A stretch of DNA of 51,992 bases, taken from Candidatus Saccharimonadota bacterium. Lineage in GTDB: Bacteria > Patescibacteriota > Saccharimonadia > Saccharimonadales > OFTM59. The translations under genes and the position numbers were made by a program. The first letter of the stretch is position 1; each line of letters starts with the position of its first letter. The stretch covers positions 75,978-127,969 of the forward strand of contig JAJDCK010000011.1 of NCBI GenBank assembly GCA_029260855.1, given 5' to 3'. Below are positions 1 to 51,992 of the stretch, piece after piece. The notes under the pieces are model-generated. The model made no database searches, was not told the origin of the DNA, and was given only the letters and a program-made list of their open reading frames with translations.

Positions 1-138
1 CCTCCATGTCATATCTCGTTTTTACACATCAGCAATAATATAAAAAGCTATTGCGCACTGGACTCACTAAGCGTATAGATATAGGCATAAGCTAAATAAT
101 CTGCCGACACTGGAGTCCGCAGATAAAGGAGAGTAGAT

Positions 139-546
139 ATGCCCACAGCAGAGATTAATTACATAGCTGTACTGTTAGCCGCCCTGGTCTTTATGGGGGT
201 GGGTTCCGCGTGGTATTCGCTAGGTGTGCTCGGCAAAAACTGGATGCGCGAGGTTGGCCTCAAAGAAAGCGATCTAAAACAAGGACCTGGCACAGGATAC
301 GCCCTAGCCTTAATGGCCAGTCTAGTGCAAGCTTATGTTTTGGCACATTTTGTTTACTACGTAGCTGCAGAAACTGCCCTGGAAGGCGCCGTGACCGGGC
401 TCTGGATAGGCTTCGGGTTTGTGGCTATGGCTATCGGCCTTAATTATGTCTTTGCCAAACGCTCTATGTTGCTCTGGATGATTGATGCTGGCTACTTTGT
501 GGTTACATTAATGATTGCTGGTGCGGTTCTTGCTGTAATGGGATAA
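139..546 (+). CDS. DUF1761-like small integral membrane protein
   Basis: 135-aa ORF, AAGGAGAG RBS upstream, four hydrophobic segments, family-like N-terminus (INYIAVLLAALVFMGVGSAWYS). Confidence 0.75.
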   Translation: MPTAEINYIAVLLAALVFMGVGSAWYSLGVLGKNWMREVGLKESDLKQGPGTGYALALMASLVQAYVLAHFVYYVAAETALEGAVTGLWIGFGFVAMAIGLNYVFAKRSMLLWMIDAGYFVVTLMIAGAVLAVMG

Positions 547-579
547 TTGATTTTAATAGACATTTTTCCCCAGGTACGC

Positions 580-2499
580 TTAGTCGCGTTTTAGCATTAC
601 AGTGAAGGCTTCGGCAGGTATATCTACTTTGCCGAAACGTCGCATGCGCTTCTTGCCTTTGGCCTGCTTGGCTAATACTTTTTTCTTACGGCTGACATCA
701 CCACCATATAGACCCGTTGTTACGTCTTTGCGGTAGGCACTTATGTCTTCACGAGCGATGAACTTACCGCCAATGGCAGCCTGCAGACTGACCTGAAAAT
801 TTTGTCTAGGAATAACGTCTTTTAGTTTGCCTACAGTTTCGCGCCCTAAACCAGGCGCCTCAGAACGGTGCACCATAACAGAAAGAGCCTCTACGATCTC
901 ACCAGCCACATAAAAGTCCAGTCGCACCAAGTCCTCAGCCCTGTAATCTGCCAATTCATAATTAAATGACCCGTAGCCACTGGTAGTGCTTTTTAGCTGG
1001 TCATAAAAATCAGTTAGCAAGTTAGCCAGCGGAGCTTCGAAAGCTATCACTGCAAGTTGAGCGTCTACATAAGAAATGTTTTTCTGAAGACCTCTTTTGC
1101 TTGTAATTAGCTGGATAACCGGGCCAATATATTCCTTAGGTAACACAACCTCACCATTGATCCATGGCTCACGAGTTTCGTGGATCGTAGCTGGGTCGGG
1201 CAAGTCGGACGCACTTTTAATATCCAGTTCTTCGCCGCTATTAAGCGACACCTGGTAATCAGTTGAGGGATTCGTGACGACCAGTTCTAGGTTGTATTCA
1301 CGCTCTAATCGCTCACGAACAATATCCATATGTAAAAGCCCCAAGAATCCCACCCGCACCCCGAATCCCAGTACAGACGAGTTTTCAGTCGTAAATTGCA
1401 GAGCAGAATCACTGAGCGATAGTTTTTCAATCGCATCTTTTAACAACTGGTAGTTTTCGTTGCTATCCGGGAACATCCCAGCATAAACAAATGGTTTTAC
1501 ATCTTTATAGCCAGGCAGTGCTTGTTCGGCTGGTTGCTTTGCCAAAGTGACCGTATCTCCTACTTTTGCCTCCCGGGTGCTCCGCAGGTTGGTAACAATA
1601 TAGCCGATTTCGCCAGCTTCTAGACTGGAAAGCGGCGACATGTCCGGCTTCAGTGCGCCTACTTCTAGGGCCAGCCCTTCTGCACTGGTAGCTTTCATCA
1701 ATATTTGTGAATTCTTGGCGATTTGGCCATCTACCACGCGCACATATAAAATAACACCACGGTAATCGTCATAGTAGCTATCAAATATTAGCGCTCGCGT
1801 AAGCTCACTGATATCCCCCGAGGGCGAAGGCACCACAGTTACGATGCGTTCCAGGACGGCCTCTACCCCCTGCCCAGTCTTAGCTGATATATGCAAAATT
1901 TCTTCAGGCTTACAGCCAAGCAAACTTATAATTTCGCGAGTTACGCGTTCTACGTCAGCTGCAGGCAAATCAATTTTATTAAGGACCGGAATTATCACCA
2001 AGTCGGCCGCTAGCGCTAGATACACGTTAGCAAGCGTCTGTGCCTGAATTCCTTGCGAGGCGTCCACTACGAGCAACGCCCCTTCGCAGGCTTCCAGACT
2101 CCGGGACACCTCGTAACTGAAATCCACATGCCCGGGCGTGTCGATCAGATTAAGCTCATATTCAACCTGACGCGTTGCCGTTGGCCGCCTGTCATTTGTT
2201 AATAATTTATCGTTTTTTTTTGGTTCAGATGATTCAGTTTTCTGATCAATAGTATCTGGTAAATTATTGTGGATTGGTAGATGCGAATTGGTAAACTTGG
2301 GCTTATATTTCATGCGAACAGGGGCTAGTTTTATGGTAATGCCCTTCTCGCGCTCTAAATCCATGCGGTCCAAGAGCTGCTCCCTCATCTGTCGCTTCTC
2401 GACTGTTCCCGTCAGCTCAAGCAGACGGTCAGCTAAAGTGCTTTTGCCGTGGTCGATATGCGCAATAATGCAAAAGTTTCTGATCTGTTCTTTATTCAT
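580..2499 (-). CDS. lepA: Elongation factor 4 (LepA) with an extra segment in the G domain
   Basis: IAHIDHGKSTLADRLLE, LIDTPGHVDFSYEVSRSL, NKIDLP and the LepA C-terminal region KKKVLAKQAKGKKRMRRFGKVDIPAEAF. Confidence 0.97.
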   Translation of the reverse strand: MNKEQIRNFCIIAHIDHGKSTLADRLLELTGTVEKRQMREQLLDRMDLEREKGITIKLAPVRMKYKPKFTNSHLPIHNNLPDTIDQKTESSEPKKNDKLLTNDRRPTATRQVEYELNLIDTPGHVDFSYEVSRSLEACEGALLVVDASQGIQAQTLANVYLALAADLVIIPVLNKIDLPAADVERVTREIISLLGCKPEEILHISAKTGQGVEAVLERIVTVVPSPSGDISELTRALIFDSYYDDYRGVILYVRVVDGQIAKNSQILMKATSAEGLALEVGALKPDMSPLSSLEAGEIGYIVTNLRSTREAKVGDTVTLAKQPAEQALPGYKDVKPFVYAGMFPDSNENYQLLKDAIEKLSLSDSALQFTTENSSVLGFGVRVGFLGLLHMDIVRERLEREYNLELVVTNPSTDYQVSLNSGEELDIKSASDLPDPATIHETREPWINGEVVLPKEYIGPVIQLITSKRGLQKNISYVDAQLAVIAFEAPLANLLTDFYDQLKSTTSGYGSFNYELADYRAEDLVRLDFYVAGEIVEALSVMVHRSEAPGLGRETVGKLKDVIPRQNFQVSLQAAIGGKFIAREDISAYRKDVTTGLYGGDVSRKKKVLAKQAKGKKRMRRFGKVDIPAEAFTVMLKRD

Positions 2500-2508
2500 A
2501 AGCGCTTA

Positions 2509-4104
2509 CTACCAATTAACTCTGACGGGCCTTACGATTATTTGCCTGGCTTTGTTAATGACAGCCTTGGCTTCTTCTAGGTCAAACAGCCAAGAAACGG
2601 ACGTATGAACCAATATCGTCACCACACTAATAGCAGCTAATTTACCACCCAGGACAACAAGACCTTTATCATTAGCCAGCAGCGGTAAGTAGGATATCAT
2701 AATAAACGCTGCTAACAGGCTGAACCCTGTAACCGAGAATATTCTCAAAAGCCCACTAAAGAAAGTACGATCCAAAAGCTGTCGGTCTCTGAGCACCATA
2801 ATTACAGTGAGAACTGTTACCTCACTTGCGGCCACGATCGACTGTGCAAGCGCAAGACCAGCAATCCCGTACGAACTGGGGTGAGCAAGCCGAAAAGCTA
2901 GAATAATGTTAAGAGCAATAGCAAATATAGATACTAATAATGGAGTCTTTGTATCCTTGTGCGCGTAGAAATACCGCGAGACCATGCTATATATGATTCT
3001 GAACAAAATGGCTACCACTAGAAAGCCAAATATCAGCGCCACTTCACGTGACGCGTCACCAAGAATCAAGCGCACTAAATAAGCCCTACAAAAGTAACAA
3101 ATCACCAGAACTGGCATAGTCATCCAGATAATTGTGCGCATAATTCGCAAGAAATCTTTTCTGAACAGATCGGGACGATTCTGACTCAATCGTTCAGTAA
3201 GGCGCGGAAACGCAGCTATAGCAATAGAGTTGCCAAGCAACATTATCGGCACATTCATAAGCGTAAGAGCATACGTATAGCTACTGATCGCCCCAACACC
3301 CAGCACCGACGCACGGTTAACCTCTACCATGCTGTTGACCTGATCAATACCCTGGTCGAGTGACCTTGGAGGCAGCTGGCGCAAAACCTTTCTGAATTCC
3401 AGGCTTTGCCATGCTATAACTGGTCGCCATATAAAACCAGTCCCTAGGAGCCCTAGCAATGCTATCAAGAGCTGCAAGACTCCTCCAACTAACGCACCAA
3501 TACCGAGACCGACTATACCTATGTTGTCTTTAAACACATAAACACTGAGGATAATAGCAAAGTTGTAAGCCAAGGGGGCGACAGCATAAAAGAAAAAACG
3601 CCCGAAAGTTTGCTGTACGCTTGTTAAAATTCCAGATAAAGAGAATAGCAACGGGTTGATAGCTATCAAACGCATAATCACGACTGCTTGATTGAAATGT
3701 TCTGGTGATAACCTAAGAGCCGGGGCCAACGCACCGATAAACTGTGGAGCAAAAACAAGCATAATAATAGCCACAAAACCCATTGCGATAGTCAAGACAT
3801 TTAGCAGACTGCTGGCTAATTCCCAAACCCCTTGTTTATCACCCGCCTCTAGCCGATCCGACAAAAATGGGATAAACGCTACCCCTAGCGCACCAGCCGC
3901 AATGGTATAAAAGAAAAAGTCCGGTATAAGAAAAGCAGCAAAAAAAGCATCGGAAGAACCCGGGTCAGGATAGGTAAAGTTGGCGCTGATAAGTCGGTTG
4001 CGTAAGAAGCCAAGTAGCTGACCAACTAGTGCCACCACCAGCAGCAGAGTGGCAGCGCCACCCAGGGATATCCTTTGGTTGGCACGGTTGATAAATCGCT
4101 TCAT
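2509..4104 (-). CDS. murJ: Lipid II flippase MurJ/MviN family
   Basis: 531 aa, ~14 hydrophobic helices, MviN-like N-terminal RN..A..FG/AFF.AFLIPDFF region. Confidence 0.9.
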   Translation of the reverse strand: MKRFINRANQRISLGGAATLLLVVALVGQLLGFLRNRLISANFTYPDPGSSDAFFAAFLIPDFFFYTIAAGALGVAFIPFLSDRLEAGDKQGVWELASSLLNVLTIAMGFVAIIMLVFAPQFIGALAPALRLSPEHFNQAVVIMRLIAINPLLFSLSGILTSVQQTFGRFFFYAVAPLAYNFAIILSVYVFKDNIGIVGLGIGALVGGVLQLLIALLGLLGTGFIWRPVIAWQSLEFRKVLRQLPPRSLDQGIDQVNSMVEVNRASVLGVGAISSYTYALTLMNVPIMLLGNSIAIAAFPRLTERLSQNRPDLFRKDFLRIMRTIIWMTMPVLVICYFCRAYLVRLILGDASREVALIFGFLVVAILFRIIYSMVSRYFYAHKDTKTPLLVSIFAIALNIILAFRLAHPSSYGIAGLALAQSIVAASEVTVLTVIMVLRDRQLLDRTFFSGLLRIFSVTGFSLLAAFIMISYLPLLANDKGLVVLGGKLAAISVVTILVHTSVSWLFDLEEAKAVINKARQIIVRPVRVNW

Positions 4105-4173
4105 TCAGGTAGATATTATAGGTTACACGATAGCTTGGAGCTAGCATAAAGTAATATTGTTTGCTCGGTAGAG

Positions 4174-6045
4174 CTAGTACAGCGCAGCAGCTTGAGGCAT
4201 TTTTGCGTCTTTCAAGACCTCTAGAACTTCGTCGGCCTCGACTGTCTCTTTTTCTAGCAAACGATCTTTTAATGCCTCTAATCTGTCTTTGTTGGCTTTG
4301 ATGACTGCTTTAGCCCGCTCGGCAGCTTCTGTGATCAACGCCTCTACTTCATCGTCAATAACTTTTGCGGTTTCATCTGAATACTGGCGTTCGTGCATCA
4401 TGCGCTCCATCATAATACCTTCCTCTACATGAAACACCTGATTGCGTAATTTTTTTCCCATCCCTTGCTTAATAACCATCTCCCGAGCCAGCTCAGCAGC
4501 GGCTGGCAGGTCCGCCCCAGCCCCGGTTGTCACGCGTTCTGACCCATAAACAACCTCTTCCGCAACACGGCCACCCAGAGCACGCGCCAATATGTCTTTG
4601 TATTCAATAATACTGTGATAGCTCCTGTCTTCTGTTGGGATAGACCAAGTCACACCACCAGTTCCGCCTCTCGGTATAATAGTAACTTTATGGATTGGAT
4701 CGCTGTCCGGTAATACATGCCCAACAAGAGCGTGCCCGGCCTCGTGATAAGCAGTCATTTCTTTTTCTTTTTCGCTCATTACCTTGCTCTTACGCTCAGG
4801 CCCAATGGCTACTTTTTCAAAAGCCTCGGTGACGTCGCTTTGGATAATTTCTTTGCGGTTTTTACGGGCTGCTATGATGGCGGCTTCGTTTGTAATGTTA
4901 GCCAGGTCAGCACCAGACGAACCTGCTGTTTTTGCGGCTAGAGCGTCAAGGTCTACATTCTTAGCCAAAGGCTTTTTAGAAAAATGGACGCGTAATATGG
5001 CTTCACGGTCTTTGCGTTCTGGCAAGCCTATGTTGACCCGTCGGTCAAAACGACCAGGCCTAAGCAGAGCAGGATCAAGCACGTCAGAACGGTTGGTGGC
5101 TGCTAGCACTATTACATTTGTGCCCTGCTCAAAGCCGTCCATTTCTACAAGTATTTGGTTCAAGGTTTGCTCGCGTTCATCATGTCCGCCACCCATACCT
5201 GATCCTCTGCGGCGTCCGACGGCATCAATCTCATCTATAAATATGATGCAGGGGGCATTTTTCTTAGCCTTGGCAAACAGGTCGCGTACCCGTGAAGCAC
5301 CGACACCTACAAACATCTCTACGAATTCCGAGCCAGAAATACTAAAGAAAGGAGCGTTTGCCTCACCCGCTACCGCGCGTGCCAGCATAGTTTTACCTGT
5401 ACCAGGGGGGCCGACTAAAAGCACGCCTTTAGGTATTCGAGCTCCTACACCTTCAAACTTTTTTGGAAATTTCAGAAACTCAACAACTTCTTCTAAATCC
5501 TGCTTGGCTTCATCGCTTCCTGCGATATTGCTAAATGTCACTTTGTCTTTTTCATTTCCATACAAGCGCGCACGACTTTTACCAAAGCTTAAGGCCTGAT
5601 TACCTTGACCCTGTGCACTCCTAAGCATAAAGAATAAAACTAAGCTGATGATAACTACCGGTAGCAAATTTGCCCCGATATTCAGCCAGGTTGAGCCCGC
5701 CGACGAGGATGGCTGAGGATTGACCGTTAACCCCTCAACACCTTGCTTCAGCCCTTGTTCATAAATAGTTGAGCCCGTTTCTTTGGTGGACTTTTCACTG
5801 GGCTCTTCCTCGCCTTTTTTGGTAATTTCTAGCGTGTTGTCCCGAATCGTAATTTCACTGATCTCACCGTTGTTGGCTCGTGTGACTACATCAGATAGAG
5901 GCACCTCCTCAAGCTTGCTAGGCTGGCCATATGCCGCAAATATGATCATTCCAAATAAAATTATTAGTGCGATAAAGCCAATGTTTTTGGCTCCGCGTCG
6001 ATTTTTCGGTCCGCCCGGGCTAGATTGGAATGATTTCTTATCCAT
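4174..6045 (-). CDS. ftsH: ATP-dependent zinc metalloprotease FtsH
   Basis: [21 protein letters not shown] region, HEAGH zinc motif, two N-terminal TM segments. Confidence 0.98.
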
Positions 6046-6078
6046 AGCTGGCTATTATACACAAGATTGAGCCTATGA

Positions 6079-6969
6079 TTAATAGCGCTCGCGCTGCATG
6101 AGTGCCAAGTTTCCTTTTGTAACCTTAATAAAATGCCTCGCATTAATATCTATTTGTTTGCCAGCAGAGAGAGTTTTAGAGTCTTTAACTAGTTTTTCTA
6201 GTAATTTCTTATCAAATTGGCGGATATCGTTATGCCTTAACCAAGCCGCCGTAACTTCTAGCGCCACCGCGTGGGGTAACGCAATAAAGAATTGCCTATT
6301 TATTTCTTTACCCTTACTTACAAATTGCAAAAGATTCGCAATCTGCAAGTCAATCTCTTGGTTTTTTATTTTGGCCTCGCTCAGAAGTTTCACTAGCTGA
6401 GAACGCCGTTTGGCCGACAGCTTCTTAACCATGTTTTCTCTTACATAATTGCGCCGGTATTTCATGTCTTGGTTAGTAGTGTCTTCGCGCCACTTCAGGT
6501 CTTGCTTATTCGCATACTTAATAATTTCGTCTTTGGCCAGATGCAGCATTGGCCGGCGCAAATTCTTGTTATCAGCCAACGACGTGAGACCTTTTCTAGC
6601 TGTTCCCCGAAGTAAGTTTAAAATAGCGGTTTCCAATAAATCATCCTGATGATGGGCCGTAACAATCGCATCTGCGCTTGTAGCTTGCTGCACCCTATGC
6701 AGAAATTTATAACGTGCTCTGCGCGCAGTAGCCTCGCTAGCATCGGAACCCAAGTTTGCTTGGTCGTAAACAAACACCAATCCGTGCTTATCGGCTACTT
6801 TTTGCACCAACCGTCTGTCAATGTCCGAATCAGGGCGTATGCCATGATCCAGGTGGGCAACAACCAACCTTAGGTCATCACGCCGGCGCAGCACGTCAAG
6901 CAGCGCCATAGAATCTACCCCACCAGAAACTGCCAAAACATAAATTCCCGGCTCCAATTCAACCTTCAT
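6079..6969 (-). CDS. tilS: tRNA(Ile)-lysidine synthase TilS
   Basis: SGGVDSMALL PP-loop, AHLDHGIRPDS, AHHQDDLLETAILNLLRGT. Confidence 0.95.
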   Translation of the reverse strand: MKVELEPGIYVLAVSGGVDSMALLDVLRRRDDLRLVVAHLDHGIRPDSDIDRRLVQKVADKHGLVFVYDQANLGSDASEATARRARYKFLHRVQQATSADAIVTAHHQDDLLETAILNLLRGTARKGLTSLADNKNLRRPMLHLAKDEIIKYANKQDLKWREDTTNQDMKYRRNYVRENMVKKLSAKRRSQLVKLLSEAKIKNQEIDLQIANLLQFVSKGKEINRQFFIALPHAVALEVTAAWLRHNDIRQFDKKLLEKLVKDSKTLSAGKQIDINARHFIKVTKGNLALMQRERY

Positions 6970-7179
6970 AGTTATAATCTTACCTTAATAAAGAAACTTT
7001 ATTTTTATGGGCCACGGCATAGGTACGCTATCGTCAATAGGAAAGCATTTTGGTTGTAACTCACTCAGTCTTAGTAGAGACGCTAAGACGTGTCATTCAA
7101 AAACAAAATCACACACAAACGCACCAAGCCCCGCCTATTCCTCACGCCGAGATAACCTGGCGAATATAAAAGTAAGTAG

Positions 7180-7905
7180 CTAGACTTGTTTCAGGCAGTC
7201 GGCAAGCCATTTTTTCATGTCTTTTTCACGGGCCCTAAATCGTTCAAGCTGCTGATTTGTCAAACAATACGGCAAGGCTTCTTCAAAGCCGACATCATCA
7301 ACTTTCTTCTGTTCTTTCTCTATTGCTTTTAAGTATTTTTCCGTATGATATACGAGCATTTTCTCAACAACAAATCGGCTTAAATGAGCTTCTAGATTTG
7401 CTCTAACTTTTCTTAAGGCCGCCACTCGCTCAGTCAGCTCGGGCAATTGCAAAATGGCATTGACTCTCTCACATATAAGTTCAGCTTCTACTACCTCAAT
7501 GCTCTTTGGCTCTCTTGCCATATTAAGTATGTATTGCTCCGCCCTAGATCCAAACTGTGTCGTTTGTACTTTAATTACAGTTATGTTGTCTTTTTGCGGT
7601 GTTGCCATAGTTAGTTGCCAGTTATATATACCGACATTTCGTTCCCTACAGTCTAGGTGTAGGGTCCAGGTGCTCTCGCGCTTGTGGTTATGCGGAGACG
7701 ACCAGGACCCATCTGACATGACTCCGACTTGAATAATTGTGCCGTAGCCTTCAGGCAGTAAATCTTCATGTTCAAGCCAAAATTTATCTGAAATACGGTA
7801 CATTTCCGGCCCATTAAAAAAACGGCCGTCGGCCGCTTCTGGAATTTCACATGGGGGGATTTCCCCTTCAACTGTTTCTAGTAAATTAGCTTTCGTAGCC
7901 ACCAT
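7180..7905 (-). CDS. Hypothetical protein (241 aa)
   Basis: Long ORF without confident homology. Confidence 0.65.
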   Translation of the reverse strand: MVATKANLLETVEGEIPPCEIPEAADGRFFNGPEMYRISDKFWLEHEDLLPEGYGTIIQVGVMSDGSWSSPHNHKRESTWTLHLDCRERNVGIYNWQLTMATPQKDNITVIKVQTTQFGSRAEQYILNMAREPKSIEVVEAELICERVNAILQLPELTERVAALRKVRANLEAHLSRFVVEKMLVYHTEKYLKAIEKEQKKVDDVGFEEALPYCLTNQQLERFRAREKDMKKWLADCLKQV

Positions 7906-7992
7906 ACTAGGTCTTTAGTATAGCCCGTTATTTAGAAGCTTGCAAACTATTTATGTTTGTACGCTACGGAACAGTTGTGTTTTGATTGATTC

Positions 7993-8142
7993 ATGGCAGA
8001 CAACAAACCAGGCGTAGGTGTAGGCGTATATATTTTTAAAGATGGAAAACTGTTACTGGGGCAGCGACAAAGTGCTAGCTCGCATGGAGTTGAGGTGTGG
8101 TGTCCACCCGGTCGCAAACTTCCTAAATACTGGTTTCTTTAA
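7993..8142 (+). pseudogene. Truncated NUDIX hydrolase N-terminal remnant
   Basis: Manual translation MADNKPGVGVGVYIFKDGKLLLGQRQSASSHGVEVWCPPGRKLPKYWFL*; NUDIX N-terminal pattern stops where the Nudix box should begin. Confidence 0.7.
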
Positions 8143-8270
8143 AAACTCCTGACCAGTTAACTAGGCTTTGTCTACCCTAAACGTACGGTGAAGATTATAA
8201 ATGCTCGCAATGCCCTAGCTCCAAGCCCAAAGGCTTGTGTCATAGAAGAAAATGTCTAAGAAAACTGCTG

Positions 8271-9122
8271 CTAATTTCTAGGCGGCCGCCATTTAGCATT
8301 GGACAATATATCCTCAGTACCGGGATATCTAGCCGCTTCATATGCTAATGTGGCCGCTCCCAATACAAGACTTAATGACTGCACAGCACTATCAACATTA
8401 TGGGGGCTTATTTTGTATAAGCGATTCAAGTCGGAGCTAATATGAACTTCTTTTCTTTGTTCCCAGTCCGCTGCCCAACAAGCACAGCTGCCAATGGTTG
8501 ACAGATTTATCCAGTTCCATTCAACTTCGCCAACTCTATGGGAATATTCTTCACCTGTCTTGAATTCTTCGGCAACACCAAACGTATCTCTTTTACTAAT
8601 AACTCCAAAGGTAAAGCCGCCCGCCCCAGCTCCAGCACTTTTCTCATTAATCCTATATGAAAAGTCTTTTTTTGCTTGCTTTTGGGCATCAAACCCAAGC
8701 GGGTAGGCCATAGCATTTATGCAATTTCTAGCCGTATCCTCATCTAATCCGCCTGCATTCAGCCATCTTTGAAGTTGCGGGTAGATAAATCCACTGGGCG
8801 CCCAATCGGTTGTCCAAGAATATAAGCTAATTACTCCATCCCGCAAATCTTTATAAGAAAAATGCGTGAAGAAACTCAGATTTTCAATTAACCGTCCCGC
8901 AGACGAGTCTATCCAATCCGACTGCGTATTAATCTTCACAACTTTATGGACTTCAACACGTACGGTAGTATCAGGTCCATCATCTACAACTTCATAACCT
9001 GGGATGGCATCTACTATTTCTTTATGTTGCGCGTATATCGCTCCCGCATCCTCACCCACAGTTCTGTGAAGTTCAAGAATCCCTTCGGGAGAATATGTAA
9101 TGCGCGGAGCAATTTCTAACAT
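8271..9122 (-). CDS. Hypothetical protein (283 aa)
   Basis: Long ORF, no recognisable family. Confidence 0.65.
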   Translation of the reverse strand: MLEIAPRITYSPEGILELHRTVGEDAGAIYAQHKEIVDAIPGYEVVDDGPDTTVRVEVHKVVKINTQSDWIDSSAGRLIENLSFFTHFSYKDLRDGVISLYSWTTDWAPSGFIYPQLQRWLNAGGLDEDTARNCINAMAYPLGFDAQKQAKKDFSYRINEKSAGAGAGGFTFGVISKRDTFGVAEEFKTGEEYSHRVGEVEWNWINLSTIGSCACWAADWEQRKEVHISSDLNRLYKISPHNVDSAVQSLSLVLGAATLAYEAARYPGTEDILSNAKWRPPRN

Positions 9123-9196
9123 GCTTTTATTCTAAGTTAGCTAGTAAACTATGCAAGCGGGTAACTTAACTCCAACAAGCCTGTATTAGAGTAGTG

Positions 9197-9769
9197 TTAT
9201 GATTTGTCTTCGTCGCTGCCTTTTAGGGCTGATTCGATTACGTCTCGCGGCAGTGCCACAGCTGAGAGCAAGGCGTCACGTACTGTTTGAGCAGCGTCGC
9301 CTCCAACACTGGTAGCTGCGCTCATAGCGCCGCCAACGGCTGATTTGGCTGCCCCCGCCGTATCACCACCCAGGTCACCGGCTGCTTTTATTGCTCCTTG
9401 TACAGCAGAAACTGCTGCGCCGCCAATATCACCACCTGTTTCTGCGGTTGCCTTAACCACGCCTTGCGCCCCACCATATACAGCAGAGATAACATCTCCG
9501 CCAACCTGGCTAACACCTTTTACAACGCCGCTCATAGTGTTTGAAATTGTATCAGTTACTGAGGCGCCGACTTGGCCAGCACCCTTTACCGCGCCACTAG
9601 CCACGGATGCCACAGCCTCAACAGCGCTTCCTGCTACTTGGCCGGTACCTTGCAAGACGTTCACTACCTGATCTTTCACTGTGCCAGTAATTGCATCCAC
9701 AATGTTATCTACGCCCCGAATTGCCGATGCCACTGCATCTGTTGCTTCTTTGATTATATTGTCCAACAT
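9197..9769 (-). CDS. Gly/Ala/Val-rich protein of tandem 22-aa amphipathic repeats
   Basis: RBS (AGGAGGGGC, reading the minus strand) upstream; residues 37-168 divide into six consecutive 22-aa units. Confidence 0.85.
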   Translation of the reverse strand: MLDNIIKEATDAVASAIRGVDNIVDAITGTVKDQVVNVLQGTGQVAGSAVEAVASVASGAVKGAGQVGASVTDTISNTMSGVVKGVSQVGGDVISAVYGGAQGVVKATAETGGDIGGAAVSAVQGAIKAAGDLGGDTAGAAKSAVGGAMSAATSVGGDAAQTVRDALLSAVALPRDVIESALKGSDEDKS

Positions 9770-10197
9770 AAGCCCCTCCTTATTAACTACTCTGTACTAC
9801 TACCCTAACATAAGCGGGGATCAATATAAAAAGCACTTAGCCAGTCAGCTCATCGGTGCAAGTAGTTTTATCACTACGCCCTACTTGCTTTACGGACCTC
9901 GTTATTTAATACTCCTGACCATGTACCCGCTCTTCTTATTGCGCACCGATCTTTTCGAGCACCCTACTGCTCACCTACAAGTCTTAGGCTCCACCTAAAA
10001 CCCCGATCAACCACGCCCTCGGTTAGGATAAAAGCTCTTTAAATGGTATGGTAATAGAGCAAGTTATTATCGTCTCTTTATCCGTGTACGCATAGTTTAG
10101 CCTTAAAACGCTCTCGTCATCTCGGTTATTGTTTGCGTTACATATCTAGCTGCAAAGTTATTGTCACCACTTAAGTGTCGGTGTACTGGAGGTATTT

Positions 10198-11268
10198 ATG
10201 ACGAAAGTCCAAAAGCATATTGAAGTTGTCCGAACTACGAATAGTAGGTTCAGCTCTATGGGAGCAACATCATGTCAAAAGATCGTGACTATACTAAGCC
10301 AGTATTATGAACATGTTGGTGTTTCCATTATTAACGATTTGTCGGATTTAGAACAACTTGTAGAAGATCGTCCAGACCTAGTGTTTTTAGGGCTAAAACG
10401 TTTGCCACACTCATGTGATTCAGTCGATGAATCAAGTGATGACGTATGGATATCGGACTACCTGGACCAGAACAACATTACATATACAGGCGCAGACGTA
10501 CATGCAATGAAGCTAGAATTTAATAAAGAAAAGGCTAAAGCCCGTGTCAGGTTTGCCGGGCTACCAACCGCTCAGTCATTTGTATCGGCCCCGGAGCGGC
10601 ACAAACACGCACATAGCCTGCCGCTGCCCTTCCCGTTATTTATTAAACCACTTAATGGCGGTGGTGGCCGAGGCGTAAGCGACGACTCAGTTGTGCGAAC
10701 TTTCTCAGAGTTTCGAGACAAAGTCGGCTCAATACATGCCAATAACGACTCAAGCGCATTAGTAGAACAATACCTTGAAGGTCGTGAATTTAGTGCAGCG
10801 GTCATAGATGGTGGCGGACTTGGTGAAACGAAGGTCATGCCTATTGAGATTATTACTGCCCAGAACGCGCGCGGTGACCGCATACTTGGCGGCCACGTTA
10901 AGACAGAGAACAACGAACTAGTTATTGCGATAGAAGATCCCGCTATTCGTACATCTGTATCTCAACTCGCGCTGGATGTATATAAGACGCTAGGTGGCCG
11001 TGACCTTGCCCGAATTGATATACGTATGGACGACTACGGTAACCTGAACTTCTTAGAGGCAAACTTTATGCCTGCTCCAGGCAGCCGCTACTTCGCAGGC
11101 GCCTTCAACCTAAATACAAGCACGAGTTATGCAGAACTATTGTTCAGTATCACCGAGACCGCGCTGTCCAGAAACAACCCAGAAAGCTCAGGCCATCAAG
11201 ACACAGAGGAAACTCTTTTTTCGGCTCCATCCAACTTGGTAAGAGACGGGTATAGGGCTCAAACTTAA
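10198..11268 (+). CDS. ATP-grasp ligase, D-alanine--D-alanine ligase-like
   Basis: LFIKPLNGGGGRGVS, VEQYLEGREFSAAVI, DLARIDIRMDDYGNLNFLEANFMPAPG; TGGAGG RBS. Confidence 0.82.
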   Translation: MTKVQKHIEVVRTTNSRFSSMGATSCQKIVTILSQYYEHVGVSIINDLSDLEQLVEDRPDLVFLGLKRLPHSCDSVDESSDDVWISDYLDQNNITYTGADVHAMKLEFNKEKAKARVRFAGLPTAQSFVSAPERHKHAHSLPLPFPLFIKPLNGGGGRGVSDDSVVRTFSEFRDKVGSIHANNDSSALVEQYLEGREFSAAVIDGGGLGETKVMPIEIITAQNARGDRILGGHVKTENNELVIAIEDPAIRTSVSQLALDVYKTLGGRDLARIDIRMDDYGNLNFLEANFMPAPGSRYFAGAFNLNTSTSYAELLFSITETALSRNNPESSGHQDTEETLFSAPSNLVRDGYRAQT

Positions 11269-11270
11269 TT

Positions 11271-11570
11271 CTACTTGATTGGTCTTTTCTTTTTTTCATG
11301 CTCAACAACAATATATGAGCCAAGCGCAGCGCCGATAGCAACCGGGAAAACGTATAAATAGTTCGAAACAATTGCGGCCACCTCTACAGCAAGCGTAGTG
11401 TATAGGATAAATGTAACAAGGGCAGATTGTATGGATTTATGCTGCGTTAAAGAAAACGTCAGCGAAGAGTCCAGCATCTCTACGAATAGATAGAAAACAA
11501 AAAGTCCAACCGCAACAAAAAAATTAAACTGTTGCACAGCTTCACTAAATGACAGCAGATCAATGTTCAC
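11271..11570 (-). CDS. Small integral membrane protein
   Basis: 99 aa, hydrophobic segments. Confidence 0.55.
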   Translation of the reverse strand: MNIDLLSFSEAVQQFNFFVAVGLFVFYLFVEMLDSSLTFSLTQHKSIQSALVTFILYTTLAVEVAAIVSNYLYVFPVAIGAALGSYIVVEHEKKKRPIK

Positions 11571-11754
11571 AGCATCATTTTATCAGAGATAAGCACCACA
11601 TGGTTTCAAAATCCACCTTTAGTCGCGCGACCTAAGAGTGCCATCCTTTGGCAGAGCATAAAAATAACCGGCACAGATTAACGCCCCTGGAGGTACGTCT
11701 TTTTTTGTATATAGCCTTCTTAAGTCAGAATCTGTAGGTGTTAAAATATAAAGT

Positions 11755-12165
11755 ATGGGTTATATATTCGTTGCGGGTTATATATTACTGGTTGGTATTG
11801 CAACTTTTCTAATGAAAGTTAGTCTTAAGAATCTTAGCCCTTACCAGCTTAATTTTCTTATGGGTATTGGCATGTTACTGACAGGTATACCTGCCTTATT
11901 AATCGCACATAAGTCGTTCAAACTACCAATCAAAGAAGTGCCGATCGGTTTGTTAATTGGCACAATGATGGCTATTGGCTCAATACTCTATGTTTTAGCA
12001 CTGGACAAATTGTCTGCCAGCGTAGCATCAGTTTTAGCCGCAACTTATGTTGCTGTAGTCATAATCTTATCTTGGTTAGTGCTTAAAGAGAGCTTTGATT
12101 TTATTAAAATTCTAGGCATAGCTTTTACCTTTATGGGCGCGTTACTGCTTACTTATAAATCATAG
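11755..12165 (+). CDS. EamA-like small membrane transporter (single repeat)
   Basis: 136 aa, ~5 TM, DMT-like LSASVASVLAATYVAVVIILSWLVLKESFDFIKILGIAFTFMGALLL. Confidence 0.8.
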   Translation: MGYIFVAGYILLVGIATFLMKVSLKNLSPYQLNFLMGIGMLLTGIPALLIAHKSFKLPIKEVPIGLLIGTMMAIGSILYVLALDKLSASVASVLAATYVAVVIILSWLVLKESFDFIKILGIAFTFMGALLLTYKS

Positions 12166-12236
12166 AAGACGATCCTAAACTGCCCTGCTCTATTAATGAG
12201 TACGTGTATATTTTGAAAAAGAAAGGCTGTGGCCTG

Positions 12237-12262
12237 TGCAACTTTTATCGTTAACTTACGTA
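12237..12262 (+). promoter_or_regulatory. Putative ECF-type (sigmaW-like) promoter
   Basis: TGCAAC (12237-12242), 16-nt spacer, CGTA (12259-12262), directly upstream of the ECF sigma CDS. Confidence 0.5.
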
Positions 12263-12271
12263 TAGTTAGGT

Positions 12272-12790
12272 ATGATGAACGAAACTGAGATTATCGCGGC
12301 CATTCGGGCTGGGGCGGATCGTTACGAAGAATTGGTGCGCCGTTATCACGCAGGTCTTATTATCCATTGCGAAAACTTAGTAGGTGACCGTGATGAAGCT
12401 GAAGATATTGCACAAGGGGCATTCGTACGAGCATATTTAGAGCTTGAACGTTTTGATTCCCAGAAAGCGCGATTTTCTACCTGGCTGTATAAAATTGCGA
12501 CTAACCTAGCTATAGATTATTTGCGAAAGCATAAACAAAGACTACATGTAGATGACATAGAAACCTTTGCCGAAGTTACTATGCCAGCCTTTATTGAAGA
12601 GGAAGAAAAGCTTGTGGTGCGCAAGGCCGTAGCTGAACTTATGCCACCGCAATATCGTGATGCTATTGAGGCTTACTACTGGCACGGTAAAAGTTACCGC
12701 GAAATTGCCGACGCATCAAACGTACCAATTAATACAGTTCGCAGCTGGATCAGACGGGCAAAATTGCAGTTAAAGGAGCAGTTATCATGA
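12272..12790 (+). CDS. ECF-family RNA polymerase sigma factor
   Basis: Region 2 (DEAEDIAQGAFVRAYLELERFDSQKARFSTWLYKIATNLAIDYLRKHK) and region 4 (MPPQYRDAIEAYYWHGKSYREIADASNVPINTVRSWIRRAKLQLKE). Confidence 0.95.
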   Translation: MMNETEIIAAIRAGADRYEELVRRYHAGLIIHCENLVGDRDEAEDIAQGAFVRAYLELERFDSQKARFSTWLYKIATNLAIDYLRKHKQRLHVDDIETFAEVTMPAFIEEEEKLVVRKAVAELMPPQYRDAIEAYYWHGKSYREIADASNVPINTVRSWIRRAKLQLKEQLS

Positions 12791-14274
12791 AGCGTTATAC
12801 TATCGAACAAAAACTTTCAGCCTCTAGGCACGAAGACACAAATGACAACGAAAAGTTTATTGCGCGCACCATGCGTGCAATGGGCAAAGCTGGCGCAAGT
12901 GCAACTTTTGAGAAGGTTATGCGTACTAAGAACGTAACTAAAAAGGAGTTGATCATAATGAAACTACGCCAATTCAAAAAAAGGCTCATTCAAATGCCCC
13001 GCTACGGAGCCGCGCTATTTATATTAGGCGTAACGGGAACAGTTGGCGCGACCGCCTACGTTACTTATAAATGGATTAATCCCCAGGTGACGATTACAAA
13101 TATTCAGCAGAACAATGATGATGACAGAAAACAATACACAATAGATAGACAGTGCGGCGAATTCTATTCTGGTAAAGAGCTTAAGTACGAACTTTCTCGC
13201 AGCTCTAGCCTGACTGACGAAGATGTATACAAAGTATTTAAAAATACTTGCGCTTACCACGCCTTAAGCGCTTTCATTGAATCTCGCTGGCAACGCGACG
13301 GTGAAGGACCCGACGCCAAAGAGGGTGACACAGCGACAAGCTACCAGTATTCAAACCTCTTTGCCGGCAGCACCAATGCTAACTCTATATTTGGGATAAC
13401 TATCGGTAGAGTTACAGGAATAAGTTCGTCAAGCGTCACCCTGGAATTAACCCTCTACTCAGTAGCCAATTCAGCGGGATTTAATCCGGAAGAGAATCCT
13501 GGCAAGTTACCCTATGATTATTATCCAGAGGGTAAGGTTTTTTCGCGCACCCTGCCACTATCATCTAGCGTAGAAGTTTGGGCTGACGGAGAGTTGGTCA
13601 AGCTGTCAGACGTCAATATAGGTGACCAAGTACAGGCAGTAACCAGAACCCAGAATAAACTTAAATATTACGAAGATATCAAAATGCTTTCACTAGGCGA
13701 GCAGATAACATTTGATGTGGTTGGTCTTATAAAAACAGACATTGACACCAGGTATGTGTCTATTGGCGGGAACTCTCAGATTGGTGATCCCAAAATAGTC
13801 AATACTATTGCTGGCCTTGATCCCTGCCACAATAATCCTGAGCACCTCTGCGTCTTTGCCCCGAACCAATTGCTGGGTCCAGTTTATAGTACAAGGGAAG
13901 AGTTTGCACAAAACCAAAAGTATTTGCGGGCTGATGCGGCAGATAATAAGAAGGTTAAGAAGGTAAAGTACTATGAGTTAGACGGCAGGATAATCAAAAT
14001 TGAGGGTACGCGGATAACCATAGAAGCACGAGGCAAGAAAACACTATTTACCGTAGATTTACCGTATGACGCGGTAGCTGAATATAATAAACCAAAACCT
14101 ATCGTGACTCCGTATGATCAATCCACATCCTTAAAAATTGAGGTCGGCGATATGGCCAAGGTATACTATAGTCAGCTTGAAACAGAAGACCATTTGGTTA
14201 TAAAACCAGGAGACCTAGAGATGCTGGCTGTCCTGGAGCAAGCTCAGCCCGACGGTACTCTCACAAAATATTAA
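12787..14274 (+). CDS. Single-TM protein, probable anti-sigma partner with large extracytoplasmic domain
   Basis: Overlaps the ECF sigma stop (ATGA-type); cytosolic N-terminus, one TM (YGAALFILGVTGTVGATAYV), long outer domain. Confidence 0.75.
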   Translation: MKRYTIEQKLSASRHEDTNDNEKFIARTMRAMGKAGASATFEKVMRTKNVTKKELIIMKLRQFKKRLIQMPRYGAALFILGVTGTVGATAYVTYKWINPQVTITNIQQNNDDDRKQYTIDRQCGEFYSGKELKYELSRSSSLTDEDVYKVFKNTCAYHALSAFIESRWQRDGEGPDAKEGDTATSYQYSNLFAGSTNANSIFGITIGRVTGISSSSVTLELTLYSVANSAGFNPEENPGKLPYDYYPEGKVFSRTLPLSSSVEVWADGELVKLSDVNIGDQVQAVTRTQNKLKYYEDIKMLSLGEQITFDVVGLIKTDIDTRYVSIGGNSQIGDPKIVNTIAGLDPCHNNPEHLCVFAPNQLLGPVYSTREEFAQNQKYLRADAADNKKVKKVKYYELDGRIIKIEGTRITIEARGKKTLFTVDLPYDAVAEYNKPKPIVTPYDQSTSLKIEVGDMAKVYYSQLETEDHLVIKPGDLEMLAVLEQAQPDGTLTKY

Positions 14275-14338
14275 ACAAATGGGTTCTAGAGGGCTGTCCT
14301 CTAACAGATGAATAAGGTGTGTCTCATGGAAATTTGCT

Positions 14339-14526
14339 GCGGGGGCAGGACTCGGTCACGTTCCGCGACCCCGAAACTTCACGATTGAAAACAAGTTTTC
14401 ATCGGAAGGTTTCCTTGCAGATTACCACTGGCAATCTTCACCTCCGACCTCGCGAGGTCGCAGAACCGAATCAGCCTCCGACCAAGAAAAATACCCGTCC
14501 GGAAAGACGGGCACTTTTCTTGGTAG
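14339..14526. repeat. 188-bp direct repeat, copy A
   Basis: 187/188 identical to 15418-15605; starts with the 16 bp gcgggggcaggactcg of the tRNA-fMet 3' end and ends with terminator + ttggtag. Confidence 0.97.
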
Positions 14527-14607
14527 AGTACGTGCAATCGAATTGGAGCCTAATTTCTACTGAATTATTTCGTTGGGACCGACTATTTGGTCAATATCAC
14601 ATTACTT

Positions 14608-14632
14608 GGTCCAATAGCTAGGACTCGAACCA
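14608..14632 (-). other. tRNA 3'-end-like fragment (T-arm 3' half, acceptor, CCA)
   Basis: Minus strand ends ...GGTTCGAGTCCTAGCTATTGGACCA with no matching 5' half. Confidence 0.5.
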
Positions 14633-14691
14633 TTTTCTTAAGTTACACCGAGAATATAAGCTATCTTTGTAATCAAGGTATAATCTAGATT

Positions 14692-15309
14692 ATGAAATTC
14701 CTAAAATCAAAAATTTTTCTTATGGTAGCTGGATTATTTGCTCTGATTATATTTGCTTGGCTTATCAAGTTTTATTTGAACGGTAGAATGATTCAAAAAG
14801 ATATTAGAAGTCAGATGGATATCCTCGTATTACCATCAGAAAAAGAGGCATACTCCGTAAAGCACAATCGCCGATGCTTCCTTGGCTCTTATAAAACACC
14901 AATAATTGATACTTATTGCCAATGGGTAGGTATACGGTTCTATGAGTTCAACGAACAATCTGTAGATAAGGGGGTTGAAGAGCTACAAGCTCTTTTAGCG
15001 AGCGAAGGATATATACAGCACGAATTTGTTAATCGCTTCCCTTCGAGTGCTAGTGAAGGTTTTCGGATGTTTAGTAGTAGCTCAGTGTCCGGAGAGTACA
15101 GAAGCCCATCTCGTCATCCGAAAGTAAATACAGTTGAGCTAACTTGTTTTAAGCCTCGGGAAACAAGACGTGCAAGTCAGTTTTTCTACATAGGGTACTC
15201 CCCAATTCCTGCTGAATTATCCTCTGAACTTGAAACTAAAATCAGTAAAGCAGAAGGTGTCATAATTTGCGGATATATAATTGAGGCTGGCAACTTTATT
15301 TTGCAGTAG
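14692..15309 (+). CDS. Hypothetical protein with N-terminal TM (205 aa), sole ORF of the tRNA-fMet-adjacent segment
   Basis: Complete ORF, N-terminal hydrophobic anchor. Confidence 0.75.
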   Translation: MKFLKSKIFLMVAGLFALIIFAWLIKFYLNGRMIQKDIRSQMDILVLPSEKEAYSVKHNRRCFLGSYKTPIIDTYCQWVGIRFYEFNEQSVDKGVEELQALLASEGYIQHEFVNRFPSSASEGFRMFSSSSVSGEYRSPSRHPKVNTVELTCFKPRETRRASQFFYIGYSPIPAELSSELETKISKAEGVIICGYIIEAGNFILQ

Positions 15310-15417
15310 TTCAGACAGCTAGGAAGGCTCGAACCAAAATAACAGAAGTGAAATAAAAAACAGCTCCGAATTTTTAAAATTTTGAAACCGTTTCGTATCT
15401 GTCAGATTGACTTTATA

Positions 15418-15605
15418 GCGGGGGCAGGACTCGGTCACGTTCCGCGACCCCGAAACTTCACGATTGAAAACAAGTTTTCATCGGAAGGTTTCCTTGCAGA
15501 TTGCCACTGGCAATCTTCACCTCCGACCTCGCGAGGTCGCAGAACCGAATCAGCCTCCGACCAAGAAAAATACCCGTCCGGAAAGACGGGCACTTTTCTT
15601 GGTAG
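15418..15605. repeat. 188-bp direct repeat, copy B
   Basis: Offset 1079 bp from copy A; abuts the tRNA-fMet 3' end. Confidence 0.97.
15568..15602 (-). terminator. Rho-independent terminator downstream of tRNA-fMet
   Basis: Minus strand: CCCGTCtttccgGACGGG followed by TATTTTTCTT. Confidence 0.75.
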
Positions 15606-15674
15606 CGGGGGCAGGACTCGAACCTGCGACCTCGTGGTTATGAGCCACGCGAGCTGCCACTGCTCTACCCCGCG
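15600..15674 (-). tRNA. tRNA-fMet (CAT), initiator
   Basis: CGCGGGGTAGAGCAGTGGCAGCTCGCGTGGCTCATAACCACGAGGTCGCAGGTTCGAGTCCTGCCCCCGCTACCA; C1:U72 mismatch, encoded CCA. Confidence 0.92.
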
Positions 15675-16130
15675 TCGGTGGTAATGGAGACAAACCTACG
15701 GTTTTTCTCATCGCTCCGGCAAAATGGAATACATTTTGTCGGGCTGCTCTTTTCCCTTAGGAAAATTAGCTAAGAGAAATGAGAGTGCACTCAAATCTAT
15801 AACCTGAATATGTTAGCAAACAGGGGTGCTATTGTCAATCGCACGCCGAAAAAGCATGTTTGTTACTGAGGGCAGCAAGCTCGATTCAAGTTGGCCCAGA
15901 GCACAGCCTTGTCAAGCTAATAGATTTTGATTACGCACAACAGGTAGTAGTCCCCTGAGGATGCAAGTGGGGTGCATCAGCCCGGGCTACCATACTGTCT
16001 TCGTCTGCGCCCAGATCATCTTGCGCACTCTGAGCAATGAACGCGCTACTTGGGGTTTTTTGCATATTGCACTGAAGAAGTCAAAACCTTAGCATGGGTG
16101 ATCCGACAATCGCTATAATCTATAACCCTG

Positions 16131-16158
16131 TTGACTTTTACGCAATTTTATGTATAAT
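16131..16158 (+). promoter_or_regulatory. Strong sigma70-like promoter
   Basis: TTGACT - 16 nt - TATAAT. Confidence 0.7.
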
Positions 16159-16217
16159 AAATCTTGTTGATGCATTAACACAAAAATCATAAAACAAACA
16201 AGTGCGAAAGGATCCCT

Positions 16218-16301
16218 ATGCCACTCAAACTGGCCTACGTATTTGCTCCAACAGACAACGCGAGCATACTCGAAGTTGATGAAATAATCAGTCAACTATA
16301 A
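16218..16301 (+). CDS. Putative 27-aa small protein MPLKLAYVFAPTDNASILEVDEIISQL
   Basis: GAAAGGA RBS, consensus promoter upstream, terminator right after the stop. Confidence 0.5.
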   Translation: MPLKLAYVFAPTDNASILEVDEIISQL

Positions 16302-16306
16302 ACACT

Positions 16307-16332
16307 AAAACCCGGGCACTCCCGGGTTTTTC
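16307..16332 (+). terminator. Rho-independent terminator
   Basis: AAAACCCGGGcactCCCGGGTTTTT. Confidence 0.85.
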
Positions 16333-16399
16333 TTTGGTCGCGCTTGGTTTTTGCATAAAAAAGAATGTACCGGTAATATCTGTCCTTGCATAATGCTTG

Positions 16400-16476
16400 T
16401 GGTAGCAGGGGCGAGAATTGAACTCGCGACCTCAGGCTTATGAGTCCTGCGCTCTAACCATCTGAGCTACCCTGCC
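16400..16476 (-). tRNA. tRNA-Met (CAT), elongator-like
   Basis: GGCAGGGTAGCTCAGATGGTTAGAGCGCAGGACTCATAAGCCTGAGGTCGCGAGTTCAATTCTCGCCCCTGCTACCA. Confidence 0.92.
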
Positions 16477-16703
16477 CTGTATTTTGCCCGAACAACAGGG
16501 GAGAATATAGCATATTTTATCTCTTATAGCTAGCTGCCATCGTGCAAAAAAGAACAGCTCCTGAGTTTTTCAAGAGCTGTTCTTTAAGTATTACGAGTAA
16601 ATTAAGATCTAATTGAAGCCACCGACATATCTATCAGATCTGCTAAAACAACCCGTTCGGCTTCTTAGGTTGGTGGCACTATTTAATACGTTTAATAACA
16701 TGA

Positions 16704-16811
16704 TTACCCCCTATAAATCTTAGCTCTTAAATCCTGCCAAGCGTCCTGAAAATCTTTTGGCATTGATTTGAACTGATCATGTGCAATTTTATTCCAGTCT
16801 CGTCTAGCCAT
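16704..16811 (-). CDS. Putative 35-aa small protein MARRDWNKIAHDQFKSMPKDFQDAWQDLRAKIYRG
   Basis: CAGGAG RBS upstream, amphipathic charged composition, otherwise empty region. Confidence 0.5.
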   Translation of the reverse strand: MARRDWNKIAHDQFKSMPKDFQDAWQDLRAKIYRG

Positions 16812-16970
16812 TCCTTGGTCTCCTGTTTAGCTCACAACATTATCGTCCTAGACTGTAAATTCGTCTGTAAAAAATCTCGCCTCAATCATCAGCACGTTAA
16901 TGGGAGAATTCTTATAGTCAGGGTTTAGGGAACAGCATAAACTAAATCAATGTTAAGGAGGATAACAACT

Positions 16971-17051
16971 GTGAGCCAGTTAGTACAAGATAATAGTCGT
17001 CACAATAACAGTCGCAAGCGTGAGTCCTGGCAACAATTTATTATTTACTAG
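16971..17051 (+). CDS. Putative 26-aa small protein (GTG start) MSQLVQDNSRHNNSRKRESWQQFIIY
   Basis: AAGGAGGA RBS, terminator hairpin after the stop. Confidence 0.45.
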   Translation: MSQLVQDNSRHNNSRKRESWQQFIIY

Positions 17052-17064
17052 ATTTGTTGGGTTG

Positions 17065-17098
17065 GGCCTGTGATCGTTTTGTATATCACAGGCCTTTT
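17065..17098 (+). terminator. Rho-independent terminator
   Basis: GGCCTGTGATcgttttgtatATCACAGGCCttttaa. Confidence 0.75.
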
Positions 17099-17176
17099 AA
17101 ATTGGCGATGCCCCGCCTACACTCCACCTCAAAGACAAATTTTGTCACCAAGAAGGCAACCGACCCTACTATAGGG

Positions 17177-18691
17177 TTAATTTTTTATATCGGTAGAACC
17201 GCTACAGATAAATTGATAATCATACTCAAAGTGGCGACAGACCTGCACGTGCTGCGACGAATCGCTAAATATGTCGTTCATTCTATACGTCAAATCTTTG
17301 TAGCAAGCCTCTTTGCTGGCAACAGGGGTCAGGGAGCACAATTCCGTTGCTTCACCTTTCAGATTGCTGCCCCAGAAGTCTACGATAACATTTAACCCAC
17401 CGCTGATACACTGGTCATAATAGCTGTCTACCATCGGCACATCCCGACAACCACGTACAATTGCAGTAGCGTCACGCAGGTATATGCTCGCAAGATCACG
17501 CCCCCAGCTCCTAAAACATACCGGTATTTGTTCTATTGGCGCCTTAAGACACTGTTCGATTATTTTTGTACCGTTATCGTTATATAAGGTACGCATCCAG
17601 CTTGTTTGCATTTGGTAGCATTCGTACTGTGTAAATGTATCCTGCGAAATTCTGTTGCATGGATAATGTGGGTCATCACTGATCCATTCAGTTTTGTGGC
17701 CTGGGATGGCTCCCAGCCCTTGTGCCACCATTATGTTTTCCATAAACGCACCGCCATAACATCCACTACGCCCATATGAATTTTCTAGCTGGTCGCACAG
17801 CACTAACCCAGCAGGCAGGTCATAGCTTTCATAGGCCAGTACACCATGGCCAACACCGTGGTAGCATTGGAAATTTCCAAAATCAGTATCAAAAGTGCTG
17901 CATAGTTCAGAAATATCAGAGGCTAAATTATCAACGCCGTTTAACTTTATAAACCCTTCCATGGCGCCATGGTAAAGGCCGGAGTGGCAGTTAGGGCTAC
18001 CGTCTTTGAAGACCTCGGCATTATAAAGCTCAAAGCCTAGTCGTCCGACTGTGTGGGCGGGCTGATGACAGTCATATATAGCACCGTCCCCGGAATCTAT
18101 AAGCAAATCATCCATGATAGCCTTGGAGCCAAAAACCGCTAGCTTATAGCGTAGTTCGGTTTCGCCTTTTGGATTATCCCGGTCAGTTAGCTCAATAACG
18201 TTTATTTCTTTCATAATCCTTTTAGCTTCACCGGTAAATACCCTGAAATATAACCTTGCAATACTGATCTTTATGCGGGTAAAGAAACCGAATTCATACG
18301 CTTTTTCTACTTGCTCCACTGAATGATCGTCTTTATTAACCGTAATGTCGCCGACAAATTCCGGTTTTATGTGGTCGTGGAATTTCCACTGTCCGCTTTT
18401 TGTAAACCTAAAGCTCCAACTCTGCCCAGGCTCTACAGGACCTCTAGGGTCAAAGTCAGAATAAATCTCATGTGTCGGGTGGATGTTTGACGCAGGCCAG
18501 CGAGGGCCAGTATCGTCGTTTTTAAAAGTGATACTGTCCCCTTGAGTGATTTCTATATCACTCGGTTCAAAGCCGCCAGGCACCATCTTAATGATGTACT
18601 GCCCTTCCTCGTGCGCTGCGACCGGGAAAAACTGAACCAACAGGAACATCAAGAAAATGGGTGATAAAAACAAGATGGTTTTAATCTTCAT
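17177..18691 (-). CDS. Secreted protein: degenerate cupredoxin-like N-terminal domain plus Cys/His-rich C-terminal domain
   Basis: Signal peptide; GFEPSDIEITQGDSITFKNDDTGPRWPASN..SGQWKFHDHI; repeated CHSGLYHG, CYHGVGHG, CYGGAFMEN. Confidence 0.8.
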   Translation of the reverse strand: MKIKTILFLSPIFLMFLLVQFFPVAAHEEGQYIIKMVPGGFEPSDIEITQGDSITFKNDDTGPRWPASNIHPTHEIYSDFDPRGPVEPGQSWSFRFTKSGQWKFHDHIKPEFVGDITVNKDDHSVEQVEKAYEFGFFTRIKISIARLYFRVFTGEAKRIMKEINVIELTDRDNPKGETELRYKLAVFGSKAIMDDLLIDSGDGAIYDCHQPAHTVGRLGFELYNAEVFKDGSPNCHSGLYHGAMEGFIKLNGVDNLASDISELCSTFDTDFGNFQCYHGVGHGVLAYESYDLPAGLVLCDQLENSYGRSGCYGGAFMENIMVAQGLGAIPGHKTEWISDDPHYPCNRISQDTFTQYECYQMQTSWMRTLYNDNGTKIIEQCLKAPIEQIPVCFRSWGRDLASIYLRDATAIVRGCRDVPMVDSYYDQCISGGLNVIVDFWGSNLKGEATELCSLTPVASKEACYKDLTYRMNDIFSDSSQHVQVCRHFEYDYQFICSGSTDIKN

Positions 18692-18715
18692 TTTGAATCA
18701 TATTATAACATTCAG

Positions 18716-19138
18716 CTAAAGCTTGGCCTTTACTGTTTCAGCTGTAAATGGCAGCGCTACCTCTTCTACCACACCAGCTTTAAGCATAGCAGCGTTAAAA
18801 TATGATAGTTTATGCTCGAGCAAATGAGCCAGAACTACCTTCTTGTTTAGGGCCACCGCGACACCAATTTCTGTCTGCACACCAGCCGATGGCTTGTCAC
18901 TTAAAAGCGCAACCAGTGCGTCGCTTTCTTTTATATGTTTTATATCTAAATTAAACGCTGCAGCCGGGTTGGCATTGTTTATTCTGTACTGATCCTTTCG
19001 AAGCGCACAAAAAACCGTATGTCCTAATGACTCAATGCTGACCAATATATCTTCCAGCCAAGCCTTGTGCTCTGCAAAGACTTCCCCTGTATCGTAGTTA
19101 ACTTGTGTAGAGTATGACGCAGCGACAAATATCTTCAT
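18716..19138 (-). CDS. Nucleoside 2-deoxyribosyltransferase-like protein
   Basis: MKIFVAAS..., IKESDALVALLSDKPSAGVQTEIGVAVALNKKVV. Confidence 0.75.
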   Translation of the reverse strand: MKIFVAASYSTQVNYDTGEVFAEHKAWLEDILVSIESLGHTVFCALRKDQYRINNANPAAAFNLDIKHIKESDALVALLSDKPSAGVQTEIGVAVALNKKVVLAHLLEHKLSYFNAAMLKAGVVEEVALPFTAETVKAKL

Positions 19139-19176
19139 TATTTAAGCTTAACAGAACGGTTTGTTATGATTATGTA

Positions 19177-19752
19177 ATGAAGCAGCTCATTCTTGCATCC
19201 GGATCAGCTGGCCGAAAGTTACTGCTTGATAAGCTTCAAATTCCTTACGCAATTCACGTTAGTAATTACGAGGAGGACCTGACCCTTGATTTGCCGCCAA
19301 AAGAATTAGCAATTGAATTATCCCGAGGCAAAGCGCGCGATGTAGCACAGAGGCATAAAAATGCAGTCGTACTTGGCGCCGATAGCTTCGCTGTATGTGA
19401 TGGCCAGCTACTTGGTAAGCCGCATACCGTCAAGCGCGCCAAGGAGATGCTCCGCCTGTTAAGCAACCGCAGCCACGCTTTTATTACCGGTTATACGATT
19501 ATAGATACTGATAGTGGACGAGAGTTTTCGGAAGCAGTTGAAACCATAGTGTGCTTCCGCGAGATAAGCGACGATGAAATTGACCGATATCTGAAGAAAG
19601 AAGATGTCCTAAAAAATGCTGGCGCATATCGTTTGCAAGATGTCGGTGCGATTTTTGCAGTCAGGGTAGAAGGAGAGGTTAATAACATTATCGGCCTACC
19701 GCTCGCTCAAATCGCCCAACATCTCAAAACTTTTGGTATATCGCTACTTTAA
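19177..19752 (+). CDS. maf: Maf-like nucleotide pyrophosphatase (ORF opens at 19114; start at MKQLILASGS preferred)
   Basis: ILASGSAGRKLLL, LGADSFAVCDGQLLGKP, YRLQDVGAIFAVRVEGEVNNIIGLPL. Confidence 0.92.
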   Translation: MKQLILASGSAGRKLLLDKLQIPYAIHVSNYEEDLTLDLPPKELAIELSRGKARDVAQRHKNAVVLGADSFAVCDGQLLGKPHTVKRAKEMLRLLSNRSHAFITGYTIIDTDSGREFSEAVETIVCFREISDDEIDRYLKKEDVLKNAGAYRLQDVGAIFAVRVEGEVNNIIGLPLAQIAQHLKTFGISLL

Positions 19753-20184
19753 ATGGCTTAGCTCAGTGAGATTGCCGTGTAATACGACTGGCCGGAGGGC
19801 TTTAATCTCTTCCGCAAAAGCTGAATCTTCCGGAATCTCATTGAGTATAAAGATTTTCTTATTCAGATAAAATGCTACGCCCATTTCCATCAGCACGGCG
19901 CCGCCGATATAATTTTGCTGGCCGTTTTTTTCGTAATTCACAACTAAGATAGCATCACCGTCGGTCACCTTATTAAAATGGCCGCGGGTAAGCTTAGTCT
20001 TCTTGTTATAATCACCGCTTTTAAACCAAGGCTTATAGTGGCTAACTTCATAGTCCCTGCTCTGCTTCATGATTTCAGCAGTCGCCGGCAAAACAACTTT
20101 AAAATGCCTTGTTTTTTCAAGCTCAGCCTGAACCTCTACCGCCTGCTTATAAAAATTGACACTCGAACAAATAGTTATAACCAT
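19744..20184 (-). CDS. Nucleoside 2-deoxyribosyltransferase-like / hypothetical
   Basis: DAILVVNYEKNGQQNYIGGAVLMEMGVAFYLNKKIFILNEIPE pattern. Confidence 0.65.
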   Translation of the reverse strand: MVITICSSVNFYKQAVEVQAELEKTRHFKVVLPATAEIMKQSRDYEVSHYKPWFKSGDYNKKTKLTRGHFNKVTDGDAILVVNYEKNGQQNYIGGAVLMEMGVAFYLNKKIFILNEIPEDSAFAEEIKALRPVVLHGNLTELSHLK

Positions 20185-20205
20185 TAACCCAAGTATAGTA
20201 CAGCG

Positions 20206-20655
20206 CTAAGAGCGACGGAACAGAAATTGCATCCAGGCTTCAAAGTTTTGTTGGTACCTAGGCTTCTCGGGCTTAGTCTTTTCGCTCGTTTTCTGGGATT
20301 CTGGCAAGTCTACACTATTAGCCAAAGCTACGCTCTCCGGTACCAGCAATAGCTTTTCGCCTGGCGCAGCTAGCCCAAATTGCCGACGGGCAGTTAGCTC
20401 CAGATATTGGTCCATGTCATAGTACTGGTTACGAAGACGCAACGTATCATTTTCTAGGTTTTGCAGCTCGGTTTCTTGTCTCAGGCGCGATATCTGCTTT
20501 TGTAGTTTATAGTTGTCTTGAATAACCCCTACCCCGCTCCACGTAACAAGCAAGGCAACAACAACAAATACGTGCACGCCCAGAACGCGGACATCGTATA
20601 GTTCCCTTACGTAGGCAATTACTCTTGCAAAAATTTGCTGACCACGCTTTCTCAT
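20206..20655 (-). CDS. FtsB/DivIC-like septum formation protein
   Basis: One TM followed by coiled coil (KQISRLRQETELQNLENDTLRLRNQYYDMDQYLELTARRQFGLAAPGEKLLLVP). Confidence 0.8.
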   Translation of the reverse strand: MRKRGQQIFARVIAYVRELYDVRVLGVHVFVVVALLVTWSGVGVIQDNYKLQKQISRLRQETELQNLENDTLRLRNQYYDMDQYLELTARRQFGLAAPGEKLLLVPESVALANSVDLPESQKTSEKTKPEKPRYQQNFEAWMQFLFRRS

Positions 20656-20669
20656 CCGGTTATCTTCTT

Positions 20670-21035
20670 TTATTTCTGATTTTTATCTGACACTTCGGTA
20701 GGGGCCTCGACGTCGCTCGGCAATTGGTGAGACGGCTTGACTGACATCATACTAAAGGCCAAGGCGAAACTAGCAACAAATCCAACCGACAAAACAACAG
20801 TGCTGACACCCGGGCTATGCTCCATAAAAACAATCGCAATAAGTATCAGCAACGGGACTAGGCCGATGATGCGGTTAAGTGGCTTAACGCCTAGCTTCTC
20901 AAGCAAGGCATATATACCGAACAAAACAAAAGCGATAATAAGTAACGCAGCCCAAATCGGCTGGTGCGTAATCGCGGCCAAAAGCCCGTCGCCCACAACA
21001 GTCTTTTCTTCCGCATGTGCCAAAATATTTAACAT
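20670..21035 (-). CDS. Integral membrane hypothetical protein
   Basis: 121 aa, 3-4 hydrophobic helices. Confidence 0.65.
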   Translation of the reverse strand: MLNILAHAEEKTVVGDGLLAAITHQPIWAALLIIAFVLFGIYALLEKLGVKPLNRIIGLVPLLILIAIVFMEHSPGVSTVVLSVGFVASFALAFSMMSVKPSHQLPSDVEAPTEVSDKNQK

Positions 21036-21101
21036 ACGTATATTGTAGCAGCCCTAGATAGCTGAACATATATCCAACTCTTTTATGGTTCCGGAGAATA
21101 C

Positions 21102-21257
21102 CTAGCAGAAAGGGCAGTCGCCTGCGTCCTTTTTTGCCTCCATCTTTGCCAAGATGGCTTTTGCTTCGTCGCTCTGAGTATTGCTTGTCGCTTGCGTGTC
21201 CTGCTTATTGTCGTCAGGTGTTTTAGCTTTTGTGTCTTTTTTTCCTAAACCTAGCAT
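21102..21257 (-). CDS. Putative 51-aa small protein ending in CPFC
   Basis: MLGLGKKDTKAKTPDDNKQDTQATSNTQSDEAKAILAKMEAKKDAGDCPFC*; AAAGGA RBS. Confidence 0.6.
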   Translation of the reverse strand: MLGLGKKDTKAKTPDDNKQDTQATSNTQSDEAKAILAKMEAKKDAGDCPFC

Positions 21258-21322
21258 TTGGTATTCCTTTTTTATTTTACTATAACGTATTGCATTATAA
21301 ACCGCTTTTGTCTATTTGTCAA

Positions 21323-24049
21323 CTAAGCCTTGTTGTTACCCAGGGCTTCGGGTATTGCTTCTAACGAGTGCTCTTTATAGATAATCTTGTCAAGGATTGG
21401 GTTGAGTAATTTCATGATTACAAACAACGCGATGCTTCCGGCTATCATAATTGACCAGTCATGGGCATTGAGCGGGCCTACATCAAAGTACTTCGCAAGG
21501 CCTGGAGCATAAAGCACCGCCAGTTGAAGAGCTAGTGAAGAGACAATAGCAACAGACAACCACGGGTTCGCAAACCAACGAATCTTATAGTCTGTCCTAA
21601 TATCTACCAACCGAACGATTTCATATACAACCATTGCCGTAAAAGCAGCTGAGACGGCGGCTATTCTGCTCTCATGAGTATGATTGTACCAATACTGTCC
21701 GATGAGAAATATGCTCATGATGGAGCCGAATATAAATATCTCCGCCCAGACGCGCGAAGAAACAATTGCTTCCTGGAACCTCTTTGGCTTAGACGACAAA
21801 ATATTCGCCTGGGCCGGGTCAGAGCCTAGGGCCACCGCTGGTAAGCCGTCCGTAACTATATTGATAAACAGCAGTTGTGCAGCCGTCAGAATAAGGTCAT
21901 TGAAGAAAATAATACCTAGCACTACGGCAATAACCTCGGCTATATTGCAGCTGATTAGGAAATTTACGAACTTACGAACGTTATCAAAGATGCCCCTTCC
22001 TTCTTCAATTGCGTTAATGATGGTCAAAAACTGGTCATCAAGAAGAATAAGATCGGCTGCTTCTTTAGACACGTCAGTACCCGTAATGCCCATAGCGATG
22101 CCTATATCAGCAGCTTTGATGGCTGGCGCATCGTTCACTCCATCACCGGTCATAGCTACTTGATGGCCATGCTTCTTCAGCGCCTGGACTATGCGTATCT
22201 TGTGCTCAGGGTCTACACGGGCATAGACACCGATTGTCTCCACGCGTTTCTCAAACTCTTCTTGACTGAGCGCCGCCAGCTCTGTGCCCGAAATCGCGTC
22301 GCCGGTAATACCAATCTCTTTGGCAACGGCTTTAGCTGTCTCTATGTAGTCGCCAGTTATCATGATCACGCGCATCCCGGCTTCTGACTGGACGCGGTGG
22401 ATGACTTCTATGACTTCCTCGCGCGGCGGGTCCATCATGGCCTGTAACCCTATGAATGTTAGGTTTTTTTCTGCATCCGGCTCGTTCTTTGGCTGCAGTT
22501 TTGTCTGCTTACTGGCAAATGCAAGCACCCGCAGTGCTTGGGCGGCAAAGCGTTTATTCATCTCTAAAATATCTTTTCTGATTTCATTGGTTAAGGTCTT
22601 TTTCTGACCAGCTTTATCGTAATAGTCACCACAGCGGTCCAACACCACTTCTAGCGCGCCTTTAGCAGCAACGATGTATTCTCCGTCCGGAGTTTTGTGG
22701 ACAGTGCTCATGCGTTTGCGCTCTGAAGAAAACGGGAATTCCTGAAGTCTAGGATATCTCGCAATAAGCGTTGCCGCGTCTATCTTGGCCTTGCCAGCGG
22801 AAACGATTAAAGAGCCTTCTGTCGGGTCGCCAATCACGGTGCCTTCTCGTATGGTAGAGTTATTGCACAAAACACCAATCTCTAATAAATGCTGTAACCC
22901 GGGCGCTTGGCTTTTAAACGAGAGCTTGCCAGTCATATCATAGCCACTACCGCTAACTGTCCCTTCCTGAGAGTTCACGTAAAGAGCTCTGACCGTCATC
23001 TCACCCTTAGTGAGCGTACCGGTCTTGTCAGAGCAAATAGTATCAGTGCTGCCAAGAGCCTCTACGGCTGAAAGCTTACGCACGAGCGCATTCTTGCCTG
23101 CCATGCGTCTCGCCCCCAAGGCCAGACTGATACGGACCACGAATGCTAAGCCCTCAGGGATTGCCGCTACGGCAAGCGCTACGGCTGCTGTAAACGCAAA
23201 TATAAGATGATGGACAAGGCCTACGTCACCGTCCTGACGGACAAAGAAAAAGACAATAATAAAGACAATTACACATATGACTGCGATAAAATAACCGAGC
23301 TTTTTGCCCAGGTCATCAAGCTTTTTTTGCATTGGCGTATCTTCGTTTTCAACACCACTTACAAGATCGGCTATCTTGCCGATTTCAGTCTGTTGGCCAG
23401 TACCTACTACAAGGCCTAGCGCACTTCCAGCCGTGAGGAAAGTCCCAGCAAATACCATACATTTCTGGTCACCCAATGGTGCTTCTAGGTCAATTTGATC
23501 GGTGTTTTTATTTACCGGCAAAGACTCGCCCGTCAGGCTGGCTTCGTTACAAGCAAGATCGCTAACCTCTAAAAGACGAATGTCGGCCGGTACTTTCTGA
23601 CCCGCTTCTAGCAAAACTATGTCGCCCGGCACCAGTTCTGCGGCATCGATCTCTTTAACTTCACCGTTGCGGCGTACGCGAGCTTTAAAACCAACTAATT
23701 TACTGAGCGCTTCAACTGTTTTCTCGGCCTTGTATTCATTAAAAAACCCGACGAGAGCAATCGCAACAACAATAACAATTATTAACAGCGACTCTTTGAC
23801 GCTGCCTTCTTCTTCTACAAATGCCAGCCCAAAAGATATGGCCGCAGCTATCATTAACACGATCACGAGAACGTCATTAAATTGATTTAAGAATAACTTA
23901 AACGGGTTTAGTTTCTTGCCGTGGCGCAATTCATTGCGCCCATACTGTTTAACGCGTGCGCCTGCTTCTTGCTCGGACAAACCTTGATCTTTTGCTGTAG
24001 AAAACTGCCTAAGCAGCTCGTTCGGAGAGAGTTGATACCACCGCTTCAT
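21323..24049 (-). CDS. Cation-transporting P-type ATPase (P2/Ca2+ type)
   Basis: DKTGTLT, TGES, TGDGVNDAPAIKAADIG, cation ATPase N- and C-terminal regions. Confidence 0.95.
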   Translation of the reverse strand: MKRWYQLSPNELLRQFSTAKDQGLSEQEAGARVKQYGRNELRHGKKLNPFKLFLNQFNDVLVIVLMIAAAISFGLAFVEEEGSVKESLLIIVIVVAIALVGFFNEYKAEKTVEALSKLVGFKARVRRNGEVKEIDAAELVPGDIVLLEAGQKVPADIRLLEVSDLACNEASLTGESLPVNKNTDQIDLEAPLGDQKCMVFAGTFLTAGSALGLVVGTGQQTEIGKIADLVSGVENEDTPMQKKLDDLGKKLGYFIAVICVIVFIIVFFFVRQDGDVGLVHHLIFAFTAAVALAVAAIPEGLAFVVRISLALGARRMAGKNALVRKLSAVEALGSTDTICSDKTGTLTKGEMTVRALYVNSQEGTVSGSGYDMTGKLSFKSQAPGLQHLLEIGVLCNNSTIREGTVIGDPTEGSLIVSAGKAKIDAATLIARYPRLQEFPFSSERKRMSTVHKTPDGEYIVAAKGALEVVLDRCGDYYDKAGQKKTLTNEIRKDILEMNKRFAAQALRVLAFASKQTKLQPKNEPDAEKNLTFIGLQAMMDPPREEVIEVIHRVQSEAGMRVIMITGDYIETAKAVAKEIGITGDAISGTELAALSQEEFEKRVETIGVYARVDPEHKIRIVQALKKHGHQVAMTGDGVNDAPAIKAADIGIAMGITGTDVSKEAADLILLDDQFLTIINAIEEGRGIFDNVRKFVNFLISCNIAEVIAVVLGIIFFNDLILTAAQLLFINIVTDGLPAVALGSDPAQANILSSKPKRFQEAIVSSRVWAEIFIFGSIMSIFLIGQYWYNHTHESRIAAVSAAFTAMVVYEIVRLVDIRTDYKIRWFANPWLSVAIVSSLALQLAVLYAPGLAKYFDVGPLNAHDWSIMIAGSIALFVIMKLLNPILDKIIYKEHSLEAIPEALGNNKA

Positions 24050-24128
24050 ATGTTCGTCCGTGTGTCTTAATTTCTGTTGAGATAACCTCTTTACATGTTA
24101 TAGTGTTTATAATACATAAGCAAAATGA

Positions 24129-25064
24129 ATGCGAAGAGTGGGCCTGATGTTATTTGCACAAACAGACCTTGAACAACAGATTATAGAATTGGCAACCAGA
24201 ACTGTTGTCATGGCTTCGATAGCCCTAATCGTATTAGTAGTGGTTGCCGCGGCCACGAAAGACAAGCTACCCATACTGAAGCTACCGCTGTTTATACTAA
24301 TAGCGTTCTCGATGATAGGTACAACTGTAGTATTATTCGGCAGCACTATTTATCTTAATATGAAGTCTGAATCTGGCGGACCAGTACACTGGCATGCAGA
24401 GATAGAGTATTGGTCATGTGGTGCAGAGTTGAACCTAAGAGATCCGGTTGGCTTTTTATCCAATAAGATCGGGACAGCAACTTACCATGAGCACAATGAT
24501 AAACATATCCACCTAGAAGGTGTGGTTGTTCGGAAAAGTCACGATGCGTCACTTGGTAAATTCATGGATGTTACCGGCGGCTATATCAACCAGGGCGTTA
24601 TCGCAATTCCACTAAATAGCGATGAAGCGACCTGGTTTACCGCCGGCAGCCAGCTTGATGGCGACAACCAACGTACAGAAAATTTTGGCCTGGCTACGAA
24701 TGAGGGGCAATGGATAACTCACGCCGACGAGGGGGCTGTTCTAACCCTACGCGACGGGGAATATTGTAGCGGTAGCCACGAAGTTCCTGCCGAACTTCAG
24801 GTATTTGTGTACAGTTACGATACAGCCTCCGAAACGTACGCTCAGCGCAAGCTTGATAAACCTGCTCAGTACGTATTAAGGGAAGAGTCCTCGCTTGGTC
24901 CGCCTGCGGATTGCGTGATCGTTGAGTATGATACGCCCCGGGCGCGAACAGATAAGCTTTGTCAGCAGTACGGCGTAAAAGACGCCGATCGCTGCACTGA
25001 GTTTGGCGTCAAAGAATACGACGGAGAATTATGCAATATCCGCGAAGTAAGGAGTAGCCAATAA
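24129..25064 (+). CDS. Membrane-anchored His-rich protein, hypothetical
   Basis: Two TM then HWHAEIEYWSCGAELNL, YHEHNDKHIHLEGVV; 1-nt overlap with the next gene. Confidence 0.75.
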   Translation: MRRVGLMLFAQTDLEQQIIELATRTVVMASIALIVLVVVAAATKDKLPILKLPLFILIAFSMIGTTVVLFGSTIYLNMKSESGGPVHWHAEIEYWSCGAELNLRDPVGFLSNKIGTATYHEHNDKHIHLEGVVVRKSHDASLGKFMDVTGGYINQGVIAIPLNSDEATWFTAGSQLDGDNQRTENFGLATNEGQWITHADEGAVLTLRDGEYCSGSHEVPAELQVFVYSYDTASETYAQRKLDKPAQYVLREESSLGPPADCVIVEYDTPRARTDKLCQQYGVKDADRCTEFGVKEYDGELCNIREVRSSQ

Positions 25065-25768
25065 TGCTTGACCTACCTACCCTGGGGCTAGTGATAACTT
25101 CTGCTGCGATTGATTCAATAAATCCTTGTGCTATCGGCGTGCTGATTCTCATGGTATCAGTCATTATGGGTCAAGGTGGCGGTACAAAAAAACTAATCAA
25201 AAACGGGTTGGCATATATTGGTGCTATATTTTTTACCTACCTTATCGCTGGCCTTGGCTTAATTGTTGCTTTTGCTTCAATACCAATCCTGGTAGCCGAA
25301 TACCTTTCGCTCTTTGTTGGTGCTCTTGTAGTAGTGGCGGGTCTGATCGAGATTAAAGACTACTTCTGGTACGGCAAAGGCTTTTCACTACAGATCCCCA
25401 AGTACTTTGCCAATAAGATTCATGAGTATTCCACAACCAAGACAAGTACCTGGGGCGTAATGCTTCTGGGGGCCTTCGTGGCTGCTGTTGAATTGCCTTG
25501 TACGGGCGCGCCTTATTTGGCAATTATTACGATTCTTAGGATTGACTTTAATCTAATAGCCTTCGGTCTAATGGTTTTGTACAACCTTATATTCGTAGCG
25601 CCCCTACTTATTATTCTGTTCATGGTAGCGGGTGGCGCAAAAATTAGTGATGTCTCTAAATGGAAAGAGGACAGCAAAGGCACTATGCGGTTATTCATGG
25701 GGCTATTGCTAGCAGCTCTTGGTTGGATATTAATATTAATCGCCAATGGCACTATAAACTTTGGATAA
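25064..25768 (+). CDS. CcdA/DsbD-type thiol-disulfide transmembrane protein
   Basis: Six TM, SINPCAIGVLILM and ELPCTGAPYLAI Cys-Pro motifs. Confidence 0.8.
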   Translation: MLDLPTLGLVITSAAIDSINPCAIGVLILMVSVIMGQGGGTKKLIKNGLAYIGAIFFTYLIAGLGLIVAFASIPILVAEYLSLFVGALVVVAGLIEIKDYFWYGKGFSLQIPKYFANKIHEYSTTKTSTWGVMLLGAFVAAVELPCTGAPYLAIITILRIDFNLIAFGLMVLYNLIFVAPLLIILFMVAGGAKISDVSKWKEDSKGTMRLFMGLLLAALGWILILIANGTINFG

Positions 25769-26045
25769 ACTGATGAAGCATATTGTTAAAAGAGCCGGTC
25801 ACAGCGAAAACTATGATGAGCGAAAACTTTATGCCAGTGTTTACGCCGCCTGCTTAAGCGTTCGTGAGCACCCGGGTTCGGCTGAGCTGATAGCACAAGA
25901 GGTAGTGCATCAATTTGCTCAATGGCTAGAGAATAAACATGAGGTTTCATCAAACGACATACGCCGGGTAGCCGGAGATTATTTAAGACAGCTAAACCCA
26001 GACGCAGGACATATGTACTTGCTACACCGCTCTCATCATGTATAA
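25761..26045 (+). CDS. Stand-alone ATP-cone domain protein
   Basis: HIVKRAGHSENYDERKLYASVYAACLSV...IAQEVVHQFAQWL...VSSNDIRRVAGDYLRQLNPDAGHMYLLHR. Confidence 0.8.
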   Translation: MDKLMKHIVKRAGHSENYDERKLYASVYAACLSVREHPGSAELIAQEVVHQFAQWLENKHEVSSNDIRRVAGDYLRQLNPDAGHMYLLHRSHHV

Positions 26046-27429
26046 ATCTAAACACAAAAAACCAACCTATTATGATTATGACCTGGTAGTTATAGGTACA
26101 GGCGCTGGTGGCGGCGTGGCGGCCCATGTTGCAGCAAAAGCTGGCAAAAAAGTTGCTGTTGTTGAGATGGAAAAGCTTGGGGGCGAGTGCCCTAATTTTG
26201 GTTGTGTGCCTACTAAAGCGCTATTAATGGCCGCAGAAACTTATAAGACGGCGCTGAATGGCGAGCGCTTTGGTCTGCGTACAGAGCAAATCGGGTATGA
26301 CTTCAAGGCCGTAAAGGCCTGGAAGGACCAAGCTGTATTAAATACTGGCACCGATGAGGGGGCGGAGTTTTACGCCCGAGAGGGCATAAAAGTTATTACC
26401 GGTCATGCGCATTTTATTAATCCGTGGAGCATATCTGTGAACGGACGTCGTTATGTAGCCCATAAGTTTCTGATAGCTACCGGCACAAAATCTGTAGTGC
26501 CGCCCATACCTGGGCTTGTAGAGGCTGGCTATATGACTTACCGCGACGCCATTGAGCTAAGCACCCCACCTAAGTCATTGTTCGTTATTGGTGGCGGAGC
26601 TATTGGCTGCGAGTTCACCGAATTATTTAGCTCATTTGGCACAAAAGTGCACGTTGCCGATATGGCGCCCAGGCTTATTGGTCTAGAAGATCCTGAAGTC
26701 GGCGAGTTAATTGGCGCTTTATACAAGCAGCGAGGCATAGGTGTACATACCAACGCAAAGATAACACGGGTCAGCACAGACGCAGGCAAGAAGATCGTAC
26801 ATTTTGAAGTAGGCAGCAGAACACAACAAGTGTCTGTTGATGAAATATTATTATCATCCGGCAAAGCGCCCAATACAGACCTAGGGCTAGAAAACGCCGG
26901 TGTTATATATGACCGCAGCGGGATCAAGGTAAACGACCATATGCAGACTTCATCAAAACACATTTATGCGGCCGGAGACATCGTTGGGCCGTACCGTTTC
27001 ACCCACACTGCGTCATACCAAAGTCGGGTCGCTGTGCATAATATGTTCCATCGCAAGAATCAAGTAGTCGCTAGATACCATGCGGTACCACGCTGTGTAT
27101 TTACTGACCCGGAGATTGCTTGTGTCGGCCATACCGAACAACAATTGAAAGAAAAGAATTTTGCTTATCGTACAGCAGCGGTTCCTATTACGGTTATTGG
27201 TCGAGCCAACACCAGCGGTGTTGATAGTGGGTTTGTAAAAGTTATTGCTAGCGAAAAGGGGACATTATTAGGCGCAAGCATAGTCAGCCCGCGAGCTGGC
27301 GAGATGATTCACGAGCTTACACTTGCTGTTCAGCATGGTATGAAAGCCCGCCAGGTCGCCGAAACAATACACGCCTTCCCTACTTGGTCAGAAGCCGTCC
27401 GGGCCGCCTGCAATAAAATCAGATCTTAA
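26038..27429 (+). CDS. Pyridine nucleotide-disulfide oxidoreductase (mercuric reductase/dihydrolipoamide dehydrogenase-like)
   Basis: VIGTGAGGGVAAHVAAKAGKKVAVVE, GGECPNFGCVPTKALL, C-terminal HAFPTWSEAVRAA. Confidence 0.93.
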   Translation: MYKSKHKKPTYYDYDLVVIGTGAGGGVAAHVAAKAGKKVAVVEMEKLGGECPNFGCVPTKALLMAAETYKTALNGERFGLRTEQIGYDFKAVKAWKDQAVLNTGTDEGAEFYAREGIKVITGHAHFINPWSISVNGRRYVAHKFLIATGTKSVVPPIPGLVEAGYMTYRDAIELSTPPKSLFVIGGGAIGCEFTELFSSFGTKVHVADMAPRLIGLEDPEVGELIGALYKQRGIGVHTNAKITRVSTDAGKKIVHFEVGSRTQQVSVDEILLSSGKAPNTDLGLENAGVIYDRSGIKVNDHMQTSSKHIYAAGDIVGPYRFTHTASYQSRVAVHNMFHRKNQVVARYHAVPRCVFTDPEIACVGHTEQQLKEKNFAYRTAAVPITVIGRANTSGVDSGFVKVIASEKGTLLGASIVSPRAGEMIHELTLAVQHGMKARQVAETIHAFPTWSEAVRAACNKIRS

Positions 27430-27827
27430 TGAACAGACGCTTAAGAAATAGACCCCAAAATCACAGACGCTTATTTGACCTTCTTTTTGTGCCAAAAACT
27501 TCTGGCGACAAGCTACTCTTCAATATTGGCCGCTTTACCGGAGCAGCCTTCCTATTCGCGCCTGCAATTTTGGGTTGGCTGGCAGAGGAGAGCTTGATTT
27601 ACAAATCTGTTTTAGCTTTAACCGTAATATGCATATTACTATTCTTTACAGCTTTTACCCTGTTAACTATTAGAAAAATTGGACGTGAGGGCGGTAAATT
27701 TAGTTGGCCAGCTCAAACTCTTTATTTCTCTAGAAAATTATTTTTATTCGTATTCTTTCCAGCGATTGTGTTTACTTTTTTAATACTTTTATGGGCATAT
27801 ATAACGAACCAACCAATTTTTCAGTAA
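27429..27827 (+). CDS. Integral membrane hypothetical protein
   Basis: 132 aa, hydrophobic helices, overlaps the previous stop (ATGA-type). Confidence 0.65.
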   Translation: MNRRLRNRPQNHRRLFDLLFVPKTSGDKLLFNIGRFTGAAFLFAPAILGWLAEESLIYKSVLALTVICILLFFTAFTLLTIRKIGREGGKFSWPAQTLYFSRKLFLFVFFPAIVFTFLILLWAYITNQPIFQ

Positions 27828-27835
27828 ATAACAAA

Positions 27836-27872
27836 AGCCACCTTTGTAGGTGGCCTTCATTTTCTGGTGGGG
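27836..27872. repeat. Direct repeat of the tRNA-Ile2 terminator plus acceptor end (distal copy)
   Basis: gccacctttgtaggtggccttcattttctggtgggg; shares taggtggccttcattttctggtgggg with the copy at the tRNA 3' end. Confidence 0.9.
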
Positions 27873-28072
27873 ACGGTGTCAGTTTATTTGAAACACGCCC
27901 ACTAGAAGACCTCCTAGCAGATATAGCAGTTGGCTGGAATGATACGCGGCGCATCATAGGCAATCTACGGTCCAGTAAAACACCTGAATTAAGCTATGTC
28001 CTATAAGAGGTCATGACCATTAGGGCGAGAGTGTTTGAAACAAAGGGTAAAAACTATTTTACAATTATACGC

Positions 28073-28774
28073 TCATATGACACCCGGACGTAGCGCTAAC
28101 AACGCTGCACGTAACGACATATCACCTAAAGCGCCCGGCAATTCTGCCGCGGTTGGAGTCAGCAAGGCATCAGCGTATTGCCAGCGTATATGGCTAGGGT
28201 TTGCAGTTGCTGCGTTGGGCGACTCGGTGCCCAAAAATGCAGCTAATCTAGAGTTGCCCTGTTGCGTTTCTGGATTATCAGCATAGATTTCCAAATTACT
28301 GCCACCCGAAAGCCTTAGCCAAAACAGGCCCTCACCACCCTCTTGTACGTCTAGTTCTGTAATTTCAGCCAAGTCAGATACGCGTAAAGGCAGATTCATA
28401 ACAAATCTCCTGTCTGTGCTGTTTTTCGCACGATCGCCATCAATTTCGCAAACACCCGCCCCTTGGTTAAGTCTTGCGCCAAAAACGACGCTACACCGTC
28501 TAACTGCTCGACTGCCGAGCATGGCGGCTCTATTGATTCTCGCAATTGTCTCTTCTAGTGGAGGTGCTTCACCGGTACGTATAACTAATAAATCTACTCG
28601 CTTTTTAAGAGTATGTTGTGTAGTGGAGTATTTATCGAACTCCATGGCACCGTGCGGGGTGTTAAAAGTACCAGATGTCAGTCTCGTTGACTCATCTAAG
28701 CGTTGCCCGTCTTCGTTAAAACAGGAGACTCGAACAGGCTGTGTCTCTACGTCTGTAATAAATAATGGACTCAT
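28073..28774 (-). CDS. Hypothetical protein (233 aa), sole ORF of the tRNA-Ile2-adjacent segment
   Basis: Complete ORF, no recognised domain. Confidence 0.65.
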   Translation of the reverse strand: MSPLFITDVETQPVRVSCFNEDGQRLDESTRLTSGTFNTPHGAMEFDKYSTTQHTLKKRVDLLVIRTGEAPPLEETIARINRAAMLGSRAVRRCSVVFGARLNQGAGVCEIDGDRAKNSTDRRFVMNLPLRVSDLAEITELDVQEGGEGLFWLRLSGGSNLEIYADNPETQQGNSRLAAFLGTESPNAATANPSHIRWQYADALLTPTAAELPGALGDMSLRAALLALRPGVI

Positions 28775-28828
28775 CGGCCGTATTATCGTACTGCTATACT
28801 ATTTATGCAAGCACTAGCAAATAAGTTT

Positions 28829-28847
28829 TGGTGGGGGTGGATGGAAT
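28829..28847. repeat. 19-bp copy of the tRNA-Ile2 3' end
   Basis: tggtgggggtggatggaat, identical to 29001-29019. Confidence 0.95.
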
Positions 28848-28965
28848 AAGCCTTCGGCTTGCGCTCTGCAGCCATGCTCGGAATCTATTCCTGCGCGTGG
28901 CTTTGATCTTCTAACCATTTTTGCTATTGCAAAAATCTGGTTCGCTTCCCACGCAACATGCAGAA

Positions 28966-29000
28966 AATAAAAACCACCTTGATAGGTGGCCTTCATTTTC
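28966..29000 (-). terminator. Terminator of the tRNA-Ile2-like gene
   Basis: Minus strand CCACCTatcaAGGTGGtttttatttt. Confidence 0.75.
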
Positions 29001-29076
29001 TGGTGGGGGTGGATGGAATCGAACCATCTACCAAGCGGTTATGAGCCGCCTGCTCTAACCGATGAGCTACACCCCC
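29001..29076 (-). tRNA. tRNA with CAT anticodon, probable tRNA-Ile2 (TilS substrate)
   Basis: GGGGGTGTAGCTCATCGGTTAGAGCAGGCGGCTCATAACCGCTTGGTAGATGGTTCGATTCCATCCACCCCCACCA; D-arm/anticodon arm resembles bacterial tRNA-Ile(CAU). Confidence 0.88.
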
Positions 29077-29403
29077 TTGTCGTCGTCAGAGCCGGCTAGA
29101 AGAGCTAGCCAGTAATGTGAGCAAAACACATTCCCTCACATTACAGCCTAGCTCAGCGCCACTCTTCCTCTCAAAATCACAAACAGCAACCTTATGATTG
29201 GTTTATAATTTTGACTTAACTTATTCTAACAGAGAGATTATAGATTAAAAATCATTACCTTGATATGCGCTGTAATTTGAGTGCTCAGTTTACCAATTTC
29301 AATAAAATCGCCTGCTGCTTGTCAGACCATTAAACGGGTACGACATCTCTAGCGCAACCAGAGTCACATCTTAACGTCTAAATTCTTATAATTAGAGGCT
29401 AAG

Positions 29404-29559
29404 TTAGTATAAGCTGCTACCATCACGCATAAACACGTAATAGACTAGACCGTACACTATAGATGCGACCACAAGATATATAACGACCCACTGCCACATT
29501 GGCCGCTTGCTATAGCTTTTTGGTGGTTGTTGGTTTGGCGATTGCGATTCCGGATCCAT
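29404..29559 (-). CDS. Putative 51-aa single-TM small protein
   Basis: MDPESQSPNQQPPKSYSKRPMWQWVVIYLVVASIVYGLVYYVFMRDGSSLY*. Confidence 0.6.
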   Translation of the reverse strand: MDPESQSPNQQPPKSYSKRPMWQWVVIYLVVASIVYGLVYYVFMRDGSSLY

Positions 29560-29636
29560 ATTAAAGGCCCCTTTAATTAACGCCTCTAATTATACTCCGT
29601 CCGTACAACACATCTTGGTTAGAGCAATTTCAGGGT

Positions 29637-30068
29637 TTAAATATCTCGGTTGCGACGGTTGATTGTTAGTAGCCTTGCGATGCCGTAACCAAGTAGAGCA
29701 TATACAGCCATGGCGACCAGCGCCTCTATCTCAAAACGAGACACGCCGTAGCGAACCTGATATCCAAATAAGCCCAAGAACGGTGCTACAAACGGATAAG
29801 TAACACTGTAGACAAGATCAGCAAAAGCGTTAGCACGGTTAGCTCCAAGTAGTGAAAGCACGAACCGGAATGCCAAGAGTGTAATAATTAACCCTGTAAT
29901 AAACCAAACTACCCGCGCGGCTGTATTAGGGGCGTCATTGTCGCGAGCTACTGTTCGCTCGGCAACAACAGGCTCATTGGTAGTTGTGGTGGTAACACGA
30001 CGTACTGCTTGCCCTGAATCACCGTTGTTAACAACTCGTTCTCTAGTTTCTTGAATTTGTTCGGCCAT
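29637..30068 (-). CDS. YggT-like membrane protein
   Basis: Two TM helices, FVLSLLGANRANAFADLVYSVTYPFVAPFLGLF; RBS AAAGGAGA. Confidence 0.75.
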   Translation of the reverse strand: MAEQIQETRERVVNNGDSGQAVRRVTTTTTNEPVVAERTVARDNDAPNTAARVVWFITGLIITLLAFRFVLSLLGANRANAFADLVYSVTYPFVAPFLGLFGYQVRYGVSRFEIEALVAMAVYALLGYGIARLLTINRRNRDI

Positions 30069-30134
30069 TTATAAATCTCCTTTAGATTGTTCTAGTATGT
30101 CACAGTCCCGCAACCGGACTATTAGAATTCTCTT

Positions 30135-30677
30135 TTAGAGAAGAAACATTAACAAAGCCATGGCGAACATACCAAAATCCTCCACAAGGCTCACCTTAGA
30201 TAAAGGCAGCTTAATGAACGTGCCCAAACAAGCACACATAATATTAGATTCATTGCGCAGCTCTTTCCAGACACCGAGTGCGCCTATGCCTGTTATAAGT
30301 ATGGTAATAACGTTTAAGGTGTTTGAGTTATCAAATAATAGATATGCGACACCTAAAGTCCCCTCAACAAAGGGGTAGGCGTACGCCCAAAACACAAAAC
30401 GCTTCGCGATTACATCATAACCCCTAAACGCCCCGACAAAATTCTCCATATTTATAAACTTAAAGGCAGCGAAACTAATGAAAAATACAGCCATAAAATC
30501 GCTCAAAAATCGTTCCAAGCCCCATCCACGCGCCCAGCCCAAAAGTAAACTAATCGCAAGGATAAGCCCAACTACACCAGCAAATTTCTTATACTCCTGG
30601 GGCGACTCCTCTACCCCTTCATCCAGATGAATATGGTGGATTTCGTGCTCGTCGTGCATATACAAACATTTTATCAT
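30135..30677 (-). CDS. Integral membrane protein (MauE/DoxX-like)
   Basis: 180 aa, 4 TM, His-rich N-terminus (HDEHEIHHIHLDEG). Confidence 0.6.
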   Translation of the reverse strand: MIKCLYMHDEHEIHHIHLDEGVEESPQEYKKFAGVVGLILAISLLLGWARGWGLERFLSDFMAVFFISFAAFKFINMENFVGAFRGYDVIAKRFVFWAYAYPFVEGTLGVAYLLFDNSNTLNVITILITGIGALGVWKELRNESNIMCACLGTFIKLPLSKVSLVEDFGMFAMALLMFLL

Positions 30678-30733
30678 GCACGCATAACAAGAATATTGGT
30701 CGTTAGGCTAACTAAATGGTTCAAGCTAGGTTT

Positions 30734-31684
30734 TTATATATCTAGCAACAAACGCTCTAAAAGCTCGCTAGCAGTAGTACAGTTCATGAGTTGTTCTCGG
30801 AGTTCCTTGGCGCCGTCGAAGCCATTGATATAAATTTTGCAAAACTTATTAAGTGTATGAAGCTTGCGCTCGCTGTTCGGCCAGGTTGTCATAAACAGTT
30901 CAATATGGCTTTTGTACAAATCTAGCCGTTGGCGCCTAGAGTAGCCCAGCCATGGACTGCTCAAAGAAAAGACGAACGGATCATGGAAAATACCCCGGCC
31001 TATCATGATACCGTCTAGTTTATGATCGCCAGCCAGCGCTTCGCCTTGCTGTCTCGTCATGGCGTCACCATTGCCTATGATCTTCGTGTCGGGGCATAGG
31101 CGATCCCTTAACGCGCGTACTTCACCAATCATTTCCCAATTAGCGGGGGCATTACTAAGCTGCTTCGCTGTTCGGCCATGGATAGTTAACGCGTTAAGCT
31201 TTTGACTAAGTAAGAGCTCGTGCCAGGTCAGATCAATTTCATTGAACCCAAGCCGTGTCTTGACGCTGACCGGCAGCTCACCAGCGCCTTCTTGTGTTGC
31301 TCTGATTATCTCAAGAGCCGCCGCCCTATTCTTGATAAGGGCAACGCAGCACCCGTTCCTAATGACTGTCTTGACCGGGCAGCCCATATTTAGGTCAACA
31401 CCGGCATATCCCATATCTTTTAATTCTTTGGCTGTCTTGTAGAAATTTTCGGGTGTCTTGCCCCATAACTGAGCTATAATCGGCCTGTCCGTCTGGGCAA
31501 GCTTCAGTTTTGGCATTAATTTTTTGCGGCCAGGACTTTGCAGACCATCTACGTTAACGAATTCAGTAAAATATAAATCTGGCGGTGCTACGCTAGCAAT
31601 AATTTGGCGAAAAACGGTGTCAGTAACATCATCCATTGGCGCCAACACAAAGAATGGCCTCGGCAATTGATCCCAGATAGTCAT
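30734..31684 (-). CDS. dus: tRNA-dihydrouridine synthase
   Basis: LAPMDDVTDTVFRQ, GVDLNMGCPVKTVIRNGCC, LTIHGRTAKQ, GNGDAM. Confidence 0.95.
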   Translation of the reverse strand: MTIWDQLPRPFFVLAPMDDVTDTVFRQIIASVAPPDLYFTEFVNVDGLQSPGRKKLMPKLKLAQTDRPIIAQLWGKTPENFYKTAKELKDMGYAGVDLNMGCPVKTVIRNGCCVALIKNRAAALEIIRATQEGAGELPVSVKTRLGFNEIDLTWHELLLSQKLNALTIHGRTAKQLSNAPANWEMIGEVRALRDRLCPDTKIIGNGDAMTRQQGEALAGDHKLDGIMIGRGIFHDPFVFSLSSPWLGYSRRQRLDLYKSHIELFMTTWPNSERKLHTLNKFCKIYINGFDGAKELREQLMNCTTASELLERLLLDI

Positions 31685-31836
31685 TACCTATTATTCTAAC
31701 CGACAGGGGGCTCCTGGTCACTATTTTCCAATAGTTCGTATATATTGGTTTGTCTCGGTTTGCCTGAAACTTGCCCCGTCGGGGTCACAAAGTCTTTGAC
31801 CGGGTAACAATGCTCGTGCTCGTATGCAATAATTGA

Positions 31837-32535
31837 ATGATGGATAGTCTTATGAGCCTTGCTGCTCTTATTGCCCCGGTAATTATTATTGCCGTGTTTG
31901 CCTTACCTTACGTGGTCTCCATTGTGCGTCACCGTGGCTTTATGGGCCTAGCTATTATCTTTGCACTAGCGGCCTATACTTTGGCGGTTATGACACTTGC
32001 CGTTCAGACTGGCCTGCCTTACGGCAGGTTCGTATACGACAGCGCTCTTGGCTATAAACTTTTTGGCATTGTGCCATGGGTTGTAATTGTAGTATATCCA
32101 GCGCTGTTATTAGCCCTCTTTTGGGCGGCAAGCAAGTTTACCCACAAGACTAGCCGTATAGCCATGACAACTTTACTCGGTGTGTTAGCCAGCCTCATGC
32201 TAGACCCTATATTGGTAAAGCTTGAGTTGTGGCAGTGGGAGAATCCTGGCCCCTTTTACGGAGTCCCTGTCCTCAGTTTTGTCGGCTGGTTTTTTAGCTC
32301 ACTGATCGGGGCTACCATACTCCACTTGATGTGGAGCCAGGAAGCGCTTGTTCCAAGAGGGGTTTCATACAGCGGTTTGTCGCTCATACTATTCTGGACC
32401 GGAGCAAATGTAGGTGTAGAGCAATGGATTCCGGCAGCGATAGGCGGTGTAATTGGTGGGCTGATGCTATTGTTAGCCGGAATCGAACGCTGGGGGCCCT
32501 ACTCCCAGCGGAAAACTTTGAAGGCGATCAAGTAG
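31837..32535 (+). CDS. Carotenoid biosynthesis protein CruF/DUF422-like membrane protein
   Basis: LGYKLFGIVPWVVIVVYP, RIAMTTLLGVLASLMLDPILVKLELWQWENPGPFYGVPVLSFVGWF. Confidence 0.82.
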   Translation: MMDSLMSLAALIAPVIIIAVFALPYVVSIVRHRGFMGLAIIFALAAYTLAVMTLAVQTGLPYGRFVYDSALGYKLFGIVPWVVIVVYPALLLALFWAASKFTHKTSRIAMTTLLGVLASLMLDPILVKLELWQWENPGPFYGVPVLSFVGWFFSSLIGATILHLMWSQEALVPRGVSYSGLSLILFWTGANVGVEQWIPAAIGGVIGGLMLLLAGIERWGPYSQRKTLKAIK

Positions 32536-33596
32536 ATCACCAGTGTCCATACGCCGATGATGGCCAGCTGAGGCCCAAGATCTAAAAGGGTCTTGCCTTC
32601 TGTCAGGACCATCCGCAGCCCATCTACAATTGGCGTGAGCGGTATGAACTGCGTAACATTCTGTAGCCAAACAGGCATCAAAAAAGTCGGGAAGAAGATG
32701 CCCGACAAGAACATCATCGGCAACGTTATAATCTGGGTCAACGGCGCTGCCTGATTAGCATCTTTCGCCCAACCGGCGATTGCCATGCCAAACCCAAAGA
32801 TACAAGCCGTACCAATCATACTAAACAGGGCGAAGCTTATATAATCTCCGCGCATGTTGAAGTCAAATATTAATAAAGCTGTGATAAACAAGAATGCAAT
32901 CGATATCATACCCACAAATATTCGGTTCAGCGCAGTGGCTACAATAAGCTGCCAAGCACGAATCGGAGCAACTTTCATTCGCCTAAGTGACCCGGTTTTT
33001 TTGTCTACCGTAAAGCCTTCGCTCATACTAAAGATACCAAGCCCCATAATAGAAAAACCGAGCAAGCCAGCAAGAGTGTAGTCGAAACGAGTTAGGTTAG
33101 CGGTCTGAATTGGCTTTGATTCTAGCTGAAGGGGCTTCTCTACCTGTACCAGCTCGGCATTAATACTGTCCAGGACCCCTTGTAGCGTGGCTTGAAAACC
33201 TGACGCTACTTGCTCATCGCCCGGGTCAAAGTAGCTGGTAAGCGTGCCGCTGGGTCGTCCCTGTTCGTCCAAGGCCCCAAAGCCCTCTGGTATTTCAAGG
33301 ATCGCGTCAAACTCACCACGGCCCATTTTTTCTTTGGCTGATTCAAAATCGGTTTCTGTAATCTGAAAGATCTCGCCATTCTTAGTTTCCTCCACGAAAG
33401 TTTTAGAAAAATCAGTCTGCGATTTATTTATCAGTGCCACATTAAAGCTGGGAGACTCGTTGCCCCCAAATATAAAACCAAAAATCACGAGAAAGATAAG
33501 CGGAAAAACCAAGGTAAAAAACAGGGCAATTTTGTCACGAAAAAAGCGTAGCGTGAATAATTTGGTCATAATCCAAACAGCATTTAGGTCTTTCAT
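32499..33596 (-). CDS. ABC-2 type transporter permease
   Basis: Six TM with large N-terminal outer loop, ABC-2 pattern; overlaps its ATPase gene. Confidence 0.88.
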   Translation of the reverse strand: MKDLNAVWIMTKLFTLRFFRDKIALFFTLVFPLIFLVIFGFIFGGNESPSFNVALINKSQTDFSKTFVEETKNGEIFQITETDFESAKEKMGRGEFDAILEIPEGFGALDEQGRPSGTLTSYFDPGDEQVASGFQATLQGVLDSINAELVQVEKPLQLESKPIQTANLTRFDYTLAGLLGFSIMGLGIFSMSEGFTVDKKTGSLRRMKVAPIRAWQLIVATALNRIFVGMISIAFLFITALLIFDFNMRGDYISFALFSMIGTACIFGFGMAIAGWAKDANQAAPLTQIITLPMMFLSGIFFPTFLMPVWLQNVTQFIPLTPIVDGLRMVLTEGKTLLDLGPQLAIIGVWTLVIYLIAFKVFRWE

Positions 33597-34351
33597 TCGC
33601 GCAGGTCCTTTCCGGTCAGATCAATAAACACATCTTCAAGGTCAGCTTGCTGAACTTCAGCCTTCTTCTTAAAGCCTTTTTTTAACAAGTCTTTGATCAA
33701 ATTATCGGGCGTATCCAACGCGATAATTTTACCGTTGTCCATAATAGCTACACGGTCACACAGCAACTGAGCCTCTTCCATGTAGTGAGTTGTAAGAACT
33801 ATAGTTATACCTGTTTTTTGAATATCTTGTACGAGCTCCCACAAATTACGACGCGCCTGGGGATCAAGCCCGGTTGTAGGTTCATCCAGAAACAAAACTT
33901 TCGGCTTGTTAACCAGGGCCGAGGCCACACTGAATCGCTGCCTTTGCCCACCAGATAATGTATCTACCGTGCTTTTGGCTTTGTCTCTTAAGTTGACCAT
34001 CTCAAGTAGCTTATAAGGGTGGACCGTTTGGTGGTACATACCCCCAAATAGCCTGAGCAGCTCAACCAACGTTAGCTGGTTAAAAAAACTGGTGCTTTGA
34101 AGCTGTACGCCTATAATTTCTTTGACTTTGTGGGGGTGTTTTTTGACATCTATGCCATCAAGCAGCGCACCGCCCCCGTCAATCGGCCGAAGAGCCTCAA
34201 GCATTTCTAGCGTAGTTGTTTTGCCTGCTCCGTTTGGGCCAAGGATACCAAAGACCTCTCCTTCGCGTACATCAAAATCTATGCCTCTAACAGTAGTCTT
34301 CTTACCGTACTTCTTAGTCAGCCCCCGAACCTCAACAATTGTCTCCGCCAT
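33593..34351 (-). CDS. ABC transporter ATP-binding protein
   Basis: GPNGAGKTTTLEML, LSGGQRQRFSVA, LFLDEPTTGLDP. Confidence 0.95.
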   Translation of the reverse strand: MAETIVEVRGLTKKYGKKTTVRGIDFDVREGEVFGILGPNGAGKTTTLEMLEALRPIDGGGALLDGIDVKKHPHKVKEIIGVQLQSTSFFNQLTLVELLRLFGGMYHQTVHPYKLLEMVNLRDKAKSTVDTLSGGQRQRFSVASALVNKPKVLFLDEPTTGLDPQARRNLWELVQDIQKTGITIVLTTHYMEEAQLLCDRVAIMDNGKIIALDTPDNLIKDLLKKGFKKKAEVQQADLEDVFIDLTGKDLRE

Positions 34352-34405
34352 AGATTTAATACTATAGCGATTCCAAGCGTACAGGACAAATATTTGCTAG
34401 TAGCT

Positions 34406-34804
34406 CTAACTGACTAGCTCAGTTTTTGCACGTTTATAACTAGTTCGCATGGCTACTCTCAGCCCCTTACGGACAGCATTCAACTTTTGCAAAGCCTCGT
34501 CTTTATTCAGATCATTTCGGTTGGTATTTGGATTTGCGCTTTTAAGTTCTCTGTATGTAGTAGAGCACATACCTGCCACGATTCCATGCCATAAGGATAA
34601 ACCTTGAGCTTCTTCTCCAGGGGTTCTAGGTACTGGTAGGTTGCCACTTGCTTGTACGGCCACTGTCCAGGCTAAAGCCTCTTCAGCAGTCATACCATTC
34701 GCAGCGACTAGGCTGTCTATAACTTGTGAACCGTCAGCTTTCTCAATAAAAGCTTCCGTAAGTACAACGTAATCTGGCATCGTACTGACAGGATTATCGA
34801 TCAT
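34406..34804 (-). CDS. Hypothetical protein (132 aa)
   Basis: Complete ORF, no family recognised. Confidence 0.55.
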   Translation of the reverse strand: MIDNPVSTMPDYVVLTEAFIEKADGSQVIDSLVAANGMTAEEALAWTVAVQASGNLPVPRTPGEEAQGLSLWHGIVAGMCSTTYRELKSANPNTNRNDLNKDEALQKLNAVRKGLRVAMRTSYKRAKTELVS

Positions 34805-34893
34805 TTGAATATTATATCATGCTTGTTAACATTATGCAAAAGCACGAAACAGAATAACTTGTGTGTATAGCCCAAATATTGTAAAATATAAAG

Positions 34894-35767
34894 ATGGTTA
34901 ATGGCGTTTCTAGTAAGCTGGGTCTTGAAACACTTGCGACTACACATTCAATATTCTTAGAACTCTTAAATAATAAAACAGCAAGTGATGAAGTTGGCCT
35001 AAATCAGTTCGGGGAGATGGCAATGCGAATTGATGTTGCGGCAGAAGACGTAGTGATTAAGAGCTTGCAGGACTACAGTTTTAGGTATGGTCAGGGTATC
35101 CATGTGATTTCTGAAGAGCATGGGGGGGTTTGAGGTTGGTGACAACCCAGTATTAACCGCATTTATTGATGGACTGGATGGTTCATCAGCGTTTCGTGAC
35201 TCTAAAGGTACCGCTAGGTGCGGAACTATGTTTGCCCTTTATGAAGGCATAAACCCCAAATTTGAAAATTATTTACTTGGTGGAATTGCTGATCATAAGC
35301 TTGACCAGATAGTGCTTGCCGTCAAAGGAGAGGGTGTTCTACTAAAAAGTGGTGGTCAAATTGCTAGGATTGGGAGTTCGGGAAGACAGAGCTTAGACAA
35401 TGCAACAAGAATATACATTGATGAAGGCGTAAAGAATTATCCGGACTTCCCCGCACACGAACAGGGTTATTTTTATGATCAAATTAAAGACTCTTTTCCA
35501 ACTCGTTATCTGGGTTCATCAGCTGTATATTTCTTTGATCTAGCAACTGGTCAAGCAGATTTAGTGCTTGAGTACGGACGTAAAAACAATCTTGAGCATA
35601 TGGCGGGGTACCCACTAGTCGTGGAAAGTGGTGGCGTGATGGAATTGCTGAGTGGCGAAGATTTGGGGCCTATCAACTACAATGATTACTGCAAAATTAA
35701 CGGTGGCTATCCAGCTGTTATGGCAGCCTCCAGCCCAAAACTTGCGCAAGCCGTCAGAAATTATTAG
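34894..35767 (+). pseudogene. Inositol monophosphatase-like gene split by a frameshift in a G7 tract (ORFs 34894-35133 and 35120-35767)
   Basis: ISEEHGG | FEVGDNPVLTAFIDGLDGSSAF restored by removing one G at catgggggggtttgag. Confidence 0.85.
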
Positions 35768-36748
35768 ACAAGTTTGTTTGCTTATTAGGTCTTACGGTAT
35801 GAAGGCCGACGGCTATAGCTGCTCCTAGAATTAGTACGCTTCCGATTACATATCCTAGATTAAATGCTTCTCTGAGGAACAATACCGATAGCGTGACACT
35901 GGTGACTGGTTCAAGATAAGAGATGACTACACTTTGCTGGGCAGTAATATATTTCAGGGCATTTAATCTTAAAACAAATGCTAGGGCGACGTGCGTAAGG
36001 CCAAAAATACCGATAAACATTATCTGAGGCAAAATATTTATGGTTGCATTGGCGGTAGTTGAAAAATAATAGACAATGAGCGGGACCAAAAAGATGGTTG
36101 CGATTAATGACTGATAAGTAACAATATTTGTTGCTGGTTGATTTGTAGCTGCCATCTCAAGCGCTAGAAACCTCTGCACAATTGACTGGACAGCAGAAAT
36201 AATTACTGATAATCCTACTAGTGAAAGCCCTAGATAACTGACGCGGCCACCTAGATCTAGTCCGTCCCAACTAAATATAATAATCGCACCGGCAGATGCT
36301 ATAACTCCATACAACAGGTACCGAAACGAGAAAACTCCCTTTTCACCGTGAGCGCTGCGATAAGTGGAGTAACAACACCCGTAAGCGACCGAATAATAGG
36401 GATGAAGATAGTGCCCCCGCCAGACACAGCCAATATAAATGCAACCATGAATAAAGCGTTTTGGGCAGCCTCAAGAAATGCAACTATTGCGGTGAGCCGT
36501 AAGAGTTTAGGGTGTTTAAAAACTTTTTTAAAGGAAACGGCATTCTTAGTTATTGCCACATATATTAAAAGCCCAAGAAAACCAGTAAACGATGTAATTG
36601 CTGTAACAAAATAACCCGGAAGTGTAATACCGCTTAAAACAAGCACCCATGTGCCCCAGATAATTGCGGCACCATACATGCCCTTTGATTGTAATTTCAT
36701 ATTTAACCGTCCGGACCAATTATTAAGTCCAATTCTAATTGATGCCAC
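35754..36748 (-). pseudogene. EamA/DMT-family transporter split by a frameshift (ORFs 36299-36748 and 35754-36314)
   Basis: ALTVKREFSRF | RYLLYGVIASAGAIIIF continues across a 1-nt shift near 36320; two EamA halves. Confidence 0.85.
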
Positions 36749-36769
36749 AGCAACAAGCTAATTGACCCC

Positions 36770-36800
36770 GAAATAAAACCGCTCCGATTGCTCGGAGCGA
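36770..36800 (-). terminator. Rho-independent terminator
   Basis: Minus strand GCTCCGagcaatCGGAGCGGTTTTATTT. Confidence 0.75.
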
Positions 36801-36825
36801 TTACTTTGCTTTTTTAGCTTTTTAG

Positions 36826-37020
36826 CTACTTGCGCTTGACGGTCAGGAAACCGTTACGTGGATTTTCATTGACCGTCATACCGTCAGGTAGGTCAGAAGC
36901 CTCTGGGCGCTGATCCTTGCTGAAGTAGTAGATAGTCTGTTCTTTGCCGCCACGAAGTACGACAGCCTTTGAGTTGAGGTAATATGTTACCCCTTTGGAA
37001 TTTGTGTGCTTATATGCCAT
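36826..37020 (-). CDS. Small conserved-looking protein, start reassigned to MAYKHTNSKG
   Basis: GAGGGAG upstream of ATG at 37020; ORF track extends to 37095 without an RBS. Confidence 0.7.
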   Translation of the reverse strand: MAYKHTNSKGVTYYLNSKAVVLRGGKEQTIYYFSKDQRPEASDLPDGMTVNENPRNGFLTVKRK

Positions 37021-37261
37021 TGCTAAAATCTCCCTCTCTCTTGAATTTGTAATGGTACCCCTAACATACTCTCGGTGATTTCCTCTTGTCAACAACTTTT
37101 AATCAGTAATTTTGTATTAGTGATTAACTCACCCCTGTTAAGCATATCTTCTATAAACTCTGTGGAGAAGATTCGTTGGCATACTGTTGCAAGATAACAC
37201 GCTTATGTATTACACTGGTCAAAGTAAAGAAATCTAAATATATAAAGGTGGAGTTCACACT

Positions 37262-37873
37262 ATGGAATTCATGAATCGTGGTAATCAACAGGTGCAACCA
37301 ACACATGCACCAGCACCAGTAGGGCCATCCGCTAGCCCACGCGGTCGCGGCAGAGGCCTCAACGCCTTCAAGGGTCTACGTATAGCCTCAGTCGTACTGC
37401 TTTTTGCGGCAACAATATTAGTAATAGCACTTGTGTGGCTAATAATGAGAGGAAACGTCAGGAGCGCTAGTGAGGCTCAGTACATTCAAAAGGACCGCTT
37501 ACAAGCAGTCTTCTTAAATGGCGGACAAGTTTATTTCGGAAAAATACAAGACCTGAACAGTAAATACCTTAAGATGGCCGACATTTTCTACCTACGTGTC
37601 AATCAAGTAGTCCAGCCAGATCAAGCAAACAACCAACAAGCCCAACAAAATGACATATCGTTGGTGAAATTGGGCTGTGAGTTGCACCGTCCATCAAACG
37701 ACATGCTGATAAACCGCGAACACGTCATCTTCTGGGAAAACCTTAAGGAAGAAGACGGCGAAAATACTGTTCCAGGTGCAGTCAAGAAATACATGGCTCA
37801 GTACCCCGAGGGTCAAGAATGTCAAGACCAAGCACAGCAAGGCGCCAATAATACGAACGGCACCGACAACTAG
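37262..37873 (+). CDS. Single-TM hypothetical protein, Gln-rich tail
   Basis: AAAGGTGGAG RBS, TM VVLLFAATILVIALVWLIM. Confidence 0.75.
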   Translation: MEFMNRGNQQVQPTHAPAPVGPSASPRGRGRGLNAFKGLRIASVVLLFAATILVIALVWLIMRGNVRSASEAQYIQKDRLQAVFLNGGQVYFGKIQDLNSKYLKMADIFYLRVNQVVQPDQANNQQAQQNDISLVKLGCELHRPSNDMLINREHVIFWENLKEEDGENTVPGAVKKYMAQYPEGQECQDQAQQGANNTNGTDN

Positions 37874-37898
37874 AGACAGTCGCTTTGTCTATAGTCAA

Positions 37899-37935
37899 CA
37901 CCCGTGGACATACAAGTTCACGGGTGTTTTAGTTT
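37899..37935 (+). terminator. Rho-independent terminator
   Basis: CACCCGTGgacatacaagttCACGGGTGttttagtttt. Confidence 0.8.
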
Positions 37936-37958
37936 TACGGAGCCATCGGTGATAAAAG

Positions 37959-38564
37959 TTAATCAAACCGAGCTTTCAGCCAGCGCTCCAAACTAAACCT
38001 AAGTACAAACAACATAAAAAACACGGAGCTGGCTAGTATGCTCCATCCAGCCAAATCTGGCGACCAAAATGGTGAGACAAAATCATACTGGTAGAGCTCT
38101 TTCGGTACTGATTGATTCTCCTTAGAACTGTTCTTGGTTATGTATTCTTGCACGCACTGAGCACGGGCCTGTATCTGCCCGGCTGGGAAACTCGCCTCAC
38201 ATATCCTTACCGCATCTGCCGACACCTCGTCATTGATAGCAGCCACACGTGCACGCTCCCCGGCGACTAGTCGTTCATATGTTTTGGCCAGCTGAATAGG
38301 AGGATGAATCGCATTGTCACCACTAGTTAAATCGGTGTTCATATGACCGTATACGTGCTTGCGCAAGGCCTGCAGAGCCTCTTCCACACCCGAGCCCGTC
38401 GCGTCTGCCGCATGTACCGCTTCACGCAAACGCACCATCTCTAAATTATTCTGCCGAAGGGCCGATGTTGCGATTAACCCCGTCACAATAAAACCTATCA
38501 AGAAATACCAGTAACTGACTGGTCTAAGGTTTACCCAGAGATGGTGTAGTTTTCGTTTGTTCAT
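37959..38564 (-). CDS. Hypothetical protein with N- and C-terminal TM helices
   Basis: 201 aa, two TM. Confidence 0.65.
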   Translation of the reverse strand: MNKRKLHHLWVNLRPVSYWYFLIGFIVTGLIATSALRQNNLEMVRLREAVHAADATGSGVEEALQALRKHVYGHMNTDLTSGDNAIHPPIQLAKTYERLVAGERARVAAINDEVSADAVRICEASFPAGQIQARAQCVQEYITKNSSKENQSVPKELYQYDFVSPFWSPDLAGWSILASSVFFMLFVLRFSLERWLKARFD

Positions 38565-38605
38565 CTTGCTTACGATTATGCCACACCTGATGCTAGACTG
38601 ATACC

Positions 38606-39901
38606 ATGCATATATTTTTCAGTGGTATAGGAGGTGCGGCCATTGGGCCTTTGGCGCTTATCGCAAAACAAGCGGGCTATACAGTTTCTGGTTCTGACAG
38701 CCAACCTTCGCAGTACGTTAATTATTTACGTTCTAAGGGGTTATTAGACATACACATAGGCCAAAACAGGGATCAAATTGCCCATATCCACGAAGAGAAT
38801 CCGATTGACTGGTACGTACGCTCCTCTGCCATACCTGACGACTCGCCCGAGCTCTTGTATTGTAAAGAGCAAGGAATCAAGGCAAGTAAGCGCAACGAAC
38901 TACTGAACCAGATAATCAGCGAAAAGAAATTAAAATTGCTGGCAGTAGCCGGTACACACGGCAAGACCACTACAACCGCTATGGTTATCTGGTTATTCCA
39001 GCAGCTTGGTATACCTCTCAGCTATTCAGTCGGTGCAAAAATCAGCTTCGGCGATATGGGGCGGTACGTGTCAGATTCTGAATATTTTGTATATGAGTGT
39101 GACGAGTTTGACCGTAACTTTTTGGCATTCAGGCCTCAGATTAGTATTATTTCCGGCGTGTCGTGGGACCATCACGAGATATTCCCCACGCGCGAGGATT
39201 ACCAGATGGCTTTCAGAGAATTTATTGAACAGAGTGGCCATACTATCTTGTGGCGCGAAGATTTTGAGTATCTTGGGATGAAGCGCGCAGACCATTTGAC
39301 TGTCTTAGAGGGTAGCGCCGATGAGCAAGAATTGACTGGGATCGCCGGGTTTTATAATCGCCTAGATGCTTGGCTGGCCGCTAGTGCTCTATCACGCATA
39401 GTAGGCAAGCCTACTGATGAAATCGCCAAGTTGATGGCCGCCTTTCCTGGCCTGCAACGGCGCATGGAACCTATTATCCCTAACCTATACAGTGATTATG
39501 CCCATACGCCGGATAAAGTCCGTGGCGCTATGAGCACCGCGCTAGAAATAGCCACAAAGAACAATCAAGATTTGATAGTTGTCTACGAACCACTGACTAA
39601 CCGCAGACAACACTACCTTATGAAAGACTATAAGGACTGTTTTGCCGGTTCCAAGAAGATTTACTGGCTACCGAGCTACCTGGCACGCGAAGACCCGTCT
39701 CAGCGACTTATAGCGCCTGAAGAACTTATAAGTTATTTAGATGACCCGTCCATAGCAGAAGCTCATGAGCGTAACGATGATCTAAAGCGAACGATTCAAC
39801 ATCATCTAGACCGGGGTGCCATGGTAGTAGCCATGGCCGGAGGCGGCGGCAACAGCCTTGACGAATGGCTCCGTCAAGAATTTACTGACTCTAATAACTA
39901 G
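38606..39901 (+). CDS. Mur ligase family (MurC/Mpl-like UDP-N-acetylmuramate ligase)
   Basis: FSGIGGAAIGPLALIAKQAGYTVSGSDSQPS, VAGTHGKTTTTAM, YAHTPDKVRGAM. Confidence 0.92.
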   Translation: MHIFFSGIGGAAIGPLALIAKQAGYTVSGSDSQPSQYVNYLRSKGLLDIHIGQNRDQIAHIHEENPIDWYVRSSAIPDDSPELLYCKEQGIKASKRNELLNQIISEKKLKLLAVAGTHGKTTTTAMVIWLFQQLGIPLSYSVGAKISFGDMGRYVSDSEYFVYECDEFDRNFLAFRPQISIISGVSWDHHEIFPTREDYQMAFREFIEQSGHTILWREDFEYLGMKRADHLTVLEGSADEQELTGIAGFYNRLDAWLAASALSRIVGKPTDEIAKLMAAFPGLQRRMEPIIPNLYSDYAHTPDKVRGAMSTALEIATKNNQDLIVVYEPLTNRRQHYLMKDYKDCFAGSKKIYWLPSYLAREDPSQRLIAPEELISYLDDPSIAEAHERNDDLKRTIQHHLDRGAMVVAMAGGGGNSLDEWLRQEFTDSNN

Positions 39902-39943
39902 ATTCTCGCACTTTGCTGTCACCGGCCATTATATTGCAAAAAG

Positions 39944-40564
39944 CTAAGCTGAAACCAAAGCCGTTGGAAGGAGAAGTCCGGCTACCGTTCGTGCCATTTG
40001 AGCGATTTGAACTGGTTCTCGAGTTATTGGTTCGTATTCAGGCTTACCAGCATTCCTGGGTTTAGAGTCCGGCCATGACACCTGTTCACCCGCAAATTCA
40101 TTATCCGAGTTTAAAGCAATCCAGGAATAACTGAGCAGACACTTTGGATTCGCTCCCTTAAGGCTCATATAAAGATGCCACACATCAAGTGGAGGCTCGG
40201 CCTGTTCACGAGCCTCAGAAGTAATATGACTTTCCGCAAATGCAATGCTTGCATCTTGTTTAGAAGGCCAGCCACTTTTTAATGAGCAAAATGCCGACTT
40301 TACTGACTGACTAGGAGCATTGGTTGCTATCTGGCCAAGTTTAGGAATGCCAACTTCATGTAAAGCTGTTAACTCACCGGTAAATACTAGGTCGTCTGCA
40401 CTTCCCCCACGGGTTGGATACCTATCATTATTTACAAATATAGTCGATCTGTGTATGGGTGCTTTTGGATCAAAAACAGAGGCCATCACATCAAAAAATT
40501 CAATTAAATCATCCGGAATTTCTATGGGATGTCCCGGAACCAGTAACTCCATGTTTTGTGCCAT
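39944..40564 (-). CDS. Hypothetical protein (206 aa)
   Basis: Complete ORF, no family recognised. Confidence 0.55.
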   Translation of the reverse strand: MAQNMELLVPGHPIEIPDDLIEFFDVMASVFDPKAPIHRSTIFVNNDRYPTRGGSADDLVFTGELTALHEVGIPKLGQIATNAPSQSVKSAFCSLKSGWPSKQDASIAFAESHITSEAREQAEPPLDVWHLYMSLKGANPKCLLSYSWIALNSDNEFAGEQVSWPDSKPRNAGKPEYEPITREPVQIAQMARTVAGLLLPTALVSA

Positions 40565-40646
40565 GGCTAAAGTTATACCACGTTTTCAATATTCCGCATA
40601 CTTACAATAATACGGCTAAGAGATGTTGGTTTGAGTGGTAATTAGA

Positions 40647-41738
40647 TTACTTTTGAGCGTATTTGGTGATATATTCTTCAACCAGTTCGCGGGCTCGGCG
40701 GTCTTCAATCTGCTTAGGTGGATGCTTCTTGAAAAATGCGGCTGGCTCAACGATAGCGCCCTTAAGGCCGTTGTCTAGTGCCAGCTGCATGCAGCGGATT
40801 GAGTCAATCGCCACACCTGCAGAATTAGGCGAATCTTCTACTGAAAGACGTAGCTCCAGGTTCATCGGCACATCGCCAAAGTGCTTGCTCTGGATACGGA
40901 TATAACAGACTTTGTTGTCTTTTAGCCAAGGCACGAAATCGCTCGGGCCAACGTGAACATTTTCATCGATTACTTCGTGTCCACGGGCGGTCATCATGGA
41001 GGTAACGGCTTCGGTTTTAGAAATCTTTTTGCTGACAAGTCGTTCCCGCTCAAGCATGTTCAAGAAGTCTGTGTTGCCACCTACGTTTAGCTGGTAAGTA
41101 TGTTCAATCTTCATCCCGCGGTCTAAGAACAAATTAGTAAGTGCACGGTGAACAATCGTTGCACCAACTTGCGCTTTGATGTCATCACCAATAACCGGCA
41201 GACCAGCATCTTCAAACTTCTTGGCCCATACCGGGTCAGATGCAATGAAGACCGGAATACAGTTAACAAAACCACACCTAGCATCAATGGCAGACTGAGC
41301 GTAAAACTCTGTGGCTTCTTGTGAGCCTACCGGTAAATAGTTGATCACTATTTCTGCGCCCGTGTCCTTTAAAACCTGTACCACATCTACTTCCGGTGCA
41401 TCAGATATCGGCACAACTGGTTCGGTGTATTTGTTGACTCCGTCCAGTCTTGGCCCGCGAGAAACCTTAACCCCAATATTAGGCACTTGCGCAAACACAA
41501 CTGTGTTGTTCGGTGCGGCATAAATAGCTTCTGCTACGTCCTTGCCAACTTTGTCAGCATTTACATCAAACGCAGCCACAACCTCTACATCGCGTAGGTG
41601 ATATCCGCCGAAGTTAACGTGCATGACGCCCGGAACAAACTCATCGTCCTTAGCGTCCTTATAGTAATGAATTCCCTGAATTAGAGACGAAGCGCAGTTA
41701 CCAACGCCCACAATAGCGATCTTAATTTTCTTAGACAT
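40647..41738 (-). CDS. ino1: myo-Inositol-1-phosphate synthase
   Basis: [17 protein letters not shown], actinobacterial-type INO1 motifs [30 protein letters not shown]. Confidence 0.95.
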
Positions 41739-41824
41739 GATTAATTGCCTCTTTTATTAAATGCCGTTATTAGCATTTTTACTCGTACTAATTATACACC
41801 AAATCGTTTTGAGTCAAACTCAGG

Positions 41825-42283
41825 CTAAGATACCTGATCCGTAGATTTCCAGCCAAATTCGCTGTACGCGCTGCCTTTGGCGATCTGATCAAATAAATGA
41901 AGTTGGTAGTCCATAGTATTATCAGGAAGATTATTAGGGTCCAGCCAGACTATTTTTGAATGTTTGACTGGCTCAGCATTTTTAAAGTCTCCCTCCCAGA
42001 TGTCAGCTTCAAAGAATACATCTACGCGTATATGTGTATTGTCAGTAGCTACCCTCTGCATGGTATGGATATAACGCAGATGATTAGGCTTGATATCTAC
42101 ACCCACTTCTTCTGAAGCTTCACGGATTGCAGCCTGAGTGAAACTTTCCATATCTTCTACGTGCCCTGCTGGCAAACCATAATAACCGTCCATGTAGCCG
42201 GTAGCGCTTCTCAAAAGGAACAATACCTTATCGCCTTTTCTGAAAATAATATACGAAGCGGGTACGTTGCTTCTGCCACTCAT
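41825..42283 (-). CDS. NUDIX hydrolase
   Basis: GLPAGHVEDMESFTQAAIREASEEVGVDI Nudix box. Confidence 0.93.
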   Translation of the reverse strand: MSGRSNVPASYIIFRKGDKVLFLLRSATGYMDGYYGLPAGHVEDMESFTQAAIREASEEVGVDIKPNHLRYIHTMQRVATDNTHIRVDVFFEADIWEGDFKNAEPVKHSKIVWLDPNNLPDNTMDYQLHLFDQIAKGSAYSEFGWKSTDQVS

Positions 42284-42621
42284 CGATTGTCGCCTTTGCC
42301 TTTTATGACACCGCGCTTTTGGCGGTCTGCCAACTTCTCAACGTTTAGTTTCATTATCTCCTCAAACGATAACCCCAGACTATCCGCTAGAACCGCAACG
42401 TACCAGATGACGTCGCCCAATTCCTTTTTTAGATCCGCCAGATCTTCGCCACTGATTTTACCGCCATTATAAGCCACAATTTTCTTCCATTTTTCTACAA
42501 TTTCACCTGCTTCACCCGCAACTCCCATAACCCAAATGGTCCTGTCCATGTTTGTGCCTTCGTACTTTGGGTCTGTATAGGCTGTCCTGAGCGCTAGTTT
42601 CTGATATTCATCAAAGTTCAC
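42280..42621 (-). CDS. MazG-like nucleotide pyrophosphohydrolase
   Basis: GVAGEAGEIVEKWKK...LKKELGDVIWYVAVLADSLGLSFEEIM. Confidence 0.9.
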   Translation of the reverse strand: MNFDEYQKLALRTAYTDPKYEGTNMDRTIWVMGVAGEAGEIVEKWKKIVAYNGGKISGEDLADLKKELGDVIWYVAVLADSLGLSFEEIMKLNVEKLADRQKRGVIKGKGDNR

Positions 42622-43202
42622 TTTATCTCTCCTGTTTCACTGATTTTAACAGCACCTTCTCGCAAAACCTCAATCGCATCATCTACTACACGAATAATAG
42701 TAGACGGCTGACGGCCTGATAAATCACCGCCGTCTACATAAAAATCAACCTCGTCACCAAAGTAAGTATTTGCCTCCTCGGCGGTACTGGATGGCGGTTC
42801 GCCGGGTAAATTAGCACTAGTCGTTACAAGCGGTCCGGTTTTTTCCAAAAGGTCTGCTAGGTCTTCATGTGACGGGATACGTATGGCTATGCTGCTTTTT
42901 CCAAGGTGAATATAGCCTAGTTCATGTGACGGGATAACAACGCTAACCGGCCCGGGCCAAAACTGCTCAACCACTTTTAGATACCGCGGCTTAATGCCTA
43001 GATCTTTGAGCTGTTTAGTATTAGCGGCAATGACGGTCCCTGGCTTTTCCTCTCGCTTCTTTGTTGCATACAAGCGTTTGACCGCCGCTTCATCTGCAGC
43101 CCGACATACTAATCCGTATACCGTATCAGTCGGCAGAATCCCAACACCACCTAATTTAAGCAGCTCTACCAATTTTTCGTCATTTAGCGATGTAAAAAGC
43201 AA
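42618..43202 (-). CDS. tsaC: Sua5/YciO/YrdC (threonylcarbamoyl-AMP synthase-like)
   Basis: GGVGILPTDTVYGLVCRA, WPGPVSVVI, LVTTSANLPGEPP. Confidence 0.92.
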   Translation of the reverse strand: MLFTSLNDEKLVELLKLGGVGILPTDTVYGLVCRAADEAAVKRLYATKKREEKPGTVIAANTKQLKDLGIKPRYLKVVEQFWPGPVSVVIPSHELGYIHLGKSSIAIRIPSHEDLADLLEKTGPLVTTSANLPGEPPSSTAEEANTYFGDEVDFYVDGGDLSGRQPSTIIRVVDDAIEVLREGAVKISETGEIK

Positions 43203-43203
43203 T

Positions 43204-43755
43204 TTATTGCCCCTGGGCGTATTGCGCGATTAGAGGATGGTTTTTTATGAATTTCAGCTGGTCCTTGCCCCACCAAGAATAAATATCCGCGGTGTCCGCT
43301 TCAGCTGCTGCGACATAATCCTGCCAACTCATCCATTTGTAGGCTTCCACCTCATCAGGGTTTGGCTGCGGTTCACTGGTGGCCCGCGCTACATATACCG
43401 GGCAAAACTCATTTTCAATAATTCCTTTGAAGGGTGGTGTTTTATAGGTATATCTTGGCAAAATCACCTGAAAATCTTTGGCCGTCATGCCTAGCTCGTA
43501 ATCCAGACGCCGTTTTATAGCTGCCACCATGTCTTCACCTAGCGCCGGATGGCCACAACAACTATTGGTCCAAACTCCTGGCCAAACTTTTTTACCGTGC
43601 GCGCGCTGGGTAACTAAGAATTCACCTTTGTCATTAAAAACGTAGCAAGAAAATGCCAAGTGCAGCGGCGTATCCGCATGGTGCGAAGAAAACTTCTCCG
43701 CCGTCCCGATCGGCGCACCATTTTGGTCCACCAGTACTATTTGCTCCGCCTGCAC
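43204..43755 (-). CDS. idi: Isopentenyl-diphosphate delta-isomerase, type I
   Basis: HLAFSCYVFNDKGEFLVTQRAHGKKVWPGVWTNSCCGHP. Confidence 0.95.
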   Translation of the reverse strand: MQAEQIVLVDQNGAPIGTAEKFSSHHADTPLHLAFSCYVFNDKGEFLVTQRAHGKKVWPGVWTNSCCGHPALGEDMVAAIKRRLDYELGMTAKDFQVILPRYTYKTPPFKGIIENEFCPVYVARATSEPQPNPDEVEAYKWMSWQDYVAAAEADTADIYSWWGKDQLKFIKNHPLIAQYAQGQ

Positions 43756-44892
43756 CTATCTTACCCCCATAAGCCTGCGTAACTTCGGATCGCTAGGCTG
43801 GAATGTTCGCCCTCGATCTGTATCTTCTCCAACATAGACAACTGGAGACCTTGGGTTTAAGTACTCAGCTATACCCTCAACATTCTCAGACGGGGTTGAA
43901 GCGCCAGAAACCACTCCAACTATACCCTTTAGTTTGGGCAGCTGAAGCCAGCTATTAACTATATAAATTTCACAGGTATCATTAGGCCCTCTTTGCCGGA
44001 CTCGCTCAATAGCCTGTAGCTGGGCAGCATCTGCGATCTCGCTTGTATTTTGTGACTTAACTGAGCCGACTACTACTACTGATCTTAGCCCTAACCGTAC
44101 CAGGCTTACAGCGGACATTATGCGATCGCGTACCGTATTACAAACATCAGTAACACGATAGGGGTTTACTATTTCTAAACCTTTTTTTGCCGCACGCGCT
44201 TGGAGTGAATCAGCTAATTCTTCTGATCGTCCAGAATTGTTAGTGGTCTGTCCTACGACTGAGATGCGACCATGGCGTTTAACTTCTTCACTATTTAGAA
44301 TTTCTGAAATGTCACTTTCTTGACTCATAAATACCAGCGGCGTACCTGCTATTTCTGCTGCAGCTTTTGCAGCCACAGCCTCAGGGTGGCCGGGGCTAGA
44401 GAAGCTTATATAAACTACTGCTGAACCTTTTTCAGCAGCGCGCTGGATTTCATGATGCGTCTTTGTGACAAAGGGGCACGCCGCGTCGTAAACAATCAGG
44501 CCTCTCCTACCAGCTTCTGCCCGGGAGCGAGCATCAGACCCGTGCGCACTATAAATACCGATATCGCCAGGACTTAGCCCTGTTAGGTCACTATCTGTCT
44601 CTACCCCAGCATCTCGTAGAGGCTTTAGCGCATCATCATTGTGCACTGGCGGCTGATTTACACCAACACGAACATTTGGGTTTGACTTACGCGCCGCCAG
44701 GGTAGCTGCAAGAGCCATTCTAACTCCTCCGCAATAACCATAAGGCAAGCCAATCATTACAGATTCGACTCCTTCTATTTGAGGCTGGATGTCAGGATCG
44801 TGCGGAATATTTGCTTGGGCTGTAAAGCGTGTTACCAAACCATCTTCCATATGACGTATATCGAATGGGAATTCTGAGTTTTGTTCAGTCAT
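43756..44892 (-). CDS. ispH: 4-hydroxy-3-methylbut-2-enyl diphosphate reductase (IspH)
   Basis: GYCGGVRMAL, PPVHND, SAHG, DAACPFVTKTH, GHPE, QTT, DVCNTVRDR, VGSVKSQNTSEI. Confidence 0.9.
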   Translation of the reverse strand: MTEQNSEFPFDIRHMEDGLVTRFTAQANIPHDPDIQPQIEGVESVMIGLPYGYCGGVRMALAATLAARKSNPNVRVGVNQPPVHNDDALKPLRDAGVETDSDLTGLSPGDIGIYSAHGSDARSRAEAGRRGLIVYDAACPFVTKTHHEIQRAAEKGSAVVYISFSSPGHPEAVAAKAAAEIAGTPLVFMSQESDISEILNSEEVKRHGRISVVGQTTNNSGRSEELADSLQARAAKKGLEIVNPYRVTDVCNTVRDRIMSAVSLVRLGLRSVVVVGSVKSQNTSEIADAAQLQAIERVRQRGPNDTCEIYIVNSWLQLPKLKGIVGVVSGASTPSENVEGIAEYLNPRSPVVYVGEDTDRGRTFQPSDPKLRRLMGVR

Positions 44893-44974
44893 GACGCTTT
44901 ATTTTACTAAAAAACAACTACACCATCAATATATTATACCACATTTGTCAATAATGGTCATGGTTATTGCGTGT

Positions 44975-45469
44975 TTAAAGACCAAGGGTTTGATCACTTA
45001 ACGCATCTTCAGGGAAGTCCGAGGATTCATCAACCCCGCCCAAGGCTTGGTCAATCTCGGCAGATGTATCGTCAATCGATTCTGGCGTAACGGCTGCCTC
45101 AGCTTGGGTAGGCGTCTGGGTGTTTTTTGCGGGCTCAGGTGCATTTGTGTTTTGAAATGACAACACTGTAATAACCGCCAGAATCGCAGCAATAATTAAA
45201 GCAACTATAATTGGCACAATTGGCGCGTAATGCTTATGGGGCACGGTAGCTACTGGCTGCTTGACTGAGTCTAACGTGCTTGTTTCAGTAGTTGAACTTG
45301 AACTAGTCTGCTCCTCATCTGGGGGTGGAGCTACTACTGACGGGTTTGATGCTGACGGCACATCAGACCTTACGGGAGTAGAGGCTGGCGTGGGTGGTTG
45401 CACGTCTAAAATAGGAGTGTTTTGAGGTTCCCTGGTTTCCTGTGAAGGACTGGTGTTGTTTTCTTCCAT
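44975..45469 (-). CDS. Pro/Thr/Ser-rich single-TM protein
   Basis: Low-complexity cytosolic N-terminus, TM VPIIVALIIAAILAVITVLSF. Confidence 0.65.
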   Translation of the reverse strand: MEENNTSPSQETREPQNTPILDVQPPTPASTPVRSDVPSASNPSVVAPPPDEEQTSSSSTTETSTLDSVKQPVATVPHKHYAPIVPIIVALIIAAILAVITVLSFQNTNAPEPAKNTQTPTQAEAAVTPESIDDTSAEIDQALGGVDESSDFPEDALSDQTLGL

Positions 45470-45471
45470 GG

Positions 45472-46143
45472 TTAGTTTGCCTTGTCATTATTAGAGTTTG
45501 TTCCGGCCTTGGCGGCTAGCTCGGCGCGCAGAACAGCTAAAGTTAGTTTGATAGTTTCTGTGACGTATTTACGAATGTTTTGGCCAGTTTCATGTAGTGT
45601 TTTACGGTGGCTTCTAGCGTCTTCCAGCGCAGCCTTGAACGCTTCGGGGTCGGCTTCACAATCCATTTCTGCAAGATCTGCTACTGCTTGTTTGTATTCT
45701 GCAAATTCTGTTTTAAAGGCAGCGATCCGCTCCTCTAGCTGTACAATCTGCATATCCAGCTGAGACGTGTCTATACCTTTTGCCTTAAGCTTGGAGGAAA
45801 GCTCAGTTAAATGACCGACAAGATTGCCGTAAACCTCGTTGCGGCTAGTCTCTATGCCCTGAATACGCCCTTCTACCGCACTAAGTTTGCCTTGTGCATT
45901 TTTACATCTTGCCTGTAGCCTAGTCTTTTGGGCGTTACTCAGGCGCAATTTAAGTTCATCTTTGCGCTCTTGAAGCCGTGCTCTTAATTCTTCTGGGCTG
46001 GAACGTGATCCGGGCTCAGTGGTTTGAGCCATGACCCTGTCAGACGAGTGATCTTCCCCGTAATGCGCCAAAACCGGTACGCCCACTGCTATGACGAGAG
46101 CAAACGCTCCAGCCGTTGTAAGGGCCGTTATTTTCCTATTCAT
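45472..46143 (-). CDS. Secreted coiled-coil protein
   Basis: Signal peptide, long heptad-like helix. Confidence 0.7.
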   Translation of the reverse strand: MNRKITALTTAGAFALVIAVGVPVLAHYGEDHSSDRVMAQTTEPGSRSSPEELRARLQERKDELKLRLSNAQKTRLQARCKNAQGKLSAVEGRIQGIETSRNEVYGNLVGHLTELSSKLKAKGIDTSQLDMQIVQLEERIAAFKTEFAEYKQAVADLAEMDCEADPEAFKAALEDARSHRKTLHETGQNIRKYVTETIKLTLAVLRAELAAKAGTNSNNDKAN

Positions 46144-46316
46144 TTTCGTCCTCCATATAAGGCTATTCTAACATAACCATATTCAGTAAGAGCAGCTGGA
46201 CTTGACTAGAATTACCTGCTTGAGTGGCCTGCTAGGCGCTGATGAAGCGCGCACTGAGCCGTACGTAAGGTACGGTGAAGGAGCACTGGAATCAGCAACA
46301 ACGCAGGACGCCAAGA

Positions 46317-46359
46317 ATGCCAGCAGAGTTTCGGGCTCTGCCCGAAAGCAGGCTGGCAT
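46317..46359. other. Nested perfect hairpin
   Basis: ATGCCAGC agag TTTCGGGC tct GCCCGAAA gca(g) GCTGGCAT. Confidence 0.85.
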
Positions 46360-46370
46360 GGCATGTAGTT

Positions 46371-48392
46371 CTAGTAGTAGTACCAGTCGGTGATGTCGGC
46401 AGTATTAGTCACATCTCTAATTTTCTTGGGTTCGCCGCCATCCAAACTGACAGCGTAGTCAGCCGTTTCTTGATCTGTGCTAGTCCGAAACACCACGCTG
46501 TTATTGTTTAGCCACCTCACAGGCGATTTAAGTCCGCTGCGCTGATGAATCTCTTGATCCTCGTTTTTACTTATGTCATATGCCAAGAGAACACCCTTGC
46601 CATCCCGCTGATCCACCCAAAGACTCCGCTTGGCATTCGGGCTATTAGCGTATAGGCGGGACCTGAGGTTCGCCGGCTCACCCGGTAATTTGTTCGAGCT
46701 GTTTTTTGTTAAGTTATACTCGTACCAATTCTGTCCAAGTGATAAAGTTAGGTTGTCATAACTTGTTCTGTACATATTCCACGTCTCATCTACCAATGCT
46801 GTTTGGCGGTTACTGCCATCTGCCTTGATTTTGTAAAGCGACACGCTCTCTGTTTGGTACGCGCTGGAAGGCGCATAAAACACGTACCCGCGAGCAACCA
46901 TAACATCATTAAAGAAGTTACTGCTGGCAAGCTCACTATTTTCATCCATATCTTGGTCATAGCTCATTAATCGGTGACGCCTAGGATCTGCCGCGCTAGT
47001 ACTAGCCGCAATCTGCACATACACTACTCTGTCATCTATCCAGTCTATAGCCTGAATTCTTTCTGACTGCGCAGCCTCAACCGTACTGTTATCCGACAGG
47101 TCAATTATAGTAAGTTTACTCAGAAGATAACGATCTCGGTTACGCACGTTACCCCGTGTTGAAACAAGCGCCACTAGTTCTTTGGTCGGGTGAGAAAGCA
47201 ATACCATATCATCACGCTCACTACCGGTACCAGCCAGAACCAGTTCTTCGTTTTTGCCATCAACATCAATCTTGTAGACATCATATTTGCCTGAACGTTT
47301 ACTGATGAATGCGTGCTTGCGGTTCGGCACCATAGTTAGTACGTGCTCGGACTTGTCATCTGCATCAATTGTTAGGGTTTCTTCACGAAGATCTTCTCCG
47401 GTAATTTTTACTTCTATAGGAGAGTCGTCAGTTTTATCAATCGTCAACTTGATCTTGCCGTGCTCGTCTGAGAAAGCGGCCGCGTCATCACTTGTAGCTT
47501 CGATTTTAGCTAACGGGCTCCCCGACAAGTAGTCGCTAACAGAAAAAGAATACTGACTACCGACTGGCGTAAGGTTTCTGTCGCCAAGAGGATTGCTCCC
47601 CCAACCAAGCGTCACTGGCTGACGAACAGGCGCAAAGGCCTGTTTCTCGATCACCAACTCCGTCGCACCTAGTTTGATTTTATTAAACTGGGCCACACCG
47701 TCATTATCAGTAAGAACAGTTTCGCCCATTAAGCCGACCTGGACGTTCTTAAGTGGTTGGCGGGTACTTTGGTCTAGGACTTTGACGGATGCACCACTGC
47801 GCACACCGAAACTATTAAGCAAAAAATAACGGCTTGTCGGCATAGTTATAGCTGCGATCAAGCCAATAGTTAACACCGCAATCGTCAGCCGTCTAGCTAG
47901 GGTGTTGTGCCACCAATCACCGAAGAAGCGCTTTATGCGCCCAAACAACGTCAGCTTTTTATCCTCAAAGGCTTTTGCGATCTCTTTGTCTTCAGCTGCA
48001 AGCAGTTCATCGCTCTCTTGATGGGCAATTTCGTCGACCGCTTTTGCGGTCGCAGAGTCTTCAAGCTCTGGTTCTTCTGTGCTTACAACGACAGGCGGGG
48101 GGCTTACGTTTTTCTCTGTATCTACGGATTTAGAGTTAGTTGCAAAGACCTTCTCCTGCTCGTCATCTACAGTCTGAACAATGATATTTTCAGCCCGCTT
48201 GTCTATTTGTAGCTCCGGGGCAGTCAGAGTCTGTGGCTCGCTAATTTTTATTTCCGTCGGCAAATCGCTGGGTATGTCTGCCTCTGGGTCGGGCACAGAT
48301 GGATCAAGCATGCGCCTAACCTTGTCTTCAATTTTTTGCAGGTCATTATCTTGGTCATGCGTATCGCTGTCGCGTGGTTTTTTAGATTTCAT
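46371..48392 (-). CDS. Single-TM protein with outer carboxypeptidase-regulatory-like and beta-propeller-like region
   Basis: Acidic cytosolic N-terminus, TM near residue 170, VKVLDQSTRQPLKNVQVGLMGETVLTDNDGVAQF, then propeller-like repeats. Confidence 0.7.
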   Translation of the reverse strand: MKSKKPRDSDTHDQDNDLQKIEDKVRRMLDPSVPDPEADIPSDLPTEIKISEPQTLTAPELQIDKRAENIIVQTVDDEQEKVFATNSKSVDTEKNVSPPPVVVSTEEPELEDSATAKAVDEIAHQESDELLAAEDKEIAKAFEDKKLTLFGRIKRFFGDWWHNTLARRLTIAVLTIGLIAAITMPTSRYFLLNSFGVRSGASVKVLDQSTRQPLKNVQVGLMGETVLTDNDGVAQFNKIKLGATELVIEKQAFAPVRQPVTLGWGSNPLGDRNLTPVGSQYSFSVSDYLSGSPLAKIEATSDDAAAFSDEHGKIKLTIDKTDDSPIEVKITGEDLREETLTIDADDKSEHVLTMVPNRKHAFISKRSGKYDVYKIDVDGKNEELVLAGTGSERDDMVLLSHPTKELVALVSTRGNVRNRDRYLLSKLTIIDLSDNSTVEAAQSERIQAIDWIDDRVVYVQIAASTSAADPRRHRLMSYDQDMDENSELASSNFFNDVMVARGYVFYAPSSAYQTESVSLYKIKADGSNRQTALVDETWNMYRTSYDNLTLSLGQNWYEYNLTKNSSNKLPGEPANLRSRLYANSPNAKRSLWVDQRDGKGVLLAYDISKNEDQEIHQRSGLKSPVRWLNNNSVVFRTSTDQETADYAVSLDGGEPKKIRDVTNTADITDWYYY

Positions 48393-48463
48393 TGTGATAT
48401 TTCAGAAGTCCTTATGCTTGAAGTTTATCAGATGTCACTAGGTCTGGCATATAATTAAAACTG

Positions 48464-48646
48464 ATGAATAGGCACCTACACCTTATCTCTTGGCTCGTAA
48501 TTGCTGTACTCGTTATCGCAGCCACCATTGTTCTGATCTTACAAACCAAGGCAGAAGATAGTCTGCCGGGGAGCACCGTAAGGCTCGATCAGCTTAATAT
48601 TCAAACCCGAGACCCCCAGCCGGCAGGCAAAAACATCACTCGCTAA
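48464..48646 (+). CDS. Small single-TM protein (60 aa)
   Basis: N-terminal TM LISWLVIAVLVIAATIVLIL. Confidence 0.55.
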   Translation: MNRHLHLISWLVIAVLVIAATIVLILQTKAEDSLPGSTVRLDQLNIQTRDPQPAGKNITR

Positions 48647-49149
48647 TGTTTTTTACGAGGCTTCCCTTTGGACTTTTTCTTTCTTGGGTGCTTATGTTTT
48701 TTAACCAGTATGCTCGCCCCTGGTACTGTTGGAGCTATTTTTACATCCGAATACACAGGGCCCTTCAAGCCTAGGTTATCAGATGGCTTCTGAGCATATT
48801 TCATTAAGATGACTGATGAGACCACGGCCAAGACACTAAGCGCCAATAAAAATAGCTGTTTATCTCTACTTTTTGAGGTATCAGCTACAGTGTTGCGACT
48901 TCTAATAGGAGTACCTTTGGGGATTTCGATTTTAACAGACTGGTTAAGTAGCTGTTGCGGGCTTGTCGGTTGTACTTCAGTTTGTTGCTTAAAAAGTTGG
49001 GGCGAATTTGTCTGTGGGTTGCGCGTTTCGGGCACTGCTGGCCCGGCCTGCTGCTGAGCATAAAGCCGGCTAGGCACAAACACTATAAAGATAGCGAGCA
49101 CAGCAGCAGCTATAACCCATTCTTTTCTCAGAAACTGTGCAAAACCCAT
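48643..49149 (-). CDS. Two-TM hypothetical protein with basic tail
   Basis: 168 aa, C-terminal KKHKHPRKKKSKGKPRKKH. Confidence 0.65.
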   Translation of the reverse strand: MGFAQFLRKEWVIAAAVLAIFIVFVPSRLYAQQQAGPAVPETRNPQTNSPQLFKQQTEVQPTSPQQLLNQSVKIEIPKGTPIRSRNTVADTSKSRDKQLFLLALSVLAVVSSVILMKYAQKPSDNLGLKGPVYSDVKIAPTVPGASILVKKHKHPRKKKSKGKPRKKH

Positions 49150-49190
49150 AACTTAGCTACTATACCACGCCGTCTTTGTGGTAACGTTGC

Positions 49191-49358
49191 TTAAACATAA
49201 GCTTGACAACGCCAAAACATGAGCGTAGCTTGGAATGTATGGTAGATGTGCTCGTAGGTTGAGGGATTTGGCGCTTTATTGTGCTGTATTTGTTGACCAT
49301 AGTGTGCAAACGCCAACAAAAGTAAAATCCTAAAAGCAATAATAAAACCACAAACCAT
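49191..49358 (-). CDS. Putative 55-aa small protein
   Basis: MVCGFIIAFRILLLLAFAHYGQQIQHNKAPNPSTYEHIYHTFQATLMFWRCQAYV*; AAGGAGG RBS; preferred over the overlapping ORF 49160-49351. Confidence 0.5.
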   Translation of the reverse strand: MVCGFIIAFRILLLLAFAHYGQQIQHNKAPNPSTYEHIYHTFQATLMFWRCQAYV

Positions 49359-49360
49359 CA

Positions 49361-49390
49361 GACCTCCTTCGATCGCAAAGGGAGGTCTGA
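49361..49390. terminator. Hairpin AGACCTCC/GGAGGTCT (terminator on + strand, or SD-sequestering hairpin on - strand)
   Basis: agacctccttcgatcgcaaagggaggtctgattttattt. Confidence 0.6.
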
Positions 49391-49418
49391 TTTTATTTAT
49401 TGGTATTAGTTTGCAAGA

Positions 49419-50981
49419 TTAATTAATAGGTATGGGGGTGGATGAGTATTCAGCAACTATCTTCATAATATCACTGCCGTATTTTTCGAGCTTGTGATCG
49501 CCAAACCCTTTAACCCCCAATAGCGCCTGAGGAGAAGACGGCGGCCTGGCGGCTATAGCCTCCAACACACTGTCGTGAGCAATTATATAAGCAGGCACGC
49601 CCTCTTCGCGGGCGCATCTCAATCGCCACAACTTTAACTCGGATAATAATCCAGTTTTAACCGGTGTCGTTTCGTGTGACGATAGGGGTTCTTCTACAGA
49701 CTCTGGTGTGTTTAATGCCAGCTGCCTAGAAGCGGCACGTAAGCTCCGGTCAAGATCATAGATCTTTTCGTGCATGCGTAGTGCCATGTTGTTAATTCCG
49801 CTCAAGAACAAACCGTCCAGACTTCGCACCCTAGAGAGTGCAACATAACCCATCCCGGGAGTAAATGATTTACTTAGGTCAATTTCGGCAGCGTCCAAGC
49901 TCATACCTTGGCTTTTGTGAATGGTGATCGCCCAAGCTAATCTGAGCGGCAGCTGTGCCACCTCAGCACGGACTCGTCCGTCTTCTTCTAGTTTCCAGCT
50001 GTGAGGAACAACCTTAATCTTTCGCTTGCCACCCACAATCTGCACAATCGGCTCATCATCACGAAAGGCGACCACCCGGCCGCGCGTGCCATTGAAAAAA
50101 CCAGCATTCATATTATTGGCCACGAACATAACCTCCGCGCCCAGTTTAAGCTCCAGAACTTCAGGTGCTAGAATGCCCCGTAATAGCTGCTCTACTTTGG
50201 CGGTAGACCCCTTTGTTTCCATCTCGTATTCGTATGATTCGTCGGTAATAGCCGACAAATACCTTTGATTGACTGTATCAATATCAATGTTATGGGCGTA
50301 CAGACGCGTCACAGGCTGGTCTGCTTCTGGCTTCGTCCCCATACGCGTTTGTAGTAACTCTTGATGTACCGCCTCCAATTCTCCGCGGCGCATAGCTTCC
50401 AATAGATCGAGCAGACCGTCTTCTTGCTGGCGATGCTGCTCGCTGAGATAGCAAATCTTTGGGCCTAGCTCCTCCCACGCTGGCGACAGGTGCACAAAAT
50501 CTAGCTCACCACCGCCTCGTGTAACTGGTGGCAGCTGGAACAAGTCACCAACCAAGATAACCTGTAAGCCACCAAAGGGCAACTCACTTTTGCGTAGCAA
50601 TTTGCACGCCTCGTTCAGCATGTCCAACCGCCGTCCGTGCAGCATCGATACTTCATCGATCACCAATACGTCAGTTGCATTATAGCGCTTTACCAGTCGG
50701 GCATTGCCGGCCAATTGCTGGCGATCTCGGGGACCTAGCTCCTCGCGGACACCAAGCCCCGACCACGAATGAATCGTCGTACCACCAATGTGTGTAGCCG
50801 CAATACCTGTACTGGCTGTTACCGCCACCGTCTTGCCTGTCTTAACGGCGCGCCTAACGAATTGGTTTAAAACATACGTCTTGCCAGATCCCGGGGGACC
50901 AGTCAAAAACACCGACCCCCCACCTAACATAACTCTCAGTGCCTGCACCTGCTTCATCCGGCTATTGTAGCAGCTGTACAA
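49419..50981 (-). CDS. PIF1/RecD-like helicase with C-terminal HRDC-like domain
   Basis: GPPGSGKTYVLNQF, VIDEVSMLH, LAWAITIHKSQGMSLDAAEIDL, C-terminal LKLWRLRCAREEGVPAYIIAHDSVLEAIA..LLGVKGFG. Confidence 0.92.
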   Translation of the reverse strand: MYSCYNSRMKQVQALRVMLGGGSVFLTGPPGSGKTYVLNQFVRRAVKTGKTVAVTASTGIAATHIGGTTIHSWSGLGVREELGPRDRQQLAGNARLVKRYNATDVLVIDEVSMLHGRRLDMLNEACKLLRKSELPFGGLQVILVGDLFQLPPVTRGGGELDFVHLSPAWEELGPKICYLSEQHRQQEDGLLDLLEAMRRGELEAVHQELLQTRMGTKPEADQPVTRLYAHNIDIDTVNQRYLSAITDESYEYEMETKGSTAKVEQLLRGILAPEVLELKLGAEVMFVANNMNAGFFNGTRGRVVAFRDDEPIVQIVGGKRKIKVVPHSWKLEEDGRVRAEVAQLPLRLAWAITIHKSQGMSLDAAEIDLSKSFTPGMGYVALSRVRSLDGLFLSGINNMALRMHEKIYDLDRSLRAASRQLALNTPESVEEPLSSHETTPVKTGLLSELKLWRLRCAREEGVPAYIIAHDSVLEAIAARPPSSPQALLGVKGFGDHKLEKYGSDIMKIVAEYSSTPIPIN

Positions 50982-50986
50982 GAAGA

Positions 50987-51955
50987 TTATTTAGTGTGTG
51001 ACATCAGAAATGACCAGATAACATCACTGGCGTTGATATCTTTGCTCGTACTGCCAATTATTTTTACCGGAAGATATTGGTCGCCATTTGGCCAGGTGTG
51101 GCCACCGCCCACAATCCTATAAAGCACAGCCTCTTGGCCGTTATTTTCTACTTTCCAGCGCTGAACACTAGTACCATCATTTGAGTCAGGGTTTGGCAGG
51201 TACTCTTTGATCAACTTATCTGAATTCGCCCCAATAGCCTGCATCCAGCGCATTAATGTTGTCTCAGTTGCAACCACCCTGCCCCCGTTCTTGATATTAC
51301 CCACAGATGTAATATCGCCGCCTTGGTAGGGAACAATCGGATCGCTAGTACCGTTCATGATAAGCGCCGAAACGGGATGGGATGGATGGCAGTTATCATA
51401 AATAGATTCCGGCATAGAGCCAGCGACCATTGCTATGGCAGTAATTTTGTTGGCTCTGTCACATAGCATCCGACTAGTCATCATGGCGCCGTTAGAAGCG
51501 CCGACAAAGTAAACCTTGGCAGGGTCAGCATGATTTTCTTGCAACATTTTATCTACGAGCGCCGTCAAGAAGCCGACGTCGTCAATGTTACTGCTAGTCC
51601 TTGTCCGGACAGTGTTGCCGTCATTCCATTGCCGTCCATAGCCGTCCGGGTATACAAGAATCGCATGGTTTTTGTCAGCCAGCGGTGGTAGTGTATTTTT
51701 TGTTAATGAATCAATTGTGGCACTAGTCCTACCACCGCCATGCAAAAAAATCACAAGCGGGTATTTGTTATTATTGGCTTTATAGTTTTTTGGTAATCTA
51801 AGCAGGTATGTCCGGTTCAAGCCAGCATAACTAATCGTCTGCTGCACTTGTACACCAACCTGCGCGGGACCAGTCGGGTAGCCTTTGGGCGGCTGCATAC
51901 GCCAGTGGCGGAACCACACCCCAACGCATAGAAATACCAAAACAAGGCTCGCCAC
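50987..51955 (-). CDS. Secreted esterase of the PHB depolymerase/LpqC-like family
   Basis: VIFLHGGGRTSATID, VYFVGASNGAMMTSRMLC, MNGTSDPIVPYQGG, GGGHTWPNG. Confidence 0.88.
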   Translation of the reverse strand: MASLVLVFLCVGVWFRHWRMQPPKGYPTGPAQVGVQVQQTISYAGLNRTYLLRLPKNYKANNNKYPLVIFLHGGGRTSATIDSLTKNTLPPLADKNHAILVYPDGYGRQWNDGNTVRTRTSSNIDDVGFLTALVDKMLQENHADPAKVYFVGASNGAMMTSRMLCDRANKITAIAMVAGSMPESIYDNCHPSHPVSALIMNGTSDPIVPYQGGDITSVGNIKNGGRVVATETTLMRWMQAIGANSDKLIKEYLPNPDSNDGTSVQRWKVENNGQEAVLYRIVGGGHTWPNGDQYLPVKIIGSTSKDINASDVIWSFLMSHTK

Positions 51956-51992
51956 TACAACCTTGATTTTACGGTGTCCAGGCTTTGATTTT

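Follow-up and report, generated by a model that had tools for sequence, protein, structure and literature searches.

Several described systems come close to the arrangement considered here, which centers on a short hairpin-bearing sequence, termed R, in Saccharibacteria. REP and REPIN sequences with their RAYT proteins (TnpA_REP, Y1 HUH) resemble R in that R is likewise small, non-coding, hairpin-based, multi-copy, and non-autonomous, and RAYT-like genes co-occur with it; unlike REP and REPIN, R sits in tRNA loops between remade tRNA flanks, and the RAYT genes of the genome under study have palindromes of another kind around them. Integron attC cassettes share with R a folded site, tandem arrays, and an element bounded by a repeated core, but R units occur without IntI and mostly without an ORF, have flanks derived from the target, and use several tRNA loops. 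Islands that integrate at tRNA genes by means of tyrosine integrases or large serine recombinases leave an intact tRNA and a displaced tRNA end, as R does, and real islands are found at the same tRNAs; the R unit differs from them in being about 180 bp long and free of any recombinase, in moving between tRNAs, and in having an antisense tRNA segment. Introns of tRNA genes (archaeal bulge-helix-bulge and group I) are also inserted in D-, anticodon, and T-loops, although the copy interrupted by R is truncated, stands beside an intact one, and has no Rfam intron match. Rickettsia palindromic elements, which are palindromic repeats of about 100 bp lying within genes of a reduced genome, offer a further likeness; R, in contrast, is specific to tRNAs, and an intact tRNA with sense-antisense-sense flanks invariably remains. 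The tRNA fragments left by integrated elements are well known (PMC9897764), and the R arrangement is not among them. No description of it was found in the open-access literature searched, and R looks like an undescribed mobile element targeting tRNA loops.

The window analyzed here is a stretch of 51,992 nucleotides from a Candidatus Saccharimonadota bacterium (assembly GCA_029260855.1, contig JAJDCK010000011.1). Its genome (G000) comprises 790 kb in 18 contigs, of which about 750 kb were read, and has 34 tRNAs. Comparisons extended to an order-wide set of 295 genomes from 143 genera, with G001 as the genus-mate.

Two tRNA-Met Loci and Their Neighboring Insertions

Two tRNA-Met genes in the window are each followed by a spacer and a displaced copy of their own 3′ end (Table 1). 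A sequence-only reading had reported such copies at both loci, and they are confirmed at 187 and 1266 bp downstream of the tRNA at locus 1 and at 172 bp downstream at locus 2, as are the repeat-to-repeat distances of 1079 and 1136 bp and the richness of both spacers in hairpins. The module order proposed as common to the two loci holds for the tRNA, the hairpin after CCA, the spacer, and the displaced end, but not for the distal repeats. The distal repeat at locus 1 forms a complete unit, 188 bp at 99% identity and far above chance expectation, whereas at locus 2 it amounts to only 43 bp at 91%, so that the loci are not strictly one module series. What is repeated is a unit of about 170–190 bp adjoining an intact tRNA, not a 1.1-kb ORF cassette. 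The similar spacing of about 1.1 kb, pointed out in that reading, is coincidental, because locus 1 of G001 has one unit and no ORF segment and most other loci are free of cargo.

Table 1. Features of locus 1 (14339–15674) and locus 2 (27830–29076), in window coordinates.
Feature	Position	Strand	Basis
Locus 1, intact tRNA-Met(CAT), host gene	15600–15674	-	ARAGORN
Unit A, hairpin/terminator directly 3′ of the tRNA; arms take in the tRNA ACCA (ACCA..TGGT)	15560–15603	-	Inverted repeat and sequence
Unit A, antisense copy of the tRNA T-arm, then sense T-arm 5′ strand (LT′)	15520–15558	-	Inverted repeats against the tRNA; rule from 40 downstream units
Unit A, R element type I (three hairpins)	15433–15519	-	CM R1, 99.5 bits
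Displaced tRNA 3′ end (RT) closing unit A	15416–15432	-	Repeat comparison and displaced-end scan
ORF-bearing segment U, outside the R unit	14527–15415	no strand	Missing from G001, which has tRNA-unit-flank
205-aa ORF of U, strand opposite to the tRNA	14692–15309	+	No Pfam/NCBIfam match
Unit B, second complete unit (188 bp, 99% identity to unit A), with R at 14354–14440	14339–14526	-	Repeat comparison and CM R1
Locus 2, intact tRNA-Met(CAT), host gene	29001–29076	-	ARAGORN
Unit C, hairpin/terminator directly 3′ of the tRNA	28963–29000	-	Sequence and folding
Unit C, R element type II (motif CACGCGCAGGA..TCCGAGCATG) with antisense T-arm remnant	28848–28962	-	Also in this genome's units at tRNA-Val, -Asn, and -Phe and in the tRNA-Leu unit of G001
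Displaced tRNA 3′ end (RT) closing unit C	28829–28847	-	Repeat comparison and displaced-end scan
233-aa ORF beyond unit C, separate cargo	28073–28774	-	No Pfam/NCBIfam family match
Second, shorter copy of the tRNA end CCCCACCA with terminator, 91%	27830–27872	-	Repeat comparison

The single unit at locus 1 of G001 runs directly into the flank that in the window follows the second unit. The 1079-bp ORF-plus-unit segment is therefore extra in the window's genome, and the ORF segment within it appears to be a separate insertion beside an R unit. The ORF segment of locus 2 also looks like a separate insertion, with a less clear history, the corresponding unit in G001 being shrunken through internal deletion. 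Relative to their tRNAs the two ORFs are oriented oppositely, and a search of 61 genomes for homologues of the 205-aa ORF gave one weak match. Two islands in this genome, of 7.0 kb at tRNA-Lys-CTT and 5.9 kb at tRNA-Glu-CTC, each have a large serine recombinase immediately beside the tRNA, with a displaced tRNA tail and a terminator between the island and an R unit. In G001 the tRNA-Lys unit is present without an island, which, together with the intervening tail and terminator, indicates that islands insert beside existing R units. The ORF segments would similarly be separate insertions using the same tRNA 3′ ends.

Anatomy and Folding of R

R is a three-hairpin sequence of about 88 nt that replaces 2–3 nt of a tRNA loop, with the type I form reading TGAR, hairpin 1, GCAAGGA, hairpin 2, TCGGG, hairpin 3, GTGACC. 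It always lies within a partial copy of the neighboring tRNA, after a G, in the T-loop, the D-arm, or the anticodon loop. The unit as a whole comprises a hairpin terminator, an antisense copy of the T-arm of its own tRNA, and a broken sense copy that holds R. Downstream units run from the tRNA and its CCA through the hairpin (the arms of which often take in ACCA/TGGT), the antisense T-arm, the 5′ strand of the sense T-arm, R, and the 3′ strand of the sense T-arm to CCA, with R in the T-loop. Upstream units consist of the 5′ part of the tRNA, R, a short sense continuation, an antisense piece, a promoter region, and the intact tRNA, and in these R may occupy the D-, anticodon, or T-loop. For 36 of the 40 downstream units the antisense T-arm corresponds to the cognate tRNA; the mean score is 12.3, compared with 7.35 for non-cognate tRNAs and 5.6 for shuffled sequences. 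This establishes the cognate antisense copy; the signal is weaker in upstream units (16/27). In 21 of the 40 downstream units the copied tRNA 3′ end extends as far as CCA, and none in that set goes 12 nt further. The tRNA copies carrying R always lack a 5′ or 3′ part, and an intact tRNA always adjoins them; being truncated, they are not working intron-containing tRNAs. Clean junctions lie on opposite sides of R in the upstream and downstream types, and no single textbook mechanism fits.

Comparison of the spacers with the genome revealed three sequence types of the R core. The spacers of the two loci, described as unrelated by the sequence-only reading, are indeed unrelated to each other, one being of type I and the other of type II, but sequences related to each occur at other tRNAs. 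Covariation within the R family is strong. Across 97 sequences, 97.8% of cells agree with the base pairing of the model, a value that leans toward the model because the alignment was fitted to it, and the decisive controls are those with shuffled and slid sequences: 481 cells are changed on both sides, whereas shuffling gives 110 ± 8 and sliding of the partners no more than 46. The spacers thus have structure beyond chance, which supports a folded site as the key part. G-U pairs account for 2.4% in R as against 6.6% in tRNA stems, but the ratio of one-sided to two-sided changes is equal in both, so that the scarcity of G-U pairs favors neither a DNA-level nor an RNA-level element. A search of R types I, II, and III with the Rfam 15 covariance models returned tRNA alone as significant, all other models remaining far below their gathering scores.

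Distribution of R

Displaced 3′ ends are found in the window's genome at 171–187 bp from tRNA-Val, -Ser-CGA, -Asn, and both tRNA-Met genes, and at larger distances from tRNA-Lys-CTT, -Glu-CTC, and -Gln-CTG. Type I R is located at tRNA-Met (window 14339–15605), Lys-TTT, Leu-CAG, Gln-CTG (two), Pro-GGG and Gly-GCC (a nested pair at each), and the distal end of the Glu island; type II at tRNA-Val, -Phe, -Asn, and the second -Met (window 28848–28962); and type III at tRNA-Ser and the distal end of the Lys island. R units also occur as tandem arrays, and copies may be nested within one another. Several contigs terminate in R.

The proposal of a wider family aimed at tRNA genes is borne out, the layout recurring at many tRNAs of this genome and in relatives throughout the order. 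Matches to CM R1, a model of type I R on which the order-wide counts rest, are present in 92 of the 295 genomes and 66 of the 143 genera, with up to at least 14 per genome. Association with tRNAs is firmly established: 84 of 105 R copies lie within 400 bp of a tRNA on the same strand (52 after it and 32 before it), where chance was estimated at 2–3%, and the remaining copies have tRNA fragments on their flanks, lie at the ends of contigs, or mark the far end of tRNA islands. In the near-complete genome G036, every R match with E <1e-4 either is located at a tRNA or ends a tRNA island. Scanning 84,980 species genomes by pattern yielded 91 stretches, 80 of which were then examined. The model-confirmed loci among them were all labeled Saccharibacteria/Saccharimonadia, Patescibacteria, or unspecified or uncultured bacterium, apart from one Parcubacteria MAG, and pattern matches in named Proteobacteria, Bacteroidota, and Firmicutes records were without a model match. 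No R was detected in viral contigs by an exact-pattern scan with one pattern.

Movement of R between tRNAs

In 25 of 79 cases an R copy has its closest relative within its own genome (shuffled mean 3.6, maximum 10), and in just 3 of 73 cases the closest relative stands at the same tRNA (shuffled mean 3.0). Near-identical type III copies stand at tRNA-Lys and tRNA-Arg in G001, with upstream flanks that differ and match the tRNA of each; Arg-TCT in the window's genome has no R unit. A composite R in G036 is found both before tRNA-Gln-TTG, in the D-loop, and after tRNA-Gln-CTG, in the T-loop, and type II R is at tRNA-Val in the window's genome and at tRNA-Leu in G001. The presence of near-identical R at different tRNAs with entirely different, tRNA-matched flanks identifies R as the moving part and the flanks as made anew. 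These comparisons show that R moves between different tRNAs, with flanks remade from each target. A clean before-and-after insertion pair without erosion was sought and none was found, locus 2 of G001 representing an internally deleted unit. A perfect target duplication of about 68 bp is present at one tRNA-His locus (L076); as a general target duplication it was rejected, being absent from all 40 other downstream units.

Origin of the Arrangement

Both loci are best explained as insertions of a small, non-autonomous hairpin family, R, that targets tRNA loops in Saccharibacteria, a reading to which a probability of roughly two in three is assigned. R would insert after a G and replace 2–3 nt of the T-loop, D-arm, or anticodon loop, and the outcome would be an intact tRNA, an antisense stretch of that tRNA, and a broken sense copy with R, placed either after the tRNA and closed by its 3′ end or before it and opened by its 5′ part. 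Movement may be by active transposition, with R joined to the tRNA loop as a folded single strand. Gap filling or template switching could then leave the sense-antisense-sense flank, the enzyme would probably act in trans, and selection would retain outcomes with a working tRNA. A bolder version holds that R is the first of a class that recognizes tRNA genes by loop structure, not by fixed sequence, with insertion of a folded strand writing the sense-antisense-sense copy and sparing one working tRNA, driven by a trans-acting HUH (RAYT-type) enzyme or Xer; this is possible, and rather doubtful.

Genes of the Y1 HUH/RAYT type are present in 20 of 32 R-rich genomes and 3 of 32 R-free genomes. A RAYT family profile matches 44 of 92 genomes with R versus 16 of 203 without it (odds ratio 10.7, p = 3e-14, uncorrected for phylogeny), leaving 48 of the 92 R-bearing genomes without RAYT at the threshold used. 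The RAYT genes of the window's genome are flanked by other, unrelated palindromes and not by R, and were rejected as its source; RAYT is a candidate enzyme only. An IS110-type system with bridge RNA was also rejected, the genome having no match to the PF01548 DEDD transposase. An autonomous R with an internal gene was sought by the hp1 motif in two genomes and none was seen.

The very strong covariation might instead reflect a functional RNA, a tRNA-linked non-coding RNA or terminator domain that serves tRNA expression or processing and is duplicated locally with its tRNA. Stems that are hypervariable yet paired fit such a role, as do the occurrence of R always at tRNAs and the terminator-like hairpin after CCA. 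However, R is present in under a third of genomes, varies in position and side, and has its nearest relatives at other tRNAs of the same genome and not at the same tRNA elsewhere; with nested copies and no Rfam match as well, a functional RNA is improbable. Slightly less probable still is a retro element that becomes linked to tRNA transcripts at their exposed loops and is then returned to DNA by reverse transcriptase. The sites are exactly the loops exposed in the RNA, and both the tRNA 3′ ends copied to CCA and the duplication at the His locus suit this route, but reverse transcriptase shows no association with R (5/32 R-rich and 4/32 R-free genomes), and target-primed reverse transcription would put the clean junction of the upstream type at the other end.

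R units as attachment-site remnants of large-serine-recombinase islands at tRNA 3′ ends would account for the recombinases that abut tRNA-Lys and tRNA-Glu here with R at the distal ends, and for a weak co-occurrence of serine recombinases with R (odds ratio 1.9, p = 0.019). Against this, the tRNA-Lys unit of G001 has no island, the island in the window's genome lies between tRNA and unit, and the R-rich genomes G008, G016, G058, and G072 have no recombinase. Different tRNA loops would moreover require different attB sites, a PF07508 match is missing in 24 of the 92 genomes with R, and R units themselves are gene-free; such an origin is unlikely. The sequence-only reading had favored an integron-like logic of one ORF plus a folded site, targeted to tRNA 3′ ends, though it matched no attC core motifs (RYYYAAC/GTTRRRY) convincingly and allowed for a distinct site type. 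Such cassettes would have an attC-like site and be inserted at tRNA 3′ ends, acting as attI, by an Xer/IntI-type recombinase. A folded site does adjoin the tRNA 3′ end, units form tandem arrays, locus 1 is a unit-ORF-unit series, and a hairpin of which one strand is interrupted is reminiscent of attC. Most units are nevertheless ORF-free, and the ORF segments look separately inserted, that of locus 1 being missing from G001 though the unit is present. The single PF00589 protein of the genome, its only tyrosine recombinase, is Xer-like and scores 136.7 bits against the integron-integrase cut-off of 265 (TIGR02249). The flanks and RT match each new tRNA and are not carried by a cassette, and R is also found in D-arms, in anticodon loops, and before tRNAs, all of which makes an integron-like origin very improbable.

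Significance for Saccharibacteria

If insertion of R into tRNA loops is the correct explanation, a mobile element would target the shape of tRNA genes and not their sequence, in reduced genomes where little mobile DNA is expected. R would provide a natural system in which insertion is directed to loops and the target gene is spared. It would also account for the many tRNA fragments around tRNA genes of Saccharibacteria, in which tRNA annotation and assembly are liable to be misled by R.

Nested and Tandem Copies of the Element

Copies of R, the ~88-nt three-hairpin element held within a broken tRNA copy, may themselves carry R. One R lies inside the third-hairpin region of another at C17:16645-16477 and C1:39210-39048 of the genome studied here (G000), and likewise near 218795 and 703400 in G036, a near-complete genome of the same order. 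At loci L071, L051, L053, and L059, a single tRNA is trailed by a tandem array of R units of differing types. R seems to break assemblies, since contigs end within it or directly past it at L156, L165, L192, and L074, and its copy numbers are therefore lower bounds.

Recombinases and tRNA Gene Ends

Several of the five RAYT-like genes in G000 are bordered at their ends by palindromes of their own (e.g., GTGAAAGGATAAACCTTTCAC). In another genome, G088, a tRNA-Gly has an antisense T-arm copy alongside (L264 2660-2745), adjoined by a RAYT-like gene, with R absent.

Recombinase and transposase genes in G000
Gene	Position	Setting
Large serine recombinase (L006)	C3:16294-17883	island at tRNA-Lys-CTT
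Large serine recombinase (L039)	C13:26747-28360	island at tRNA-Glu-CTC
RAYT-like Y1 transposase	C3:57009	
RAYT-like Y1 transposase	C15:5002	
RAYT-like Y1 transposase	C3:5360	
RAYT-like Y1 transposase	C6:14384	
RAYT-like Y1 transposase	C7:2109	

The tRNA-Lys-CTT and tRNA-Glu-CTC islands measure 7.0 and 5.9 kb, respectively, and the C-terminal codons of both large serine recombinases overlap the tRNA 3' end. A third match to the serine recombinase profile PF07508 (C1:37867) lies near tRNA-Gly.

Downstream of tRNA-Gln-CTG in G000 (C12, 6106-6179) are two small segments, at 907 and 1289 bp, each closed by a tRNA-Gln 3'-end copy that no R precedes; the single ORF in the first looks like a RibD/dihydrofolate-reductase-type protein. 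In G036 (413700-414000), the tRNA-Cys 3' end recurs 96 bp further downstream, and no R match accompanies this second copy. The insert at tRNA-His (L076) lies between two identical ~68-bp direct repeats, each comprising the tRNA 3' part and trailer, and is probably the youngest of the insertions seen.
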